This document shows positions 1-64,000 of a stretch of 64,000 nt of DNA, in pieces. The stretch spans positions 1 to 64,000 of the forward strand of contig QHVB01000024.1 of NCBI GenBank assembly GCA_003222195.1, given 5' to 3'. The notes beneath the pieces are model-generated. The model was given only the letters and a program-made list of their open reading frames with translations, made no database searches and was not told the DNA's origin. This DNA comes from Gemmatimonadota bacterium (GTDB lineage: Bacteria > Gemmatimonadota > Gemmatimonadetes > Gemmatimonadales > GWC2-71-9). The stretch's first letter is position 1. Each line of letters begins with the position of its first letter. The translations under genes were made by a program, and so were the position numbers.

Positions 1-168
1 CGCGCGAAGGTCACTCGCCACCACCCGGCCTTGCAGATACGGGCTCTTCGGCCCAGACAACCGTGCGGGCTTGCAGCGAGTACGCGAGCGACGCCCTGGC
101 TTAAGGTCGGCCTTCTCGGCCCGGGACGGTACGGGCTGTCGCCCACCCACTCGAATTGGCTTCTTCAT
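1..168 (-). CDS. possible partial small basic protein, open at the left edge
   Basis: A minus-strand frame opens with ATG at 168 and stays open to the window edge. It encodes a short, Arg/Lys/Pro-rich peptide starting MKKPIRVGGRQ. No family is recognised. The ribosome-binding site is weak, and the sequence contains an imperfect repeat (CTTCGGCCC...CGGGCT occurs twice), so chance openness in GC-rich DNA is quite possible. It lies 48 nt downstream of the DUF2779 gene on the same strand. Nothing else is visible in positions 1-216. Confidence 0.2.
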   Translation of the reverse strand, partial: MKKPIRVGGRQPVPSRAEKADLKPGRRSRTRCKPARLSGPKSPYLQGRVVASDLRA

Positions 169-216
169 CGGCGCCCTGTCCATACATACAAGGACAGTGC
201 CAGCCGAGCACACGCT

Positions 217-1683
217 TCAGGGTGTGGATGCCAATTCCCGCAGCCTTTCCAGCACCTTCACCATCGCCCACGTATCCCGCTCGCAGTAGTTCAGCAGGTC
301 CTGCCGCACGCGGTCGTGCTCTTCCTGCGGAATCTTGCCCGCCACAAAGAGGAGCCGAGCGATCTCCACGCTCGCCACGAGCCCATCGACGATCACGAGG
401 TCGTCGTAGGTCAGCTCCGGGACCAGCGAGTGCAGCACGTATTTGAGACTGAAGCTGCCGAGGAAGTCCGGGTGGTACACATTGTCCCGAACCACCGGCA
501 GTAGATCTACCAACTTCCCCTCGAGCGCCTCCAGTTCGGCGCGCAATTCCGGCACCGCTTCCTGCAGTCCCCGGATGCGCGTCTTCTCGAAGGCCGAGTA
601 CGTCGCCACCCTCTCGGCGTTCTTTGTGGCCTCGACCATGGCGCGAGCCAGCTCCGGCCGGCAGTCCTTCGGGCCCTCCGCCAGGTACTCGGCGTGCGTG
701 TATGTCCCGTCGCCGTTGGATTCGTGATAGCTGAACTGCGCCGGCGCCTGCTCCCACGGCGCCATGCCGGGCCAGACGGGGACGGCGCGCATGATCGTCT
801 CGAAGTCGAGAAAGCCCAGCCTGCAGTCAAATGCCCCCAATGCCTCCTTGAGGCTGGGCTCGACGATGATCCGGCCCTCCTTCATCGCGCGGATCTGGCG
901 TTTCTGCGTGACGTTGAGCTTCTGCGTCGCGGGAAGGTCGGAGATCCGGTTCACGCCGGTCAGCAAGAAGTCACATCCCTTCTTTGGCCCGATGTTGTAG
1001 AGCCGCATGATGTGACCCGCGTCTTTCGGCCAGCAGCGCTCCATGAACGGACACTTGTAGGGCTCGTGGCACTGAAGCCCGATCGGCACATCGGGCAACG
1101 GGCCGTCCAGCATCGCGAGCTGCGCGTCAATCTCCCAGCCGATCTTCCCGAGCAGCGGCTGCACGGCTGCGGTCACATCGGTGCACTCGAAGAGATTCGA
1201 CAGATCTGGGAAATGGCATTCCTTGTTGAGATGCATGACGTCCACGCCGGTGATGTGAATGCCGGATCGCGAGAGGACGTGGACCTGCACGGCGGCGTCG
1301 GGGAGGTGCTCCTCTTTCTGGGAGGACGATGATTTGACCTCGGTGAGGTGGAAGCCGCCCTCCTGTGGGGTGAGGATGTCGACCGCGACGAACGTGTTGT
1401 CGGCGAGGAAGCTCGCTTCGAAGATCGCCGGCGCACCGTCGTCGATTAGCTTGCGGGTGAGCTTGACGCGCTCGGCGACGGCGGTGTGCGGCAAATCAAT
1501 CAGCACGCCTCCGGGGAAGCGTGTGCGTGCCAACGTGCCTACTTGTGCGCCTTGATCAAACCGGTCCTGTAGAACCTTGTCAGGCTGGAGCTCGACGGCG
1601 AGGGGCTCGTGGACTTTCCACCAGAGCAGTTTGTGGCATTGGACGCCGGCGGTGTAGCGGGATTTGGAAAGGCGGTGCGGCAT
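217..1683 (-). CDS. DUF2779 family protein: RecB/Cas4-like nuclease fused to a DEDD-type exonuclease domain
   Basis: A 488-residue protein with two apparent nuclease modules. The N-terminal half shows a PD-(D/E)XK-like core (Asp102, then Glu115-Val-Lys117). Cys16 plus Cys205, Cys211 and Cys217 match the split four-cysteine iron-sulfur pattern of Cas4/AddB-like nucleases. The C-terminal half begins with LGFLDFET (Asp293, Glu295) and ends with a YCERDTW segment, as in RNase H-fold DEDD exonucleases; this is the DUF2779 region. The role is presumably DNA processing or repair, but no substrate can be inferred. It stands alone, with no cas genes nearby. The family call is by recognition; the metal and cluster ligands are read from the sequence. 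Confidence 0.8.
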   Translation of the reverse strand: MPHRLSKSRYTAGVQCHKLLWWKVHEPLAVELQPDKVLQDRFDQGAQVGTLARTRFPGGVLIDLPHTAVAERVKLTRKLIDDGAPAIFEASFLADNTFVAVDILTPQEGGFHLTEVKSSSSQKEEHLPDAAVQVHVLSRSGIHITGVDVMHLNKECHFPDLSNLFECTDVTAAVQPLLGKIGWEIDAQLAMLDGPLPDVPIGLQCHEPYKCPFMERCWPKDAGHIMRLYNIGPKKGCDFLLTGVNRISDLPATQKLNVTQKRQIRAMKEGRIIVEPSLKEALGAFDCRLGFLDFETIMRAVPVWPGMAPWEQAPAQFSYHESNGDGTYTHAEYLAEGPKDCRPELARAMVEATKNAERVATYSAFEKTRIRGLQEAVPELRAELEALEGKLVDLLPVVRDNVYHPDFLGSFSLKYVLHSLVPELTYDDLVIVDGLVASVEIARLLFVAGKIPQEEHDRVRQDLLNYCERDTWAMVKVLERLRELASTP

Positions 1684-1730
1684 GGAGAGAATGTGTGGGG
1701 GGGCTGGGACAGCGCAATGATTTGGTGATC

Positions 1731-2003
1731 CTACAGCTTGATGTCCCCGCCCGGATCGCTTCGTTTCAGATCGTCAAGCATCTCCTTCGCCTCCCTTAGT
1801 CGCCGCCGCTCCTCTTCCTTGTCTATGACCGCGCTCGACCAATCGGGCAGGTTCTGCGCGCCGAAACGCACCCGCAGCACCGCGCCTTCGCGAATGCCTG
1901 TGGGTAGCTCCACACGTGGTATTTGCACCGTCGCGCCCGAGTCGCTGACGAGGACGGCGATGTCGCGCTCGAGCCGATCCACGGCGTAGAACGCGGTCTT
2001 CAT
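1731..2003 (-). CDS. DUF3006 domain-containing protein
   Basis: A 90-residue protein starting MKTAFYAVDRLE, with a beta-rich first half (DRLERDIAVLV...VELPTGIREGAVLRV) and a charged helical C-terminus. This is the DUF3006 pattern, a small domain often encoded beside secreted ComEC-like metallo-beta-lactamase-fold proteins. The frame is open further upstream, but ATG at 2003 is preferred because it overlaps the stop of the upstream hydrolase gene by 4 nt (ATGA), a typical coupled arrangement, and matches family length. Function is unknown. Confidence 0.75.
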   Translation of the reverse strand: MKTAFYAVDRLERDIAVLVSDSGATVQIPRVELPTGIREGAVLRVRFGAQNLPDWSSAVIDKEEERRRLREAKEMLDDLKRSDPGGDIKL

Positions 2004-2983
2004 GGCGTGGCGTTGCAGGCGCAGCCTGCCGGCTTGTGGCACTGACGGTCGCGCGCGATGCGAGAGTTGCCGCAGGCCTTGCCGGCCGAGCACACTCGGC
2101 AGCATGCGGGTGCTACGGCCTCGACGGGCGTGGCTGGCGAGACAGCCGAGTCCTGGGCGAACGGCCGGAACCGCACAACCCCGTTCGGCTCGGCGCGATC
2201 GGTCGTGATGACGAAGCTGCCGTCTTCATTCGCGACGACAAAGACGGTGCCGTCGCAATCGGTGCGATAGACGCGCGCACCGGCATTCTCCCACGCCGCG
2301 ATCACGAATGAGGATGGATGTCCGTAGGAGTTCCCTGCCCCGACCGATATCACCGCTGCTTGCGGCTTAGTGGCGGCGATCCAGTTTGCGCTCGTGCCGT
2401 TCGGGCTCCCGTGATGGGCGACTTTGAGCACGTTGACGTGACGAATCGCGCCTGACGTGAGCCAGTACCGCAGCTCGTCCTGCTCCGAATCACCGGTGAA
2501 GAGCGCACGAAACTGACCGTACTCCATGAGGATACCGACGGAACCGTTGTTAATTGTCGTGTTCGGCGGCGGCGCGAGGACATGGAGCTGCGCGGCGCCG
2601 AGCGTGATGGTGCGACTCGTGGCGTTGAGGTATTGCGCGCCGCTCGCGCGAACGGCGTCGACGGTCCGCCGGTAGATGGCCGTCGTGTGTGGGATGCCGT
2701 TATCGAGGTAGAAACGCACAACGTGGGACCGGAGCAATTCAGGCATCCCGCCGATGTGGTCGGCGTGCGGATGGCTGGCGACGACAAGATCGATGGTGTC
2801 GATGTGAAAAGTCGTGAGGTATGCGCTGATTCCGGACGGGCCGACGTCGATGATCGCCGTGTGGCCGCCTTCCTGGACGATGGCGGCGTCGCCTTGGCCG
2901 ACGTTGAGGAAGTGGATTTCGAGTTGCTGGGCAGCTAGCGGGCTAGTCAGGAACCAGAGTATGAGACCCAGAGCTTTCCCCAT
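2000..2983 (-). CDS. secreted ComEC/Rec2-like metallo-beta-lactamase-fold hydrolase
   Basis: A 327-residue exported hydrolase. Residues 1-18 form a signal peptide (GLILWFLTSPLAAQ). The metallo-beta-lactamase signature HPHADHIGG begins at residue 71, followed by later metal-ligand segments (FTGDSE, AHHGSPNGT). These and the LNVGQGDAAIV start are typical of the soluble ComEC C-terminal-like hydrolases; it lacks the membrane channel of ComEC, so it is not a DNA-uptake pore by itself. The last 35 or so residues form a cysteine-rich tail (CCRVCSAGKACGNSRIARD, then CHKPAGCAC) seen on various secreted proteins. One position usually Cys in that tail (NSCIARD) is Arg here. It is coupled to the DUF3006 gene. 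The substrate is unknown. Confidence 0.82.
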   Translation of the reverse strand: MGKALGLILWFLTSPLAAQQLEIHFLNVGQGDAAIVQEGGHTAIIDVGPSGISAYLTTFHIDTIDLVVASHPHADHIGGMPELLRSHVVRFYLDNGIPHTTAIYRRTVDAVRASGAQYLNATSRTITLGAAQLHVLAPPPNTTINNGSVGILMEYGQFRALFTGDSEQDELRYWLTSGAIRHVNVLKVAHHGSPNGTSANWIAATKPQAAVISVGAGNSYGHPSSFVIAAWENAGARVYRTDCDGTVFVVANEDGSFVITTDRAEPNGVVRFRPFAQDSAVSPATPVEAVAPACCRVCSAGKACGNSRIARDRQCHKPAGCACNATP

Positions 2984-2995
2984 GTCGCGCCTAGC

Positions 2996-3226
2996 TCACA
3001 ACCATCTCTGAAGCCAAGTAAGAAACCCGCTGACAACTCTGCGGATTGCCTCTAACGGCCTTCGCCATGTTCCGCCAGTATCGTGGTGTCCGACAGCCCC
3101 TTCGATGCGCTGAGAGAGCGGCGACAATCTATGCTCAATGGTGTTTCGCCTTCTTGCTAACCGCTGGGTGTACCGATGGAATGCCTTATCGAGCTCCTCC
3201 AACACTTGCTCCAGTTGGGTTGACAT
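2996..3226 (-). CDS. small hypothetical protein, charged helical
   Basis: A 76-residue protein starting MSTQLEQVLEELDKAF, predicted mostly helical, with a Trp-rich C-terminus (FLTWLQRWL) that could be an amphipathic or membrane-associated helix. No family is recognised. It starts 5 nt after the stop of the restored upstream reading frame (ending at 3232), which argues that the two form an operon and that both are real. It ends 12 nt before the start of the metallohydrolase gene. Confidence 0.5.
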   Translation of the reverse strand: MSTQLEQVLEELDKAFHRYTQRLARRRNTIEHRLSPLSQRIEGAVGHHDTGGTWRRPLEAIRRVVSGFLTWLQRWL

Positions 3227-3231
3227 TCGAC

Positions 3232-3659
3232 TCAGAAAGGACCGCGGCCGCTGTCCAAACGCTTGTAGAAGTGATTCTCGACAGTCTTTAGTAACTCTTT
3301 GTAAAGCGCCTTCTCGTTCGGACCAGTCTCGTCATAAACAACCACAAAAAACCGGCAGTCGTGGCGCGGCTGTAATCGTACCACGGCTTCGTGTGTTCCA
3401 TGAAAGTCGCCTCAGTTAAGGTTTCTGCCGCATTCGGCAGCCAACTTGTAATCAGCATCTTCTCACGAATACGCTCTCCGTATTGGTACTGCCGCATGCG
3501 AATACCATTGCTCGTGAGAATCACATCGTATACATAGTCGATTTTGCCACCTTGTTCGGCCCAACAGGAGGGTAGTTCGCCTCCGCGCCCGCCTGCAGAG
3601 TCGAGTTTCGCCTGAAGCGCAGCTATCTGACCCCTCTGATTGGCGATCACATAGCTCAT
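3232..3659 (-). pseudogene. frameshifted and 5'-truncated hypothetical gene
   Basis: From ATG at 3659 the frame encodes a coiled-coil-like start (MSYVIANQRGQIAALQAKL) and continues plausibly to ...NAAETLTE. There a neighbouring frame takes over with a much more protein-like sequence: GDFHGTHEAVVRLQPRHD, then FFVVVYDETGPNEKALYKEL, ending at a TGA at 3232. Restoring one base near 3411-3414 joins the two. In the original frame the C-terminus is an implausible Arg-rich tail. Coding potential also continues upstream of the ATG (SLARIVEE in frame), so the true N-terminus is probably lost at the breakpoint near 3695. No family is recognised. A sequencing error is possible for the frameshift. Confidence 0.5.
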
Positions 3660-3698
3660 CTCTTCGACTATCCGAGCGAGGGAATCAGCGCCGCCAGC

Positions 3699-4445
3699 GT
3701 GATCTGCTCTTCAGCAGGGAATCACGCGCAGGGCGTGGCCATTGCCGCCGCCGTCTACAAGATGAAGGCGGTCGTGGTGATGGCCAGCAATGCCACACAG
3801 TCCAAGGTGGACGCGACGCGCGCCTATGGTGCCGAGGTCGTGCAACACGGCACCATCTGGGACGAAGCCAACGAGAAGGCCAAACAGCTGTGTGAGGAGC
3901 GCGGGCTTACCTACATCCATCCGTTTGACGACCTGCAACTCATCACGGGCCAGGGAACGCTGGGCCTGGAAGTGTTCCGGGATTTTCCCGGAGTCGATGT
4001 CGCCGTTGTGCCGATCGGCGGCGGCGGACTGATCTCCGGCGTGTCGATGGCGCTGAAAGCGTCGAACCCAAAGATCAAGATCATTGGCGCGGAATCGTCC
4101 GATGGTCCAGCGATGCAGCAGAGCGTCGCAGCCGGCCGCGTCATCACGCTCGACACGATCGACTGCATCATCGACGGCCTACGGGTGAAGCGCGTGGGCG
4201 ATCATACGTTTTCTGTCGTGCAGCGTTTTGTGGACGACATCGTCACGCTCCCGGACCGCGAGATCTTCGATGCCATGATCTGGATCATGTCGCATGGCAA
4301 ACTCGTGGTCGAGGGTGCAGCGGCTGCACCCGTCGCGGCGCTGTTGCATGGATTGATCAAAGCTCCCGCAGGAGCAAAGGTTGTGGCTGTGCTCAGCGGC
4401 GGGAATGTGAATCTTGATCAGATCAGGAATCTGAAGTGGAACTGA
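3699..4445 (+). pseudogene. 5'-truncated threonine ammonia-lyase (serine/threonine dehydratase)
   Basis: 248 residues of a fold-type II PLP enzyme, beginning exactly at the SSAGNHAQGVA motif. The glycine-rich phosphate-binding loop IGGGGLISG and the terminal SGGNVNLDQI segment are intact. Family members are about 320-400 residues long, and the missing N-terminal 70-80 residues carry the PLP-binding lysine (S-F-K-x-R-G), so this product cannot be an active dehydratase alone. The first in-frame start is a GTG at 3699, inside the conserved core. Sequence immediately 5' of it does not resemble the family, which places a breakpoint at about 3695-3700. No ACT domain is present. The 3' end overlaps the convergent protease-like gene by 28 nt. 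Confidence 0.8.
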
Positions 4446-4855
4446 GAGACTAGGGGCCCTCCGGCAACGGCTTTGAGCAGTCCGGGGACCGGGATCAGTC
4501 GGCGATTCACCGGGTCGACCCCGAGTCCAAACCCTTCGAGCGTGAACGCGCCGAGCAGCGGCTCAGTGCCTGAGTCACCGCAAACGACGAGGGTCGGCTG
4601 GGTGCGTTCGTCGAGTCGGACGCGGACCCAGGCTATGGGATAGCGCACTGCCCGGCCGTCCGCCACCACGAAGACCCGCTCCTCGTCGGGCCGCACGCCG
4701 AGTCCCTCCAGCACGTCACGCGGGATCCACGTGTATGAAGCGCCGGTGTCTACCAGCGCCTCCATCAATTTGAAACGCTCGCCAGTGGCGCCCTCGAGGT
4801 GGAGGGTAACCCTGAACGTGCCCATGCCCGAATCCATTTCGCCCCCGTGACTCAC
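4418..4855 (-). CDS. retropepsin-like aspartic protease family protein
   Basis: A 145-residue clan AA protein. The catalytic motif DTGAS is at residues 36-40, preceded by a hydrophobic strand (LMEALV). The flap and second-half signatures (VVCGDSGTEPLLGAFTLEGFGLGVDP) match single-domain bacterial retropepsins, which act as dimers. Translation may begin at ATG 4855 or at the in-frame ATG codons encoding residues 7 and 11 (MDSGM, MGTFRV); MGTFRV fits the domain boundary best. Its 3' end overlaps the convergent truncated dehydratase by 28 nt. No dedicated substrate is evident. Confidence 0.7.
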   Translation of the reverse strand: MSHGGEMDSGMGTFRVTLHLEGATGERFKLMEALVDTGASYTWIPRDVLEGLGVRPDEERVFVVADGRAVRYPIAWVRVRLDERTQPTLVVCGDSGTEPLLGAFTLEGFGLGVDPVNRRLIPVPGLLKAVAGGPLVSQFHFRFLI

Positions 4856-4940
4856 TTACGCGGAATCTAACTTCGGAACGCGTTATGATCTGTGGAGCGG
4901 TCCCCATTTACTCTCCGGAGCAACCTCGCGAGACTAAGTC

Positions 4941-5453
4941 ATGCGCGCACCGCTCACGCTGGCGATCGCTGCTGCTCTCCTCTTGGCAATGTCTTGCGAT
5001 GGGACAGGGCCGCTGCCGCACGGGCGGCCCACCCACCTGTTCCGCGCCGACGCCGCAACGATACACGACTCGCTCTACTCGTTTTGTGGGATCGAGGGCG
5101 AGCTTCCCGTCCAGCGGATGAGCCTTCCCCCGTGGACCGGCGAAGGCACGGTCACGCTCTACCGCTGGGTTGCAACGACGCATGGCGTAATCGCGAGCCG
5201 GCAGACCGCGGTCACCATTCCCTTTTCGGTGACCCAGGACTCCACGGCATTGGTCGTCACGCTGGGTTCGCCGGTCGACACGACGCTGACCGGCTCGGTC
5301 CTTCACGTGGGACTCGATCCGACGAACGGCACCTGGACTTGCCCCGCGACATTCCCATTTCAGGGTGACTCGATGCTGCAGTCGAAGGGCTACGATCCCG
5401 AGCCGCCGCCGAGCGGCAACTGGTCTCTCAGGTGGATGAACCCCGTCGACTGA
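4941..5453 (+). CDS. hypothetical lipoprotein
   Basis: A 170-residue protein with a lipoprotein signal peptide (MRAPLTLAIAAALLLAMSCDG; lipobox-like AMSC, Cys at residue 18). The rest is beta-rich with two further cysteines (FCGIEG, WTCPATF) that could form a disulfide. No family is recognised. It ends 1 nt short of the convergent nucleotidyltransferase gene. Its promoter must lie in the 85-nt gap shared with the divergent retropepsin gene. Confidence 0.6.
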   Translation: MRAPLTLAIAAALLLAMSCDGTGPLPHGRPTHLFRADAATIHDSLYSFCGIEGELPVQRMSLPPWTGEGTVTLYRWVATTHGVIASRQTAVTIPFSVTQDSTALVVTLGSPVDTTLTGSVLHVGLDPTNGTWTCPATFPFQGDSMLQSKGYDPEPPPSGNWSLRWMNPVD

Positions 5454-5454
5454 C

Positions 5455-5928
5455 CTAGAACGCGCCAGAGCGAAGGACCTTGATCCGCTCCAGCTCCTCG
5501 ACGTCCGCCTTGTCCCGCAAGCGATCCGTTTGTTTGGTGCGAATCAGCGTGTCGATGTCCGGAATCGGCACGGCGACCCCCTCGATGTCGAGCGTCTGAA
5601 TCTTCGGCGCAGCATCCGCATAACGGATGCTGCACGCCAGCGTCAGAATGTCGACCCGAGGATCATCGCCCACGATCGTGAATGGCTTGGCGATGACGTC
5701 CGCGGGATCGAGCTCGCGCGAAATCCCCCAGGTGAGCCCCTCCAGCGCCTTCAACGTGCGGGTGGCATTGTCGAGCGTCGGCTCGATCAGGATATCGACG
5801 TCCTTTGTAAAACGGGGATAGCCGTGCAGCGCCAGCGCGAATCCGCCCACGACCACGTACCGCACGTGCTCGGCATTGAGCAAGCCGCACACCTTCAGGA
5901 GCCGTGATTGCGTCAGCGCCTGCGCCAC
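5455..5928 (-). CDS. nucleotidyltransferase, AbiEii/MNT-like, probable toxin-antitoxin partner
   Basis: A 157-residue DNA-polymerase-beta-fold nucleotidyltransferase. The active-site arrangement is visible as VVVGGFALALHG (Gly28-Gly29) and TKDVDILIEP (Asp43, Asp45), with a later Asp in a strand (PRVDILTL). Such minimal nucleotidyltransferases occur as AbiEii-like toxins or MNT antitoxins in two-gene modules. Its start overlaps the 3' end of the ribbon-helix-helix gene by 16 nt, consistent with a translationally coupled pair. Whether it modifies tRNA, a partner protein or something else cannot be told. Confidence 0.75.
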   Translation of the reverse strand: MAQALTQSRLLKVCGLLNAEHVRYVVVGGFALALHGYPRFTKDVDILIEPTLDNATRTLKALEGLTWGISRELDPADVIAKPFTIVGDDPRVDILTLACSIRYADAAPKIQTLDIEGVAVPIPDIDTLIRTKQTDRLRDKADVEELERIKVLRSGAF

Positions 5929-6227
5929 TGCTCATACTCGGCGAACGTATTGAACGACGCCGTCCACGGCTGACCAGGCTCGTGCGTCCGCGCAAACTCC
6001 TGCCACAGCGCCTCGGCTTCCCGCAGACGCGCCGCCGGCGACAACGCCAATGCCTCGCTCAAGGTCTGATCCCGGCCCGCCGCAAACGCCTCCCGCTCGC
6101 GACTGGCCACGTACGCGCGAATGGCTTCGGACACAACAAAACTCCGCGAACGGCGCTGGCGCTTCGCTTCGGCATCGAGCGCCGCCCGCAGCTCGACGGG
6201 CACTGAAACAGATAGAATGGTCGCCAT
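5913..6227 (-). CDS. ribbon-helix-helix (CopG-like) DNA-binding protein, probable antitoxin/autoregulator
   Basis: A 104-residue protein whose first 45 residues form a ribbon-helix-helix domain (SVSVPVELRAALDAEAKR, then RSRSFVVSEAIRAYV). The C-terminal half is helical and acidic and is a plausible toxin-interaction segment. It is the first gene of a two-gene unit with the overlapping nucleotidyltransferase. A perfect palindrome lies 13-27 nt upstream of its start and just after a good -10 element, which is where an RHH autorepressor would bind. The pairing as a toxin-antitoxin module is inference from architecture. Confidence 0.75.
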   Translation of the reverse strand: MATILSVSVPVELRAALDAEAKRQRRSRSFVVSEAIRAYVASREREAFAAGRDQTLSEALALSPAARLREAEALWQEFARTHEPGQPWTASFNTFAEYEQWRRR

Positions 6228-6239
6228 GGATTGTCTGGT

Positions 6240-6254
6240 TATTAACTGTTAATA
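6240..6254 (-). promoter_or_regulatory. palindromic operator upstream of the RHH gene
   Basis: Two perfect 7-bp arms, TATTAAC and GTTAATA, are separated by one base. The site is AT-rich in otherwise GC-rich DNA and starts where the -10 hexamer ends, so it covers the expected transcription start. It lies 13 nt upstream of the RHH start codon. Size and symmetry suit a ribbon-helix-helix dimer. Autoregulation is inferred. Confidence 0.55.
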
Positions 6255-6282
6255 GTCTACATAAGCTCAATTCATTACGCAA
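6254..6282 (-). promoter_or_regulatory. predicted sigma-70-type promoter for the RHH-nucleotidyltransferase pair
   Basis: On the minus strand a -35-like TTGCGT (6282-6277) is separated by exactly 17 nt from a -10-like TAGACT (6259-6254). Matches to consensus are 3-4 of 6 in each box, the spacing is ideal, and the region is AT-rich. Confidence 0.45.
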
Positions 6283-6290
6283 GATACAAC

Positions 6291-6322
6291 AAGGCGCGGC
6301 AGGTCGTCACCCACCGCGCCTC
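6291..6322. terminator. GC-rich hairpin, terminator-like
   Basis: The arms GGCGCGG (6293-6299) and CCGCGCC (6314-6320) pair perfectly around a 14-nt loop. On the minus strand the stem is followed by TTGTTGTAT. It sits between the UPF0182 gene and the RHH promoter and could end read-through from UPF0182, though about 150 nt past its stop. The same stem and the neighbouring CAGGT recur at 18043-18076. Confidence 0.4.
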
Positions 6323-6391
6323 GTTTCTTCGCCTCAGGCGTTGGTGTTGCCATCAACTCATTTCGACGCGAGGACAGCTCGCGCCGCCCTT

Positions 6392-6474
6392 CGCCGCCGC
6401 TTCATCACGCCGCCGCTTCACCTGCCGCCGCCTCACCTCGCCGCCGTTTCACCTCGCCGCCGCTTCACCTCACG
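6392..6474. repeat. degenerate tandem repeat, about 16-nt unit
   Basis: Five consecutive units resemble CGCCGCCGCTTCACCT, with variants CGCCGCCGTTTCACCT and CCGCCGCCTCACCT. The array runs from 6392 to the last codons of the UPF0182 gene, whose stop is at 6470. It is a minisatellite-like array at a gene 3' end, with no evidence of coding function. Confidence 0.6.
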
Positions 6475-9223
6475 GTTTCCTCTCCTCCACCGCGGCTTGC
6501 AGCTGCCGCAGCACGTCCTCGAGCCGCCGCAGCTCCTCCCCGTAACGCGCCCAATCCCCCGCGCGCTGCGCTTCCACCGCCCGGCGGAACGACTCGTTCG
6601 CGCGGCGCGCGAGATCGGCGGCGCGGGCCGATACCGCCGCGGCGGCACCCGGCGTCTCGGACACCCGCACGGGCGCGCGCGTCGCCGCGCCCGGACCGCC
6701 GAAGAGCTGCGCCAATCCCGCGTCCAGCGTCTCCTCCATCACGACCCGATTCTGATAGGCCACCACGACGCGCTTGAGCTCGGGAATACGGCCCCCCTGC
6801 GCCCGCAGATACAGCGGCATCACGTAGATCAGCGACTCCTCGATCGGGATCACCAGCAGGTTGCCGCGGATCACCTGCGAGCCGCCCTGATCCCACAACG
6901 CGATCTGGCGCGCGATCTCCGTGTCCTGATTGATGCGGTTGACGATCTGCGTGGGCCCGAACACGAGGCTCTGCTTGGGGAAGCGATACACGACTAGCTC
7001 GCCGTAATGCGCGCCGTCGTTCCGCGCCACCATCCACGACGCCAGGTTGTCCTTGCCGCGCGGCGTGAACGGCACCATGAGAATGAACTCCGCCTGCTTC
7101 TCCTCCGGCAGCCGCATCACCATGTGGCGCAGGAACGGATCGGGCCGCTCCGGCGCGATCGAGAGCACCGGCTTCTGCCACTGGTCCTCGCGATGATAGA
7201 AAATGTCCGGCTCCGCCATGTGATAGGTGCCGTACAGCTCGGTCTGGACGTGAAACAGGTCTTCGGGATAGCGCAGATGCGCGCGCAGATCGGCCGGCAT
7301 CGAATCGAGCGGGTGGAAGATCCCCGGAAAGATCTTGACAAAGGTGCGTACCAGCGGATCGGCCGAGTCGGCCTGATAGGCGGTGACGGAGCCGTCGTAC
7401 GCGTCGATCACGACCTTCACGCTGTTGCGCATGTAGTTGATGCCATTGCTCAGCGGCTGCGCGTACGGATAGCGAGTCGTCGCGGTGTAGGCATCGAGGA
7501 TCCAGCGCAGCCGCCCGCCACCATCGATCACCATGTACGGGTCGGCGTCGAAGATCAGAAACGGCAGCGCCGCATGCGCGCGCGCGCGGATGTTGCGGAT
7601 GTACATCGCGCGGCTCGCGCTCGTGATGTCGCTCGACAGCAGCACCTTGAGCGAGCGGAAATAGGCGGCGAGCACCAGGCGGCGCAGCAGCCCGCCCACC
7701 ACCACCCCGCCGTCGCCCTTATAGGTCCCGAAGATGTTCTGATCGCCCGAGGGATAGTCGAACTCCTGCTGTCCAGTGTTGGCGAACACCCAGTTGTCCG
7801 TCAGCTCGCCGAAGTAGATCTCCGGCCGCTTGACCGCGAGCGACACGCTGGAGGCCGGCGGCAGATCCTTGATGAACAGGACCGGCAGCCCCTCCTCGGT
7901 CACCTCATTGACGGGCCCCAGGGTCAGCCCCATGCCGTGGGTGAACGTGAGCCGCTCGTTGATGAAGGTGCGCGTCGGCAGCGATGCCGAATTGAGCTCG
8001 CGCGGCGACAGCATCACCTGGCGGTAGCGGCCGTCGACGACGTAGCGGTCGTCGTCCACCGACACGAAGTCGTAGTAGGTGCGGATCTCCTGGAGCTGCC
8101 CGAACGTCTGCAGCAGGGGGTCGCGGTCCCACAACCGCACGTTGTCGATGGTGGGGCGATTCGCCTGGATGTCGCGCTCGGTGAGCCGCGCCTCGCCCGA
8201 GAGATCGCGCACCAACACGCTGTCGAGGCCCCACGCACGGCGCGTGGCATCGATGTGACGGCGCAGCTGCGGCGTCTCTTTCGAGAGCTCGTTGGGCGCG
8301 ACCACGAACTTCTGGACGATGGCGGGATAGACGACGACACCCAGCAGCGAGACCCCGAAATAGCTTGCGACCGCGAGCAGCGCGGTGCGTCCCAGGCGCT
8401 TGCTGCGCAACCCGGCGAGCACCAGGATCGCGCCCAGGATCGCGGCCACCCCTGCGATGCGCAGGCCGATGAGCCTGCCGTGCAGATCGGCGAAGCTCGC
8501 GCCGAACAGCGGACCGGTAGTCGAGTACAGCGTGCCCGGCAACCGCACGAAGTAGATCCGCAGCGCGGTCAGCACGAACATCGCGGCGATCAGCAGCGCC
8601 AGGTGCAGCCGGGCGGACGGCTCGATCGTCATGGTGCGGCGATAGAACACGACGTCGCGGCGCAGCGTGTACAGCGCGCCGCAAGCGAGCAGCGACACCG
8701 TGACGAGCGTCGTCAGGATCGCGAGCACGCCGGTCACGATGGGCAGCGTGAAGACATAGTAGGCGAGGTCTCGGCCGAAAACCGGATCCGTGACGCCGAA
8801 CGGTGTCTGATGCAGGAACTGCAGCACCGGCATCCAGCCCGTCGCGACGGCGAGTGCGAGGAACAACGCGAACGCGAGCGCCGTGGGCAGCGCCAGCCGC
8901 CGCACCAGACGGGTCACGTCGACCGCCGGCGTCTGGGCGCTCGCTGGCAGGACCACGGGGTTGGGGACGATGCCCCGCTGGGCGAAGCGCAGATTGGCGT
9001 ACAGAAACGCAAACGCCACGCCCCCGGCCACCCCCCCCAGCGTGAACGATGCCATCAGCCGGGTCGCGAACACCCGCTCGTACCCGAGCGCGCTGAACCA
9101 CGGCCACTCGGCGAGCAGCCCGATGAGGGGCGAGATAAAGAAAATCAGCAGGCCGAGGCCCACGAGCAGCCACACCGCCACGCGGCGCCGGCCGCGCCGG
9201 AGAGGGAGACGGAGCTCAGCCAT
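6470..9223 (-). CDS. UPF0182 (COG1615) family large integral membrane protein
   Basis: A 917-residue protein. The first 330 or so residues hold about seven membrane segments (VAVWLLVGLGLLIFFISPLI; LALPTALAFALFLALAVATG; GVLAILTTLVTVSLLACGAL and others). They are followed by a large extracytoplasmic domain with conserved UPF0182 stretches (ATRRAWGLD, IQANRPTIDNVRLWD, TYYDFVSVDDDRYV, FTHGMGLTLGPVN). The C-terminal 100 residues are Ala/Arg-rich and predicted coiled coil. Length and layout match the family, which is common in Actinobacteria and Gemmatimonadota; its function is unknown. It lies 10 nt downstream of the acyltransferase gene and is probably co-transcribed with it. Confidence 0.9.
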   Translation of the reverse strand: MAELRLPLRRGRRRVAVWLLVGLGLLIFFISPLIGLLAEWPWFSALGYERVFATRLMASFTLGGVAGGVAFAFLYANLRFAQRGIVPNPVVLPASAQTPAVDVTRLVRRLALPTALAFALFLALAVATGWMPVLQFLHQTPFGVTDPVFGRDLAYYVFTLPIVTGVLAILTTLVTVSLLACGALYTLRRDVVFYRRTMTIEPSARLHLALLIAAMFVLTALRIYFVRLPGTLYSTTGPLFGASFADLHGRLIGLRIAGVAAILGAILVLAGLRSKRLGRTALLAVASYFGVSLLGVVVYPAIVQKFVVAPNELSKETPQLRRHIDATRRAWGLDSVLVRDLSGEARLTERDIQANRPTIDNVRLWDRDPLLQTFGQLQEIRTYYDFVSVDDDRYVVDGRYRQVMLSPRELNSASLPTRTFINERLTFTHGMGLTLGPVNEVTEEGLPVLFIKDLPPASSVSLAVKRPEIYFGELTDNWVFANTGQQEFDYPSGDQNIFGTYKGDGGVVVGGLLRRLVLAAYFRSLKVLLSSDITSASRAMYIRNIRARAHAALPFLIFDADPYMVIDGGGRLRWILDAYTATTRYPYAQPLSNGINYMRNSVKVVIDAYDGSVTAYQADSADPLVRTFVKIFPGIFHPLDSMPADLRAHLRYPEDLFHVQTELYGTYHMAEPDIFYHREDQWQKPVLSIAPERPDPFLRHMVMRLPEEKQAEFILMVPFTPRGKDNLASWMVARNDGAHYGELVVYRFPKQSLVFGPTQIVNRINQDTEIARQIALWDQGGSQVIRGNLLVIPIEESLIYVMPLYLRAQGGRIPELKRVVVAYQNRVVMEETLDAGLAQLFGGPGAATRAPVRVSETPGAAAAVSARAADLARRANESFRRAVEAQRAGDWARYGEELRRLEDVLRQLQAAVEERKP

Positions 9224-9233
9224 GGGGCGGAAG

Positions 9234-9944
9234 CTACACGCCCTGCGCCCGAATTGCTGCCATCACGCGGTCAATCAACGCCTGGGCCGTCTCCCGTGTG
9301 CGCGGCTGCGCGAGATAGTCCGCATAGTCCACCGGCGGCCCATACGTCACGGTGATTCGCTTGAAAATCCGTGGCACGGAGCTGCCGATCGGTAGTACGT
9401 CCCGCATCCCCTCGATCGTCACGGGAATCACCCGCGCCCGGGTCGCCAGAATGAGCAGCCCCGTACCCGCGTGCCCCGGCCCCACCGAGCCGTCCCGCGT
9501 CCGCGTGCCCTCCGGAAAGAGCGTCATCACACCGCGCGGCAGCACCTGTATCATGCGGTGCAGCGCATGCAGGTCGCGCCGTCCCGGCTGCACCCAAATG
9601 CATTTCCAGTTGTCCGCGAGCCACGCGAGAATCGGCGTCCGATAGAAGTTCTCGGCCGCCGCGGGATTCCACGGCAAGAGGCGCGGCTGGACCAACGAGC
9701 GCGGATAGAACGCCGCCAGACCCACCAAAGAGCTGTCGAGCATCGATTGGTGATTGGAGAGCAGGAGCGTATTCGGCTCCGTGCCGACATTCTTGCGGCC
9801 CGATACCCGCGTCCGGTTCAAGACGAAGAACAACACCCAGAACGCCGTGACGGTCAGGTTCGTGACCAGGTAGGATGTCATCGGCCACAGCAGCCGGAAC
9901 AGTCGTCCGCGGCGGGGCGGAGCGTCTGAGTGTCTCGCCATCAC
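9234..9944 (-). CDS. 1-acyl-sn-glycerol-3-phosphate acyltransferase family protein (PlsC-like)
   Basis: A 236-residue membrane-associated acyltransferase. The catalytic NHxxxxD motif is NHQSMLD (residues 64-70) and the glycerol-phosphate-binding motif is FPEGTRTRDG (from residue 143). A hydrophobic N-terminal segment (TSYLVTNLTVTAFWVLFFVL) anchors it to the membrane. It should transfer an acyl chain to lysophosphatidate or a related lipid. The start at 9944 is supported by the basic N-terminus; an out-of-frame alternative exists but has no family support. The UPF0182 gene follows after 10 nt. Confidence 0.85.
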   Translation of the reverse strand: MMARHSDAPPRRGRLFRLLWPMTSYLVTNLTVTAFWVLFFVLNRTRVSGRKNVGTEPNTLLLSNHQSMLDSSLVGLAAFYPRSLVQPRLLPWNPAAAENFYRTPILAWLADNWKCIWVQPGRRDLHALHRMIQVLPRGVMTLFPEGTRTRDGSVGPGHAGTGLLILATRARVIPVTIEGMRDVLPIGSSVPRIFKRITVTYGPPVDYADYLAQPRTRETAQALIDRVMAAIRAQGV

Positions 9945-10010
9945 GGGTGTATACCCGCAAAGCTACAGGACAACGCCCAGTTCTTCGCGGCGATCTATGT
10001 GCTGCCTAGG

Positions 10011-10033
10011 CCTGCCCTGAGCGTAGCGAAGGG
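10011..10033 (+). repeat. dispersed 23-nt palindromic repeat, copy 1
   Basis: An imperfect palindrome beginning CCTGCCCTGAGCG and ending AGCGAAGGG. The same 23-mer with one mismatch occurs in inverse orientation at 21028-21050, inside another repeat. The rest of the 9945-10052 gap shows no gene. Confidence 0.65.
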
Positions 10034-10052
10034 ATCTGCTTCTACCGAGTAA

Positions 10053-10178
10053 TTACTCTTTGGACGGATTGGAGCGGCGCCGCGCCTCATCACGCCGAAT
10101 CTCGCGCAACGCAATCAGAAACCCGATTACGCCCAGGAGCAGTACGCTACCAAGGGCGAGAGTGACATTATCCGTCAT
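10053..10178 (-). CDS. 41-residue membrane micropeptide
   Basis: ATG at 10178 is preceded by a strong Shine-Dalgarno (GAGGAGAAGGACGC before the ATG) and encodes MTDNVTLALGSVLLLGVIGF..., ending with a stop at 10053. It has one hydrophobic segment (residues 6-24) followed by a charged Arg-rich tail (REIRRDEARRRS), so N-out/C-in topology is likely. It overlaps the 30-residue micropeptide gene by 11 nt and closes the ECF sigma operon. No family is recognised. Confidence rests on the ribosome site, the overlap and the clean membrane-anchor design. Confidence 0.55.
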   Translation of the reverse strand: MTDNVTLALGSVLLLGVIGFLIALREIRRDEARRRSNPSKE

Positions 10179-10260
10179 GCGTCCTTCTCCTCTCTAGCCA
10201 CAGCGACCCGGCGAATAGAGCTACACCCACGATCACAAAGGATAAAAATTTGCCGGCCAT
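10168..10260 (-). CDS. 30-residue membrane micropeptide
   Basis: ATG at 10260 follows an AG-rich ribosome site (AGTAGGGGG). The peptide starts MAGKFLSFVIVGVALFAGSL and ends in a charged tail (ERRRTHDG). One hydrophobic helix spans almost the whole peptide. It lies 50 nt after the stop of the sigma-linked membrane protein and overlaps the next micropeptide by 11 nt. No family is recognised, and a role in the sigma regulatory unit is only suggested by position. Confidence 0.5.
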   Translation of the reverse strand: MAGKFLSFVIVGVALFAGSLWLERRRTHDG

Positions 10261-10310
10261 CCCCCTACTCTCGGCAAGGGCGGCATCCAATGGCGCGAAC
10301 GTGATGAGTA

Positions 10311-10886
10311 TTACTCGGACGCCCCAAATTCCGCGCGCAGCCGCTCGACGGCCGCAAGCTCCGCTCGCGCGCGGCGCCGCACCAGCAACGACCAGGCGAA
10401 CACAAGGGCCACCCCCGCCGCGGGGAGCCACACCGTCAGCCAGAACGCCGGATCGAGCAGGGTGCGGTGATGGATGCGGCTCCCAATCACCCACCAGGGC
10501 GTGAGAAACACGAGCTCGAGCCCGAGCACGACCCAGATAAACTTCGCGAGCCGCACCCGCTGCCGGCACCCACGCGCCAGCACATCGAGATGCGTGGGAC
10601 TGCTCTCCGTTACCGCAGCGTCTTCCTTCGCGCGCACGCGACCGTGCTGCACCCACAGCGCCACAATGGCGATCCCGACGATCATGCCGAGCGCCGCTTC
10701 GAAAGGGTTGCCCGCATGCCGCAGCGCCAGGGCGGTGATGAGAATCGCGGCTCCCGCGACGGCGCCCTCGATCAGACGCTGGACCAACATCCCTCGGCGC
10801 GCCTTCGCGATCAACTGCGTCGCATCGGCCCCGGCGGTCTGACCGATGCGCTGCCACTCGGTCTGCAGTTGTTCCCAGTCGCTCAT
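10311..10886 (-). CDS. integral membrane protein coupled to an ECF sigma factor, possible anti-sigma
   Basis: A 191-residue protein with a cytoplasmic-looking N-terminus (MSDWEQLQTEWQRIGQ) and four hydrophobic segments: AVAGAAILITALAL, ALGMIVGIAIVALW, FIWVVLGLELVFLTPWWV and FWLTVWLPAAGVALVFAWSLL. It ends in a charged helix. Its start overlaps the sigma factor stop by 4 nt (ATGA). That coupling and the membrane topology suggest control of the sigma factor, but no zinc-finger or ASD anti-sigma motif is visible, so the role is inferred. Confidence 0.65.
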   Translation of the reverse strand: MSDWEQLQTEWQRIGQTAGADATQLIAKARRGMLVQRLIEGAVAGAAILITALALRHAGNPFEAALGMIVGIAIVALWVQHGRVRAKEDAAVTESSPTHLDVLARGCRQRVRLAKFIWVVLGLELVFLTPWWVIGSRIHHRTLLDPAFWLTVWLPAAGVALVFAWSLLVRRRARAELAAVERLRAEFGASE

Positions 10887-11398
10887 GCCGTTTCCTCGCC
10901 CAGCAGCGTACGCAGCGCGTGTCGCGCCCGCGTGAGCCGGACGCCGACGTTCGTCTCACTCGTGCCCTGGACTGCGGCGATCTCGCGCTGCGACAGCCCC
11001 TCGAGCCGCAACATCACCGCCTGGCGCTGCGCCTCGGGAAGCTGGCGGATCCCGTGGAACAGCCGCTCGCGCCGTTGCTCGTCGATCACCCGCTCCTCGG
11101 CGAGCGGCGCCGGATCGGTGAGCTGCCCGTCGTCCGGCAGCCGCTCGAACCGGCGCCGCCGCACGGCGAACGTGATGCCGCGATTGTGCGCGACCCGCAA
11201 CGCGAACGTGCGCTCCGACGACTCGCCGCGAAACCGCGGCAACGCGCGCCAGAGCGCCAGCAGAATCTCCTGCATCAGGTCATCGTGGTCGGAGGCGCTG
11301 TCGACGTATCCCCACGCGACGCGCGCGAGCATGTCGCCCCAGTCGCGGATGACACGTTCGATGGCTGCGGCAGCATCTTCGTGCGTGGGAACCGGCAT
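10883..11398 (-). CDS. ECF-type RNA polymerase sigma factor
   Basis: 171 residues with region 2 (AWGYVDSASDHDDLMQEILLALWRAL) and region 4 (LPEAQRQAVMLRLEGLSQRE, then IAAVQGTSETNVGVRLTRAR) of sigma-70 family ECF factors. The region-2 DDLMQEIL and region-4 helix-turn-helix are clear. It is the first gene of an operon with the membrane protein and two micropeptides. A 10-bp inverted repeat in the 87-nt gap before the divergent DUF5916 gene is a candidate control site. Confidence 0.88.
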   Translation of the reverse strand: MPVPTHEDAAAAIERVIRDWGDMLARVAWGYVDSASDHDDLMQEILLALWRALPRFRGESSERTFALRVAHNRGITFAVRRRRFERLPDDGQLTDPAPLAEERVIDEQRRERLFHGIRQLPEAQRQAVMLRLEGLSQREIAAVQGTSETNVGVRLTRARHALRTLLGEETA

Positions 11399-11428
11399 CC
11401 CCTTTCATTAGTCACCATATCGCGCCGT

Positions 11429-11459
11429 TTTCTTACAGGGCTGGCGGAGCTGTAAGAAA
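11429..11459. promoter_or_regulatory. inverted repeat in a divergent intergenic region
   Basis: The perfect 10-bp arms TTTCTTACAG (11429-11438) and CTGTAAGAAA (11450-11459) flank an 11-nt centre. The site lies between the ECF sigma gene (minus) and the DUF5916 gene (plus), 27 nt from the latter's GTG start and 30 nt from the former's ATG. It could be an operator or a symmetric sigma-factor target controlling both directions. Confidence 0.45.
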
Positions 11460-11485
11460 GTGCGGGCCAGCGGGACTAATCTCTC

Positions 11486-13639
11486 GTGACCCTGTCGCTA
11501 CTGCTCGTGCTGGCCCAGGCACTTGCTGCCGACCGCCCTCAGCTCCGCGCCGGTCCCTTGAGCGGTGATTTCGTGCTCGATGGCAGGCTCAGCGAAGCGG
11601 CCTGGGCGACGGCCGATTCCGCGATCCTCACCGAATTCGAGCCGGCGCAGGAGACGATCCCGCGTGACCGCACAGTGGTCAAGGTGCTGGTCAGCGCGGA
11701 GGAATTGGTCTTCGGGATTCGGTGTGACGACGCCGAGCCGGCCCGGATCACAAGCTTCGCGCGCGCGCGGGACGCCGATCTCGAGAGCGAGGATCACGTC
11801 CGCATCGTGCTCGACCCGTTTCGCAACGAGCAGTCGGGGTACGTCTTCGCGGTGAACCCGAGCGGCGCGCGCTACGACGCGCTCATCAGCGAGCAGGCGC
11901 AGCGCCTCGGCGGCCGCGAGAACGCCGATTGGGATGCCATCTGGGAAGCCGCCGCCGCCCGTACACCCACCGGCTGGTCGGCCGAGATCCGCATTCCCGT
12001 GAAAAGCCTGCTCTACAAGCCTGGCCTCACGACCTGGGGCTTCAACGTGCAGCGGCGCGTGCAGCGCAAGCTCGAGACCCAGCGCTGGGCCTATCCGAGC
12101 CGCGATTTCCGCATCACGCAGATGAGTCGCGCGGGGCTACTCGTCGATCTGCCGCGCTTCAATCTCGATCGCGGGTTGACCGTGCGGCCGGCGCTCGTCA
12201 CGACGAGCGGGTCGGCGATAAGCAGCAATCTCACCGGCAGCCTGGACGCGACGCAGCGCCTCGGCGCGAACACGCTCGCGTTTCTCACCCTGCACACGGA
12301 CTTCGCGGAAACGGAAGTCGATCAACGCCGCACCAACGTCACGCGCTTCCCCCTGTTCTTCCCCGAGAAGCGCACCTTCTTCCTCGAAGGCACGGATATC
12401 TTCGACTTCGGCCCGGGGATCGCGCCCGACGTGATGCCGTTCTGGAGCCGGCGCATCGGCCTGTTCGACGGGATCACGGTGCCGCTCCAGGTCGGCACCA
12501 AAGAGAGCGGTCGCATCGGCAATACGAACTTCGGCGTGCTGGCGGCGCATACCGGCGCCGCCCTAGGGCTCGTCCCCGCGACCGATATGGCGGTGGTGCG
12601 CGTGAAACAGAATGTGGGCGGGGAGTCCTGGGCCGGCGTGATCGGCACGGCCGGCGATCCCACCGGGGCGCCGGGCAGCTGGACCGCCGGCGCCGACGTC
12701 TTCCTCTCGAGCTCACATGTGCTCGGCAACAAGAACGCGCAGCTCGGCGTGTGGGGGCTGACCATGGACCAACGCGGCGCGATCGGGGGGGGGGCGCGCT
12801 CCGCCGGCGGCGTGAGTCTCATCTATCCCAACGACACCTGGAACAACTTCCTCGGCTACCGCTGGGTGGGCGACGGCTTTCAACCGGCGCTCGGCTTCGT
12901 GCCGCGCCCCGGCGTGCAGCAATGGAACCTGGCGCTGAACTACAACACACCGCCGTCGCGTTCTCCCTGGCTGTATCGCGCGACCTTCGAGCTGATCGCC
13001 GTGGCGATCGCCGATCTGCGCGGGAGATGGCAGACGCTGTACGGGCGATTTGCCCCGCTCAATTTCAGCTTTCAGAATGGCGATCAGCTCGCGATCGCCG
13101 CGCATCCAGAGGCCGAGCGCGTGGACGCGCCGTTTGCCATCGCGCCGGGCGATACGATTCCGGCCGGCGACTACCGGTTCCTGCGCTTCCGCGCCGACTA
13201 CGTCCGCGCCGCGAAGCGCCGCGTGAGCTGGGCGCTCACGTTTTACGGCGGCGCGTTCTACAACGGGCACCTCAGTGAGGCGATCGGCACCGTATTCCTC
13301 AAGCCCGCGCCGCTGCTGATCGTGGAGCTGAGCGGTGAGCGCGATCAGGGCGCGATCGTCTCCCATGGGGGGGGGCCCCGCGTCCCGTTCGTGCTCGAAC
13401 GCTACGGTGTGCGGCTGCGCGTGAGCGTCTCACCCGACCTCGAATTCAACAGCTTCACACAGTACGACAACTCCTCGCGTCAGCTCGGCAGCGATATCCG
13501 CATCCGGTGGACGTTTCGCAGTGGCGGCGATCTCTTCCTTACATACAATCACAACATCACCGTCCCGCCCGGCGGCCTCCCGTGGACGTTCGACTCCAAC
13601 CGGCTGTCGGCCAAGCTGCAGTACGCGCTGCGGTATTAG
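11486..13639 (+). CDS. DUF5916 outer-membrane protein with N-terminal CBM9-like domain
   Basis: A 717-residue protein starting at GTG 11486 with a signal peptide (MTLSLLLVLAQALA). Residues about 20-190 form a carbohydrate-binding-module-9-like domain (LDGRLSEAAWATAD; VLVSAEELVFGIRCDD; YVFAVNPSGARYDA; WSAEIRIPVKSLLY). The rest is DUF5916, a predicted beta-barrel-like region (TRFPLFFPEKRTFFLEGTDIFDFG), ending in alternating strands and LSAKLQYALRY, a typical outer-membrane C-terminus with final aromatic. Two homopolymeric G runs (10 nt at 12785-12794, 9 nt at 13367-13375) lie in the coding sequence and could allow slippage. A repeat element follows the stop. Confidence 0.85.
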   Translation: MTLSLLLVLAQALAADRPQLRAGPLSGDFVLDGRLSEAAWATADSAILTEFEPAQETIPRDRTVVKVLVSAEELVFGIRCDDAEPARITSFARARDADLESEDHVRIVLDPFRNEQSGYVFAVNPSGARYDALISEQAQRLGGRENADWDAIWEAAAARTPTGWSAEIRIPVKSLLYKPGLTTWGFNVQRRVQRKLETQRWAYPSRDFRITQMSRAGLLVDLPRFNLDRGLTVRPALVTTSGSAISSNLTGSLDATQRLGANTLAFLTLHTDFAETEVDQRRTNVTRFPLFFPEKRTFFLEGTDIFDFGPGIAPDVMPFWSRRIGLFDGITVPLQVGTKESGRIGNTNFGVLAAHTGAALGLVPATDMAVVRVKQNVGGESWAGVIGTAGDPTGAPGSWTAGADVFLSSSHVLGNKNAQLGVWGLTMDQRGAIGGGARSAGGVSLIYPNDTWNNFLGYRWVGDGFQPALGFVPRPGVQQWNLALNYNTPPSRSPWLYRATFELIAVAIADLRGRWQTLYGRFAPLNFSFQNGDQLAIAAHPEAERVDAPFAIAPGDTIPAGDYRFLRFRADYVRAAKRRVSWALTFYGGAFYNGHLSEAIGTVFLKPAPLLIVELSGERDQGAIVSHGGGPRVPFVLERYGVRLRVSVSPDLEFNSFTQYDNSSRQLGSDIRIRWTFRSGGDLFLTYNHNITVPPGGLPWTFDSNRLSAKLQYALRY

Positions 13640-13654
13640 TGGCTGAACGGCTGC

Positions 13655-13701
13655 GCCCTTCAGGGCTCGCGTAGTCGCCGAGCCGGCGTTTCAACGCACG
13701 G
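13655..13701 (+). repeat. 3'-end two-hairpin repeat element, copy 1
   Basis: On the sense strand 15 nt after the DUF5916 stop. Hairpin 1 is GCCCT-TC-AGGGC, then a linker TCGCGTAGTCGCCGAGCCG, hairpin 2 GCGTT-TC-AACGC, then ACGG. Copies at 20994, 26014 and 28314 share the linker while the hairpin-1 arms change in a compensatory way. Confidence 0.65.
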
Positions 13702-13727
13702 GAAAACGTCTCGCTGCAGGTGGATTC

Positions 13728-15731
13728 TTAAGGAATCGGTACAGCCGCCTCCCGCCACGGCAGCACGCCCAGCGATCGATAAATCGCCGCCGGATCGTAG
13801 ATCACGCCGTCCTTCATCACGAGATCCGTGTGCCGGATGTTGGCGATATCGGCGACAGGGTCGCCGTCCACCAGGACCAGATCGGCGAGGTATCCCGGAC
13901 GGATAGCACCTAACCGATCGGTGCGCTTCATGACGGTCGCACCGCCCCAGGTCGCGATCTGCAGCACTCGGGCGTTGGGAATGCCGGCCTGGCTATAGAG
14001 CTCGAGCTCGCGGTGCAAGCTAAACCCGGCCAGCGCGTCCGTCCCGGCCACGATCGGGATGCCGAAGTCGTATAGCTTCCTCACAAATGCGAGCATCTTG
14101 GCGTATGCCGCGCGATAGCGCGTCCGCTCGGAGTCGCTCTGCGCGAGGCCGCCCAGGAGGAATCCGCGCCGCACTTGCGCCGGCATGCGAGCCTCGATCC
14201 GCTGAGCGCCCGCATCCATGCTGCCCGGCCGGGCCGTGTACATCGCCTCGAATGTCGCAACGGTCGCGTCGATCACGGTCGTGTGGTCTTTGAGGAGCTG
14301 CAGGAATGCGCGCACGCTGTCGGATGCGAGATCCAGATCGGGACCGTACCGGCCGACTGCGATGAACCGCATCGGCGTGCGCGTCTCCAGCGTGTCGCCC
14401 AGGAAATTGAGAAACAGCATGTTCATATGCTGGATCTCGTCGTAGCCTTCGCGCACCGCGCGCGCCGCCGTCATGTGCACGGGGATGTGCCCGGACACGC
14501 GCAGGCCGAGCGCGTGCGCGCGCTTCGCGATCACGGGAACCAGCGCCGTATCCATCGAGCTGTAGATCTTGATCTGCTCGTAGCCGAGGGCCTTGTAGCG
14601 GTCGACCCAGGCGAGCGCCGATTCGGGCGTGCTCACGAGCACCTTGGTGGGTCCCTGGTAGGGGCCCGGGCCGTCCATGAAACCCGCCATCATGACGCGC
14701 GGCCCAATGGTGCTGCCCGAGTCCCACGCCAGGCGCAGCTGCCGCAGCTGGTCGATGTCGTTCGCCATGTCGCGCACGCTGGTCACGCCGGCCGCGATGT
14801 GCAGCCGGCCATCGAGTGGCCCGAGATGCGTGTGCATGTCCCACAGCCCCGGCAAGAGCGTCTTGCCGCGCGCGTCGATGATCCGCGCCCCCGTGGGGGC
14901 ACGTGCCGCGCTATCCGGAGCAACCGACTCGATCCGATTGCCGCGCACCACCACCGTTTCATCGCGCAGGAGACGTGCGTTCGGGGCATCGAAGACACTC
15001 GCGTGCCGGAAGACGACCGCGCCGCCGGGATGTTCGCCGATCACGCGCGCCAGCGCGGCGTCGCGTTGCTTCTCCATCGAGTCTTGCACGGCAGCGAGCT
15101 CGTCGCCGATGGATTCCCACCCCTCCCGGATTACGCGGTACCACGCTCCTCCCACGAAGGCGAAATAGCGGCCGTCCTCGCCGAGCCAGAAGTCGTAGGG
15201 CGCGAAACCGAGACCTTCGACTTGATAGTGGGTGATGCGGGCAGAGCGCCCGCCCGCGGTCACCGTGCGCTGCTCGAGTTTCTTGACTCGTGCGCGGCCC
15301 TCAGGCAGGAGCGGAATCTCGCCGTTCGCTGCCGTCGCTGCGGCCTGAGCGAGCATGAAGTCCGCGCTGGAGGGCCCGTAGATCGACACATAAAACGCGG
15401 GCGCGACCAGATGCCGGCTGCCTCGCTCGGCGCTCGATGACCACGCCGCGGTATCGCCGCGCAGCGTGAACCGCTCGTCCACCGGCACCTTCAAGTAGTC
15501 GTTGCCGGTGATCGACACCGTCCGCGGCATGCCGTCGGCCGTGAGGGTGAAGCGCGACTCGAGCTTCGGGCCGCGGCCGCGATCGTTGTATTCCTGGAAG
15601 AAGTGGAGCGTGCCATCCGGCTCGCGAATGGCGACCTCCGAGCCGGCGCGGTTGCCACTCAGGATGATGGCGTAGCGGATGGTATCCGCGCGCTGCGAGA
15701 GCAGAACAACGGCCAGCAGCAGCGGGGTCAT
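13728..15731 (-). CDS. secreted amidohydrolase family protein
   Basis: A 667-residue exported enzyme with signal peptide MTPLLLAVVLLSQRA. Residues about 20-250 are a beta-rich domain of unknown role. From about 255 the metal-dependent amidohydrolase domain follows: VVVRGNRIESVAPD, DMHTHLGPLDG (metal-binding HxH), a HIPVHM histidine, and GTDALAGFSLHREL (catalytic Asp) before the C-terminal PGYLADLVLVDGDPVADI. This arrangement matches imidazolonepropionase/prolidase-like amidohydrolases common in Gemmatimonadota. The substrate is not predictable. It converges on the DUF5916 gene. Confidence 0.88.
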   Translation of the reverse strand: MTPLLLAVVLLSQRADTIRYAIILSGNRAGSEVAIREPDGTLHFFQEYNDRGRGPKLESRFTLTADGMPRTVSITGNDYLKVPVDERFTLRGDTAAWSSSAERGSRHLVAPAFYVSIYGPSSADFMLAQAAATAANGEIPLLPEGRARVKKLEQRTVTAGGRSARITHYQVEGLGFAPYDFWLGEDGRYFAFVGGAWYRVIREGWESIGDELAAVQDSMEKQRDAALARVIGEHPGGAVVFRHASVFDAPNARLLRDETVVVRGNRIESVAPDSAARAPTGARIIDARGKTLLPGLWDMHTHLGPLDGRLHIAAGVTSVRDMANDIDQLRQLRLAWDSGSTIGPRVMMAGFMDGPGPYQGPTKVLVSTPESALAWVDRYKALGYEQIKIYSSMDTALVPVIAKRAHALGLRVSGHIPVHMTAARAVREGYDEIQHMNMLFLNFLGDTLETRTPMRFIAVGRYGPDLDLASDSVRAFLQLLKDHTTVIDATVATFEAMYTARPGSMDAGAQRIEARMPAQVRRGFLLGGLAQSDSERTRYRAAYAKMLAFVRKLYDFGIPIVAGTDALAGFSLHRELELYSQAGIPNARVLQIATWGGATVMKRTDRLGAIRPGYLADLVLVDGDPVADIANIRHTDLVMKDGVIYDPAAIYRSLGVLPWREAAVPIP

Positions 15732-15886
15732 GATGACTTTACGATACGGCTGGGCCCGCTAACGCGATAGGACGTTGCATTCCTCTTAAGCGACAGCGAG
15801 CCTGTCATCCCTGCTTTTCGTGATCCATGGACACTGCCGCCACCGTGGATCATGTTTGCCGTCACACTTCTTCTCAGGAGCACACC

Positions 15887-16309
15887 ATGCGCCGTCTCCT
15901 GCTCTCTGGCCTAGTTCTCGCCGCCGCCTCCGCGAGCGCGGCCAGCGCTCAGAACCCTCCCGCCGCACCGGGCGGCGGCATCAAGCGCTCCGACGTCGCG
16001 GGCACCTGGGAGATCAAGACGGACAGCGGGGTCGCTTCCGTGATTCGGGTGTCGCCGAACGGCAAGACGTGGACGCTCGCGTTCGCCGGTCGCAAACCGA
16101 TCGCAGTTCGGGTTCTTGCCAGCGGTGGTGACAGCATTGTCTTCCAAGCGGGTCGATTTCCCAGTGTCCTGAGACCGGGTCAAACGGTGACGAGGGTGCG
16201 CGAAGTAGGGCACTTCAACGGCGACGCGGTGACCGGCACGTACGAGGCTCACTATGCGTCGGGGAGCGTCCTCAAAGGCACATTTTCAGGCTCGCGCAAG
16301 ACTAGGTAA
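15887..16309 (+). CDS. hypothetical secreted protein
   Basis: A 140-residue protein with signal peptide MRRLLLSGLVLAAASASAAS and mature part starting about QNPPAAPGGG. ATG 15887 is chosen over an upstream in-frame start because it follows CAGGAGCACACC and begins a proper signal peptide. The mature region is beta-rich (AGTWEIKTDSGVASVIRVSP; TGTYEAHYASGSVLKGTF), resembling small lipocalin-like or META-like barrels, but no family can be assigned. The cupin gene follows 96 nt downstream on the same strand, with no clear terminator between. Confidence 0.6.
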   Translation: MRRLLLSGLVLAAASASAASAQNPPAAPGGGIKRSDVAGTWEIKTDSGVASVIRVSPNGKTWTLAFAGRKPIAVRVLASGGDSIVFQAGRFPSVLRPGQTVTRVREVGHFNGDAVTGTYEAHYASGSVLKGTFSGSRKTR

Positions 16310-16405
16310 CCCTCGATTGCAACAAAAGGCGCGGCGGGCCGCTTCCGCTCTATTGTCTGGTGTCGTCTACCGTCCAACGCCGATGCGCCAACACAGGAGG
16401 ATGCC

Positions 16406-16885
16406 GTGCGGATTCCATGCGGGGTCGTGTTGTTATCCCTGATGACCGCTGCCGCGGTCGCTCAGCAGGCCGACAAACCCGTGGCTCAAAACCCCACGCC
16501 CAGTCAGTTCCAGAAGAATCCGGCTCTTCCCGACTGCCTCACGCTGGCGGTGCAACGGGGGGACCCGTCGAGCGGACCGTCGATCCTGCTGGTCAAGGGC
16601 ACGAAGGGCTGTAGCGCGCCCTGGCACTTTCATTCGCCCAACGAACAACTGATGATGGTGAGCGGCACGGGCCGGGTGGAAATGAAGGGCGAAGCGGCGC
16701 TGAACCTGCACTCCGGCGGGTTTGCGTACGCGCCCGTCAAACATGTGCACCAGTTCACCTGCGTCGGTGGACCGTGTTCGTTCTTCCTGCATTCGGATGG
16801 ACCGTTCGATATCCATTACGTAGATCAGAACGGCAGCGAGATTCCCGCCGAGCAGGCGCTGCACAAGCAGCGCAAGCCGAGTTAG
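16406..16885 (+). CDS. secreted cupin-domain protein
   Basis: A 159-residue protein starting at GTG 16406 (good AGGAGG five nt upstream) with signal peptide MRIPCGVVLLSLMTAAAVAQ. A single cupin core follows: WHFHSPNEQLMMVSGTGRVE (metal-binding HxH...E pattern) and later YAPVKHVHQFTC. Two cysteine pairs outside the core may form disulfides. Probably a periplasmic sensor or binding protein; enzymatic activity is unknown. Its stop overlaps the convergent transglutaminase gene by 4 nt. Confidence 0.8.
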   Translation: MRIPCGVVLLSLMTAAAVAQQADKPVAQNPTPSQFQKNPALPDCLTLAVQRGDPSSGPSILLVKGTKGCSAPWHFHSPNEQLMMVSGTGRVEMKGEAALNLHSGGFAYAPVKHVHQFTCVGGPCSFFLHSDGPFDIHYVDQNGSEIPAEQALHKQRKPS

Positions 16886-17979
16886 CGAGGCTCCATCTCT
16901 CTGGCGATGATCTCGTACTTGAATGCGTCGGGATCGAGACTGTCGATTCGGCCCTCCGCGGTCTCCGCCTGCGGATACATCAGGAACGGCAGCGGCTCGC
17001 CGCCTGAACCCGGCAGCGCGACGTCGTGCGCGAAGTTGTACGCCATCCAGTTCATCTCCCACGATCCGAACAGCCGCGCGCGCGCCGCGGTGACCATCGC
17101 GTCATCGAGCGGCCGGTTTCCCGGCGGCTCCTCGAGCACCACCTTGCGCACGTCGGCGGGATCGACGGGCACCCAGCCGTCGTCCTGGAGATAGACTTCG
17201 GCGCGGCAATGCTGGGATTTCGTGACATGGTCGGAGGACGCGCCCAGACTTCTGTATCCTAGCGCCGAGGGAGCGACCCGAATGCCGTACACGTCGCGCG
17301 CCGGCAGCCCCGACGCGCGCGCGAGGCCGACGAACAGCGCGTTCAGGTCGGCGCACTTGCCACCCAAGTCGCCGGTCTCGAGCATGTAGCGGATGTCGCC
17401 CAAGCCGCAGCCGCGCGTCGTGGGCTTGCGGAACGTGTGGTCCACGATCCAATCGTAAATCGCGCGCGCTTTGTCGACGTCACTCGTCGCGCCGCGCGTG
17501 ATGTCGTCGGCTTTCTGTTTGACGATGCCAGTGGTAGGCAACAGACGCGTGGGACGTAGGAAGTGCTTCAGGTTGGGGTGTAGGGGCGCAGCATGCTGCG
17601 CCCGTACATCCATCCCACCACGCTGCATCCCCACATCCACGGCGACATTCCGCGTCGCGACCCGGCTCGTCACCGTGACCACCGGCGGCACTCCGGCCGG
17701 AAACTCCGCGACCACGAGTCCGAGCGCGTCGTCCGTGCGCTCCACGAAGCGCGCCTGCCCGCCCGGTGCGTTGAACGTGTTGGCCAACGTCTGCTGGTAG
17801 GGGGTCCGCTGGACGAGCGCGGCCGGCACCCACACGCGCGTCGCACCGACGGGCTTCACGACCTCGACGCGCGTCATCACCTCGAACTGGCGCCAGTCGT
17901 CGGGAAGGGCCACACGCGGGGCGAACATCAGGCTCGCGGATGCTGCCCCCGCCCGCTGCAGAAAGTCGCGTCTATTCAT
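16882..17979 (-). CDS. Tat-exported transglutaminase-like protease-fold protein
   Basis: 365 residues from ATG 17979, chosen because it begins a twin-arginine signal (MNRRDFLQRAGAASAS). The transglutaminase-core triad is visible: Cys in GGKCADLNALFVGLARASG, His in KSQHCRAEVYL and Asp in GWVPVDPADV. An N-terminal immunoglobulin-like region (MTRVEVVKPVGATRVWVP) precedes it. A palindromic repeat (17580-17607) is inserted in frame and encodes MQRGGMDVRAQHAAPLHPN in a region that is otherwise an inter-domain linker. The role may be peptide crosslinking or cleavage in the periplasm. Confidence 0.82.
   Translation of the reverse strand: MNRRDFLQRAGAASASLMFAPRVALPDDWRQFEVMTRVEVVKPVGATRVWVPAALVQRTPYQQTLANTFNAPGGQARFVERTDDALGLVVAEFPAGVPPVVTVTSRVATRNVAVDVGMQRGGMDVRAQHAAPLHPNLKHFLRPTRLLPTTGIVKQKADDITRGATSDVDKARAIYDWIVDHTFRKPTTRGCGLGDIRYMLETGDLGGKCADLNALFVGLARASGLPARDVYGIRVAPSALGYRSLGASSDHVTKSQHCRAEVYLQDDGWVPVDPADVRKVVLEEPPGNRPLDDAMVTAARARLFGSWEMNWMAYNFAHDVALPGSGGEPLPFLMYPQAETAEGRIDSLDPDAFKYEIIAREMEPR
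17580..17607. repeat. palindromic repeat inside the transglutaminase gene
   Basis: A perfect 20-nt palindrome, GGGCGCAGCATGCTGCGCCC (17584-17603), lies within a 28-nt nearly symmetric block flanked by GTAG and GTAC. It sits in frame within the coding sequence. Palindromes of this type are usual as intergenic repeats, so insertion into the gene is likely. Confidence 0.65.
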
Positions 17980-18042
17980 CGTGGAAACGTACGACCAGGG
18001 TCCCGCTAAAGGGAGGCGCACAAAGAACGGAAGCAACGCAAT

Positions 18043-18076
18043 AAGGCGCGGCAGGTGACCATCCCCACCGCGCCTT
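18043..18076 (-). terminator. probable terminator of the TPR-like gene
   Basis: The arms GGCGCGG (18045-18051) and CCGCGCC (18068-18074) form a perfect stem. On the minus strand it is followed by TTATTGCGTTGCTT. It lies 14 nt past the stop of the gene ending at 18090. The stem and adjoining CAGGT match the hairpin at 6291. Confidence 0.5.
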
Positions 18077-18089
18077 GATGCCGACCCCA

Positions 18090-18638
18090 TTACTTGATCG
18101 CGACTTCTCTCAAGGTCTGCAGCCAACCGCTGAGGCGATCGCGGAGCGCGACCGGCATATACCGTGAGCCCAGCAGCCCCTCGAGCCGCGCGACACGGAC
18201 TGCCATCTCGGCCTTCTGGCCCGCCTTGCCGTCTAACCAGGCGGCGTAGTAGAGCGCAAGGGCTTCCACCTCGAGATCACCCACCAGTGCTGCTTCATTC
18301 GCGAGTTGATCCAACGCAAGGGCGCCGCCGACCAAGTTGCCATTGTAGAAGTGTGCGCTCGCCAGCTTCCAACTCGCCCCGCTGGCCAGGTGCCCCTCGC
18401 GGCGAGCAATGTCGGCGGCTCGGGCGTAGTCTCGTGCCGCTGCGTCATAGCGAAGGTGACGGCTCAACTCATCACCGCGGCCGATATACAGCTGCACCTC
18501 GGGACTGAGTTCACCGGCCGACGCCTGAATGCTGGTGAGAACGGCCGGATTGTCCGACTGGGCGCTCGATTGTGTAGCGGAAAGACTCGGTGCGACGAGA
18601 AACGTGGCGACTGCAAGAAGGTACGTAGCCGTCTTCAT
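18090..18638 (-). CDS. secreted TPR-like helical protein
   Basis: A 182-residue protein starting at ATG 18638 behind GGGAGGGTT, with signal peptide MKTATYLLAVATFLVAPSLS. The mature part is helical with TPR-like pairs: LRYDAAARDYARAADIARRE, then AHFYNGNLVGGALALDQLAN and LEVEALALYYAAWLDGKAGQ. An open frame upstream is rejected because it lacks a signal and ribosome site. Probably a periplasmic protein-interaction module with unknown partner. Confidence 0.65.
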   Translation of the reverse strand: MKTATYLLAVATFLVAPSLSATQSSAQSDNPAVLTSIQASAGELSPEVQLYIGRGDELSRHLRYDAAARDYARAADIARREGHLASGASWKLASAHFYNGNLVGGALALDQLANEAALVGDLEVEALALYYAAWLDGKAGQKAEMAVRVARLEGLLGSRYMPVALRDRLSGWLQTLREVAIK

Positions 18639-18862
18639 AACCCTCCCCGGTTGCATGGGTGACGACGGCATTTGGCTTATAGGACGTGCGAAGCCTCCGG
18701 ATGGTTGCTGAGCCAGCGGGAAGCGGACAAAAGCGTGACGGATGAGCACCCCCCACCCCCACGTTTCGCAGTGATACTTTCACCGACCGCGCCTCGCGCG
18801 TCCCGCACCGCCGCCCGCACAGGACTGACCGGTAGGCAGCGAGGCGCGTAGCCTATACGTAA

Positions 18863-20950
18863 ATGATTCCCACTGTGCTTTGGGCCGCGCTCGCCGGGTC
18901 GCTCACCACGCCCGGCGCAGCGCCGCCGGCCCAGGCCACCGACACGATCGATCCGGCGCGCCGGATCATCGCGGCCGCGATCGGGCGCAAACACGAACGC
19001 CGCTCGACTCACCACGATTATCAGTACCGCGCCGACGTCAAGCTCGTCCTCCAAGACCTCGATCAGTCACTCGATTCTGCCGCATCGATCGCCGCGATCA
19101 CCGAGACCCAGAGCGCAGCCTACTGGCAGGCACCCGACCGCTATCAGGAAACGATTCTCGCCCGCCGGCGCATGGGCAGCGTTGGCGCCGGGGGCAACCT
19201 CGTCGCAGTCCGCGAGATCGTGAACTTCAATCGAGAGCGGATCGAGCTGGGACGCTATTCACTCGTCTCACCGCTCGCCGACGACGCGCTCGACTCGTAC
19301 CGCTATCGGATCGTCTACACGTTCTTCCGCGATGATGTGCCGCGACGCACCTACCGGCTCGCCGTCGAGCCCCGCACCAACGCGTCACCACTCTTCGTCG
19401 GGTTCGTCGACATCGTCGACTCCACGTTCGACGTGGCCTCGATCAACGTGGGCGTGAACGACGTGGTGCAATTCCCGTTCATCACGAAGCTCCGCTACCA
19501 AGTGTCGCTGCGGGATCTGGGAAATAACGTCTGGATGCCCGACGACATCCGCTTGACCGGCGACGTCACGCTCAAGCTTCCGGTCGTGCATCTCACCGTA
19601 CCGATTCCGGGCTTCCCGCGGCGCGGCACGTTCGAGCAGGTGGCCGCGTTGACCGACTTCCGCTTTGCCGAAGGTCACCCGCCCAAGGATCTCGGCGAGG
19701 TCCGCGTCACAGTCGACAAGCACGCCGCTCGCATGGACAGCGCTGTCTGGACGGCGCCACTCTCGGCCGCCGAGCGAGCCGCGTGGGCGCGGGAGTACCG
19801 CAGACGCGAGCGGCCATCCGCGGTTGCACACGTGCGCCGCGCCGTTGAGGCCGCCCGGTTCATTCCCACTGGCCCCGAAGTCCACGTCAATCGCGTCGAC
19901 GGCGCGTTCCTCGGCCTGCACCACACGGCGCGACCGCCCGGCGCCATCCTCGAAGCCAAACTCGGTCGCGCCAGCGCGACGGACGAGTTGGAGGGAAGCC
20001 CGCAGTACCGCCTCGGTGGCCAGGTTCGAATCTCGGAACCGCACCAGCTCTGGCTCGGCGGCTCGTACTACGATGAGACCACGACGCGACCCACCATCAC
20101 CGCGCGCATGCCCGGCGACAGGACGCGCGGCGCCGGCGACGATCTGAACGCACTGCTGTTCGGAAGGGACCTCCAGGACTATTATCGGGCGCACGGCTAC
20201 GCCCTTACGGCAAGCGTCAGAGTACTCCCGTTCACTCGGCTGGATCTCCGCTACACCGACGAGGCGGAATCGAGTCTCTCACTCGCCGCGTATCCGCTGT
20301 TCGGCAACCGGCAGTTCGTCCGACCCAACCCGCCGATCGCCGACGGCCCGCTGCGGTCCGTCACTGCGGCCGTGACGTACGACTCCCGGCCCGTGGTCCG
20401 GCGATTCGATGGGGACACCCGGCTTGCCCAACTGACGTCCACACGGATCACGCTGACCAGTGAGCGCGCCGCCGCCGCCCCCGCTTGGGGCCGGTACGCG
20501 GTTCAAATCGAGCGGCGCCAGCCGACGCTGGGCCTGGGACTCACCACGCTCACCCTCGCCGGTGCCACCACCACCGGCGCCGTCCCACCGCAGCGCGAAT
20601 TCGGCGTGAATTTCGGGCTCTTCGGCTGGAGCTTGCAGCGCGGGCACGGTGCACTCAGCGACAGCAATGTGTACGCGACCCGCGTCGCGCTGGTGAAGGT
20701 GCACCACGACTTCGGTCGCCTCTTGTTCGCCAAGAGCGGCATCCCCGGCATCAGGGGACTGCCTCTGACGTTCGCGATTGACGCAGGGAGCTTCTGGACC
20801 CAGCCGATGACCAGCCACTTCTATCGCTTGGGCTTTCAGGTCGGGAATCTGACGCCGTTCCTGAATCCCTTCGACCTCGGTCTCCGGTTCGACTGGCGGT
20901 TCTTCAACTCCGAGCGACGATTCCAGTTTGGGGTCGTGGTCGGGCCCTGA
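18863..20950 (+). CDS. DUF5686-like outer-membrane protein
   Basis: A 695-residue secreted protein (MIPTVLWAALAGSLTTPG signal). The N-terminal third resembles DUF5686 proteins: IIAAAIGRKHERR, YRYRIVYTFFRDDVPRRTYR and FVGFVDIVDSTFDVASINV. The C-terminal part is a predicted beta-barrel with repeated amphipathic strands and a final FQFGVVVGP. Family members in Bacteroidota are surface-assembly-related barrels, but the function is not settled. A copy of the 3'-end repeat element lies 44 nt past the stop. Confidence 0.7.
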   Translation: MIPTVLWAALAGSLTTPGAAPPAQATDTIDPARRIIAAAIGRKHERRSTHHDYQYRADVKLVLQDLDQSLDSAASIAAITETQSAAYWQAPDRYQETILARRRMGSVGAGGNLVAVREIVNFNRERIELGRYSLVSPLADDALDSYRYRIVYTFFRDDVPRRTYRLAVEPRTNASPLFVGFVDIVDSTFDVASINVGVNDVVQFPFITKLRYQVSLRDLGNNVWMPDDIRLTGDVTLKLPVVHLTVPIPGFPRRGTFEQVAALTDFRFAEGHPPKDLGEVRVTVDKHAARMDSAVWTAPLSAAERAAWAREYRRRERPSAVAHVRRAVEAARFIPTGPEVHVNRVDGAFLGLHHTARPPGAILEAKLGRASATDELEGSPQYRLGGQVRISEPHQLWLGGSYYDETTTRPTITARMPGDRTRGAGDDLNALLFGRDLQDYYRAHGYALTASVRVLPFTRLDLRYTDEAESSLSLAAYPLFGNRQFVRPNPPIADGPLRSVTAAVTYDSRPVVRRFDGDTRLAQLTSTRITLTSERAAAAPAWGRYAVQIERRQPTLGLGLTTLTLAGATTTGAVPPQREFGVNFGLFGWSLQRGHGALSDSNVYATRVALVKVHHDFGRLLFAKSGIPGIRGLPLTFAIDAGSFWTQPMTSHFYRLGFQVGNLTPFLNPFDLGLRFDWRFFNSERRFQFGVVVGP

Positions 20951-20993
20951 TTGCTGTCCCCAGGCAGACCCTTCGGCGCCTCGAAAGGAGAGA

Positions 20994-21064
20994 GCCCTTC
21001 AGGGCTCGCGTAGTGGCCGAGCCGGCGCCCTTCGCTGCGCTCAGGGCAGGCTTTCAGCGCACGG
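20994..21064 (+). repeat. 3'-end two-hairpin repeat element, copy 2, interrupted
   Basis: Hairpin 1 GCCCT-TC-AGGGC and the linker TCGCGTAGTGGCCGAGCCG match copy 1. Hairpin 2 (GCGCT-TTC-AGCGC, then ACGG) is split by a 23-nt palindrome at 21028-21050, the inverse of the repeat at 10011. Removing the insert restores the hairpin. No gene is visible in the remaining 20951-21128 gap. Confidence 0.7.
21028..21050 (-). repeat. dispersed 23-nt palindromic repeat, copy 2, nested
   Basis: The reverse complement of the 10011-10033 repeat with one mismatch. It begins CCCTTCGCTGCGC and ends TCAGGGCAGG, and is embedded in the second hairpin of the 20994 element. Confidence 0.65.
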
Positions 21065-21128
21065 ATTACCCGACCAAGAAACGGGTGTTAAAATGCCTGG
21101 GCCTGGCAAGACTCACCGGCCGAGCGTG

Positions 21129-23396
21129 CTAGAATGTGATCAGCGTTGGATTGGTTAGCCCCGTGTTGCTGCCCGCGATCGTGGCCGTCGGCGTCGCGTT
21201 CCCGCTCGCCCCCGCCGCGTAGACCGTAATGCTGCCATCGACCGTAATGTTGCCACCGCTGTTGGCAACGTAGATGTTGTCCGCGCCATCCAGAACGATG
21301 CCAGTCGGGGAGTCCAGTCCGGTGTTGCCGCCCGCGATCGTAGCCATCGGCGTCGCGTTCCCGCTCGCCCCCGCCGCGTACACCGTGATGCTGTTGTTGT
21401 TTATGTTCGCGACATAGATGTTGCGCGTGCCACCCAGGGCGATGCCCTGCGGGATGCTCAGTCCGGTGTTGCCGCCCGCGATCGTGGCCGTCGGCGTCGC
21501 GTTCCCGCTCGCCCCCGCCGCGTAGACCGTAATGCTGCCATCGACCGTAATGTTGCCACCGCTGTTGGCAACGTAGATGTTGTCCGCGCCATCCAGAACG
21601 ATGCCAGTCGGGGAGTCCAGTCCGGTGTTGCCGCCCGCGATCGTGGCCGCCGGCGTCACGTTCCCGCTCGCCCCCGCCGCGTAGACCGTAATGCCGCCGC
21701 CACCGCTGTTGGTAACGTAGATCTTGCCCGCGCCATCCAGGGCAACGCCAAACGGCAAGCTCAGTCCGGTGTTGCCGCCCGCGATCGTGGCCACGGGCGT
21801 CGCGTTTCCGCTCGCCCCCGCCGCGTAGACGGTGATGCTGCTGCCGAAGACTTCGTTGGCAATGTAGAGCGGCTTACCCGTCACCCGTCCCGTGCCCGTG
21901 GCCGTATAGGTCAACGGACTCCCGCTCGCGAGCGCGGCGGCGGTCAGCGTGTTCGGCCCCGGCGTCGTTCCAAGGACCCACGGCGCGTGCGCGCAACCGG
22001 TCCCCACGTCGGTGGTCACTATTACCGCGTTCAGGCCCCCGCCCCCGACGGTTCCGGCGCCCGTCATGACGGTGAAGGTCACCGGCTCGTTCCCCAACGG
22101 GCTGGAGACACCGTGATGGGTCAGCGTCAGGCACACCGCTGGGTCCGGTGTGAGCGTAGTGCCGGCGATTGCGGAGTTGCCGTCGGTGCCGCCGACTTTC
22201 GTCATCGTCACATGCCGCGCCCAGCCGATCCGGCTGAAGCCGTCGGTACTGCCGCCGGCCCCCAAGTCGAAAGCGTGCAGCGCTTCCGGCGTGACCAAGC
22301 GTTCGATGCCGCGCACGAGGGCATGCCAGCCCGCGCTCGCGAGGTCCAGCACGCTGCCCGAATTGATGGTCCCGATGGAGGGCGGGGTCGGCCCGAAGTT
22401 CGCGCACGTCAAGAAGGGCGCGGCAACTTCCGCGAGATCGATCGTCGGCCCTGCCGGCACGCCCTCTACCTCCACCCGGCGGTGCAGCTCGAACGGAGGC
22501 GCATTGGGGTTACCGATGAGGTTCGGAGACTCGACACACACACCAGCAGTGACGAGCTGACTGAAGGGACCGAAGTCGTGGAGATCCGGATCGGTGCGGA
22601 ACCGATAGCAGCCTTCGCGCTCCGTCAGACCGCTCTGGAGACAAGTCTGGTCGTTCGTCCCCGGGCCCACGGGGATGCGTTCGATGATCAGCACGACCTG
22701 GTTGATGCCCGCATCCAGTGCACCTTGGGGAAGCCAATTGTCCGGGAAGGATGCGCCGGCGAACCCGGTGTTCGTTGTCACGGTCGTCGCAACATTCCCC
22801 ACGACATGCTCGACGTGATCCGGGTTCGTTGACCCGAACGCCCCGTCCTCGATCCGCAGCTTGATCGGCAGCGTCCGGCCATCCTGGAATTGCACGACGT
22901 CGCCGGTCCTCAGGTTCTTCATCCCCCGGTCGACCGGGTCCACGTCGAGAAAGCCGAGTGCCGTCCCCTTGGGTGCCCCCCGGACGAGGATGCGATAGAA
23001 CTTGGTCGGGTCCAGCAGCGTCGGCGACTTCGTGTCCCAGTTACCCGTGTACTGCTCGTTCGCCAGGTCGAGGGCCATCGGGGCGGGCCCGAATACGAGC
23101 ACCGGAGTGCCACCGCTCGTCATGCAGTCGACGGGGGCTCCGCTGCTGGGATCCCCGGTAAGGATGCAGACCTCCACGACCGGCGAGAGTGTGGCATTGA
23201 ATGCGCCGGCATGAAACAGGGCGCCGGGATCGGGCGCAAGCGGTGGCAGGAAAAAAACGTGCGCGTTGCCGTTGTGTGCGCCGTCCGAGATCAAATACGC
23301 GGGGCCCGCGCCCGCCGTCGGCTGCACCGGCTGCTGGTCGCGACATCCGACGGAGATGACGGCGCTGACTGTTACGGCGAGTGCGAGGGTCCGCAT
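21129..23396 (-). CDS. surface lipoprotein with C-terminal NHL-like repeats
   Basis: A 755-residue protein with a lipoprotein-type signal (TVSAVISVGC; Cys at residue 18). The middle part is Ig-like and beta-rich (LTHHGVSSPLGNEPVTFTVM). The last 240 residues are five NHL/beta-propeller-like repeats of the form IYVANSGGNITV...SITVYAAGASGNATPTATI, each about 40-50 residues. The repeats are nearly identical at DNA level, including an exact 171-nt duplication. It probably acts as a cell-surface binding or structural protein. It lies 162 nt downstream of a NarL-type regulator gene in the same direction. Confidence 0.75.
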   Translation of the reverse strand: MRTLALAVTVSAVISVGCRDQQPVQPTAGAGPAYLISDGAHNGNAHVFFLPPLAPDPGALFHAGAFNATLSPVVEVCILTGDPSSGAPVDCMTSGGTPVLVFGPAPMALDLANEQYTGNWDTKSPTLLDPTKFYRILVRGAPKGTALGFLDVDPVDRGMKNLRTGDVVQFQDGRTLPIKLRIEDGAFGSTNPDHVEHVVGNVATTVTTNTGFAGASFPDNWLPQGALDAGINQVVLIIERIPVGPGTNDQTCLQSGLTEREGCYRFRTDPDLHDFGPFSQLVTAGVCVESPNLIGNPNAPPFELHRRVEVEGVPAGPTIDLAEVAAPFLTCANFGPTPPSIGTINSGSVLDLASAGWHALVRGIERLVTPEALHAFDLGAGGSTDGFSRIGWARHVTMTKVGGTDGNSAIAGTTLTPDPAVCLTLTHHGVSSPLGNEPVTFTVMTGAGTVGGGGLNAVIVTTDVGTGCAHAPWVLGTTPGPNTLTAAALASGSPLTYTATGTGRVTGKPLYIANEVFGSSITVYAAGASGNATPVATIAGGNTGLSLPFGVALDGAGKIYVTNSGGGGITVYAAGASGNVTPAATIAGGNTGLDSPTGIVLDGADNIYVANSGGNITVDGSITVYAAGASGNATPTATIAGGNTGLSIPQGIALGGTRNIYVANINNNSITVYAAGASGNATPMATIAGGNTGLDSPTGIVLDGADNIYVANSGGNITVDGSITVYAAGASGNATPTATIAGSNTGLTNPTLITF
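21171..21644. repeat. exact 171-nt direct repeat (303-nt offset) in the NHL-repeat gene
   Basis: Positions 21171-21341 and 21474-21644 are identical over 171 nt by eye, with a 303-nt period. The intervening and flanking units are diverged versions of the same repeat. Identity beyond protein constraint indicates recent duplication or gene conversion. Confidence 0.8.
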
Positions 23397-23558
23397 GGCA
23401 CGCTCCTATTGAGGCAAACGTGAGTGCAATAGACGCGGCCTTGTACGGGGAGAGAAATGCGGTGCCGATGCAACCCGCTGCTACGGATCGGACGGAGCGA
23501 AAGGGATGCGGTTCGTTTGGGTCGGAGGGACCGGACCGCCCGGGGTGATACGATCGAG

Positions 23559-24230
23559 CTACGGCGACGGCGAGTCAGACGCTCCGCCGCTCCGCGCGTA
23601 CGCCGCGATCTGCAGGCGCGTGTGCAGGGCGAGCTTCTCCAAGATGTTGTGGACGTGTCCCTTCACCGTATTGGTGGCGAGGTGGAGGCGCTCCCCGATC
23701 TCCTTGTTGCTCAGCCCGTCCGCGATCAGATCGAACACCGCCCGCTCGCGCTCGGTCATTCGCACGGCGTTGATCACGTCCGACGATTTACGGGCCACCG
23801 CGACCCTTACAATGTGAGCGAAGAGCGTGCTGGTTAACGCTGGGGGAAGCACATCTGTCCCGCTTGCAACCGAGCGAACTGTGCCGACAAAGGCGTCGAG
23901 CGTCGCGTCCTTCGCGATGAACCCGGACGCCCCCGCGTGGACAAAGTCGTGCAACTCCTCCGGTACGGGCAGCACGTCCATCACGATGACCCGCACCTCG
24001 GGCGCCGCGTGCTTGATCGCCGCTACGAGGCGGTGACTGTCGTGATCCCCGAGGGCGGCATCAAGGACCACCACCTCTGGTCTTACCTCGCGCACGCGCT
24101 CGAGCGCCCCGGGCGCGCCGGCCACCGCGGCGACGACCTTGAGGTCCGGCTGCTCGGCGAGCATGGCGATGATGCCGTCGCGCACCAGCCGATTGTCCTC
24201 GACTACCAAGATCGGGATTCTTTTCGCCAC
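23559..24230 (-). CDS. NarL/LuxR-type response regulator
   Basis: 223 residues. The receiver domain starts IPILVVEDNRLVRDG with acidic pocket Glu-Asp, the phospho-acceptor is in VVVLDAALGD and the conserved Lys is in FIAKDAT. The C-terminal LuxR helix-turn-helix is MTERERAVFDLIADGLSNKE, then IGERLHLATNTVKGHVHNI. No histidine kinase is encoded nearby, so it is an orphan here. It precedes the NHL-repeat lipoprotein gene by 162 nt on the same strand and may control it. Confidence 0.9.
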   Translation of the reverse strand: MAKRIPILVVEDNRLVRDGIIAMLAEQPDLKVVAAVAGAPGALERVREVRPEVVVLDAALGDHDSHRLVAAIKHAAPEVRVIVMDVLPVPEELHDFVHAGASGFIAKDATLDAFVGTVRSVASGTDVLPPALTSTLFAHIVRVAVARKSSDVINAVRMTERERAVFDLIADGLSNKEIGERLHLATNTVKGHVHNILEKLALHTRLQIAAYARSGGASDSPSP

Positions 24231-24443
24231 CGCTGACCCTTTGCCGCGAGACTGGCTCAGCAGTCTCAGATTCGAAGTGGCGTCTGGGAGGCGTCAGAGC
24301 GAAGGAGAGACCGACAGGATGAAGAGAGTATGCGGCTCACCGACGGCATCGAGCAATTGTTGCGAGCCCGCAACATGCGGGGGCGACCTTGACCTCCCTC
24401 GCCATCTCGGACACGCTTCTCCATCTCGTCCGCTGAGGCCACC

Positions 24444-25505
24444 ATGTTGCTGATCACAATCGTTCTGGCCCTCCAGACGCCCATCGATTCCGTCCAGATC
24501 GTCACGCGCGACATCCCGAACTTCTGGCGCGCCTACGACCAAGCCGCCGGCAAGGACTCGGCCGAGCGCGTGCGCATCTTCGAGAGGGTGTATTTCCAGC
24601 CCGGCTCGCCGGGCCTGCGCGACTGGATACGCGTGCGGCTCATGAATCCCGACACCGTCCGCGCGCGGCTCGCTCGGGCCGGGTGGCCCAAAGCGCGGCT
24701 CGACTCGCTGCCCCGCGATAGCGTGAAAAAAGTCACCGCGCCGTTCTACGAGCGATCCGCCGCCGAGCAGCTGCTGCAGGCGCTCGCGCAGTACCCCCGC
24801 TACTACTCCGCCGTGCGCGCCACGACGCTTGCGGTTGACACCAATTCGCGGATAACGCAAGGGGTTCGGCGTGGCCTGACCCGGCTCGCAGTGCTGTATC
24901 CCGAAGCCCGCTTTCCCAACGTCTACTTCCTGATCGGCACGCTCTCGACCGGCGGCACGACTGCGCAGAGCGGCATGCTGATCGGCACCGAGCAGAGTGC
25001 GAGCGACCCCGCTACACCGCTCGACGAGCTGCCCGACTGGGCGCGGAAGAATTTCCCCACGCATACGTTCGAATCGCTCGTTGGCCTCGTCGTGCACGAG
25101 GCGGTGCACACCCAGCAGAAGCCCGCGCCAGAGGGCCAGCACGACACCCTGCTGCGCCACGCGCTCGGCGAAGGCATCGCCGATTTCCTGGCCGAGCTCG
25201 CCGTGGGGTCGTGGGCCGCCAACGCACCGCGCCAGGTCTACGGCCGCGCGCATGAGCACGACGTCTGGGTGGACTTCCAGGACGAAATGGAAATAGCCGG
25301 CGATTCGATAATCCGCATGTGGATGTACAACGGCATGGTGCCGCCCGAGAAAAATCACGGCGCCATCGACATCGGCTACTGGGTGGGCTACCGGATCGCC
25401 GGTGCCTACTACGCGCGCGCTAAGGACAAGCGCGCTGCGGTGCGTGAGCTGCTCGAGCTGCGCGATGCGGAGGCGATTCTGCGCGCGAGCGGCTACGCTC
25501 CCTGA
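24444..25505 (+). CDS. putative zinc-dependent protease, DUF2268/GldB-like
   Basis: A 353-residue protein with a short hydrophobic start (MLLITIVLALQTP) and a zincin motif HEAVH at residues 218-222. A downstream ALGEGIADFLAEL supplies the likely third ligand (Glu). The flanking YPEARFPNVYFLIG segment is typical of DUF2268 and GldB-like putative proteases. It is presumably exported. The preceding 213-nt gap shows no gene. The DoxX gene follows 92 nt later on the same strand. Confidence 0.72.
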   Translation: MLLITIVLALQTPIDSVQIVTRDIPNFWRAYDQAAGKDSAERVRIFERVYFQPGSPGLRDWIRVRLMNPDTVRARLARAGWPKARLDSLPRDSVKKVTAPFYERSAAEQLLQALAQYPRYYSAVRATTLAVDTNSRITQGVRRGLTRLAVLYPEARFPNVYFLIGTLSTGGTTAQSGMLIGTEQSASDPATPLDELPDWARKNFPTHTFESLVGLVVHEAVHTQQKPAPEGQHDTLLRHALGEGIADFLAELAVGSWAANAPRQVYGRAHEHDVWVDFQDEMEIAGDSIIRMWMYNGMVPPEKNHGAIDIGYWVGYRIAGAYYARAKDKRAAVRELLELRDAEAILRASGYAP

Positions 25506-25597
25506 CACCTCTCCCTACTTCTTGGCGAAGCTACCCAGCAGAGACTCGACGAACGGTTACTTTCTGAACGACCTACAGGACCACTCCGGAGGCCGGC

Positions 25598-26011
25598 ATG
25601 AGCTTCTTCGTCTCGCTGCACCAATTCAGCGATTTCGCGCTCCTCGTCCTGCGCCTCGCCCTCGGCACCGTCTTTCTTTTCCACGGCTTGCCAAAGAAGG
25701 GCCTGTGGAGCGCTCAACCGTCCGCCCAGATGCCCGCCGGTCTGCTGACCAGACTCCGCATCCTCTCGATCGCCGAACCCGCCGGCGCTCTGGGGCTGAT
25801 CTTCGGCTTCCTCACCCAGCTCGCGGCCCTCGGTCTCGTCATCGTGATGCTCGGCGCGATCACGTTCCTCACCACCAAGGTCCATCGCAAGTTCAAAGAA
25901 GCGAACGCGCCCGGGTGGGAATTCGAGTTCATGCTGCTGGTCGGCGCGCTGGTGCTCGCGATCCTCGGCGGCGGGAAATACGCGCTCGACCACGTGATCT
26001 TCGGCCTCTAG
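25598..26011 (+). CDS. DoxX family membrane protein
   Basis: A 137-residue four-helix membrane protein. The DoxX signature is the first helix FALLVLRLALGTVFLFHGLP followed by KKGLW, with later helices ILSIAEPAGALGLIFGFLTQ, LGLVIVMLGAITF and FMLLVGALVLAILGG. DoxX-like proteins associate with redox or sulfur metabolism in other bacteria, but none of those partners is adjacent here. A repeat element starts 3 nt after the stop. Confidence 0.85.
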   Translation: MSFFVSLHQFSDFALLVLRLALGTVFLFHGLPKKGLWSAQPSAQMPAGLLTRLRILSIAEPAGALGLIFGFLTQLAALGLVIVMLGAITFLTTKVHRKFKEANAPGWEFEFMLLVGALVLAILGGGKYALDHVIFGL

Positions 26012-26013
26012 AA

Positions 26014-26048
26014 CGCTCTTCAGAGCGCGCGTAGTGGCCGAGCCGGCG
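26014..26048 (+). repeat. 3'-end two-hairpin repeat element, copy 3
   Basis: Begins 3 nt after the DoxX stop. Hairpin 1 is CGCTCT-TC-AGAGCG, a compensatory variant of the GCCCT/AGGGC stem. The linker CGCGTAGTGGCCGAGCCGGC is conserved. The second hairpin is not clear in this copy. Confidence 0.6.
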
Positions 26049-26129
26049 CCCCCGCACCCGAACCCACGGCAGTCGCACGCCAAGCCGGACACGAGCGGGG
26101 AGCCCGATGGCTCCCCGCCCCTGCATGAA

Positions 26130-27203
26130 TCACGGGCACGCGTCCGGCTTGGCGTGCAACTGGATGTTGCCACCGGCGAGCGTACCAGACGCGCTGTACC
26201 TATTCGACAACGTGATCGAGAACGTGTCATCGCGGCCGGGTTCGCCGGCGTCGGTCACGTCTACCGTGTAGCCGATGCCGCTCACCCCGTCCACCTCGGC
26301 GATGCCCTTGATGCGACGCGAGGTGAGGCCCGTGACTTCGTACGACGTTACGTCCGTGCCCTTCACCTTGATGCCGTTGGGGCCGTGGTCGATGTAGGTC
26401 AAGTGGCCCCAGAGCCCACCATTCTTGATCCCCCCGGCGACGCCGAGGTTCGCCCGGTCTCCCGACGCGTTGGTGATCCAACCACCTCCGGTCACGAAGT
26501 CGCCCACGGGCGGGGTGCACGCGGCGCAGCTGATGTCCGCGTGCGCCGAGGAGATGATGACGTCGGCGAGCTTCTGGCCGCTGAGGGGGTTGAAGGCCGT
26601 CACGTGCAGCGCGTTCACGGTGATGTCGGCCTGGTTGCCGCTCGCCGAGCCGGACTGCTCGTTGATCACGACTCGCAAGGCCGGCAGATCCACCACCGTC
26701 TGGTTGGGCTGACCACTAACGCTGATCGCCTGGTCGTTGATGACCAGCCCGGCGAGCTCTGAGCTGCCACTCGCGCTCGCTTGTCCGGCGCCGTCGCAGG
26801 TCGCCCGGGCCCGAGACCGCAGCAGATCGGCCTGGATGACATTCCCCGCGACGATCAGGCTCACGCTCGCAACGGACGCTTCCGCATGACTGCTGTTCCC
26901 CTGGCCCACGACGGCGGCGTGGACGACCTCGGCCGAGAGGAGGTCGAGGGTCTCGTCCCGGCTGACCGACAGCAGCGACGATTTCTCGGCCCCTCCCGAT
27001 TCGGGCAGCGGGCCCGCTCGACCCACGACGATCGGCTGCAGGTCCAGCACCTGGGCCTGGAGCACAGTCGCTTCTCCGCTGAATGTCGTGCTGGTCGCAG
27101 CGGTCAACGCGAGGGCCGGCGGGTCGTGCGTGGCGGGCGCCGTAGGTCTCTCGCAGCTTGTGAAGAATGCCGCCGCGAGTGTCAGGAACAGGATGCGCTT
27201 CAT
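26130..27203 (-). CDS. choice-of-anchor P family lipoprotein with post-COAP-1 domain
   Basis: A 357-residue protein from ATG 27203 (MKRILFLTLAAAFFTSCERP; lipobox Cys at residue 15). The N-terminal region contains the choice-of-anchor P pattern (GEATVLQAQVLDLQPIVVGR and a run of VVINEQSG/ITVNALHVTAF). The C-terminal CTPPVGDFVTGGGWITNASG block is the post-COAP-1 domain. The protein is predicted to be surface-exposed with unknown ligand. An in-frame extension upstream of the ATG lacks a signal peptide and is rejected. It lies 148 nt downstream of a NarL-type regulator gene. Confidence 0.8.
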   Translation of the reverse strand: MKRILFLTLAAAFFTSCERPTAPATHDPPALALTAATSTTFSGEATVLQAQVLDLQPIVVGRAGPLPESGGAEKSSLLSVSRDETLDLLSAEVVHAAVVGQGNSSHAEASVASVSLIVAGNVIQADLLRSRARATCDGAGQASASGSSELAGLVINDQAISVSGQPNQTVVDLPALRVVINEQSGSASGNQADITVNALHVTAFNPLSGQKLADVIISSAHADISCAACTPPVGDFVTGGGWITNASGDRANLGVAGGIKNGGLWGHLTYIDHGPNGIKVKGTDVTSYEVTGLTSRRIKGIAEVDGVSGIGYTVDVTDAGEPGRDDTFSITLSNRYSASGTLAGGNIQLHAKPDACP

Positions 27204-27351
27204 GGTGCCCTCCTTCGTTATGTGCCGAGACAAGCCTCGGTAGCGGCAGCGTAGCGAGCGGGAGGGCGGCCGTCTGTCGGGAAGATTCGTCGGGACGTGT
27301 GGGGAACTATCGGTGGGTGGCGTGGGAAGAACTCCCACACGCCGGCTCGTG

Positions 27352-28044
27352 CTACTCCGTTTTGAGGAGGCCGGCGCGGAGCGCGAAGTGTACGAGCTCG
27401 GAGCGGTGCTTCAGGCCCAGCTTGTCCATGACGCGGGCGCGATAGGTGTCGACGCTTTTCGGGCTGAGACGCAGCAGCTTGCCGATTTCGGTCGAGGTAT
27501 GCCCCTCCGCAGTAAGGCCGAGGACTTCGCGCTCCCGCACACTGAGCCGGGCCACGGCGCCTATTCCCTTCGCACGCGGCTGCCTCTGGTGCTCGACTAG
27601 CACCTTGGCGGCGCTCGGGTCGAGGAAGACTTCGTTCTCCGCGACGGTACGGATCGCCCGCGTGAGGTTCTCAGCCGGGCTCCCCTTGTTCACGAAGCCG
27701 CTGGCGCCCGCCGCGAGCACGTCCAGCAGCCTATCCTCCTGGAGGTAGCCGCTGAGCACGAGAATCTTCGTGCCGGCGTGGAGGGCGGCGATGCGGCGCA
27801 CGGCCTCCAGGCCCCCGATGCCCGGCATGACGAGGTCCATCAGCACGACGTCCGGCTTCAGGGCCCGGGTCTGCCTGACCGCTTCTTCCCCGGTCGCCGC
27901 CTCGCCGACCACACGCAGGTTGGCTTGGCGATCGAGCAAGGCGTGCAGGCCGGCACGGACGACCCAGTGGTCGTCGGCGAGCAGGATGTGGATCGGCTTG
28001 GGCGCGGGGGCGGGCGCCTGTTTGGGCCGGAGAGATCGTCTCAC
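27352..28044 (-). CDS. NarL/LuxR-type response regulator
   Basis: 230 residues from GTG 28044, selected because no ATG exists upstream of the receiver domain and a GGAGG lies just 5'. The frame remains open to a TTG at 28119. The receiver begins IHILLADDHWVVRAGLHAL, its phospho-acceptor Asp is in VVLMDLVMPG and the Lys in FVNKGSP. The LuxR helix-turn-helix is LSVREREVLGLTAEGHTSTE with SPKSVDTYRARVMDKL. It is an orphan regulator placed just upstream of the choice-of-anchor lipoprotein, mirroring the arrangement at 21-24 kb. Confidence 0.88.
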   Translation of the reverse strand: MRRSLRPKQAPAPAPKPIHILLADDHWVVRAGLHALLDRQANLRVVGEAATGEEAVRQTRALKPDVVLMDLVMPGIGGLEAVRRIAALHAGTKILVLSGYLQEDRLLDVLAAGASGFVNKGSPAENLTRAIRTVAENEVFLDPSAAKVLVEHQRQPRAKGIGAVARLSVREREVLGLTAEGHTSTEIGKLLRLSPKSVDTYRARVMDKLGLKHRSELVHFALRAGLLKTE

Positions 28045-28144
28045 GGTCCTCCGTATCCGGGCGCCTGGGTGCTGCGGTGAGGTTAGCTCAGGATACGAGA
28101 CATCAGCCGGTTGCCGCAAGGCTGACGGGGGCGCGTGGCCCGAC

Positions 28145-28176
28145 CTCTCGTGACTCCGGTCACTCCGCTGCGAGAG
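28145..28176. promoter_or_regulatory. nested dyad upstream of the response regulator
   Basis: An inner hairpin GTGAC-TCCG-GTCAC (28150-28163) is enclosed by CTCTC/GAGAG arms. It is about 100 nt upstream of the regulator start, in a 269-nt gap that otherwise contains only part of a repeat element. It is a candidate operator or RNA structure, and its function is unknown. Confidence 0.3.
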
Positions 28177-28313
28177 ATGTGAAACGAGCGACGCATCAGA
28201 TCCGACAGCACGTGCTTTCGCCGCCCGGATGATGGAGGTGCAATGCTGGTCCGTCCGTATAGAACGAAAGTAGAATCATCGGTATTGGATTGAGTGGGCG
28301 GAGTTCGTTTGAA

Positions 28314-28362
28314 CCGTGCCCTGAAGGGCCGGCTCGGCTACTTCACGAGTCCTAAAGGACTC
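28314..28362 (-). repeat. 3'-end two-hairpin repeat element, copy 4
   Basis: On the minus strand, sense to sufU and overlapping its last codons. Hairpin 1 is GAGTCCT-TT-AGGACTC, an entirely different stem from the other copies but still self-complementary. The linker GTGAAGTAGCCGAGCCG contains the sufU stop codon. Hairpin 2 is GCCCT-TC-AGGGC, followed by ACGG. Confidence 0.65.
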
Positions 28363-28895
28363 GCGCTCCCGGCTGCGTCCTCCGCCCCCTCCCCTACCAC
28401 GACGCCCGCCGCCTCTCCCTGTCTCGCAATCTCTCGGCGGAGCTCGGCAATCTCCTCGTCCGAGTGCCCAGCTGCGCGAAGCTTCCGATTCATCTCGACC
28501 GTCTTCACCGCCGCCTTGAGCGTCCCCAGCGCCAGCAGCGCGCACCCCGGCCGCGCCTCGGCGATGTCGCGGCCGAGCAGGTCGATCAGCTGCTCCGGAG
28601 GCAAGGACAGGATCTCTTCGAATGACGGATGATCGCGATTGACCCGTTCGGCAAGAATCGATGCCGCCGCCTGGCTGAGCGTACACCCCGCACCCTCCCA
28701 GCCGACGGCGGCGATTCGACTTGCCTCCACCCCTCCCCCGTCCCCCGTCCCCGCTCCCTTTAGGTACATCGTAATCACATCACCACACCCCGGATTGCCG
28801 CCCGGCACGCGCGCGTCCGCGTCCGCCAACGCGCCGCGATGACGCGGGCGGTGGTAATGATCGACCAGCCAGGCGATGCGGGTCTCGCGATCCAT
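28338..28895 (-). CDS. sufU: SufU/IscU-like iron-sulfur cluster assembly scaffold
   Basis: 185 residues from ATG 28895. The three scaffold cysteines are in NPGCGDVITMYLK, WEGAGCTLSQAAASIL and RPGCALLAL, matching SufU/NifU-N proteins. An upstream in-frame extension is rejected because the ATG overlaps the sseA stop by one base (TAATG). The last 40 residues are a longer and less conserved Gly/Ala-rich tail, ending inside a repeat element that supplies the stop codon. No sufS, sufB or sufD is nearby. It likely works with the sulfur-transfer protein encoded just upstream. Confidence 0.82.
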   Translation of the reverse strand: MDRETRIAWLVDHYHRPRHRGALADADARVPGGNPGCGDVITMYLKGAGTGDGGGVEASRIAAVGWEGAGCTLSQAAASILAERVNRDHPSFEEILSLPPEQLIDLLGRDIAEARPGCALLALGTLKAAVKTVEMNRKLRAAGHSDEEIAELRREIARQGEAAGVVVGEGAEDAAGSASPLGLVK

Positions 28896-29782
28896 TACGG
28901 CTTCTCGATCGGCGCCTTCACCGTGTTGCCCCACTCCGTCCACGAGCCGTCGTAGTTGCGCACGTTCTTGAAGCCGAGGAGATAGGTCAGCGCGAACCAG
29001 GTGTGCGACGACCGCTCGCCGATCCGGCAGTAGGCGACCACGTCATCGTTCGCGCCGAGCCCGTTCTCCGCCTCGTAGATCGTCCGCAGCTCCTCCGCGG
29101 GCCGGAAGGTATGCGTCTCGGGTGTCACCGCCCGCCCCCACGGAATGCTCTTCGCGCCCGGGATGTGCCCGCCGCGCAGCGCGCCTTCGTTCGGATACTC
29201 CGGCATGTGCAACCGCTCGCCGCGATACTCCTCAGGGCTGCGCACATCGACCAGCTCCCCGCTCCGCTTCACGTGCTGCTCCACCTCGGCGCGGAACGCG
29301 CGGATCTTCGAGTCGTCGCGCTCGCGTACCGTGATGTTGCCCTGCGGATACTTCGCCACTTCGGTGACGAGCTCACGCCCCTCGTCCGCCCAGCGCAGCC
29401 GGCCGCCGTCCAGGATCCTGAGCTTCTCGACGCCGAACAGCCGGAACACCCAGAAGGCGTACGTCGCCCACCAGTTGTTCTTATCACCATAGAACACGAT
29501 CGTCGTGTCGTTGTTGATCCCCTTCGCGCGCAGCAGCCGCTCGAAGCGCGCGCGATCGACGTAGTCGCGCACCAGCGGATCGTTGAGGTCGGTTACCCAA
29601 TCGATCTTCACGGCGCCGGGAATGTGCCCAGTCTCGTACAGCAGCACGTCCTCGTTCGACTCGAGCAGGCGGACCTTGGGATCGTTCCGATGCTCCTCCA
29701 CCCACTGGGTGGAGACCAGCACCTCGGGACGCGCGTAGCCACGCGCCGAGATGTCGGATACGGCAGCTACTGTCTGTGGCAT
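28895..29782 (-). CDS. sseA: thiosulfate/3-mercaptopyruvate sulfurtransferase, two rhodanese domains
   Basis: A 295-residue tandem rhodanese protein. The inactive first domain spans about residues 20-140 ([16 protein letters not shown], then [17 protein letters not shown]). The second, about 160-290, carries the active-site cysteine in [11 protein letters not shown] (Cys252). It should transfer sulfane sulfur from thiosulfate or mercaptopyruvate to an acceptor. ATG 29782 follows a strong GAGGAGGAGTC. It is translationally linked to sufU. Its leader contains a Cys-rich open reading frame and an intrinsic terminator, so expression is probably attenuated in response to cysteine. Confidence 0.92.
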
Positions 29783-29806
29783 GACTCCTCCTCATGGTTT
29801 CGTACA

Positions 29807-29820
29807 CACCCTGAAGGGTG
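29807..29820 (-). other. small hairpin in the sseA 5' region
   Basis: CACCCT-TC-AGGGTG forms a six-base-pair stem 25 nt upstream of the sseA start. It uses the same loop as the 3'-end repeat hairpins but lacks their linker, so it is listed separately. Confidence 0.3.
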
Positions 29821-29832
29821 CTTTAGCCTGTC

Positions 29833-29880
29833 CAACAACAAAAACGGCCGTGGTTCCGAAATCCTCCGGGGACCACAGCC
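29833..29880 (-). terminator. intrinsic terminator in the sseA leader (attenuator)
   Basis: On the minus strand a 12-bp stem with one mismatch pairs GGCTGTGGTCCC (29880-29869) with GGAACCACGGCC (29857-29846). It is followed at once by GTTTTTGTTGTT. It lies between the sseA promoter and the sseA start and so would end transcription early unless melted. The 3' arm ACGGCCG (29851-29845) is also complementary to the last sense codons of the Cys-rich leader reading frame. Confidence 0.7.
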
Positions 29881-29909
29881 GCGTCACACTCCGAAACTCC
29901 TCGCCTACA

Positions 29910-29963
29910 CTACGGCCGCCTCCCGGGCAAATGGGGCATGGTACAGGGACAGGCCGCGCACAT
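29910..29963 (-). CDS. Cys-rich leader peptide upstream of sseA
   Basis: A 17-residue open reading frame, MCAACPCTMPHLPGRRP, starting at ATG 29963 and ending at TAG 29912-29910. Three of the first seven residues are cysteine (TGC, TGT, TGT). There is no clear Shine-Dalgarno. The predicted transcription start is only about 14 nt upstream, so translation may be near-leaderless. Codons 15-18 contain CGGCCGT, which can pair with the 3' arm of the terminator hairpin 60 nt downstream. A ribosome stalled at the Cys codons would leave that segment free as an antiterminator; one reaching the stop would cover it. This is inferred from sequence logic. Confidence 0.6.
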   Translation of the reverse strand: MCAACPCTMPHLPGRRP

Positions 29964-29983
29964 CGTGTAGACCATTAGCTAAG

Positions 29984-30012
29984 TAGCTAGACAGCTCAGT
30001 AACCGATGTCAA
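29984..30012 (-). promoter_or_regulatory. predicted sigma-70-type promoter of the sseA leader
   Basis: A perfect -35 TTGACA (30012-30007), a 17-nt spacer and a -10 TAGCTA (29989-29984) on the minus strand. The expected start is near 29977. The 312-nt gap 29783-30094 holds this promoter, the leader reading frame, the terminator and a small hairpin. Confidence 0.6.
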
Positions 30013-30094
30013 GCGACGTGACGTTCGCGTTCACCCCGGGTATGAGGCTGTTGCGAATCATGGAATCTGGACAACACTCCCTAAGGAGACGGCA

Positions 30095-30861
30095 ATGAGC
30101 GGAGCGGCGCAAGGCCGCCCGATCCGCGTCGTCCCGATGCGGGGCGGCGGGCTCCTCGTCGCCGCCCCGGCTCCGGTCCTCGCGCCCGCGAAGGCGAAAC
30201 TCACCTATCGGGGTGGGCCGCTCTTGAGCGCCGTCCAAGTCGTCACCGTCTTCTGGGGAGCGGCCTGGGATGAAGCGACGGCAGACGCCACGGCGCACGG
30301 CCTGAACGCCTTCTTTCAATTCGTGGTCACCAGTCCCTACATCGACCAACTCAGCGAATACAACACGCCACAGCAGAAAATCGGCGCGGGGCGCTATGTG
30401 GGAACGGCCCGCGTTACGAACAGTGCGCCCGGCGCCAACGTGACGGACAGCGCGATCCAGGAGCTGCTCCAGGCGGAGGTGGCGCGCAAGGCGCTCCCCG
30501 CGCCGACGGCGAACACCGTCTACTTCGCGTTCTTACCGCCGGGGGTCACGGTAGTGGCCGGGAGCGAGCGCTCCTGCCAGGCGTTCTGCGGCTATCACGA
30601 CCGCTCCGCCGGCGGGCTGTATTACGCGGTCGTGCCGTACCCCAATTGCTCGGGGTGCCTGGGCAACCTGCGGTCGCTCGACGCACTGACGTCCGTCTGC
30701 TCCCACGAGCTCGCGGAGGCGATCACCGATCCGGTGCCCGGCCAGGGGTGGTACGAGACGCCAATGGCGAGATCGGCGACATCTGTGCCTGGCAGAACAA
30801 GACGCTCGGCGCCTACGAGGTACAGCTGCTCTGGTCGAACCGCGCGAAGGCGTGTGTTTGA
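30095..30861 (+). pseudogene. frameshifted secreted protein with SHELAEAITDP motif (EXORDIUM/PHI-1-like?)
   Basis: From ATG 30095 (AAGGAG ribosome site) the frame encodes a conserved-looking protein with VVTVFWGAAWDE, ITDPVPGQGWYE and several cysteine pairs, and the SHELAEAITDP motif, a possible metal site. After TGG TAC the natural continuation DANGEIGDICAWQNKTLGAY lies in the -1 frame and stops at 30861. The original frame instead runs into an Arg/Ser-rich tail to 30892. A single missing base at about 30756 explains it. The motif pattern recalls EXORDIUM/PHI-1-like proteins, but assignment is tentative. A sequencing error is possible. Confidence 0.65.
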
Positions 30862-30885
30862 GCTTCGGTTTATATTCGGTGCCTC

Positions 30886-32796
30886 ATGCTGAACGCGTCG
30901 CAGCTGGCTGCCGCTACCGCGCCTCCGTCCCCGCTCCTCATCATCGCCGGCGCCGGCACCGGCAAGACCAACACCCTCGCCCACCGCGTCGCGCACCTCA
31001 TCACGGCCGGCGCGGATCCGGGTCGCATCCTGCTGCTGACGTTCACGCGACGTGCGGCGGAAATCATGACCCGTCGCGCCGAGCGAATCGTCGGCAAGAA
31101 GACGCGGATGTCGTGGTCGGGAACGTTTCACTCGATTGCCAACAGACTGCTACGGCTGCACGCGAATACGGTGGGATTAGATCCGAGCTTCACCGTCCTC
31201 GATCGTTCGGACTCCGCCGATCTCCTCAACGTCGTCCGCAACGATCTTGGCTTCGCCAGGCTCCCGGCGCGATTCCCCAGGAAAGATACGTGCCTCGCGA
31301 TCTATTCCCACGTCGTGAACACGCGCGGAGCGATCGAGACCACGCTGAAGCAGTCGTTCCCGGCGTACGCCGATTGGGTCGAGCAGCTCAAGGCTCTGTT
31401 TCTGGGCTATGTCGAGGCCAAACAGACGCGAGCGTTACTGGACTACGACGATCTGCTCCTCTACTGGTTCTATCTCGATGGAGAGCTAATTCGTAGGCGA
31501 TTCGATCACGTGCTCGTGGATGAGTATCAGGACACGAATTCGTTGCAAGCCGAAATCGTCTTGAAGCTCGGCACGTCGATCACCGTGGTCGGCGATGACG
31601 CGCAGGCGATCTACGCGTTCCGCGGTGCGACGGTGCGCAACATCCTCGACTTCCCGAGCCACTTCGATCCGCCCGCGACGGTCATCAAACTCGAGCAGAA
31701 CTATCGTTCGACGCAGCCGATTCTCGCCGCCTCGAACGCCGTCATTGGTCTCGCCGCCGAGAGCTACAGGAAGAACCTGTTCTCCGAGCGGCGGTCAGAG
31801 CAGCAGCCGTTGCTCGTGGCCGCGAAAGATGAGCAGGCGCAGGCGGACTATATAGTAGAAAGGGTGCTGGAGCAGCGCGAAGCGGGCATCCTCCTGCACC
31901 ATCAAGCCGTCCTGATGCGCGCCGCGCACCATTCCGATCTCCTCGAAATCGAGCTCGGCAAGCGGAACATCCCGTTTGTGAAGTATGGCGGGCTCAGGTT
32001 TCTCGAAGCGGCGCACGTCAAAGACGTGCTCTGCATTCTGCGTTGGGCAGAGAATGCTCGAGACGATCTCGCCGGATTTCGCGTGCTCCAGCTATTGCCG
32101 GGCATCGGCCCGGCGCACGCACGCCGAATGCTCGATGGAGGGACAGTCCCACCCGGCCTCGCGGAGCTGCTGGATGCATTGCGGCATGCCACGCAGTGGC
32201 CTGGCCAGCTCGGCATGGTGCGCAAATGGTACGAGCCGCATCTCGAGCGACTCTACGAGGGAGCCTCGGTTCGCATCGCCGACCTGGAAACGCTCGAGGG
32301 CCTCGGCCGCAATCACCAGAGCCGCGAGAGCTTCCTCTCCGATCTCACGCTGGATCCCCCCGAAGCGCTCGGCGATCTCGCTGGCGACCCGCTCATCGAT
32401 GAGGATTACCTGATTCTCTCGACTATCCATTCGGCCAAGGGCCAGGAATGGGACGTCGTCTACATCCTGAACGTGGTCGACGGCTGTATTCCCTCGGACA
32501 TGGCGACGGGGAGCAAAGAAGAGATCGAGGAGGAGCGGCGGCTGCTGTACGTCGCGATGACGCGAGCGCGCGATCACCTCTACCTGATCCAACCGCATCG
32601 GTTTTACACGGGGACGAGTCGTCGGAATGGCGATCGACATGTGTATGCGCCGCGGACGCGGTTTTTGCCGGATGCCGTGTTGGAGTCATTCGAACGAGTG
32701 GCGGCGGGGGGCGGCGAGAAAGAGGCGGCGGCGGAGGGCGGCAACAACGGCGCGGGAGTCAACGTCGCGGCGAAGCTCCGGGAGATGTGGTCATAG
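30886..32796 (+). CDS. UvrD/PcrA/Rep-type ATP-dependent DNA helicase
   Basis: A 636-residue superfamily 1A helicase. Motif I is AGAGTGKTNT (Walker A, residues 21-28), motif II VDEYQDTN, motif III GDDAQAIYAFRGA, motif IV QNYRST, motif V TIHSAKGQEWDVVYI and motif VI VAMTRARDHLYL. The protein is slightly shorter than UvrD and lacks the long C-terminal extension; it ends in a Gly-rich tail (AAGGGEKEAAAEGG). Probable roles are repair or replication restart. It begins 24 nt after the frameshifted gene. Its end overlaps the convergent methyltransferase by 6 nt. Confidence 0.93.
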   Translation: MLNASQLAAATAPPSPLLIIAGAGTGKTNTLAHRVAHLITAGADPGRILLLTFTRRAAEIMTRRAERIVGKKTRMSWSGTFHSIANRLLRLHANTVGLDPSFTVLDRSDSADLLNVVRNDLGFARLPARFPRKDTCLAIYSHVVNTRGAIETTLKQSFPAYADWVEQLKALFLGYVEAKQTRALLDYDDLLLYWFYLDGELIRRRFDHVLVDEYQDTNSLQAEIVLKLGTSITVVGDDAQAIYAFRGATVRNILDFPSHFDPPATVIKLEQNYRSTQPILAASNAVIGLAAESYRKNLFSERRSEQQPLLVAAKDEQAQADYIVERVLEQREAGILLHHQAVLMRAAHHSDLLEIELGKRNIPFVKYGGLRFLEAAHVKDVLCILRWAENARDDLAGFRVLQLLPGIGPAHARRMLDGGTVPPGLAELLDALRHATQWPGQLGMVRKWYEPHLERLYEGASVRIADLETLEGLGRNHQSRESFLSDLTLDPPEALGDLAGDPLIDEDYLILSTIHSAKGQEWDVVYILNVVDGCIPSDMATGSKEEIEEERRLLYVAMTRARDHLYLIQPHRFYTGTSRRNGDRHVYAPRTRFLPDAVLESFERVAAGGGEKEAAAEGGNNGAGVNVAAKLREMWS

Positions 32797-33432
32797 CTTT
32801 TTATACACGACGACCTCCCATGCAAATGTTCGCATCTTCTGAAGCACAGTGAATCCCACGGAACGAATCACCGAATCTATCGTGTCGACGGAGTGGACGT
32901 ACGAACGGAACGGGTTTCGCCACAGCCAACGAAACGCGTTCTGGATGCCAACCACGCTTCGCTCCAACCAATGGTCGCGCGGGTAGACCAGGCCGTACAG
33001 CCGGCCACAGCGCTCGGCTGAAAGCCGCACGAGCGGCTCCATTTGCGCGTAGCAGCAGACCACCCGATCCAGTGTGACGATATCGGCCGCAGGAATGCGG
33101 GGCGCGAGGGCGACGAAGTCGCCGACCTGAAAAGTGATACGCTCACTGAGGCCCTGGCGTGCCGCCTCCGCGCCCGCCGCAGCGAGATAGGCTGCCGAGA
33201 CATCGACGCTCGTCGCGGCGCGCGCGCCCGCCTTGAGCAGCGCGAGCTGGATGGCGCCCACGCCGCCGCCGATGTCGAGCACCGTGCGCTGCTCCACGCC
33301 CGCGCGGACCAGCGCGTCGATCAGCGCCCGCGTCGTTGCCGCAGGACCGCCCTCGCGATAGTCTCGGAGGTCTCCGGCCGCGCGCTTCTGATCGAACTGG
33401 CAGACCCACGCCGGGGCGTCACAGCAGCTCAT
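32791..33432 (-). CDS. class I SAM-dependent methyltransferase
   Basis: A 213-residue Rossmann-fold methyltransferase. Motif I is TVLDIGGGVGAIQLALL, the motif II acid is in TSVDVSAAYLAAA and the motif III-like ITFQVGDFVALAP follows, then DIVTLDRVVCCYAQ. Several cysteines occur at the N-terminus (MSCCDAPAWVC). The C-terminal NPFRSYVHSVDTIDSVIRSV segment resembles small-molecule methyltransferases such as the magnesium-protoporphyrin type, without enough to claim a substrate. It lies 10 nt after the kinase gene and is probably the third gene of that operon. Confidence 0.82.
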   Translation of the reverse strand: MSCCDAPAWVCQFDQKRAAGDLRDYREGGPAATTRALIDALVRAGVEQRTVLDIGGGVGAIQLALLKAGARAATSVDVSAAYLAAAGAEAARQGLSERITFQVGDFVALAPRIPAADIVTLDRVVCCYAQMEPLVRLSAERCGRLYGLVYPRDHWLERSVVGIQNAFRWLWRNPFRSYVHSVDTIDSVIRSVGFTVLQKMRTFAWEVVVYKKL

Positions 33433-33442
33433 CGCCGCGCGC

Positions 33443-34864
33443 TCACTCGAGCCCGAGGATCCGCTTCACCGCGAGCTTCAGCTCGCCCGCCGTCACCGGA
33501 TCGCGCCAATGCGGCCCACCGCCGTGATCCGGAGTCCCGAAGAACGTGAGGCGCGCGACCAGCCCCGGATGCTGCGCCTCCACATCGGCCATGAGAGAGT
33601 CCACGACCTCCCGAATTGCCGCTTCGCGTGAGCGAGTATAAATGAGGAAGCGGGTGTGCCGGTCGCGGTCGGCAAAGTAGGTCAGGAATGTCTTCAATCC
33701 CGGCCGCGCATCGCCTGAATCGGACCCCCGGAACGTGGAGTAGTGCATGATGACGAGGTCGGGATGAAACGCCACCATCTCGTCATAGCGGTGCCAACCC
33801 GGCCCCCCCGTCTCCTTCTGCCGCACGATCGGCAGGTCGGCGAGAATGTCGCTGATCACGTCCGCATTGGTGCCGCTCGCCCGGATCGTTTCCTCGTCGT
33901 AGACACGATCGGGGTGCGTCGAGTCCATCATGATGACGAGCGGGCGATACGACGCCCGCCACAAATGCCAACCCCAGCCAGCGAGCGCGAGCACCGCAAC
34001 CGCGGCGAGCGCGACGAAGAAGCGCCGACGGCTCGGCATCCTTGTCGTTGGCGCCGCTGACAGCGCCGCGGCGAACGCGGCGGTCGACGTGAAGCGATCG
34101 GCCGGCAGCTTCGCCAGCGCAGTCGTGACCGCGGCCGCGACACCCGGCGGCACGTCGCCCCGCACCACCTGCAGCCGCGTCGGCGGCTGGCTCAAGAGCT
34201 TGGCGATGATCGCTTGCGCGGTCGGTCCGGTGCGCGGCGGCTCGCCCGCGAGCATCTCATACAGCACCGCGCCCAGCGAGTAGACGTCGCTGCGCGCATC
34301 GAGGTCGTGACGCCCCTCGGCTTGCTCGGGACTCATGTACTCCGGCGCGCCCACCGAGATTCCCGTCCCGGTGAGGCGATCCCCCGCGGCTTCGAGCGCG
34401 AGCGCGATTCCGAAGTCCGCCACCATCGCTTCACCTTCGTGCAACAGAATATTCTCGGGCTTCACGTCGCGATGCACGACGCCCTGGCGGTGCGCGTAGT
34501 CGAGCGCGCCCGCGACCTGTTGTGTGATGCGCACCGCGTCGACGACCGGCAGCTGCTTCTCGCGGTCGAGCCGTGAGCGCAGCGACTCGCCGCGCACGTA
34601 CGGAACGACGTAGAAGAGAAATCCGTCGGCGGCGCCGGAATCGATCAACGTGAGGATGTGGGGGTGGTCGAGGCGGGCGGTAATCGCGATCTCGCGCAGG
34701 AACCGCTCCGCGCCCAACGCGGCCGCGATCTCGGGCCGCAGCACCTTCAGCGCGACGGGCCGATCGTGCTTCTCATCGTGGGCGAGATACACCGTCGCCA
34801 TGCCGCCGCGGCCGAGCTCGCGCTCGATGCGGTACCGGCCAGACAGCGCTGCAGCCAGGCCCAT
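33443..34864 (-). CDS. Ser/Thr protein kinase with extracytoplasmic C-terminal domain of unknown type
   Basis: 473 residues. The PknB-like kinase domain (about 10-265) has GRGGMATVYLA, VALKVLRPE, HRDVKPENI, DFGIAL and GAPEYMSPEQAEG. A short Arg-rich linker and one membrane helix (FFVALAAVAVLALAGWGWHL, about 282-303) lead to a 170-residue C-terminal domain. It contains VIMMDSTHPDRVYDEETIRA, NADVISDILADLPIVRQ and DEMVAFHPDLVIMHYSTF. That domain is Asp/His-rich and looks like a soluble alpha/beta fold, unlike PASTA sensors. It is the middle gene of an unknown/kinase/methyltransferase operon (gaps 11 and 10 nt). Confidence 0.88.
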   Translation of the reverse strand: MGLAAALSGRYRIERELGRGGMATVYLAHDEKHDRPVALKVLRPEIAAALGAERFLREIAITARLDHPHILTLIDSGAADGFLFYVVPYVRGESLRSRLDREKQLPVVDAVRITQQVAGALDYAHRQGVVHRDVKPENILLHEGEAMVADFGIALALEAAGDRLTGTGISVGAPEYMSPEQAEGRHDLDARSDVYSLGAVLYEMLAGEPPRTGPTAQAIIAKLLSQPPTRLQVVRGDVPPGVAAAVTTALAKLPADRFTSTAAFAAALSAAPTTRMPSRRRFFVALAAVAVLALAGWGWHLWRASYRPLVIMMDSTHPDRVYDEETIRASGTNADVISDILADLPIVRQKETGGPGWHRYDEMVAFHPDLVIMHYSTFRGSDSGDARPGLKTFLTYFADRDRHTRFLIYTRSREAAIREVVDSLMADVEAQHPGLVARLTFFGTPDHGGGPHWRDPVTAGELKLAVKRILGLE

Positions 34865-34875
34865 GAGCCGCTAAA

Positions 34876-36333
34876 CTAGCCTCGCTTGCGCCGCTCCGTA
34901 CGTCCCTCCGGCTTCGCCTCTTCGGCGCCGGCGTCACTCTCGGTCGCGACATGAGCGGGGAACAGCTCCGAGCGCAGCCAGACGCCCGGGACCGGCAGGG
35001 TGACGATGAACTCCTGCGACGCCCGAGCCGGCTGCGCGGAGCCGGAGGTCAGTGCGCTGCGCCACTCCGGCGACGTGTGGGCGACGGAGCGGAGCGGGAA
35101 GGCAACATAATTGCCCACGCGGTCCACCACGCTGTTCTCGATCAGATCGGTCAGCGGGTAGCCGCGGGCATCGCGCAGCTTGGCGAGGGCGAAGAACCGT
35201 TCCGCCGGGTCCCCGGCGGCGATGATCGTGGCGGAGTAGTAGGCGAGATGGGCGGAGATGTGCGCGTACACGCGCTGCTCCACCGCCGCCGACACCGCGT
35301 CCGGGCCACGCACCAGGTCGACGTCGGCGCCGAGCGTGCGGTCCAGCAGGTTACGGCGCAGGGCGTGCCCAAAGCGTCGCACCACTTCGCGCGTGGCGAT
35401 GTTCGGCAGCTGGAACGGCACGAGCAGCGCCGGCCGGAAGCGCGGCGTCCGCACGATCACGCGGTGGCGTTCGACCGGCTCGACGAAATGATAGGTGAGC
35501 ACGCCCTCGGACCGCATGTTGCGCAGGGTGCGCAGCGTCGCGCCCGCGGCTTTCTCGCCGTCGAGCTCGGTGACGCCCAGCGCCCGGCGCCGCAGCGCCT
35601 CGCACGTCCGCGCGGTGCGCTCGGCGAGGAGTTTGACGGTGTCGGCGGCGGCGCTCGGCAGGTCGGCGGCGATGCACACATCGAGCGGCATCGCATCCAA
35701 CCCGTCGCCGATCTGGCGCGCGCCGACCATCTTCGCGACGATCTGGAGCGGGCGCTCGCGCGCGTCCGGCGACTTGCGCCAGCGCCCATCCGAGATCGCG
35801 AGCTTCACTTCCTCGCCAGGGCCGAGCGAAATGCTGTACAGCGTGGCGCCTGCCTCGGCGCCGAGCGACTGCCAGACGAGCTCGATCTCGATAAGGACGC
35901 CGTAGCGCACGGACGTGGGGTCGTGACTCGATTGAGAGGTGGTGTCGCGGTCTTTCGGGAGCACCCCGATGCGGGCGAACCGCATCAAGTGGCCGGGCGT
36001 CGTGGCCGGGGATGGCGAGGGCGCAGCAGCCGCTGGCGCGGAGGGCGCCGCAGTCCCTGCTACAGAGATGTCGCGGGGCGCGGTAAGCGGAATCGTGTCG
36101 TCGGGGAGCGAGCGGGCGTCGAACTCGATCGCCTCTTCGTTGCGAAGCCCGACGCGGAGCCGCAGCCGCGGCTGATCGTGCTTCGGGATTCGGACGAGCC
36201 CGTCGCTGTCGCTCACCCAATAACCGCCGGAGCGACCGCCGCTCTCGAGCACGCTAACCGGGACCCCGGGGACTGCCGCCCCCGTGTCCTGATCCACGAT
36301 CCGGAACGTCCAAGAGTCCTGCCAGCCGGTCAT
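34876..36333 (-). CDS. unknown protein with N-terminal carboxypeptidase-regulatory-like domain
   Basis: A 485-residue protein with no signal peptide. Residues about 8-75 resemble a small Ig/CNA-B-like fold (FRIVDQDTGAAVPGVPVSVL; VSDSDGLVRIPKHDQPRLRL). An Ala/Pro/Ser linker follows, then a large domain with LYSISLGPGEEVKLAISDGR, a helical middle (KLLAERTARTCEALRRRA) and AHISAHLAYYSATIIAAGDP. I recognise no family. It sits 11 nt upstream of the kinase gene on the same strand, so it may be a substrate or partner of the kinase. The C-terminus is rich in Glu/Lys/Arg. Confidence 0.6.
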   Translation of the reverse strand: MTGWQDSWTFRIVDQDTGAAVPGVPVSVLESGGRSGGYWVSDSDGLVRIPKHDQPRLRLRVGLRNEEAIEFDARSLPDDTIPLTAPRDISVAGTAAPSAPAAAAPSPSPATTPGHLMRFARIGVLPKDRDTTSQSSHDPTSVRYGVLIEIELVWQSLGAEAGATLYSISLGPGEEVKLAISDGRWRKSPDARERPLQIVAKMVGARQIGDGLDAMPLDVCIAADLPSAAADTVKLLAERTARTCEALRRRALGVTELDGEKAAGATLRTLRNMRSEGVLTYHFVEPVERHRVIVRTPRFRPALLVPFQLPNIATREVVRRFGHALRRNLLDRTLGADVDLVRGPDAVSAAVEQRVYAHISAHLAYYSATIIAAGDPAERFFALAKLRDARGYPLTDLIENSVVDRVGNYVAFPLRSVAHTSPEWRSALTSGSAQPARASQEFIVTLPVPGVWLRSELFPAHVATESDAGAEEAKPEGRTERRKRG

Positions 36334-36585
36334 AGGTAGCCCGCCCGAGATATCCTAGGACCGGGGCAATTTGGGGGCCAGATTACGTAATGCATTGTCT
36401 GGCAGCGAGTTACGTTAGAACGGGGCGTTCCAGTCGGGGGTCGCGGGCTCTCAATGAGCCCGAGCACTGGGGTTGTGCAAGTAGCAGTAGCTGTGCTGCA
36501 TAGGCCCGCCAGGCCGCCACCGGCGAAACAAAGCCATCGAACCGCCCGGTTAGGTTTTTCTCACCTTACCGTCGGAGCGCCCCGC
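36334..36585. other. divergent intergenic region with one hairpin
   Basis: 252 nt between two divergent genes. It contains an AT-rich palindromic TTACGTAA near 36384 and a hairpin GGGCTC-TCAAT-GAGCCC (36445-36461). No gene, tRNA or convincing promoter could be identified. Confidence 0.35.
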
Positions 36586-37014
36586 ATGCGCGCCGCATTC
36601 GGACGTGAATTTTCGATCCATCGAGCCTTCCAGATCGGCGTCATCCTCAAGGGGGTGAACGGCCTGCTCGAGCTGATCGGCGGCATGCTGCTCCTCGTCG
36701 GCCTCTCGCACAATACGGCGCTCGCGCGCCACCTCCCGCCGCAAGACGAGCGGTTCGCCGCGATCTTCTTGTTGTCGCACGGCGTGATCAAGGGCTCGCT
36801 GGTGTACGGGCTACTGCGGGAAAAGCGGTGGGTGTTCCCGTGGGCGATTAGTGTGTTCGCGGGATTTGGCCTCTACCAGCTGTATCGCTACTTCGTCGAG
36901 CCGTCAGCCTGGCTGATCGCGCTGACGGTGCTCGACGTGTTCGTCATTCTGCTGACGTGGGCGGAATGGCGGCGGATCAGAGGTACCGCGCAACCGCCAT
37001 CGCCGCGAGAGTAA
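36586..37014 (+). CDS. DUF2127 family membrane protein
   Basis: A 142-residue protein from ATG 36586, which removes an Arg/Pro-rich extension without family support. Four hydrophobic segments are visible: QIGVILKGVNGLLELIGGML with LLVGL; AAIFLLSHGVIKGSLVYGLL; WAISVFAGFGLYQLYRYF; and LIALTVLDVFVILLTW. The FxxGVxLKGxxGLLE start is typical of DUF2127. Function is unknown. It overlaps the convergent membrane protein gene by 38 nt. Confidence 0.8.
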   Translation: MRAAFGREFSIHRAFQIGVILKGVNGLLELIGGMLLLVGLSHNTALARHLPPQDERFAAIFLLSHGVIKGSLVYGLLREKRWVFPWAISVFAGFGLYQLYRYFVEPSAWLIALTVLDVFVILLTWAEWRRIRGTAQPPSPRE

Positions 37015-37483
37015 AGAGCATCAACCCGGTCACGACCTTCCCGAATACATTGCCGCGCGCCCTGAGCTTCTGCAGCTCGGCCGAGATGGTCGCGCGATCC
37101 GCCGGCCCGCTTGTGGCCAGCGATTCCTGTAACTTCACCGACCGCAGCATCGCCGGTCGCATGACGACGATGCCGATGAGGAAGGCGATCAGCGCTGACG
37201 CACCACCCAATCCGAACGCCTTTCCCATCGCTGTCCGCATCATGGCGTCCATATTGCCGCCGGACAACCGCTGCATCAGCCAAAACCCGGAGATCAGCGT
37301 GATGAGCGCGAAGATGGGCAGGATGATGGGGATGCGCGTGCGCGCCAGCGCGCCCATGACCTTGCCGGCCTCCGGCCCGGCCTCGGCGAGGGCTGGCATC
37401 AGGAAGAACACCTGGAACGCCATCATCCCGACCCACAAGGCACCGAAGAAAACGTGGGAAAAACGCAGCACGATCTGCAGCAT
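36977..37483 (-). CDS. CopD/DUF2269-like four-helix membrane protein
   Basis: A 168-residue protein with four membrane helices: FSHVFFGALWVGMMAFQVFF; IPIILPIFALITLISGFWLM; GASALIAFLIGIVVMRPAML; and VVTGLMLFTLAAMAVARYL. The first-helix His and the Gly-Phe-Trp pattern recall DUF2269/CopD-type heme or copper membrane proteins. It is the last gene of a MarR-controlled operon, 2 nt after the marR stop. Confidence 0.65.
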   Translation of the reverse strand: MLQIVLRFSHVFFGALWVGMMAFQVFFLMPALAEAGPEAGKVMGALARTRIPIILPIFALITLISGFWLMQRLSGGNMDAMMRTAMGKAFGLGGASALIAFLIGIVVMRPAMLRSVKLQESLATSGPADRATISAELQKLRARGNVFGKVVTGLMLFTLAAMAVARYL

Positions 37484-37485
37484 GA

Positions 37486-37926
37486 TCAGTCCCCCATTTG
37501 AGCCGCCGCCGCGACCGCGGCGAGGTCACCTGCCAGGCGTCCCCAGCGGCGCTCACCGAGTTGCTCGCGGAGTCGAGTCTGAGCCCGCTTCCAGGCGTGC
37601 GACGCGGCAACGAGCCGGCGCAGGCCAGTGGGGGTGAGTTCCCAGCGGATCTCCCGCCGGTCCTCTCCCCGCTCGGCCCGAATCCAACCCCTCCGCCCGA
37701 GCGGCGCAAGGGTGCGGGTGAGAGTCGCGCTGTCGAGGGCCAGCAAGTCGCCCAAGGTGCCCTGGGTACTGGGCCCGCTGCGATCCAGCGCCTGGAGCAG
37801 CGTGAACTGCGTCGGATTGAGACCCGACCCGCGCAACTCAAACGCGTAAGCGCTCGTCACCGCGCGCGCGGCGCGCCGGAGACTCGCGCACGCGCACGGG
37901 AGTGGAGGCAGCGCTTCAGCGGCCAC
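37486..37926 (-). CDS. MarR family transcriptional regulator
   Basis: A 146-residue winged-helix regulator. Its MarR core comprises LNPTQFTLLQALDRSGPSTQ, GTLGDLLALDSATLTRTLAP and the wing LGRRGWIRAERGEDRREIRW, followed by LTPTGLRRL. An N-terminal PCACASLRRAARAV helix supports dimerisation. It overlaps the upstream membrane protein gene by 11 nt. A perfect 14-bp palindrome upstream of that first gene is the likely binding site. Confidence 0.88.
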   Translation of the reverse strand: MAAEALPPLPCACASLRRAARAVTSAYAFELRGSGLNPTQFTLLQALDRSGPSTQGTLGDLLALDSATLTRTLAPLGRRGWIRAERGEDRREIRWELTPTGLRRLVAASHAWKRAQTRLREQLGERRWGRLAGDLAAVAAAAQMGD

Positions 37927-38521
37927 TGCCGACCAACCGCCTGAAGATGAGGACGTGATTCGCGAAGAGCAGCGGCACGAAAAACGTCGGCACGAGGTTC
38001 AAGGGAAACGTGAGGATCGGCGCCACACCCGGCGTGGTCCCCTGGAGCGTGACTACCGTCGCCGTGCCCACCGCGACGAGCAGATCGAGGACGCCGAATA
38101 CGTTCCACGCGTGGAGGACGATCCGCCGCGGCTCAGCGAGCACAAAGACGATCGCCAGAATCGCGACGGCGATGTCGCCCCAGCCGGCGCGGGACGCGAA
38201 TACCGGATTCAGGCTCCCCTGCGCCGCGAGGAGGAGGAAGGCGACGCCGATCAAGCGCATCGCATTGAAGCCGACGAGCACGCGAAGCGGCAACGCATCG
38301 AGCCAGGTGCGCACGGGACCACGCACGAGAGCGATCGCGATCGTGACGGCGACGAGTCCGAGGATGATGAGCTGCGCGCCGGGGAACGGAAGCTGGAGCA
38401 GGAAGCCGCTGGCACCGGCAGCGACGGCCAGGCCGAGCCAGATCACGATCGCGACGCCTGCGCCGACGGGAAGACGCGGGGGGGCGGGGGCGGGGGCGAC
38501 GGAAGCGGTGGATGCGGTCAT
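37916..38521 (-). CDS. integral membrane protein in a MarR operon
   Basis: A 201-residue protein from ATG 38521 with an Ala/Pro-rich cytoplasmic start and about six membrane helices (VAIVIWLGLAVAAGASGFLL; AQLIILGLVAVTIAIALV; VLVGFNAMRLIGVAFLLLAA; GDIAVAILAIVFVLAE; VFGVLDLLVAVGTATVVTL; VPTFFVPLLFANHVLIF). No family is recognised with certainty. A frame open further upstream is rejected because the palindromic operator lies there. It is the first gene of the operon and is probably what MarR controls. Confidence 0.7.
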   Translation of the reverse strand: MTASTASVAPAPAPPRLPVGAGVAIVIWLGLAVAAGASGFLLQLPFPGAQLIILGLVAVTIAIALVRGPVRTWLDALPLRVLVGFNAMRLIGVAFLLLAAQGSLNPVFASRAGWGDIAVAILAIVFVLAEPRRIVLHAWNVFGVLDLLVAVGTATVVTLQGTTPGVAPILTFPLNLVPTFFVPLLFANHVLIFRRLVGSGR

Positions 38522-38547
38522 TGGTAGACGCCTTACAAAGGATAATA

Positions 38548-38561
38548 GTTGTATATACAAC
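38548..38561. promoter_or_regulatory. MarR-type palindromic operator
   Basis: GTTGTATATACAAC is a perfect 14-nt palindrome, AT-rich in GC-rich DNA, ending 27 nt upstream of the first gene of the MarR operon. On the minus strand TATTAT follows just after it and could be the -10, so the site would lie between the -35 and -10. It matches the size and symmetry of MarR-family sites. Confidence 0.6.
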
Positions 38562-38604
38562 CATTCACCAGAAGGGAGGGTTCCGCGTGGTCCCGACACA
38601 CGAC

Positions 38605-38639
38605 AGGCCCGGGCATCCTAGAGAAGGACACCCGGGCCT
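38605..38639 (-). terminator. strong hairpin, probable terminator of the lipoprotein gene
   Basis: The perfect 9-bp arms AGGCCCGGG (38605-38613) and CCCGGGCCT (38631-38639) flank a 17-nt loop. It begins 18 nt past the stop of the minus-strand gene ending at 38658. It also separates that gene from the MarR operon. The T-tract is short. Confidence 0.55.
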
Positions 38640-38657
38640 CCTTATATCCGTGCTTAG

Positions 38658-39107
38658 TTACCCGCGGGCGCGCAGCCGCACGTCGATATCGGTAATGATG
38701 TCACGCGGCTGGCCGCGGTTCGTCCAGCCACGATGGCGGCCATGATCGCCGTGCTCGTCCTGACCCTGGTCACCGTGGTCGCCGTGCTTCCGACGCTCGC
38801 GCTGTTCCCAGAGGCCGCGCACCGCGACACGCTCGCCACGCTCGCCACGCGGAGTCGCGAAGATCCGCACGATCTCATCGTCACCGCGCCGGGCCCAGAT
38901 GATGCGGTTGGGACCCGAGCGCTGCACGCGGTACACCGTCCAGCCCCGCGTGATCAGCACGTCCCGCGTCACAACGACGACGCGATCGACGGGCACGACG
39001 TACTCGTACTCGACGGGCTCGGCGTAGACGAACTCCGCGTTCGTGTATCCTGGCGCGCAGCCCGCGAGACTCAGCGTGGCCGCGAGCATGATCAGATCAC
39101 GTTTCAT
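38658..39107 (-). CDS. hypothetical lipoprotein with His/Gly/Asp-rich tail
   Basis: A 149-residue protein with a lipoprotein signal (MKRDLIMLAATLSLAGCAPG; LAGC lipobox). The central part is beta-rich (VEYEYVVPVDRVVVVTRDVL; GWTVYRVQRSGPNRIIWARR). Residues about 105-125 are low-complexity (KHGDHGDQGQDEHGDHGRHR), a possible metal-binding stretch. ATG 39107 follows GAGGAGCGCCTT. No family is recognised. Confidence 0.65.
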   Translation of the reverse strand: MKRDLIMLAATLSLAGCAPGYTNAEFVYAEPVEYEYVVPVDRVVVVTRDVLITRGWTVYRVQRSGPNRIIWARRGDDEIVRIFATPRGERGERVAVRGLWEQRERRKHGDHGDQGQDEHGDHGRHRGWTNRGQPRDIITDIDVRLRARG

Positions 39108-39221
39108 AAGGCGCTCCTCCTCGGAAAGACTGTGCGCTCCTATGACCCCGCTCGGGTCCAGATGTTTAACGGTTCCGCGTGATGGATGTCACAGGTTGCA
39201 AGGTCGAGTAGCTTCAGGGCT

Positions 39222-40316
39222 ATGGACCGCTTAGCCTATCCTCCCGCGCACTCGGTCGCACATACCGTCGAGCAGCACTTCCGCCGCCACATCCAGCGCG
39301 CCGGGATCAAAGCCGAGGTCCCCGAGGCCGCGGCGATCGAACGGATCATCAACGCCGCATTCTGGGCGAGCCTGCGCCGCGAGGAAGGCCGCGCCCCGAC
39401 GATTTCCCTCGCCTATCTACCGCCTGAAGCGGGCGGCACGGCGCTGTTCGTAGAGCGGCCACTCCCGCTCGATCCCACGACCCTCACGAAGCTCGCCCCG
39501 GCGGTGGAGCGGCCCGGGATTCATCTGGGGGTATGGAAGAACGGCGATGGACTGTCGGTCTGGGGAGCGACGCGCATCATCCCGCCGCTGTGCTTTGTGC
39601 TGGAAGTCATCGAGCCCGGCCTGCTAGTGATCAAACACCGCCGCGCCGATCCTGACGGCAAGTTCGCAAACGTGGTGGTGCTGGAAGGCGATCAGGTCAA
39701 GATGGTGGACGCAGAGGGAACGCTGGCGTCCGAGTGTCCCGATTTTGTCGCGACACTGTTGGGATTCGATCCCGCATCCAGCCATCCGGACAACGTCCTG
39801 CTGCCACTCGCGCTCTCGATGCGCGCCCACAAGCACGGCGGCTCTTTGCTGGTCGTGCCGCACGGCACCGAAGCGTGGCGCAAGTCGATCGTGTCCGTCC
39901 CCTACACCGTCGCGCCGCCCTTCTCGAAGCTCGGCGACCTGGTCCGCAAGGGCTCGCGCGACGTCGCCTTCAAGGAGGCAACCGACGCGATCGGCGGGCT
40001 GACGGCCGTGGACGGCGCCGTCGTCCTCAGCGATCGCTGGGATGTGCTCGCGTTCGGCGCGAAGATCGGGCGTACCGAGTCCGGCCCATTCGTCGAGCAA
40101 GTGCTGGTGCGCGAACCGATCCTCGGTCACACGCCCGCCACGATGCATGCCTCGGAGCTCGGCGGCACGCGCCACCTGTCCGCCGCACAGTTCGTGCACG
40201 AGCAGCGAGATGCTTTAGCGCTGGTTGCTTCTCAGGACGGCCGGTTTACAGTCTTCGGATGGTCTCAACGAGCGCGGTTGGTACACGCATATCGTGTGGA
40301 GGCTCTGCTGCTCTAG
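39222..40316 (+). CDS. DACNV-type sensor plus diadenylate-cyclase-like (DAC) protein
   Basis: 364 residues from ATG 39222 (an in-frame ATG at 39186 is possible). The C-terminal third shows a DisA/CdaA-like cyclase core: DGAVVL (DGA at residues 264-266), GGTRHLSAAQFV (316-324, in place of the RHRAA motif) and LVASQDGRFTVF (SQDG 337-340). The N-terminal 230 residues resemble the probable sensor domain DACNV that accompanies DAC domains in nucleotide-signalling systems. Predicted cyclic dinucleotide synthesis is unproven because the second motif is altered. The 3' end overlaps a convergent HD-GYP protein gene by 71 nt. Confidence 0.62.
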   Translation: MDRLAYPPAHSVAHTVEQHFRRHIQRAGIKAEVPEAAAIERIINAAFWASLRREEGRAPTISLAYLPPEAGGTALFVERPLPLDPTTLTKLAPAVERPGIHLGVWKNGDGLSVWGATRIIPPLCFVLEVIEPGLLVIKHRRADPDGKFANVVVLEGDQVKMVDAEGTLASECPDFVATLLGFDPASSHPDNVLLPLALSMRAHKHGGSLLVVPHGTEAWRKSIVSVPYTVAPPFSKLGDLVRKGSRDVAFKEATDAIGGLTAVDGAVVLSDRWDVLAFGAKIGRTESGPFVEQVLVREPILGHTPATMHASELGGTRHLSAAQFVHEQRDALALVASQDGRFTVFGWSQRARLVHAYRVEALLL

Positions 40317-41871
40317 CGCTCAGGAAGGCGCTATAGACGGACTCCGACCACCTGCTCTTGCAGCGCTCGATCTCTTGCAGCGCGGCTTCATTCGACATCG
40401 CGGGTCGATAGGAACGGGCGGTCGTGAGCGCATCATACACGTCCACGATCCCCACGATCTGCGCCGCCACCGGGATCTCCTCGCCGCGCAGGCGATCGGG
40501 ATAGCCGGTGCCGTCATAGCGCTCGTGGTGCCAGCGAATGATCGGCTTCAGGTCCCACGGGAACTCGACCGCCGCCAGCAGCTCGAGGCCCCAGATCGGG
40601 TGCATCTGCACGACCTCGAACTCTTCGTGCGTCAGCGGGCCGGGCTTGTTCAGGATCTCGTGCGGCACGCGCACTTTCCCAAGGTCGTGGAGGTACGCGC
40701 CGAGGCGGATCGTGGTTTGGGTGGTGTCATCGAGCCCGAGCTGGCGCGCCACGGCGAGGGACCGCTGCGCCACGCGCTCGCAGTGACCGAACGTGTAGCT
40801 GTCCGCTGATTCGATCGACTGCCCCCACTCGCGGACGACTTCGAAGTAGGTGCTCTCGAGCTGGGAGACTTTGCCGCCGACATACACCAGGTCGATCCGC
40901 GCATCGAGTCGCCGGAACAGCCGGTGCGCCGTGTTCAGCAGCGCGAGCGCGTCCTGATTGCGGCCCATTGTCTGCATGAGGATCGCAAGCTCACGCACCG
41001 CCTCTGCCTCGTTCAGCACCGAGCCGGCGCTCACGGCGAGCTCGATTGCCGAGCGCAACCGCGACTCGCCCAGCGCGGGCCGGCCGGTGTCGCGGTACAC
41101 CATCCCGATGATCTTGTAGGCTTCGGACTTATCGGCGCGGGAATCGAGCTGATCGAAGATCGCCAACGCGGCTTCGGCCATGCGGCGCGCCTGGTCGTAG
41201 CGCTCGCGCATGAAATGCGCCTCCGCATGGTTCACGAGGCACATCCCCTGCAGATACACGTCCCCGGCACGCTCCGCGATCTCGAAGCTCTTGCTGAAGT
41301 AGCTGTCCGCCCAGTCGTACTGCCGCAGGTCCGTATGGGCGATGCCAAGATTGACGTACGCCGTAGCGGAGCCGTGCTCGTCGTTCGTGGCGCGATAGGC
41401 CGCGACCGCGCGCTCGTAGTGCCGCACGGCATCGACCAGCTGACCTCTGATGTTCGCGAGAATGCCGAGGTTCTGCTCGACGCGGGCGAGCAGCTCGCGC
41501 GACTGGCCGCCGCGGTCGAGCGCCTGAAGGAACTGGGCGCGCGCCTCTTCCAGCGCGCCGGTCCGCAGCGCCAACCCACCCATCGTGTTCAGCGCTTCGG
41601 CGGCGAGGACGTCGTTGCCGAGCGCGCAAGCGACTTTATAGCTGCGGTTGCACAGGTCGCGCGCTCGGGCGGATTCGTTGCGATGATGGAGGACGACGGC
41701 GAGCCGCCGCAGCGCCTCGGCGAGAATCGGCTTCTCACCAGCCCGCTCGGCGGAGGAGATCGCGGCTTCGTAATAGTGCACGGCTTCCGGGATGCACGCG
41801 GCGCGCTCGCGACTGCGCGCTTCGTGCAGCAGGTCCGCCGCGCCACTCTGCAGCGCGAGACTACTCACCAC
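40246..41871 (-). CDS. TPR-repeat protein with C-terminal HD-GYP phosphodiesterase domain
   Basis: A 541-residue protein. Residues about 1-330 are TPR-like helical pairs (for example VALAEALRRLAVVLH-like units, ARDLCNRSYKVACALGNDVL and ATAYVNLGIAHTDLRQYDWA). The C-terminal domain has HD at 395-396 in YLHDLGKVRVP, HHERYDGTGYP (about 448-458) and VDVYDALTTARSYRP, the canonical HD-GYP signature. It should hydrolyse a cyclic dinucleotide (c-di-GMP or related). Start GTG 41871 overlaps the lipoprotein stop by 7 nt, so the two are coupled. It converges on the DAC-like gene. Confidence 0.88.
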   Translation of the reverse strand: MVSSLALQSGAADLLHEARSRERAACIPEAVHYYEAAISSAERAGEKPILAEALRRLAVVLHHRNESARARDLCNRSYKVACALGNDVLAAEALNTMGGLALRTGALEEARAQFLQALDRGGQSRELLARVEQNLGILANIRGQLVDAVRHYERAVAAYRATNDEHGSATAYVNLGIAHTDLRQYDWADSYFSKSFEIAERAGDVYLQGMCLVNHAEAHFMRERYDQARRMAEAALAIFDQLDSRADKSEAYKIIGMVYRDTGRPALGESRLRSAIELAVSAGSVLNEAEAVRELAILMQTMGRNQDALALLNTAHRLFRRLDARIDLVYVGGKVSQLESTYFEVVREWGQSIESADSYTFGHCERVAQRSLAVARQLGLDDTTQTTIRLGAYLHDLGKVRVPHEILNKPGPLTHEEFEVVQMHPIWGLELLAAVEFPWDLKPIIRWHHERYDGTGYPDRLRGEEIPVAAQIVGIVDVYDALTTARSYRPAMSNEAALQEIERCKSRWSESVYSAFLSARAAEPPHDMRVPTALVETIRRL

Positions 41872-42392
41872 GCGACGACATAATCCGAGAAGTGATTGAC
41901 CTTACCCGTCACTCGCTTCGACAAGATGTTGTCGAGTGACAGGAGGTACGAAATGATGTTGAGATTGTCGTCCGTATAGGCAATCTCCTTCGGCAGGAGA
42001 AGGCCCAGCAGACTGCAGTTGGAGTAGCTCATCGTCAGCGCGGCGGGCGTGAGGAATCGCAGCCCTGCCGGCTGGAATTTGACGGCGTTGACGCCGAGGC
42101 CGGTGGGCGCCGTCATCGTGATCGTGGTCGGGCTGAGCAGCGCACCCGGCGGAATCACCAGCGTGTGTGGCCCGGCGCTGATGCTACCGCCCAGCGGCCC
42201 GATCGTCGCAGTCGATTGGGCGTAGGGCAAATTCGAGCACTTCAGCAGCCCTGTCGGCCCGAGCAGCCAGCCGATGAGACTCGCGTCCGGTGCGGGCGTG
42301 GGCGGGACCGCTGGGGATGTAGGTGACTCACTGCACGACGGTGAGACGAGCACAACGAGTAACAGGAGCGCGAGCGCGCGAACGGCCTTCAT
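41865..42392 (-). CDS. lipoprotein with ZU5-like domain
   Basis: A 175-residue protein from ATG 42392 (MKAVRALALLLLVVLVSPSC; lipobox Cys at 20, then a Ser/Thr/Pro linker). The core GGSISAGPHTLVIPPGALLS followed by TTITMTAP matches ZU5-like folds found in bacterial surface proteins. The upstream in-frame extension has no signal peptide. It overlaps the TPR-HD-GYP gene by 7 nt and may feed a surface signal into it, which is inference from coupling. Confidence 0.72.
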   Translation of the reverse strand: MKAVRALALLLLVVLVSPSCSESPTSPAVPPTPAPDASLIGWLLGPTGLLKCSNLPYAQSTATIGPLGGSISAGPHTLVIPPGALLSPTTITMTAPTGLGVNAVKFQPAGLRFLTPAALTMSYSNCSLLGLLLPKEIAYTDDNLNIISYLLSLDNILSKRVTGKVNHFSDYVVAW

Positions 42393-42566
42393 AGACCTTC
42401 TCCTCAGCATGGTGGGACAGAGTTTGGGGAACCCGCCGAGGTACAAAATGGGACTATGCTGGGGTCCACGCGGTGAGAAATGTCACAGTGGTGACTTCTT
42501 GGAACTTTATTGGAGCCGCTTTGGCCCCGTTTGCGCCCAGTACAGCGTAACCCCATAGTAGCGCCC

Positions 42567-44165
42567 ATGTCTGCGCCCACATCCGCACCGGAAGGCACGC
42601 TCGCCAAGCTCGGCCGCGCTCTCGGTCCGAAGTACGAAGTGCGCCGCGTGGTGGGATCGGGCGGCTTCGCGGAAGTCTATGAGGTGTGGGATAAGGACTT
42701 AGAGCGTCGCCTGGCGGTGAAGGTGCTGCGGCCCGATGTCGCCTGGACCGGCGGGATGATCGAGCGCTTCCAGCGCGAGACCCGCGCGGCCGCCCGGCTC
42801 GAGCATCCCAACATCCTGCCGATCCACTTCGTGGGGGAAGGGGAAGGGCTCGCGTATTACGCGATGCCCTTCGTCGATGGGATGTCGTCGGGTGAATTAT
42901 TGAAGAGATCTGGAGCACTCCCACCCGAGCGCGCGCTCGCGATCATCATCCCGATCCTCGACGCGCTCGATCACGCGCACAAAGCCGGCCTGCTGCATCG
43001 CGACATCAAGCCCGACAACATCATGCTCGACGTCGCGCGCGGCCGGCCGCTGCTCGTGGACTTCGGGATCGCGCGCCGGCTCGACAGCGATGCCTCCGCG
43101 GGACTCACCCAGACGGGCCTGGTCATCGGCACACCGCACTACATGAGCCCCGAGCAAGCGCTCGGCGATCCCAACCTCGGCCCCGCCTCCGATCTCTACT
43201 CGCTCGGCGCCGTGCTCTTCCAGATGGTGACCGGCGCGCCGCCGTTCGACGGCGAGTCGTCACAGCAGATCGTCGGCAAGCACATCGCCGATCCGCCGCC
43301 CGCCGCACACGACGTCAACCCCGACGTGCCGCGCGAACTGTCGGATGTGATCCTGCGATTGCTTGCGAAGCAGCCCCGCGAACGGTTCGCCTCGGCCGGC
43401 GAGGTGATCGCCGCACTCGAGAGCGACCGCCAGCCCAGTACGGTGCGCTCACGGGCTAGCGCGGCTCAGGCCGCTACGCAGCTGCTGGTGAGTGGCGCAA
43501 CCGAAAAACGTCGGACGGTCGGACCGTCGGACGGTCGGACCGTCAAACGGTCAGACAATCCGACAGTCCGACGCCGTCTTGGGTGGGTCGTTCTCGCCAT
43601 CGCGCTCCCGGTGCTCGCGCTCGCGGCAGGCGCGATGTTTTTCCGGCAGCCACAGCTCGTGTTCGAGAATCGCCTCACCGACATGGTCGCGGTGCAGGTC
43701 GGCGGTGAGGAGCGCCGCATCCTTCCGGGCGGATCGTTTGCGCTCAAACTCGAGCGCGGCCGCCGGCTCGATCTCTCCTGGCAGCTCGTCTCACGGCTCG
43801 GCGTATCGCTCGGCGACACGATCGGGATCGCGAACCCGCGCGGCACCACGCGTCTTGCGGCGACCGCGCGACCGGCGCACGGCGCGTTCTTTGAACCGCT
43901 GATCACGAACGAAACGGGCGAGCCCCTATCTATCACCGTGAACGCCGGGCTGGCGGGCTCGCAGCGCTGCGGCTGCACGGTTCCGCCGGGCGCCGTGCGG
44001 ATGGCGATCGGCTACTACCCATTGTTCGAGAACTCGACCGTGCGGGCGGAGGCTGGCGGGGGGGGCCGCTCGGCGACGTTCAAGGATCTGGGGCCGCAAG
44101 TGGATGCGACCCGCGGAATTGTCGGACTGCTATTCAAGGAAAACGATCTCCGCACAACACACTGA
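42567..44165 (+). CDS. Ser/Thr protein kinase with membrane anchor and C-terminal beta-rich domain
   Basis: 532 residues from ATG 42567. The kinase domain (about 22-285) has GSGGFAEVYEVWD, LAVKVLRPDV, HRDIKPDNI, VDFGIARRL and GTPHYMSPEQAL. A linker encoded by four 16-nt repeat units (KRRTVGPSDGRTVKRSDNP) precedes a membrane helix (WVVLAIALPVLALAAGAMFF). The C-terminal 190 residues are predicted extracytoplasmic and beta-rich (LVFENRLTDMVAVQVGGEER; WQLVSRLGVSLGDTIGI). It lacks PASTA repeats. The upstream in-frame extension is rejected because it has no support. Confidence 0.88.
   Translation: MSAPTSAPEGTLAKLGRALGPKYEVRRVVGSGGFAEVYEVWDKDLERRLAVKVLRPDVAWTGGMIERFQRETRAAARLEHPNILPIHFVGEGEGLAYYAMPFVDGMSSGELLKRSGALPPERALAIIIPILDALDHAHKAGLLHRDIKPDNIMLDVARGRPLLVDFGIARRLDSDASAGLTQTGLVIGTPHYMSPEQALGDPNLGPASDLYSLGAVLFQMVTGAPPFDGESSQQIVGKHIADPPPAAHDVNPDVPRELSDVILRLLAKQPRERFASAGEVIAALESDRQPSTVRSRASAAQAATQLLVSGATEKRRTVGPSDGRTVKRSDNPTVRRRLGWVVLAIALPVLALAAGAMFFRQPQLVFENRLTDMVAVQVGGEERRILPGGSFALKLERGRRLDLSWQLVSRLGVSLGDTIGIANPRGTTRLAATARPAHGAFFEPLITNETGEPLSITVNAGLAGSQRCGCTVPPGAVRMAIGYYPLFENSTVRAEAGGGGRSATFKDLGPQVDATRGIVGLLFKENDLRTTH
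43511..43574. repeat. four 16-nt units in the kinase linker
   Basis: Two identical units, TCGGACGGTCGGACCG (43511-43526 and 43527-43542), are followed by two diverged ones (TCAAACGGTCAGACAA, TCCGACAGTCCGACGC). Units are internally near-palindromic (GGACGGTC / GACCGTCC). They are in frame and code the linker between kinase and membrane helix. Confidence 0.65.
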
Positions 44166-44231
44166 CAAGTCCTCACCTTGTGGAGCGCAGTACCCGACCG
44201 CAGGGTCCGCATATCCTGACCGGGAGTCGAC

Positions 44232-45746
44232 ATGTCACGCGTGCATCGCCCACTTCTCGCCGTCGCAACTGCGATTCTGCTCTCATCCTGTGGCGCGGCG
44301 CCGTCGCCAACCAGTCGCGATCTAGCCGCACTCGACGGCGTGACCAGCAGCGTCATGGGCATTCCGGTTACGACGACGTCCCCCGACGCCCGCAATCATT
44401 TCCTCCAGGGGCAGCGTGAGCTGGATCTGGCACGCAACTTCGAGGCGCTCGATCACTTCAAGCGTGCCGTGGCGGCCGACTCCAACTTTGCGATCGCCTA
44501 TCTGAACATCGCCAACACCGGCAACTCGCTCGACGAATTCAAGACCAACCTCGCGCGAGCCGAGCGCCTCGCCCCAGGAGCTTCGGAGGCGGAGCAGCTG
44601 GAGATTCAGATCGCGCGCAAAGGACTCGAGAATGACGCCAGCGGCCAGCTTGCCGCGGCACAGCAGCTCGTCGCCAAGTATCCCGAGAGCCCGCGCGCCT
44701 ACCTGGCGCTCGGCAACATCCAGGCGGGCTTGAACAGCAACGCGGAGGCGCGGGCGTCGTACGAGAAGGCGCTGTCGTTGACACCGCGGTTCGCTGTCGC
44801 CCACATCGCGATCGGTACGTCATACCTGTTCGGCGAGCCCCGCGACTTCAATCAGGCGCTACAGCATTTCCAGGCTGCCGAGGCGCTCGCGCCCAACGAG
44901 CCGTCCATGCACGACAACTTGGGCGACGCGCAGCGCGCGCTGAACAACCTGCCCCGGGCGCGCGCCGAATACACTCGCGGCCACGAGCTGAATCCGCGCG
45001 ATGCGGGGATGTTGCAACAGCGCGGCCACGTCAATTCGTTCGCGGGCGACTACGACGCCGCGCGCGCGGACTACGACTCCGCGATGGCGGTGGGGCGTGG
45101 CAATGAGCGCGGCTTCTTCGCGCCGTTCCGCGCGTACGTTAGTGTCTACGCCGGCAACGCGCCGGGTGCAATCGTCGAGCTGAACAAGCTGGTTGCGCAG
45201 GCAGACGGTATGGGCATACCGGATCCCGCCACGGTGAAGATCAATGCGCTCTCGAATGTCGCGCTGATCGGCATCGACATCAAAGATTTCGCTAACGCCG
45301 GTGCCGCACTCAAGCAGCGCACGCCGCTGATGATGCAGCAGGCCGATCAGGTCGGGAGCGCAGGCTTCCGCCGCGCGCAGGAGCAGAACGTCGCGTACTT
45401 CAATGCGTGGCTGGCTGCTCGCGAAGGCGACTATCGAACGGCGCAGCGCCAGATCGAGCGGCTGACGACGCTCGTCACGCCGGACGCGAACCCGCGCAAG
45501 ATGGAGCCGGTGCACCAGCTGAAGGGGTTCGTCGCGCTGTATCGCGGACAGAACGCGGAAGCCGCCGCGCACTTCGCGCAGGGGAATCTGCTGGATCCGT
45601 ACATCAAGTTTCACTACGCGATGGCGCTCGACGGGTCGGGCCAATTCGACAAAGCCAAGCCGATCTTTCGCGAGCTCGCGATCTACAACTTCAACAGCCT
45701 GGGCTACGCGCTGATTCGGAAGGAGGCCCAGCAGATGGCGATGTAG
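44232..45746 (+). CDS. TPR-repeat lipoprotein
   Basis: A 504-residue protein with a lipoprotein signal (MSRVHRPLLAVATAILLSSC; Cys at 20). The body is TPR repeats, for example QRELDLARNFEALDHFKRAV, AYLALGNIQAGLNSNAEARA and LHDNLGDAQRALNN-like units. There is a long C-terminal helical stretch with no further domain. Probably a periplasmic or outer-membrane-attached scaffold. It follows the kinase gene by 66 nt on the same strand and may be co-expressed. Confidence 0.8.
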   Translation: MSRVHRPLLAVATAILLSSCGAAPSPTSRDLAALDGVTSSVMGIPVTTTSPDARNHFLQGQRELDLARNFEALDHFKRAVAADSNFAIAYLNIANTGNSLDEFKTNLARAERLAPGASEAEQLEIQIARKGLENDASGQLAAAQQLVAKYPESPRAYLALGNIQAGLNSNAEARASYEKALSLTPRFAVAHIAIGTSYLFGEPRDFNQALQHFQAAEALAPNEPSMHDNLGDAQRALNNLPRARAEYTRGHELNPRDAGMLQQRGHVNSFAGDYDAARADYDSAMAVGRGNERGFFAPFRAYVSVYAGNAPGAIVELNKLVAQADGMGIPDPATVKINALSNVALIGIDIKDFANAGAALKQRTPLMMQQADQVGSAGFRRAQEQNVAYFNAWLAAREGDYRTAQRQIERLTTLVTPDANPRKMEPVHQLKGFVALYRGQNAEAAAHFAQGNLLDPYIKFHYAMALDGSGQFDKAKPIFRELAIYNFNSLGYALIRKEAQQMAM

Positions 45747-45748
45747 CT

Positions 45749-46303
45749 TCAACTCTTGGGCGGCAGCGGCGCCGGCACAGCGTTCGCCACCGGCTTGAGC
45801 GACTTCAGGTAGGCAAACACCGCGCGCAAGTCGTCGTCCGTCATCTGACCGTAGTCCTGCCACGGCATCGGCGGCAGAACCGCGCGGCCCGTGCCCAGGT
45901 GCTTCCCGGTGCGCATCGTCTGGATGAACACGTCCGGCGTCCAGGCGGCGAGTCCGCTCTCATGCGGCGTGAGGTTCGCCGCGTAACTCGTCCCCCAGGG
46001 ACCCGCCCACGCGGTGCCGTCGGCGTTGCTGAGCGCGGCCCATCCGGCGGCGTTCGGTAAGCCCGCCGGGAGGGTAGGCACGTTCGATCCCGCGGGATAG
46101 CCCGCGAGCAGGCGTGTGGTGTCGAGCCCCATGCTCGTGGCGCTGAAGATCTTCGGGGTGTGGCAGTCGTTACAGCCACCGACATTCGCGAGGTACGCGC
46201 CGCGCGCGACCGGATTCTCCGCCGGCGCATTCGCCGCCGGCGGGCGATTACAGGCGACAGTCAGGAGTAGCACCACCGTGATGCGACTCACGAGACTCGG
46301 CAT
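45749..46303 (-). CDS. secreted monoheme cytochrome c family protein
   Basis: A 184-residue protein from ATG 46303 (signal MPSLVSRITVVLLLTVACN). One heme-binding CNDCH motif occurs early in the mature protein (GAYLANVGGCNDCHTPKIF), and the distal region has PPMPWQDYGQMTDDDLRAVF, typical of diheme-like cytochrome c oxidoreductase families where a methionine ligand follows. Likely a periplasmic electron carrier. An open frame upstream is not supported by a signal peptide. It converges with the TPR lipoprotein (2-nt gap). Confidence 0.8.
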   Translation of the reverse strand: MPSLVSRITVVLLLTVACNRPPAANAPAENPVARGAYLANVGGCNDCHTPKIFSATSMGLDTTRLLAGYPAGSNVPTLPAGLPNAAGWAALSNADGTAWAGPWGTSYAANLTPHESGLAAWTPDVFIQTMRTGKHLGTGRAVLPPMPWQDYGQMTDDDLRAVFAYLKSLKPVANAVPAPLPPKS

Positions 46304-46326
46304 GGGCACTCCAGAGTGAGAGGGTC

Positions 46327-47544
46327 TTACCGCGTCAGGGCAACAATGCGATCGAAGCTGGCCGGTACCGCGGCAGGGAGTGCGAGTGTGAGACCGGCCT
46401 CGGTCTGTGCGACCGCCACCACCGGACCATTCGGCCACATGCGCGCACGCCAGCGGCCAGGCAGCGGCGGCAGCGCGAGCGCGCGGTCACTCCAGTCGAG
46501 CACGTGCACGAACACCGTGTCGCCGCGCTGAGTCGTCACACCCCAACTGCGCGGCGCGATCGGACCCGCGCGCGTACCGTAGATCGACCCGCCAGAGGTC
46601 GTCATCCAGTCTCCGATGGCGTGCAGCCGCTCTTCGGCTTCCGGCGGAATGGTGCCATCGGGGCGCGGGCCGATATTGAGCAGGAGATTCGCGCCCTGCC
46701 CCGCCGCTTTCACCAGATAGTGGATCAGGTCGCGCACCGATTTGTAGTTGTGATCGGTCAGGTTGAAACCCCACGAATCGTTCATCGTGAGCGAGGTCTC
46801 GAGCGGCAGTCCGCCGATCGTCTTGGTGTTGAACCCGGCGGTGTTGGCACCGGGGAGATCCTGCTCGAACGTCTGTACATCCTCGCTCGGCAGCGGCGCC
46901 TGGTGGTGATTCGGCACGATCAGTGCAGCGGGTTGCAGCCGGTGAATCAGCGCGTACGTCTGGGGCAAGCGCCAGTCCGCGTCCGGTTTGTCCCACATGC
47001 CGTCGAACCAGATGCCGCCCACCGGCCCATAGTTCGTGAGCAGCTCGGTGAGCTGCGCATCGAGAAAATCGAGGTAGCGGTTCCAATCCCCGCTCTCGGG
47101 ACGTCCCGTTTTGCGACCGGTCGAGCCGCGCGGCCAATAGTCGGGGTGATGCCAATCCAGCTGGGAGTAATAGAAGAAGAGCTTGATCCCCTGACGGTGG
47201 CATTCGTCGGCCAGCTCTCTTAACGGATCGCGTTGCCACGGCGTCCAATCCATGACGTTGTAGCGCGTCGCGCGGGTCGCGAACATCGCGAAGCCGTCGT
47301 GGTGGCGCGAGGTGATCGTGATGTACTTCATGCCGGTACGCTTTGCGAGCGTGACCCACGCGCGGGCGTCGAACTTCACGGGGTTGAAGGTGGAGGCGAG
47401 CCACTCGTAGTCGGGGACCGCGATCGGGCGATTCTGCATGACCCACTCGCCCTGGCCGAGGAGGCTGTAGACGCCCCAGTGGATGAACATTCCGAAACGT
47501 GCGTCGCGAAACCATTCGCGTGACGCGAGGCGCTCGGCGGGCAC
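46327..47544 (-). CDS. GH29 alpha-L-fucosidase (first copy)
   Basis: At least 405 residues of a GH29 retaining alpha-L-fucosidase. Core signatures are REWFRDARFGMFIHWGVYSL, MKYITITSRHHDGFAMFA, IKLFFYYSQLDWHHPDYW and the nucleophile region VGGIWFDGMWDKP. The C-terminus ends in beta strands (VFVHVLDWSDRALALPPLPG). The coded start at GTG 47544 lies inside the likely mature protein. The frame remains open upstream with a signal-like stretch (LTTLVVVLTLAQGGDSVP), but I find no ATG, GTG or TTG there, so the true start is uncertain. It is divergent from the DUF4384 gene. Confidence 0.88.
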   Translation of the reverse strand: MPAERLASREWFRDARFGMFIHWGVYSLLGQGEWVMQNRPIAVPDYEWLASTFNPVKFDARAWVTLAKRTGMKYITITSRHHDGFAMFATRATRYNVMDWTPWQRDPLRELADECHRQGIKLFFYYSQLDWHHPDYWPRGSTGRKTGRPESGDWNRYLDFLDAQLTELLTNYGPVGGIWFDGMWDKPDADWRLPQTYALIHRLQPAALIVPNHHQAPLPSEDVQTFEQDLPGANTAGFNTKTIGGLPLETSLTMNDSWGFNLTDHNYKSVRDLIHYLVKAAGQGANLLLNIGPRPDGTIPPEAEERLHAIGDWMTTSGGSIYGTRAGPIAPRSWGVTTQRGDTVFVHVLDWSDRALALPPLPGRWRARMWPNGPVVAVAQTEAGLTLALPAAVPASFDRIVALTR

Positions 47545-47623
47545 GGAGTCCCCGCCCTGCGCGAGCGTGAGGACGACGACGAGGGTTGTGAGAATAGGCT
47601 CAAACTGAGGTATATTGCAGAAG

Positions 47624-48535
47624 ATGCTAGCCCTACTGGTGGTACTCGCTCAGTCTCCCGTAACCGTGCAGCTCAATCACGATCAGTTCACGAGTGGCGA
47701 TCATGCGCGTGTGTATGTGCAGAGCGCGCAAGATGGTCATCTCGTCGTGCTCCATGCGGATCCGGACGGGCGCATTCGCGTGCTTTTCCCGATCGATCCG
47801 CGGGACGACGATTTCATCAGGGGCGGCAAACGGTTCGAGGTGCGGGGCCGGGCCGATCGCGAAGCGTTCCAGGTCGAGGGCGATGAAGGGTCGGGCACGG
47901 TGGTCGCCGCGGTATCGCCCGACCCGCTCAGCTACGATGCATTCGTTCACAACGACCACTGGGATTTCCGCGCCCTCGGCGGCCCATCATCGACAGTGCG
48001 AGACGATCCGCTCGCGAAGCTGCTCGACATCGTGCAACGCATGTCCGGCGATTCGAGCGGACGCTTCAACTACGACGCGACGACGTACGTCGTGCGGGCC
48101 AATCGGCTCGCGTCGGCCTACGGCTACGGCTCCGGATGGGATTATCCCTATCACTTCGGTGTCGGATTCTACAATCCGTTCTGTGCCGATCCCTTCTGGG
48201 GTTGGGCGAACTGCTTTGGGTACGGGTTCGGGTACCCCTTCGGGTTTGGCTATCGGATCTCGATCGGCTACCGGTTTGGCTGGGGCTTCCCGTACACCCG
48301 CTATCGGCGTTACCCACCGCTGGTGTTCAGCAGGCCGCAGCCGCGCGTGCGCTACGAGCCGGTGCCGGTTCGCCCCCGCGTCGGGTTGAGCCCGTCTCCG
48401 ATTCGCACTCGTGACTTTGCGCCGCGGATCTTCTCTCGACCACTGCCGCGCGCATCAGGTGGCGGCTGGAGCAGACCGGCGATGCCGCGGGGTGGTTCTT
48501 CGGGACGGTCTTTCGGGGGCGGCAGGCGTCACTAG
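47624..48535 (+). CDS. DUF4384-domain secreted protein with aromatic/Gly-rich C-terminal region
   Basis: 303 residues from ATG 47624 (signal MLALLVVLAQSPVTV); a TTG start 9 nt earlier is also possible. The N-terminal 130 residues match DUF4384 (FTSGDHARVYVQSAQDGHLV, then VLFPIDPRDDDFIRGGKRFE). The rest is low complexity: many Gly/Tyr/Phe/Trp (GYGFGYPFGFGYRISIGYRF) and Arg/Pro-rich segments, ending GGGRRH. It may be a surface protein with an extended or phase-separating tail. Its 3' end overlaps the convergent fucosidase by 4 nt. Confidence 0.75.
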   Translation: MLALLVVLAQSPVTVQLNHDQFTSGDHARVYVQSAQDGHLVVLHADPDGRIRVLFPIDPRDDDFIRGGKRFEVRGRADREAFQVEGDEGSGTVVAAVSPDPLSYDAFVHNDHWDFRALGGPSSTVRDDPLAKLLDIVQRMSGDSSGRFNYDATTYVVRANRLASAYGYGSGWDYPYHFGVGFYNPFCADPFWGWANCFGYGFGYPFGFGYRISIGYRFGWGFPYTRYRRYPPLVFSRPQPRVRYEPVPVRPRVGLSPSPIRTRDFAPRIFSRPLPRASGGGWSRPAMPRGGSSGRSFGGGRRH

Positions 48536-49986
48536 CCGGGTTCCACAAACAAGCCAACTTCCGAAATCGCTGGGCATACCGGCGCCTGTGTAACACGCAG
48601 GCGCACGCGCGCTGTCGTAATTCGCGGGCCGCGGATCAACCGGCAGTTACCGATGCTGGTCGCGCCGGCGACCTCGCTCCAGCATCCATCCTTCCACGCA
48701 TCAACGCCTACTGCCTCGACGCGTTGGCCGAGGGGCAGGTATTCCTGGATGCGCACGACGTTGAAGGTTGTCGGCTGACCAAAATCGAGCACGAGGCTCG
48801 GCGTCTTCACCTCGTCGTCCGTTGCCCAATACGTGATCCGGCTGCCATCGAGCACATTCCCGGCGACGAATCGCCGGTCGCGCCCATTCCCGCGCGAGTT
48901 GCTCGCGGTGACGCGCGCGCCCGCCGCGAGGTTGGTGGCGAATGTCGCGTCGATGATGCGGCGGAACTCGCGCAGCGACCGGGCGTCGTTCTCGTGAATC
49001 CGCCCGCGCCGATCGGGCGGCAGGTTGAGCAGGAACGATGCACCCCGCCCGACTGACGAGTAATAGAGATCGACCAGCTGCTGCGCTGTCTTCACCTGGT
49101 CGTCTTCATGCTGGTGATAGAACCAGCCCGGCCGGATCGACACATCGCACTCGGCGGGCACCCAGTGCGTCCCAGGCCGGTCGCCGCGATTCAAGCGCTG
49201 GACGTCGGCGCGACCCGGCGCGAAGTCCGCGCTGTTCTGCGTCGCCCAGCACGTCTCCCCTGCGATGCCACGTTCGTTGCCGACCCAGCGGATGTCGGGA
49301 CCCGCGTCGCTGAACAGCACCGTGTTCGGCTGGAGCTCGCGCACGAGCTGCCAGGTGTTGGGCCACTCGTAGTAGCTGCGATTGTCGATCTCGCGCCGCT
49401 CGTACGCGCCGCCGTAGTAGCCGTCGCCGCCGTTCGCGCCGTCGAAGAAGATCTCGAACACCGGCCCGTATTCGGTGAGCAGCTCACGCAACTGATTGCG
49501 ATAGTACACGAGATACTCAGGCGTGCCGTAGTCCTTGTGATTTCGGTCCCACGGCGAGAGATAGACGCCAAATCGCAGCCCCTGACGGCCGCACGCCTCC
49601 GAGATCTCCTTCACCGCGTCGCGACGGAAGGGACTGTGCTTGACCGAATGCTCCGTGTATCGCGACGGCCACAGGCAGAAGCCGTCATGGTGCTTGCAGG
49701 TGAGGATCAGCCCTTTCATCCCGCCCTCTTTCGCCGCGCCCACGATCTGGTCGGCATCGAAGTCCGTTGGATTGAACACCGTGGGCGACTCGTCGCCGTC
49801 CCCCCACTCGCGGTTCGTGAATGTGTTCACCGTGAAGTGGACAAAGCCGTAGAACTCGAGGTCGTGCCAGGCTAACTGCCGGGGAGCGGGGAGCGGGGGA
49901 AAGGGAGCGGGAGCATCGACCAAACCTGTTACCGCGATGCCGGCGGCGCCGAGCGTGGTGGTGATGAACTCGCGTCGATCGATCAC
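48532..49986 (-). CDS. GH29 alpha-L-fucosidase with C-terminal discoidin-like domain (second copy)
   Basis: 484 residues from GTG 49986, which starts a Tat signal (VIDRREFITTTLGAAGIAV). The catalytic domain has WHDLEFYGFVHFTVNTFTNR, MKGLILTCKHHDGFCLWPSR, LRFGVYLSPWDRNHKDYG and the nucleophile region EIFFDGANGGDGY. After about residue 350 a F5/8 type C (discoidin)-like carbohydrate-binding domain follows (VLDGSRITYWATDDEVKTPS; TFNVVRIQEYL). An in-frame extension upstream of GTG has no signal. It faces the divergent DMT transporter gene. Confidence 0.87.
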   Translation of the reverse strand: MIDRREFITTTLGAAGIAVTGLVDAPAPFPPLPAPRQLAWHDLEFYGFVHFTVNTFTNREWGDGDESPTVFNPTDFDADQIVGAAKEGGMKGLILTCKHHDGFCLWPSRYTEHSVKHSPFRRDAVKEISEACGRQGLRFGVYLSPWDRNHKDYGTPEYLVYYRNQLRELLTEYGPVFEIFFDGANGGDGYYGGAYERREIDNRSYYEWPNTWQLVRELQPNTVLFSDAGPDIRWVGNERGIAGETCWATQNSADFAPGRADVQRLNRGDRPGTHWVPAECDVSIRPGWFYHQHEDDQVKTAQQLVDLYYSSVGRGASFLLNLPPDRRGRIHENDARSLREFRRIIDATFATNLAAGARVTASNSRGNGRDRRFVAGNVLDGSRITYWATDDEVKTPSLVLDFGQPTTFNVVRIQEYLPLGQRVEAVGVDAWKDGCWSEVAGATSIGNCRLIRGPRITTARVRLRVTQAPVCPAISEVGLFVEPG

Positions 49987-50039
49987 CCGTTCAATGTACC
50001 GCTCCTCGCACGACCCGCGGTGGCGTGGTAGGATCCGGC

Positions 50040-50891
50040 GTGCCATATCTGCTCGCGGTTCTTTCCGCCGTCTTCTATGGCGCGGCCGATTTCACCGGCG
50101 GAGTTGTGACGCGGCGTGTCGCCGCCATTCCGGTGGTCCTGCTGTCGCAGGCGAGTGGGTTGGTGTTGGTCGCGTTGGTCCTGCCGCTGCTTCCCGCGGC
50201 AGCGCCGCAGGCGGCAGATCTGTGGTGGGGCGGCGCCGCGGGCCTTGCCGGCGGCGTCGGTGTCGCGCTGCTCTACCACGCCCTCGCGATCGGTACGATG
50301 TCGGTCGTCGCCCCGACTACGGCGGTGGCGGCTGTCGCCATTCCCGTCATCTCCTCGATCGCGCTGGGCGAGCGACCTGGTTGGCTCGCCGTGGTCGGGA
50401 TCCTGCTGGGCATCGCGTCCATCGCCCTGGTGAGCCGCCAGACGAGAGTGCCCACGGAACAAGGTCAGCAGTCTGGCCTCGGCGCAGCGCTCGCCTCCGG
50501 TGTCGCGATTGGATTGTTCTTGCTCGCCCTCGCGCAGACGCGCGCGACGAGCGGCCTGTGGCCGCTGTTCATGGAGCGCGCCGCGTCCGTGACCTTGTTT
50601 GCCGTAGTAGCCATAGTGGGACGCCGCTCGCTGCGGATGCCGGCGCGGCTCGCGGCGCTCACCGTTGGCGGCGGCACGCTCGACATGCTGGCCAACACCC
50701 TGTACTTGCTGGCGGCGCAGGTCGGTCCGCTCAGCCCGGTGGTGACGCTATCCTCTTTGTATCCCGCGAGCACGGTGCTGCTCGCCCGCATCCTTCTGGG
50801 CGAGCGGCTCAGCGCATGGCAGACCGCCGGTGTCGCCAGCGCGCTCGTCGCGGTGGTTCTGATCGTGCGCGGCGCCAGTCATGTTCCATGA
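50040..50891 (+). CDS. EamA/DMT family transporter
   Basis: 283 residues from GTG 50040 (AGGA six nt upstream; a GTG at 50025 is in frame). Ten hydrophobic helices form two EamA repeats: LLAVLSAVFYGAADFTGGVV ... VAAIPVVLLSQASGLVLVAL, and AALASGVAIGLFLLALAQ ... PASTVLLARILLGERLSAWQ. GVASALVAVVLIVRG ends the second repeat. It likely exports an amino acid or metabolite, with no substrate evidence. Confidence 0.85.
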   Translation: MPYLLAVLSAVFYGAADFTGGVVTRRVAAIPVVLLSQASGLVLVALVLPLLPAAAPQAADLWWGGAAGLAGGVGVALLYHALAIGTMSVVAPTTAVAAVAIPVISSIALGERPGWLAVVGILLGIASIALVSRQTRVPTEQGQQSGLGAALASGVAIGLFLLALAQTRATSGLWPLFMERAASVTLFAVVAIVGRRSLRMPARLAALTVGGGTLDMLANTLYLLAAQVGPLSPVVTLSSLYPASTVLLARILLGERLSAWQTAGVASALVAVVLIVRGASHVP

Positions 50892-50928
50892 TCGAGACTA
50901 AGGAGCCCAGCTCAGTGCGAAGGTGAGT

Positions 50929-51441
50929 TCAGCGCGCGACCTTCGCGACCGTGTCCCACGTCCGCGTCGTGACATCCTTCCCAAACGTCTTGTCGATGAG
51001 CGTCATGAACACCGGCCCCTTCGGATTCGGCAGATAGGCGCTGAAGATTTCGCCGTCTTTCAGCGCGAGGATCCGCGCACCGTCCAGCTCGACGGGCAGC
51101 TTGATCTTCGCTGTGGGCCGCCCACGCAGGAATGTCACGATGCGCTTCGCCTTGGGACTGACGTTGAATGGCTTGTAGGGATCCGTCGCCAGAACCTTCC
51201 GCAATTGCTCGATCGAGCGCACGATCGTCATGAACGCCTTGCCGAGCCGGTCCTGCATCGCGGCCTCGGCTTTCTGTTGCAGCAACTGTTCCGAGCTGCT
51301 ACGGGCGTCGAACACCACGTTGCCGCTCCCGAGGACCGTCTTCACGTCCGTGAATCCCGCCGCCTCGAACGCCGCCTTCAACGCGGGCATCTTGCAGTTG
51401 GTCGGCATGACGCCCCGGAGGAACGCCGCATAGCGTGGCAC
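50929..51441 (-). CDS. DUF1697 family protein
   Basis: A 170-residue protein matching DUF1697. The start MPRYAAFLRGVMPTNCKMPA is typical of the family, followed by LKAAFEAAGFTDVKTVLGSG NVVF, an ALEDRL-like helix and the C-terminal GPVFMTLIDKTFGKDVTTRT. Function is unknown. It converges with the DMT gene (37-nt gap) and is divergent from the YCII genes. Confidence 0.88.
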   Translation of the reverse strand: MPRYAAFLRGVMPTNCKMPALKAAFEAAGFTDVKTVLGSGNVVFDARSSSEQLLQQKAEAAMQDRLGKAFMTIVRSIEQLRKVLATDPYKPFNVSPKAKRIVTFLRGRPTAKIKLPVELDGARILALKDGEIFSAYLPNPKGPVFMTLIDKTFGKDVTTRTWDTVAKVAR

Positions 51442-51529
51442 CCCTGAAAGTTAGCGTCTTGTCGAAATCGGCGAACCTCGAACGACTAACGGGTGAAGCG
51501 GTCATATTTCAGAATCTGCGGAGGATGCA

Positions 51530-51874
51530 ATGAAATACTTGTGCCTGGTTTACCAGGAAGAAAAGCAGGAGGTGAATGTGCCTCCCGCGCAAATCGAGCA
51601 GGCCAAGCGGGACTATTGGGCCTTCACGGAAGACATCAAGAAGAGCGGCCATTACATCGGGAGTAATGGCCTGAAGCACACCGACGCCGCCACCACCGTC
51701 AGGGTTCGTAACGGCAAGGTGTCGACGACTGATGGGCCGTTCGCCGAGACCAAGGAGCAGCTCGGCGGCTACTTCCTCATCGAGGCCAAGGATTTGAACG
51801 ACGCCCTCCAGGTGGCGGCGCGCATTCCTTCAGCCAAGTGGGGATCGGTCGAAGTCCGCCCCATCTGGGGATAA
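51530..51874 (+). CDS. YCII/DGPF-domain protein (first copy)
   Basis: A 114-residue protein with the DGPF signature STTDGPFAETKEQLGGYFLI and start MKYLCLVYQEEKQEVNVPPA. These ferredoxin-fold proteins often accompany ECF sigma factors of the type encoded downstream. ATG 51530 follows GGAGGATGCA. Its product may modulate or sense with the sigma factor. A second YCII gene follows after 23 nt. Confidence 0.9.
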   Translation: MKYLCLVYQEEKQEVNVPPAQIEQAKRDYWAFTEDIKKSGHYIGSNGLKHTDAATTVRVRNGKVSTTDGPFAETKEQLGGYFLIEAKDLNDALQVAARIPSAKWGSVEVRPIWG

Positions 51875-51897
51875 CTATCACCGCTGTGGAGGAAGCC

Positions 51898-52254
51898 ATG
51901 AGATACCTGTGCTTGATCTACGAAGACGAAAAATGGTGGGACAAGGCGACCCAAACCGACATGCAAAAGGGCATGGCCGAGTACAACGCGTTCACCGAGA
52001 GCATCAAGAAGAACGGCAACTACGTGGGCGGGGAGGCGCTGCAGCCCACGAAGACCGCGAAGTCCGTACGAGTCCGCAACGGCAAGATTTCGACGACGGA
52101 CGGCCCGTACGTCGAGACGAAAGAGCAGCTCGGCGGCTACTATCTCATCAAGGCGAAGGACCTGAACGACGCCGTGCAAGTGGCGTCGCGGATCCCGGGC
52201 GCGAAGAACGGCACCATCGAGGTCCGTCCGATCATGGAGTTCGACCAGCCGTAG
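51898..52254 (+). CDS. YCII/DGPF-domain protein (second copy)
   Basis: 118 residues from ATG 51898, chosen over an upstream in-frame start because it aligns with the first copy and follows GGAGGAAGCC. The sequence MRYLCLIYEDEKWWDKATQT parallels the first copy, and the signature is STTDGPYVETKEQLGGYYLI (DGPF changed to DGPY). The two copies look like a tandem duplication. Its stop at 52252-52254 abuts the sigma factor reading frame. Confidence 0.88.
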   Translation: MRYLCLIYEDEKWWDKATQTDMQKGMAEYNAFTESIKKNGNYVGGEALQPTKTAKSVRVRNGKISTTDGPYVETKEQLGGYYLIKAKDLNDAVQVASRIPGAKNGTIEVRPIMEFDQP

Positions 52255-53429
52255 ACACGATCGAGTCGATCTACCGCGCCGAATCCCGCCGCGTTCTCGC
52301 CACCCTGATCCGTCTCCTCGGCGACTTCGATCTCGCCGAGGAGGCGCTCCAGGACGCGTTCGCGGCGGCGGTGGAGCGCTGGCCCCAAGAAGGTGTGCCG
52401 GCCAGTCCGCGGTCGTGGCTGATTTCGACAGGACGGTTCCGGGCGATCGACCGGCTGCGCAAGCGTCGCCGCGAAATCCCCGGAGAGCACGACATGGCGG
52501 AGGAGACTCCCGACATAGAGAACTACGACGTCGTGGATGACCGGCTGCGTCTCATCTTCACCTGCTGTCACCCCGCGTTGAATCCCGACGCACAAGTCGC
52601 CATGACGCTGCGCGAAATCTGCGGGCTCACCACCGAGCAAGTCGCGGCGGCGTTCCTCACTACCGCGCCGACGCTGGCGCAGCGGATCGTCCGCGCCAAG
52701 ACCAAGATTCGCGACGCCCGGATTCCCTACGAGGTGCCCGAGCGCGCCGACCTCCCCGAGCGGCTCGCCAGCGTCCTGCACGTCGTCTACCTGGTCTTCA
52801 ATCAGGGCTACTTCACCCGTGCCGATCTCGCGACCGAGGCGATCCGCCTGGGGCGGCTGCTCGTAGACCTGCTGCCCGAGTCGGAGGCACTCGGATTGCT
52901 CGCTCTGATGCTGCTGCACGACGCGCGACGCGCCACCCGCACGACCGCCGCGGGCGTCCTGATTCCGCTCGAAGAGCAGGACCGCTCGCGGTGGAACAGG
53001 GCGCAGATAGAGGAAGGGGCGGCGCTGGTGCGACGTGCGTTCGAAACGCGCCGCGCGGGTCCGTACGCCCTCCAAGCCGCCATCGCGGCGGTGCACGCCG
53101 AAGCCCCGTCCTCCGCCGCGACCGACTGGAGCGAGATCGTGGGACTGTACGACGTGCTGTTGAGAATGGAGCCGTCGCCCGTGATCGAGCTCAACCGCGC
53201 GGCCGCAGTCGCCATGCGCGATGGCCCGGAGCACGGTCTCACCCTGATCGACGCGATTCTCGCCCGCGGCGAGCTGCAGGAATATCACCTCGCGCACGCC
53301 GCGCGCGCGGATCTGTTCCGGCGACTTGGCCGTAAGAGCGAGGCCGCCGCGGCCTACAACCGGGCGCTGGCATTGGCGGTTGAAGAGCCGGAGCGACACC
53401 TGCTCGAGCGAAGACTGAAAGAGTTGTGA
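52251..53429 (+). CDS. ECF-like RNA polymerase sigma factor (YCII-associated, DUF6596-containing type)
   Basis: About 390 residues. Region 2 is IESIYRAESRRVLATLIRLL with LAEEALQDAFAAAVERWP, and region 4 is GLTTEQVAAAFLTTAPTLAQ followed by RIVRAKTKIRDARIPY. A long C-terminal extension (LPESEALGLLALMLLHDARR; LIDAILARGELQEYHLAHAA) is typical of this group. The start is uncertain: the frame shows GTA at 52251 where a start is expected, and no ATG, GTG or TTG lies between the YCII gene and region 2. The longer open frame back to 51909 is a shadow of the YCII gene. Confidence 0.82.
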   Translation, partial: VDTIESIYRAESRRVLATLIRLLGDFDLAEEALQDAFAAAVERWPQEGVPASPRSWLISTGRFRAIDRLRKRRREIPGEHDMAEETPDIENYDVVDDRLRLIFTCCHPALNPDAQVAMTLREICGLTTEQVAAAFLTTAPTLAQRIVRAKTKIRDARIPYEVPERADLPERLASVLHVVYLVFNQGYFTRADLATEAIRLGRLLVDLLPESEALGLLALMLLHDARRATRTTAAGVLIPLEEQDRSRWNRAQIEEGAALVRRAFETRRAGPYALQAAIAAVHAEAPSSAATDWSEIVGLYDVLLRMEPSPVIELNRAAAVAMRDGPEHGLTLIDAILARGELQEYHLAHAARADLFRRLGRKSEAAAAYNRALALAVEEPERHLLERRLKEL

Positions 53430-53434
53430 GCTGC

Positions 53435-54424
53435 CTAGTCCTCGGGATACCAGTTCTTGTCCCACGCATGCGGCTTGAGTTTCGCCAGCATGGCGGGCGG
53501 CAGCGACCCCTTGGTTGAGGCCAACGTGTTCTGGCGCACGTGCGCCGGGCGGCGCATCCCCGGGATCACCGTCGAAACCTCGGGCGCCGAGAGACAGAAG
53601 CGCAGCGCCAGCTCGGGCAGCGTTTCGACCTGGTCACCGAGCACGGTTGCCAGCGCTTTCACGCGCCGCTCGGCCTCCGCCTTGCGATCGCCCGCAAAGT
53701 ACCCCGCGCGCCAATCACCGGCAGGGAACACCGTGTCAGCCTTGATCTGGCCGGTCAGCGCGCCCTCGTCGAACGGCACGCGCACGATGATGCCGAGCGG
53801 CTTTTGTTTGGCAAGCGCGAACAAGGCCTTCTCGGGAGACCGGTCGTAGATGTTGTAGATCACCTGAGCCGTTTCGAAGATCGGATCGGTGAGCACGCGC
53901 AGCGCCGTTTCGGGCGCGTGGTCGTTGATCGAGATCCCCCAGTGCAGGACTTTCCCTTCTTCTTTCAGACGCACGATCTGCCCGTAGGCCGCTTGCCAGT
54001 CGGGATCGGAGAGCCAGGCGTCGTTCCAGACGTGCAACTGCTGCACGTGCAGTGCTTCCATGCGGAGATTCTTGAGCGATTGCTCGGTACACGAGACGAT
54101 GTACTTCGCGGGAAAAACATCGCTGAGTTTGTAGCTGGCTTTGCCGGGCCACTGCCGATTCTTGGGCGGGATCTTCGTCGCCACGATCGCCTTGCCGGCG
54201 CGGATCTCGTGCTTCAGCTCTTCACCGATCAGGCGCTCGCTGTGGCCGTTGCCGTACGCCAGCGCCGTGTCGAAGAAGGTGATACCCTGTTCGATCGCCT
54301 CGCGCACCGCTTTGCGGCCTTCGCTTTCGTCCACGCCGCGCCACATCTCGCCGCCGAGTCCCCAGCCGCCGAAGCCAATCTCGCTGACGCGGTAGCCAGT
54401 ACCGCCGAGTGGTCGAGTCTTCAT
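53435..54424 (-). CDS. aldo/keto reductase
   Basis: A 329-residue (alpha/beta)8 NAD(P)H oxidoreductase. Catalytic elements: FFDTALAYGNGHSERLIGEE (Asp and Tyr), IVATKIPPKN (Lys) and VQQLHVWND (His). The C-terminal RFCLSAPEVSTVIPGMRRPA segment fits the nucleotide-binding part. It overlaps the BNR protein gene upstream by 4 nt (ATGA) and so is the last gene of the beta-galactosidase operon. A sugar or sugar-lactone substrate is plausible from context but not shown. Confidence 0.9.
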   Translation of the reverse strand: MKTRPLGGTGYRVSEIGFGGWGLGGEMWRGVDESEGRKAVREAIEQGITFFDTALAYGNGHSERLIGEELKHEIRAGKAIVATKIPPKNRQWPGKASYKLSDVFPAKYIVSCTEQSLKNLRMEALHVQQLHVWNDAWLSDPDWQAAYGQIVRLKEEGKVLHWGISINDHAPETALRVLTDPIFETAQVIYNIYDRSPEKALFALAKQKPLGIIVRVPFDEGALTGQIKADTVFPAGDWRAGYFAGDRKAEAERRVKALATVLGDQVETLPELALRFCLSAPEVSTVIPGMRRPAHVRQNTLASTKGSLPPAMLAKLKPHAWDKNWYPED

Positions 54425-57400
54425 GGCCGCGTCCCCTCCGTCGCGCCGCCGCTGAGAACGTCGCGGAGCGGAGTCCGCCGCAGCTCCGCGGCGAACTGCG
54501 GGACTGCTTTTGTCATGAGGTCCGAGAAGCGGGCCGTGGCGTCTGCGAGGCGTCGGGCCAGGACGTCGTGGACCGCGAGCTGCTGCGCGGTGGGTGCGAA
54601 GTCCGCCCCGTTCTCCGCCATGTCAGATTGCAGCGCCGCCAGCCGGCCATACAGCTGCATCGGGCTGCGGAAGGCGTCCTCACGCGCGCCCGTGAGGTTG
54701 ACGTCGAACAGCTCCGCTTCGACGCGGATGGCTCGACGCTCGAGTGAGTCGGCGAGGGCGGCGATGCGCTTGGCCCCCGAGTCGGTGGCGAGTGCGGAGT
54801 CGCGGAGCTGCGCCGCGAGATCGCGCACCTGTTTGCGCACCCACTCGAGCCGGTTGATCATGCGCGCTATGCTGTCCTGCTCCGCGCGGATCGTGCGCGC
54901 GAGCTTCCCCTGCGCCTGCACGTCCGCGTCCGTGCCCGTCGTGTTGGGATCCTTGAGGACGGTGACCGACTGCGTCGCGGTGACAGGAGGCGCGGTCGAA
55001 TCAGCCATTGTGAGCTTGACGGTGTAGGTCCCGGGCGACACGAGTGGGCCCCGGAGCGAGAGATCCAGGTCCCAGGTCACGAGCGGGCGCGTCCCGTCCC
55101 CACCGACGCGGACGAACGGCCTGCCCGGCGGCGGCGTGCGAAGCTTCGGCGTGGTCGGTGCGGTGTAGCGCAGATCCCAGCACACGCGATTCAATCCGGG
55201 CTTCCGGTCTCCTTCGAGCGCGCGCACTGTGTCGCCCTGCGCGTCCAGAACCACGAGTCGCGCGGGCTTCTTGCGGCGCGTGCTATCCCCCGGTGCGGCC
55301 GCGGCGGCCGGTGCAGGAGCGGGACATACGGGGCTGCTGGCACCGGGGCCACCGGGCGCGGCGGGGACGCCAGTGGTCGTGTCCGCGACCGCGGGCGAGA
55401 CGTAGTACGTCAGCACCACACCGGATGGCGCATTCTCCGCCTGTACTGCGCTGTTCGGCGCGCTCGCCACTCCCTGCTGGTCGCGGAAACGATAGGTGGG
55501 CGGCGGCACGAAGAGCGTGGCGTTGCTCGCCAGCGTTGTCGCGTCCAGCTGCTCGAGCGGCGAGATGTCGTCCAGGATGTAGAAGCCGCGCCCATAAGTC
55601 GACACCACGAGATCGCGGGTGCGCGGCTGCACGGTGATCCACGAAACGGGAGCGTGCGGCAGGTTGGTCTGAAGCGGCAGCCAGTTGGCGCCGTCATCGA
55701 CGGTCACGTAGAGGCCGTTCTCCGTCCCCGCGAACAGCAGGCCCCGCCGCACCGGATCCTCGCGCACCACGTGCACAAACGAAAGCGGCGAGCGCGGGAA
55801 TGTCGCCGAGATCAGCCTCCAGGTCTTCCCGAAGTCCGTCGTCTTGTAGATATACGGATTCAAGTCGTCCAGCTCGTGCAAATCGGCCGCAAGATATGCC
55901 GTGCCGGCGTCGAAGTTGGACGGCTCGATGTTTACGATCTTGGCCCAGGGCGCCAGCCGCGTAATGTTGCTCGACACGTTGGTCCAGTGGGCGCCGCCGT
56001 CGGTCGACACGTGCACGAGCCCGTCATTCGAGCCGGCCCACAGCACGCCGGCTCGCACCGGCGACTCGGCGAGCGCGAACAACGTCGCGCCATCGAACGT
56101 CATCAGATTGTCGGTGCTGACGCCGCCCGAGCTCTGCTGGTGCGTCGTGTCGTTGCGAGTGAGATCGGGGCTGATCACCTGCCAGCTCGCGCCACCATCC
56201 TTCGTCACATGCACGACCTGGCTGCCGACATAGACCTTCGTGTGATCGTGCGGCGAGATGGCGATGGGGAACGTCCAGTTCCAGCGGTATTTCATGTCCG
56301 CGGGCCGCCAGCCGTAGCCCGCCTCGGGCCAAACACGCACGTTGCGCGCGTGATCGGTCCGGACGTCGTAGACCTCGAGCCCGCCGTCGTAACAGCCTGA
56401 CCACACGGTCGCGTTATCCACGGTATCGGGGTACGCGAAGCCGCTTTCGCACCCGCCCACGTGACGCCACTGGCCCTCGCTGAGCCCGCCCGACAGGCTG
56501 CGGCTCGGCATGCGATACGAGGAGCCGTCCTGCCGGTTGCCGTAAAGATTGTAGGGCACGCGTGTGTCGGTCGACACGTGGTACATCTGCGCGATCGGGA
56601 GCACGATGCGGGTCCAGTTCTTGCCGCCCGTGAGCGTGATGCTCGCTCCACCGTCGTGCGCGATCATCATGCGGTCGGGATTCGACGGATCGATCCAGAT
56701 GTCGTGGTTGTCCCCGCCGGCCTGGAAGCCCGAGCGCCCGAGCGTCTGGCCGCCGTCGCGCGACATGCTGAACCGCACCGAGACGAAGTAGAGCCGCTCC
56801 TCGTCGTCGGGGGCGACCGCGAAGCGCACGTAGTACGGCGCGCGCTCGGCCATGTCGTGGTTGCGCGACACCACGCGCCAATTGTTGCCGCGGTCGTCGC
56901 TGCGGTACAGCGTGGGATCCCGATCCTCGATGAGTGCGTAGATCGTATTGGGGTTGGACGGCGCGACCGCCACGGCGATCTTGCCGAGCACACGCTTCGT
57001 GTCGGGGAGGCCACGACCAGCGAGGCGCTTCCACGTGACTCCGCCGTCGTACGACGCCCACAGCCCGCTGCCCGGCCCGCCGCTCTGCAGGTGCCACGTC
57101 TTCACCTCGAACTGCCACATCCCGGCGAACAGCGTGTTGGGGTCGCCGGGATCGATGGCGAGGTCCGAGCAGCCGGTGTTCGCGTCGACGAACAGGACGC
57201 GGGTCCAGGTCCGGCCGCCGTCCGCAGTGCGGTACACGCCGCGCTGCTGCGCGGGGCCGTAGGCGCGGCCCAGCGCGCACACGAGCACGATGTCGGGATT
57301 CGCGGGATGGATCACGATGCGGGCGATTCGCCCCGTCGAATCGAGGCCCATGTGCAGCCAGCTTCGCCCGCCGTCCGTCGACCGGTAGACGCCGTTGCCC

Positions 57401-57744
57401 AGCGCCGTCGTCGACCGGATGAAGAACGTCTCGCCCGTTCCCGCCCACAGGACGTTGTGCGCCGAGGGGGCGATGGTGAGCGCGCCGATCGCCTGTGCCG
57501 GTTCGCTGTCGAACACCGCACGCCAGTGCACGCCGCCATCCTCGGTCTTCCAGACGCCGCCCGACGCGGCGCCGATATAAGCGACGAGCGGGTTGCCGGG
57601 TTCGCCCACCGCTGCAATGGCACGGTTGCCTTCGGGCCCGACGAAGCGGTAATGCAGCCGCGTCCACAGCGTCGTATCCACCTGCTGGGCGGCGGCGCCG
57701 CGAATGGAGGATGCCGCAACGAGCAGCGCGAAGAGAGCCTTCAT
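54421..57744 (-). CDS. secreted BNR/sortilin-like repeat protein, probable carbohydrate-active enzyme
   Basis: A 1107-residue secreted protein (signal MKALFALLVAASSIRGAAA). At least ten Asp-box (BNR) repeats are visible, for example TEDGGVHW, STDGGRSWLH, TADGGRTW, YDGGVTWK, DDRGNNWR, TKDGGASW, STDGGAHW, TTDFGKTW and VDDGANW. They form predicted beta-propellers. A C-terminal part (about 840-1107) includes a FlgD-like sheet (NRVCWDLRYTAPTTPKLRTP) and a helical segment. Such proteins act as sialidase-like or VPS10-type glycan-binding modules, and exact activity is unknown. It overlaps the aldo/keto reductase start by 4 nt. Confidence 0.83.
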   Translation of the reverse strand: MKALFALLVAASSIRGAAAQQVDTTLWTRLHYRFVGPEGNRAIAAVGEPGNPLVAYIGAASGGVWKTEDGGVHWRAVFDSEPAQAIGALTIAPSAHNVLWAGTGETFFIRSTTALGNGVYRSTDGGRSWLHMGLDSTGRIARIVIHPANPDIVLVCALGRAYGPAQQRGVYRTADGGRTWTRVLFVDANTGCSDLAIDPGDPNTLFAGMWQFEVKTWHLQSGGPGSGLWASYDGGVTWKRLAGRGLPDTKRVLGKIAVAVAPSNPNTIYALIEDRDPTLYRSDDRGNNWRVVSRNHDMAERAPYYVRFAVAPDDEERLYFVSVRFSMSRDGGQTLGRSGFQAGGDNHDIWIDPSNPDRMMIAHDGGASITLTGGKNWTRIVLPIAQMYHVSTDTRVPYNLYGNRQDGSSYRMPSRSLSGGLSEGQWRHVGGCESGFAYPDTVDNATVWSGCYDGGLEVYDVRTDHARNVRVWPEAGYGWRPADMKYRWNWTFPIAISPHDHTKVYVGSQVVHVTKDGGASWQVISPDLTRNDTTHQQSSGGVSTDNLMTFDGATLFALAESPVRAGVLWAGSNDGLVHVSTDGGAHWTNVSSNITRLAPWAKIVNIEPSNFDAGTAYLAADLHELDDLNPYIYKTTDFGKTWRLISATFPRSPLSFVHVVREDPVRRGLLFAGTENGLYVTVDDGANWLPLQTNLPHAPVSWITVQPRTRDLVVSTYGRGFYILDDISPLEQLDATTLASNATLFVPPPTYRFRDQQGVASAPNSAVQAENAPSGVVLTYYVSPAVADTTTGVPAAPGGPGASSPVCPAPAPAAAAAPGDSTRRKKPARLVVLDAQGDTVRALEGDRKPGLNRVCWDLRYTAPTTPKLRTPPPGRPFVRVGGDGTRPLVTWDLDLSLRGPLVSPGTYTVKLTMADSTAPPVTATQSVTVLKDPNTTGTDADVQAQGKLARTIRAEQDSIARMINRLEWVRKQVRDLAAQLRDSALATDSGAKRIAALADSLERRAIRVEAELFDVNLTGAREDAFRSPMQLYGRLAALQSDMAENGADFAPTAQQLAVHDVLARRLADATARFSDLMTKAVPQFAAELRRTPLRDVLSGGATEGTRP

Positions 57745-57757
57745 GGATTTCCGTTCC

Positions 57758-60139
57758 TTATCTGAGCTGAATGGGCACGGCGGAAGGGGCGAGTCCTTGC
57801 CCTTCCGCGGTCAGCGTGACGGTTCCCGGCCTAGTGCCGGCGCGGATGATGACGAGCGCCATTCCATTGAAGAGCCGGACGTCGCTCGCTTTGAACGATG
57901 TATGGTTGATCTGGTCGCCGTTGTCGACGCCAACGATGCGCGCATCCCCGCCGGTGACGCGGAATCGAATGAGCGGCTCCGCCGTCGGCACGACGACTCC
58001 AGCCCGATCCCGGACGGTGACGGTAACGAAGGACAGGTCGTCGCCATCGGCTCGGATGCGGGCGCGGTCTGGAGCGAGCGCAATGCGCGCCGGCGCGCTT
58101 GCGGTCCGCACCTCGGCGGTCGCCCAGACGCGGCCACCGCTGCGCGCAACGCCGCGTAGTGTTCCAGGTGCGTACGCGACGCGCCACATCACATGACTCA
58201 CCAGCTCGGGCTTGTGCCTGGTGCCGAGCGATGTGCCGTTCAAGAACAGCTCGACTTCGTCGGCGTTCGAGTAGGCCCAGACGTCGATAGAATCGCCCGA
58301 AGCCCAATTCCAATGCGGGAGCAGATGGAGCATCGGCCGCTCGGTCCACACGCTCTGATACAAGTAGAAGGGATCCTTCGGAAACCCCGCGAGATCGACC
58401 ACACCAAAGTAGGAGCTGCGCGCCGGCCACTCGTACGGCGTGGGCTCGCCCAGGTAGTCGATGCCCTGCCAGACGAACATCCCCGAAAGGAAGGGATCGC
58501 GCTCGAACAGCCGCAGCGACTCTTCGTGCAGCGAGCCCCAGAACGCTTTGCGATTGTCGTAGGATGAGAGCCGAAAATCCTTGTTGGGCTGCGGCCCATG
58601 GTTCTTCACGTACGGCGTCTCGTAACTGGCTACGCTGTCAGACGGTTGCTCGTAAACGCCGCGGCTATTGAGGGCCGACATGGCCTCGGTGATGATGAAC
58701 TTCGCGCCCGGGTATTGCGCCGGAAAATCGGCCCAGACCTCGTGGTGATAATTGTGGCCCAGGAGGTCCAGCGCGCCGGCATGGAAGACGGGATTCTGCG
58801 GGCTGCCGTTATTGGCGGCTTGTGTGATGGGCCGCGTGGGATCGAGGGCGCGCACTATTCCGGCGAGCTCGCGCGCAATCGGAGCGGCGGTGCTGTCGCC
58901 ATTGTTCCATTGCTCCATTACTTCGTTGCCGATGCTCCAGATGAAGACGCTGGGATGATTCCGGTCGCGCAGAACCATGTCAGACAAGTCGCGCACGTGC
59001 CAGGCGTCCCAATCGAGGTGGTAGTCGTACGGCGTCTTCGCTTTCTTCCACATGTCGAAGGCTTCGTCCATCACGATGAAGCCCATGCGGTCGGTGAGGT
59101 CGAGTAGCTCCGGCGCGGGCGGATTATGCGAGGTCCGAATCGCATTGGCTCCCATTGCCCGCATGATCTCGAGCTGCCGTTCGATCGCACGCGTGTTCAC
59201 GGCGGCGCCCAGCGCACCCAGGTCGTGGTGCAGGCACACACCGCGAATCTTCACGTGGCGCCCGTTCAAGAAAAATCCTGAATCGGGGCGGAAGACGAAC
59301 GACCGCACGCCAAACGGCGTCGTGTACGCGTCGCAGACCTTGCGGCCGCATATCACCTCGGAGCGGGCGCTGTACAGATACGGGCGCTCGAGCGACCAGC
59401 GCACCGGATGCGGGAGCGTGAAGTCTTGTGCAATCGTCAGGACAGAGTCGCCTGGAACGTCGACAACGGCTGACAGTCTCGCCAAACGATTCCCGGCGGA
59501 GTCGTAGAGCGTGGTCTGCAATGCCACCCGTTGCGCGCTGTGCCGCTCGTCGCGGAGCCTGGTCCGAATGGTGACGCGTGTCGAATCGTTCGTCACACTC
59601 GGCGTCGTGACATACGTACCCCATAGATCGACGTGGACCGGATCGCTCGTCACCAAGCGCACGTGGCGGTAAATGCCCGACCCCGAATACCAGCGCGAGT
59701 TGGGCTGCTGCGAGTTGTCCACGCGTACCGCGATCACATTGGGCGCGCGGTAGTGTAGATGCGGCGTCAGCTCATAGCGAAATGAGCTGTAGCCATAGGG
59801 GCGATTGCCGAGGTACTCACCGTTGATCCAGACCTCGCTGTTGCGATAGACGCCGTCGAATTCGACGTAGGCGACGTTGCCGCTGTCGGCCGGGGACACG
59901 CTGAACGTCTTCCGATACCACCCCACGCCGCCCGGCAGCGCCCCGCCCGCCACACCGGCGGGATTCTGCTCGCTGAACTTGCCTTCGATGCTCCAGTCGT
60001 GCGGCAGATCGAGCCGACGCCAGCCCGAGTCCGCGAACGTGGGGTCCTGCGCTCCCGTGACGTCGCCGAGATGGAAGCGCCAGTCGCGATCGAAATTCAT
60101 CGTGTGGAGTTGCAGCAGGAGCGTGCAGAGCGCGATCAC
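57758..60139 (-). CDS. GH2 beta-galactosidase
   Basis: A 793-residue secreted GH2 enzyme. Sugar-binding domain: FDRDWRFHLGDVTGAQDPTF; immunoglobulin-like domain around LVTSDPVHVDLWGTYV. Catalytic domain: IRTSHNPPAPELLDLTDRMG, acid/base Glu in HPSVFIWSIGNEV, and nucleophile Glu in KFIITEAMSALNSRG. The C-terminal Ig-like fold (AWGWYS-type strands) closes the protein. It should hydrolyse beta-galactosides or related linkages extracellularly or in the periplasm. It lies 13 nt before the BNR protein gene and 3 nt after the symporter gene. Confidence 0.93.
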   Translation of the reverse strand: MIALCTLLLQLHTMNFDRDWRFHLGDVTGAQDPTFADSGWRRLDLPHDWSIEGKFSEQNPAGVAGGALPGGVGWYRKTFSVSPADSGNVAYVEFDGVYRNSEVWINGEYLGNRPYGYSSFRYELTPHLHYRAPNVIAVRVDNSQQPNSRWYSGSGIYRHVRLVTSDPVHVDLWGTYVTTPSVTNDSTRVTIRTRLRDERHSAQRVALQTTLYDSAGNRLARLSAVVDVPGDSVLTIAQDFTLPHPVRWSLERPYLYSARSEVICGRKVCDAYTTPFGVRSFVFRPDSGFFLNGRHVKIRGVCLHHDLGALGAAVNTRAIERQLEIMRAMGANAIRTSHNPPAPELLDLTDRMGFIVMDEAFDMWKKAKTPYDYHLDWDAWHVRDLSDMVLRDRNHPSVFIWSIGNEVMEQWNNGDSTAAPIARELAGIVRALDPTRPITQAANNGSPQNPVFHAGALDLLGHNYHHEVWADFPAQYPGAKFIITEAMSALNSRGVYEQPSDSVASYETPYVKNHGPQPNKDFRLSSYDNRKAFWGSLHEESLRLFERDPFLSGMFVWQGIDYLGEPTPYEWPARSSYFGVVDLAGFPKDPFYLYQSVWTERPMLHLLPHWNWASGDSIDVWAYSNADEVELFLNGTSLGTRHKPELVSHVMWRVAYAPGTLRGVARSGGRVWATAEVRTASAPARIALAPDRARIRADGDDLSFVTVTVRDRAGVVVPTAEPLIRFRVTGGDARIVGVDNGDQINHTSFKASDVRLFNGMALVIIRAGTRPGTVTLTAEGQGLAPSAVPIQLR

Positions 60140-60142
60140 GGG

Positions 60143-61906
60143 TCAGCCCCGGAAATAGAGATAGGCCGCGAGAATCAAAACGAGCACCACGGCGGACGCG
60201 ATCACTTCGCGGCCGCTCCAACTGGCGCGGGACTGGGCGCGGTCTTCTGTCGTGACCGTCCCATACGTCAAACCCGCCAGCTGTTCCGGCGCCGGCGGCG
60301 CCGTCGCGTAGCTCACCACGACCATGACCACGACCGAGACGATGAAGATGAAGAGGCTGTAGTACTGGAAATAGAGATTGTTGACGATCCACAGGAACGA
60401 GCCCGGTGCGTAGCCGTTGGCGAATCCCGCCAGATGCAGGCTCACGGGCGTGTCCACGGCCAACCGGAACACGCCCAGCACAAAGCCAGCGAGCAACGCG
60501 GCGAGGCAGCCCTTGGAGTTCAGGCGCTTGTTGAAGATGCCGAACACGAACACCGTGAAGATCGGTGGCGCGAGATACCCCTGCACTCCCTGGAGGTAGT
60601 CGTAGAGGCCGCGCGCGCCCTGAATCACCGGAATCCACAGCAGGCTGATCACCACCATCGCCGCGGTGGCGGCTCGGCCCACCCACACGAGCTGATGCTG
60701 TGAAGCCTGTGGCCGGAACTTCTGGTAAAGGTCCATCGTGAACAGCGTGGACGACGCGTTGAAGGCACCGGCCATCGAGCTCATCAGCGCGGCGAGCAGA
60801 CCGGCGACCACGATCCCTCGAAGCCCGGCCGGAAGCAGGTCCTTCACCATCAGCGGGAACGCCGCTTGCGCGGCCTGCGGGATGACGTGCCCCTGCGCAT
60901 CCAGCATGACGCCGAGACCCGCGACCCGACCCGTCTTCGCCAGTGCCAACGCAATCAGTCCGGGAATGATGAAAAGGAAGACAGGCGAGAGCTTCAGATA
61001 GGCGGCGAAGATGCTGCCCCGCCGTGCCGTGCGCTCATCCTTCGCTCCGAGCGCGCGCTGCACGATGTACTGGTCGGTGCACCAGTACCACAGGCCGATG
61101 ATCGGGGCGCAGAACAGCATGCCGAGCCAAGGGTAGTTGCCGTTGAAGTACCAGGCGATGCGACCGGCTTCCTTCACCGGCGCCCACGTGCCCTGCATGC
61201 CCGCAGGCACCAGCGGTTTCCACAGATTGAAGAGATCGGGGTCCAACACGCGGCGCAGCTCGTGCCAGCCGCCCAGCTTGGCGAGCCCGAACACGGTGAG
61301 CAATCCCGATCCCGCCACCAGGATGAACGTCTGCACTGCATCCGTGTACGCCACCGCCCGCATTCCGCCCAGCACGGTATAGAGGCCGGTGAGCAGCACC
61401 ACGGCGACTGAGCCGATCCAGAAGCTGTTGAACGTGGCGCCGGCCACCTGCAGCGAGACTTCCGGCAGCAGGGTCGCGAAGACGATGCCGCCGGCGAAGA
61501 TCGACACCGCGAATTTCGTAAATACGTGCGCGACCAGGGTGATGACGGACAGCACCCAACGCGCGGTTGGTGAAAAGCGCCGGCCGAGAAACTCGGGCAT
61601 GGTGTACACGAGGGCGCGGGAATAGAATGGGACGAATACCCAGCCGAGGACGAGCAGGCACCAGGCGTGGAGCTCGTAATGGGCGAGCGCGACGCCGCTC
61701 GTCGCGCCGGCGCCCGCGAGCCCCACGACGTGCTCCGAGCCGATGTTGGATGCGAAAATGGAGGCACCGACCAGAAACCAGCCGAGGTTGCGACCGGCCA
61801 GGAAGTAGTCGTCAGGCGTGTCCCTGTTTCGCCGCGCGACCCACCAGGCCACGGTGAGCAACAGGGTGAAATACAATCCGATGATGACCCAATCGAGACC
61901 GGCCAT
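60143..61906 (-). CDS. sodium/solute symporter (SSS family)
   Basis: 587 residues from ATG 61906 (an in-frame ATG at 61924 is rejected as too close to the neighbouring divergent gene). About 14-15 membrane helices match sodium-coupled sugar transporters: ADYFLAGRNLGWFLVGAS-type start (DDYFLAGRNLGWFLVGASIF), SNIGSEHVVGLAGAGA and YTVLGGMRAVAYTDAVQTFI. It likely imports a sugar or sugar acid released by the glycosidases of this locus. It is the first gene of the symporter/beta-galactosidase/BNR/reductase operon. Confidence 0.92.
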   Translation of the reverse strand: MAGLDWVIIGLYFTLLLTVAWWVARRNRDTPDDYFLAGRNLGWFLVGASIFASNIGSEHVVGLAGAGATSGVALAHYELHAWCLLVLGWVFVPFYSRALVYTMPEFLGRRFSPTARWVLSVITLVAHVFTKFAVSIFAGGIVFATLLPEVSLQVAGATFNSFWIGSVAVVLLTGLYTVLGGMRAVAYTDAVQTFILVAGSGLLTVFGLAKLGGWHELRRVLDPDLFNLWKPLVPAGMQGTWAPVKEAGRIAWYFNGNYPWLGMLFCAPIIGLWYWCTDQYIVQRALGAKDERTARRGSIFAAYLKLSPVFLFIIPGLIALALAKTGRVAGLGVMLDAQGHVIPQAAQAAFPLMVKDLLPAGLRGIVVAGLLAALMSSMAGAFNASSTLFTMDLYQKFRPQASQHQLVWVGRAATAAMVVISLLWIPVIQGARGLYDYLQGVQGYLAPPIFTVFVFGIFNKRLNSKGCLAALLAGFVLGVFRLAVDTPVSLHLAGFANGYAPGSFLWIVNNLYFQYYSLFIFIVSVVVMVVVSYATAPPAPEQLAGLTYGTVTTEDRAQSRASWSGREVIASAVVLVLILAAYLYFRG

Positions 61907-61953
61907 TGCGAGGCGAGAGTACACGTCTCGGGCCCCGTGTCAAGAAAGGCCAC

Positions 61954-63720
61954 ATGATGGACCCCATTTCTCGTCGTGACTGGCTCAGGACGATGGGTGC
62001 CGCTGGGGCGGGCGCGTTGCTTCCCGGAGCCACCATACTTCACCCGGGCACGCCGATTCTGCCGCTCACGTCGACCAGTGAGGTGTTCGTCCCGCCGCGC
62101 GGCCGCGCCTTCCAGAAGTTCAGCTTCGATTTTCCGGAACCGTCGGTGGAGCTCGCGGGGCTGCGGTTCGGCTTCCTCGTGTTCACCCGCGAGAACGCGT
62201 ACGCGCTCGATGCGAGTGCGATGACCGCGGAAGGATCCGCTGACGCGCTATCGCTCATCGCGACACGGCTCCTTGGGGCGGGTGGCCAAGAGCGCGCTGC
62301 GGGACGTGTCAGTGCCCGGCTCCGCCGCGACGGCGATGCCACGTTGTGTGACGTCACGGCCGAGATGGATCAGCCGATCAAGGCGGTCACAACGGTCGTG
62401 CGGGGGGTGCCGCGCGGAAAGCTGTCTTCCAGTGGCGGCGCCCCCTTCGATCCGCACGACGATGAGGTGCTCTGGGGCTATCCCTTCGGCGGTGGCGATC
62501 TATTTGGCGACAATACCGCCTGGGGGATGGGCACGCCGCTCACGGTGGTGCAGGCTGGCGATCAGTTCATCGCGCTCTCGTCACTCGACGACCGGGTGCG
62601 CACGAAACGGTTTTACTTCCAGCCTGGCGAGCAAGGCTATCGCGTCGAGCTCGTCCACGAGGTCGAAGGCTGGCTCGACCGGCGAAGCGTCCAGGTCCCG
62701 ACCTGGCGTCTGGGGCGCGCGACGTCGCTCGATGGCGCAGTCGCGCCGCACTACGCGCACCTCGAGCGCGCGTATCACTTCCCCCGCTGGGAAACCCGCA
62801 CCGATGTCCCGGAGTGGCTGCGGCGGACCCAGCTCGTCGTGACGCTGCATGGGATGCATTTCACCGGCTACATCTTCAACGACTACGCCCGGATGCTCGA
62901 CATCCTGCGGTGGATCGCGACCCAGATTCCGGCGAGTGGGGTGCTCGCATTCATTTCAGCCTGGGACGGACGCTACTACTGGGATTATCCGACGTATCAG
63001 GCGGCGCCGCGCATGGGCGGTGAGGCCGGCTTCAAGAGACTCGTGCAGGAAGGACAGCGGCTGGGGTTTCGGATCATGCCGATGTTTGGCGCGAATGCGT
63101 CGAATCGCAAGCTCGCGAATTTCGCCAACTTCGCCGACGGGGCGACCGCACGGATTGACGGCGATCCGTTCAACTTGAACTGGGTGGACTGGGACAACGA
63201 TCGCCATCAGGAAGGCTTCGGCGTCTACATGAACCTCGGTGTCGATTCCTGGCGCCGCTGGCTCACGGCCCGAATCGCCGACGTTATCGACCGCTACGGC
63301 GTCGATGCATATTTCCTGGACATTATCGGCGGCTGGGTGAACAACACGAAAGCCGACATGCACGAAGGTGCGCGGGCGCTGATCTCTGAGCTCCGGACGC
63401 GGTACCCGCGGGTACTCGCCTGCGGCGAATTCCTGTATGACGCATTGCTCGAGTTCATTCCACTATATCACGTCTACTCACCGCACGGCGTGCCCTACGC
63501 CCGTTTCTTCTCACATCTCTCACATCCGGCCCCGGGGCGCGGCTCGTCCGGTGTGCACGAGTCGGGCTTCAACAAGTGGGATCCGGCGACGCTGTCGTTG
63601 ACCAAGCGCGAGGGACTTATTCCGACGCTGAATGTGGTGGACGACACGTTTACGAAATACCGCGATCAGATGGCCGGGGTGATCGCGCAGGCGAAAGCTT
63701 GGGGAGGGGGGCCTCCATGA
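61954..63720 (+). CDS. Tat-exported TIM-barrel glycosidase, putative
   Basis: 588 residues from ATG 61954 (AAAGGCCAC upstream), with twin-arginine signal MMDPISRRDWLRTMGAAGAG. An N-terminal beta-sandwich region precedes a TIM barrel with YDAYFLDII-type strand (GVDAYFLDIIGGW; candidate catalytic Asp), LACGEFLYDALLEF (candidate Glu) and FGANASNRKL. The pattern resembles uncharacterised glycosidase families such as the DUF6259 group; exact family uncertain. It starts divergently from the symporter (47-nt gap) and is translationally coupled to the next gene (ATGA). Confidence 0.7.
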   Translation: MMDPISRRDWLRTMGAAGAGALLPGATILHPGTPILPLTSTSEVFVPPRGRAFQKFSFDFPEPSVELAGLRFGFLVFTRENAYALDASAMTAEGSADALSLIATRLLGAGGQERAAGRVSARLRRDGDATLCDVTAEMDQPIKAVTTVVRGVPRGKLSSSGGAPFDPHDDEVLWGYPFGGGDLFGDNTAWGMGTPLTVVQAGDQFIALSSLDDRVRTKRFYFQPGEQGYRVELVHEVEGWLDRRSVQVPTWRLGRATSLDGAVAPHYAHLERAYHFPRWETRTDVPEWLRRTQLVVTLHGMHFTGYIFNDYARMLDILRWIATQIPASGVLAFISAWDGRYYWDYPTYQAAPRMGGEAGFKRLVQEGQRLGFRIMPMFGANASNRKLANFANFADGATARIDGDPFNLNWVDWDNDRHQEGFGVYMNLGVDSWRRWLTARIADVIDRYGVDAYFLDIIGGWVNNTKADMHEGARALISELRTRYPRVLACGEFLYDALLEFIPLYHVYSPHGVPYARFFSHLSHPAPGRGSSGVHESGFNKWDPATLSLTKREGLIPTLNVVDDTFTKYRDQMAGVIAQAKAWGGGPP

Positions 63721-64000
63721 AACGTCGCGACTTTATTTCGTCTCTGACCGCAGTCGCAGGGCTGGCCGCGGTGCGCGTCCCGATGATCGACGGACCACCG
63801 GCGCCGCTCGCCCGCCCCTTCGATCTCGATCGAGTGCGGCTCCGCCCCGGACCGTTTCTCGATGCGCTCGAAGTGAACCGCCGCTTCCTCCTGGCCCAGG
63901 ATGAGAACCGCCTGCTGCACATGTTCCGCATCACCGCTGGTCTACCCTCGACTGCAGAGCCCCTCGGCGGGTGGGAAGCGCCGGTGAACGAGCTGCGCGG
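63717..64000 (+). CDS. GH127/DUF1680 beta-L-arabinofuranosidase-like enzyme, truncated by window end
   Basis: At least 94 residues of a Tat-exported protein (MKRRDFISSLTAVAGLAAV). VRLRPGPFLDALEVNRRFLL, MFRITAGLPSTAEPLGG and WEAPVNELRG match the start of DUF1680/GH127 enzymes (beta-L-arabinofuranosidases and relatives). Family members are about 600-800 residues, so most of the gene lies beyond the window. It overlaps the preceding stop by 4 nt. Confidence 0.85.
   Translation, partial: MKRRDFISSLTAVAGLAAVRVPMIDGPPAPLARPFDLDRVRLRPGPFLDALEVNRRFLLAQDENRLLHMFRITAGLPSTAEPLGGWEAPVNELR

Follow-up and report, generated by a model that had tools for sequence, protein, structure and literature searches.

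The sseA-sufU operon described here is very likely preceded by a ribosome-mediated, cysteine-responsive transcription attenuator, as judged from sequence comparison and RNA folding. In the 64,000-nt stretch of Gemmatimonadota DNA that we analysed (the window), which comes from a Gemmatimonadales MAG, the minus strand has a promoter upstream of sseA, then a short ORF that contains three Cys codons and, between this ORF and the gene, a terminator (Table 1). The promoter (TTGACA, a 17-nt spacer and TAGCTA) lies where the original prediction for this region had placed it, and the intrinsic terminator with a T-tract that had been proposed between the leader ORF and sseA is likewise present. Neither was flagged in the window by a generic scanner; TAGCTA agrees only weakly with the -10 consensus, and the stem-loop is of a longer, bulged form. 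Because the upstream gene is divergent, the terminator before sseA does not serve an operon further upstream. Rfam covariance models gave a single chance match in the window (E 9.4), located outside the leader element.

Table 1. Positions of the leader element and neighbouring genes in the window
Feature	Position	Strand	Basis
Divergent upstream gene	30095-30892	+	Gene order in window
-35 hexamer TTGACA	30007..30012	-	Sequence
-10 hexamer TAGCTA, 17-nt spacer from -35	29984..29989	-	Sequence
Leader ORF MVYTMCAACPCTMPHLPGRRP*, 21 codons, ATG 29975 located 8 nt past the -10 box, predicted leaderless	29910..29975	-	
Cys codon 6 (TGC)	29958..29960	-	Leader comparison
Cys codon 9 (TGT)	29949..29951	-	Leader comparison
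Cys codon 11 (TGT), C-x-C pair common to 8/8 genus leaders	29943..29945	-	Leader comparison
Antiterminator strand (region 2), leader ORF end	29912..29926	-	Predicted pairing
Antiterminator hairpin formed by the leader end and the terminator 5' arm, dG about -26.5	29866..29926	-	Folding
Intrinsic terminator stem-loop, dG -24.8 kcal/mol	29844..29882	-	Folding
T-rich tract TTTTTGTTGTT	29834..29844	-	Sequence
REP-like repeat GGACAGGCTAAAGC...CACCCTTCAGGGTG, intergenic, after the terminator and before sseA	29803-29833	-	
Shine-Dalgarno of sseA AGGAGGAG, AGGAGG-type	29785..29792	-	Sequence
sseA, two-domain rhodanese, thiosulfate sulfurtransferase SseA type	28895..29782	-	Pfam PF00581
Second gene, NifU_N / SufU-like Fe-S assembly protein	28338..28892	-	PF01592, E 1e-14

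Compared with solved structures, the sseA product matches Rhodanese 1uar best (E 6e-117), with Thiosulfate sulfurtransferase sseA 3hzu further down (E 5e-101). The product of the second gene falls below the cut-off of the TIGR01994 SufU model, and a NifU_N/SufU-like homologue is found near sseA at all loci of the genus.

The Cys leader and terminator are present at all eight of the detectable sseA loci from the same genus, that of the window included, while two incomplete genomes of the genus gave no sseA match. Seven further leaders occur in g13, a genus of the same family, each having at least two Cys codons and a terminator, as do the 8/8 leaders of the window's genus; no leader was seen in the g13 member L018. 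Across the genus, SseA proteins share about 79-91% identity with that of the window, whereas leader peptides from different subgroups mostly share just 16-29% when the CxC anchor is set aside (the exceptions being L004, with 39-44% identity to its nearest relatives, and the three closest leaders, with 78-83% among themselves). Since the peptide diverges while SseA is conserved, it is the Cys codons and not the peptide that appear to be kept. The comparison of relatives that had been suggested with the original prediction therefore came out in its favour, with Cys codons and terminator retained in the genus, and these conserved parts, together with the codon-to-stop-to-stem spacing and the low conservation of the peptide, support its core claim that a Cys-responsive attenuator precedes sseA.

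The reading frame is longer than was originally proposed. The 17-codon frame at 29963-29910 exists, and its codons 2, 5 and 7 encode Cys, but its start is most likely truncated. There is an in-frame ATG 12 nt upstream (29975 versus 29963), and in the relative L005 the ATG of 29963 is replaced by ATC while the equivalent of 29975 is kept, so we consider ATG 29975 to be the most likely start of the leader ORF. A strong -35 hexamer (TTGA start, at least 5/6) is found in 31 of 34 leader loci, and in 22 of these 31, including the window, an in-frame start codon (ATG or GTG) lies 5-9 nt past the -10 hexamer, compared with 1.15 expected from shuffling of the intervening DNA. This spacing makes a leaderless leader the best reading, with transcription probably starting at or beside the leader ATG. 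In some g13 leaders the start lies further downstream, and one of these has an SD-like sequence. The final Cys codon is TGT in 14/15 of the curated leaders; in seven genes of the window (a small sample) the TGC:TGT ratio is 15:5, opposite to the TGT of the final Cys codon in leaders L003-L022.

To survey sseA upstream regions more broadly, we collected 188 distinct sseA homologues, of which 90 came from searches of Gemmatimonadota genomes, 30 from the class to which the Chloroflexota locus L066 belongs and 68 from mixed-phyla contigs, and scanned the 500 nt before each. The scan looked for an ORF of 8-45 codons in which two Cys codons stand no more than two apart and, within 110 nt after this ORF, for a hairpin of -10 kcal/mol or lower with a T-rich tail. 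Both were found at 35 of the 188 loci, against 2.5 expected for shuffled ORFs with real terminators. Other amino acids were nearer to expectation (Ala, 44 versus 23.5; Val, 22 versus 11.5; Leu, 30 versus 16.5), and apart from Met, for which the count of 7 versus 0.5 expected is biased by start codons, no amino acid approaches Cys. The same scan of the reverse strand matched 0/188 loci, and control windows from gene flanks matched 5/372. Detection was conservative, as a likely leader at L135 was missed through the gap limit.

The matches include other Gemmatimonadota families and Chloroflexota (L066/L133 (MMTMPLYPPAVCCPTCCCTQRF...), L067 and L083). Beyond the two genera conservation is patchy, and the leader is missing from many sseA homologues, some of them in the same family. 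On a tree of 91 SseA proteins the leader requires at least 11 gains or losses, compared with 22.9 if shuffled, a clustered but patchy distribution that fits vertical descent, transfer or repeated origin alike. The Actinomycetota sseA loci L090, L101, L102 and L109 have no Cys-cluster ORF within 500 nt upstream. A covariance model of the genus leaders, searched against ten genomes of the genus, found the sseA copies only and no second copy per genome; the next-best match (E 1e-4) looks like an ordinary terminator and was set aside. The genome has eight PALP-family (cysteine-synthase-like) genes, and a Cys leader plus terminator was seen before none of them, so that no wider Cys-leader regulon emerges. 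A scan of the genome for the pattern TGYTGYTGY was uninformative.

A hairpin with a T-rich tail follows the ORF in 15/15 curated leaders (dG -16 to -40; 18-41 nt past the ORF stop), and the sseA Shine-Dalgarno sequence lies downstream of this hairpin and takes no part in the predicted competing structures. The gap between the T-tract and sseA is only ~20-35 nt in L004 and L013, too short to hold a second promoter; a promoter within this interval, which the original prediction had named as evidence that would speak against it, is thus contradicted at these two loci. In the window the interval contains GGACAGGCTAAAGC...CACCCTTCAGGGTG, further copies of which lie elsewhere in the genome, one of them (G000:C17:231044-231086) between argC-like and argB-like genes. 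L005 has a fuller form, and most other leaders of the genus are without it. Its recurrence before an argB-like gene suggested a small riboswitch, but it is mostly absent from the genus leaders, has other copies in the genome and has no Rfam match, and it is treated here as an inserted REP-like repeat.

The antiterminator was originally proposed as a 7-nt pairing (CGGCCGT/ACGGCCG) of the leader end with the 3' arm of the terminator. This complementarity exists, but it is possible because CGGCCG is palindromic, and the 5' arm is the likelier partner. The predicted duplex with the leader end is stronger for the 5' arm in 13 of 15 leaders (L020 is a tie and L008 a clear exception), on which grounds we favour it over the 3' arm; the antiterminator is most likely formed, in the manner of trp, by the ORF end and the 5' arm. 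We modelled a stalled ribosome by placing it on the last Cys codon, assuming that its leading edge reaches 12 nt past the first base of the A-site codon, and by folding the exposed RNA as it stands before synthesis of the terminator 3' arm. Folding energies in this model are -23 to -46 kcal/mol, with 7-18 nt of the 5' arm engaged, whereas with the ribosome at the stop codon the same folding reaches only -2 to -12 kcal/mol.

Over 24 Gemmatimonadota leaders the antiterminator interaction is stronger than in dinucleotide shuffles (mean z -1.9; the loci are related, so that a pooled z overstates their independence), and nearly all of the pairing partners sit within the stretch that a ribosome at the stop codon would shield. 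In this set the Cys-to-stop spacing is 30-54 nt and the stop-to-stem spacing 11-37 nt. The antiterminator of the window by itself is not above chance relative to shuffles (p about 0.2), nor is the pairing at seven Chloroflexota loci, and it is weak in several g13 loci. For the full window RNA at equilibrium with a stalled ribosome, the model still favours the terminator (P 0.96); the switch would therefore have to rely on co-transcriptional kinetics, with the antiterminator forming first.

From the parts of the element, their order, spacing and conservation we infer its start site, translation, stalling, direction of response and kinetics, basically as follows. Transcription would start at or beside the leader ATG, so that translation of the leader would begin at the 5' end of the transcript. 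When Cys-tRNA is ample, the ribosome would reach the stop codon and mask the end of the ORF (region 2), and the hairpin and T-tract would then halt RNA polymerase ahead of sseA. With Cys-tRNA in short supply, the ribosome would stall on the Cys codons, 10-18 codons before the stop, leaving region 2 free to pair with the terminator 5' arm before the 3' arm exists, and the polymerase would read into sseA-sufU. Under this scheme sseA is most likely switched on only under cysteine shortage.

The same Cys leader might instead act by translational (SD-sequestering) attenuation or through Rho-dependent control, the hairpin being secondary. A leaderless Cys-rich ORF is the layout found in mycobacteria, where control is described as translational or has been suggested to involve Rho-dependent termination (PMC1262725, PMC9031893, PMC13236596). 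Against this, every curated leader is followed by a hairpin and T-rich tract, the Shine-Dalgarno sequence of sseA is beyond the hairpin and outside the competing structures, and the T-tract comes to within about 20-35 nt of sseA in L004 and L013; we regard such control as unlikely here.

That the ORF encodes a functional Cys-rich microprotein (e.g., metal-binding, through CxC), with the hairpin merely its terminator, is very unlikely. The CxC pair is conserved in the genus and a hairpin with T-tract does follow the ORF, as this explanation would have it, but the peptides are mostly 16-29% identical between subgroups outside the anchor, compared with about 79-91% for SseA, and the Cys arrangement itself is variable (CxC, CC, CCC). 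In addition, sseA would be left without its own promoter where the gap is 20-35 nt, and the antiterminator pairing in Gemmatimonadota is above chance. A random short frame with Cys codons beside an ordinary terminator is consistent with the statistically unremarkable pairing in the window taken alone; set against the conservation across genera and the Cys-specific enrichment (35 loci versus 2.5 expected), coincidence is extremely improbable. We therefore retain ribosome-mediated transcription attenuation as the preferred reading.

Among known systems, the E. coli trp attenuator has an SD-initiated leader with Trp codons, a 2:3 antiterminator that competes with the 3:4 terminator, and a region 2 that a ribosome at the stop codon masks. 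The sseA element is similar in having its regulatory codons before the leader stop and, in our models, a region 2 that would be masked and an antiterminator that would compete with the terminator; it differs in its predicted leaderless initiation and in its codons. It has both a conserved, Cys-enriched leader ORF and an intrinsic terminator between this ORF and the structural gene, the marks of a trp-type attenuator.

Mycobacteria have Cys-rich leader ORFs before cys operons, with no conserved terminator hairpin (Seliverstov et al. 2005, PMC1262725), and their leaderless polycysteine sORFs are cysteine-responsive translational attenuators (Canestrari et al. 2020, as summarised in PMC9031893, PMC9094748 and PMC13236596). 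As far as these summaries describe them, the polycysteine sORFs resemble the leader found here, which is also a short Cys-rich ORF, apparently at the 5' end of the mRNA, before sulfur genes. The present leaders differ from the mycobacterial ones in their intrinsic terminator and predicted trp-like antiterminator, in their target (sseA) and in their occurrence in Gemmatimonadota and Chloroflexota. Control without an intrinsic terminator characterizes the mycobacterial group, and because all of the curated leaders have one, we do not class the sseA leader with the polycysteine sORFs; it most likely works as a cysteine-sensing, trp-type attenuator, set apart from the mycobacterial Cys leaders by its terminator.

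The uORFC-8-2 motif of Rhodobacterales cysS has tandem Cys codons and an intrinsic terminator, and is predicted to attenuate according to Cys-tRNA supply (PMC8632094). It shares with the sseA element a Cys-codon uORF followed by an intrinsic terminator and predicted ribosome-mediated attenuation, but it precedes cysS in alphaproteobacteria, whereas the present target is sseA in Gemmatimonadota. The S. lividans trpL1, leuL2 and ilvL leader peptides are leaderless and have Rho-independent terminators (PMC8079986), and so are similar to the predicted sseA leader in their leaderless transcription followed by a hairpin and U-run; their codons (Trp, Leu and branched-chain) and targets (amino acid biosynthesis or aminoacyl-tRNA synthetases) are different. 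The S. lividans metL leader (MSTTSDRTPATEATTTPGARCMCRRMCAF), located before metNIQ, is described as methionine- and threonine-rich (PMC8079986); it also has a C-x-C...C cluster and is a possible Cys leader. A literature search for Gemmatimonadota attenuators or an sseA leader peptide returned nothing relevant within the limited library searched.

On balance, expression of the SseA-type sulfurtransferase is probably under the control of a widespread class of leaderless, cysteine-sensing transcription attenuators that spans at least the phyla Gemmatimonadota and Chloroflexota. Such a class would extend cysteine attenuation with an intrinsic terminator to these phyla, of which we found no earlier description in the library searched, and would place the probable leaderless leader-ORF layout outside the actinobacteria. 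The physiological role of SseA-type rhodaneses is uncertain, and the leader offers a functional clue, as some of these bacteria appear to couple sseA to cysteine supply. If the proposed control is correct, the main role of the enzyme in these bacteria would be tied to cysteine shortage, for example in the supply of sulfane sulfur.
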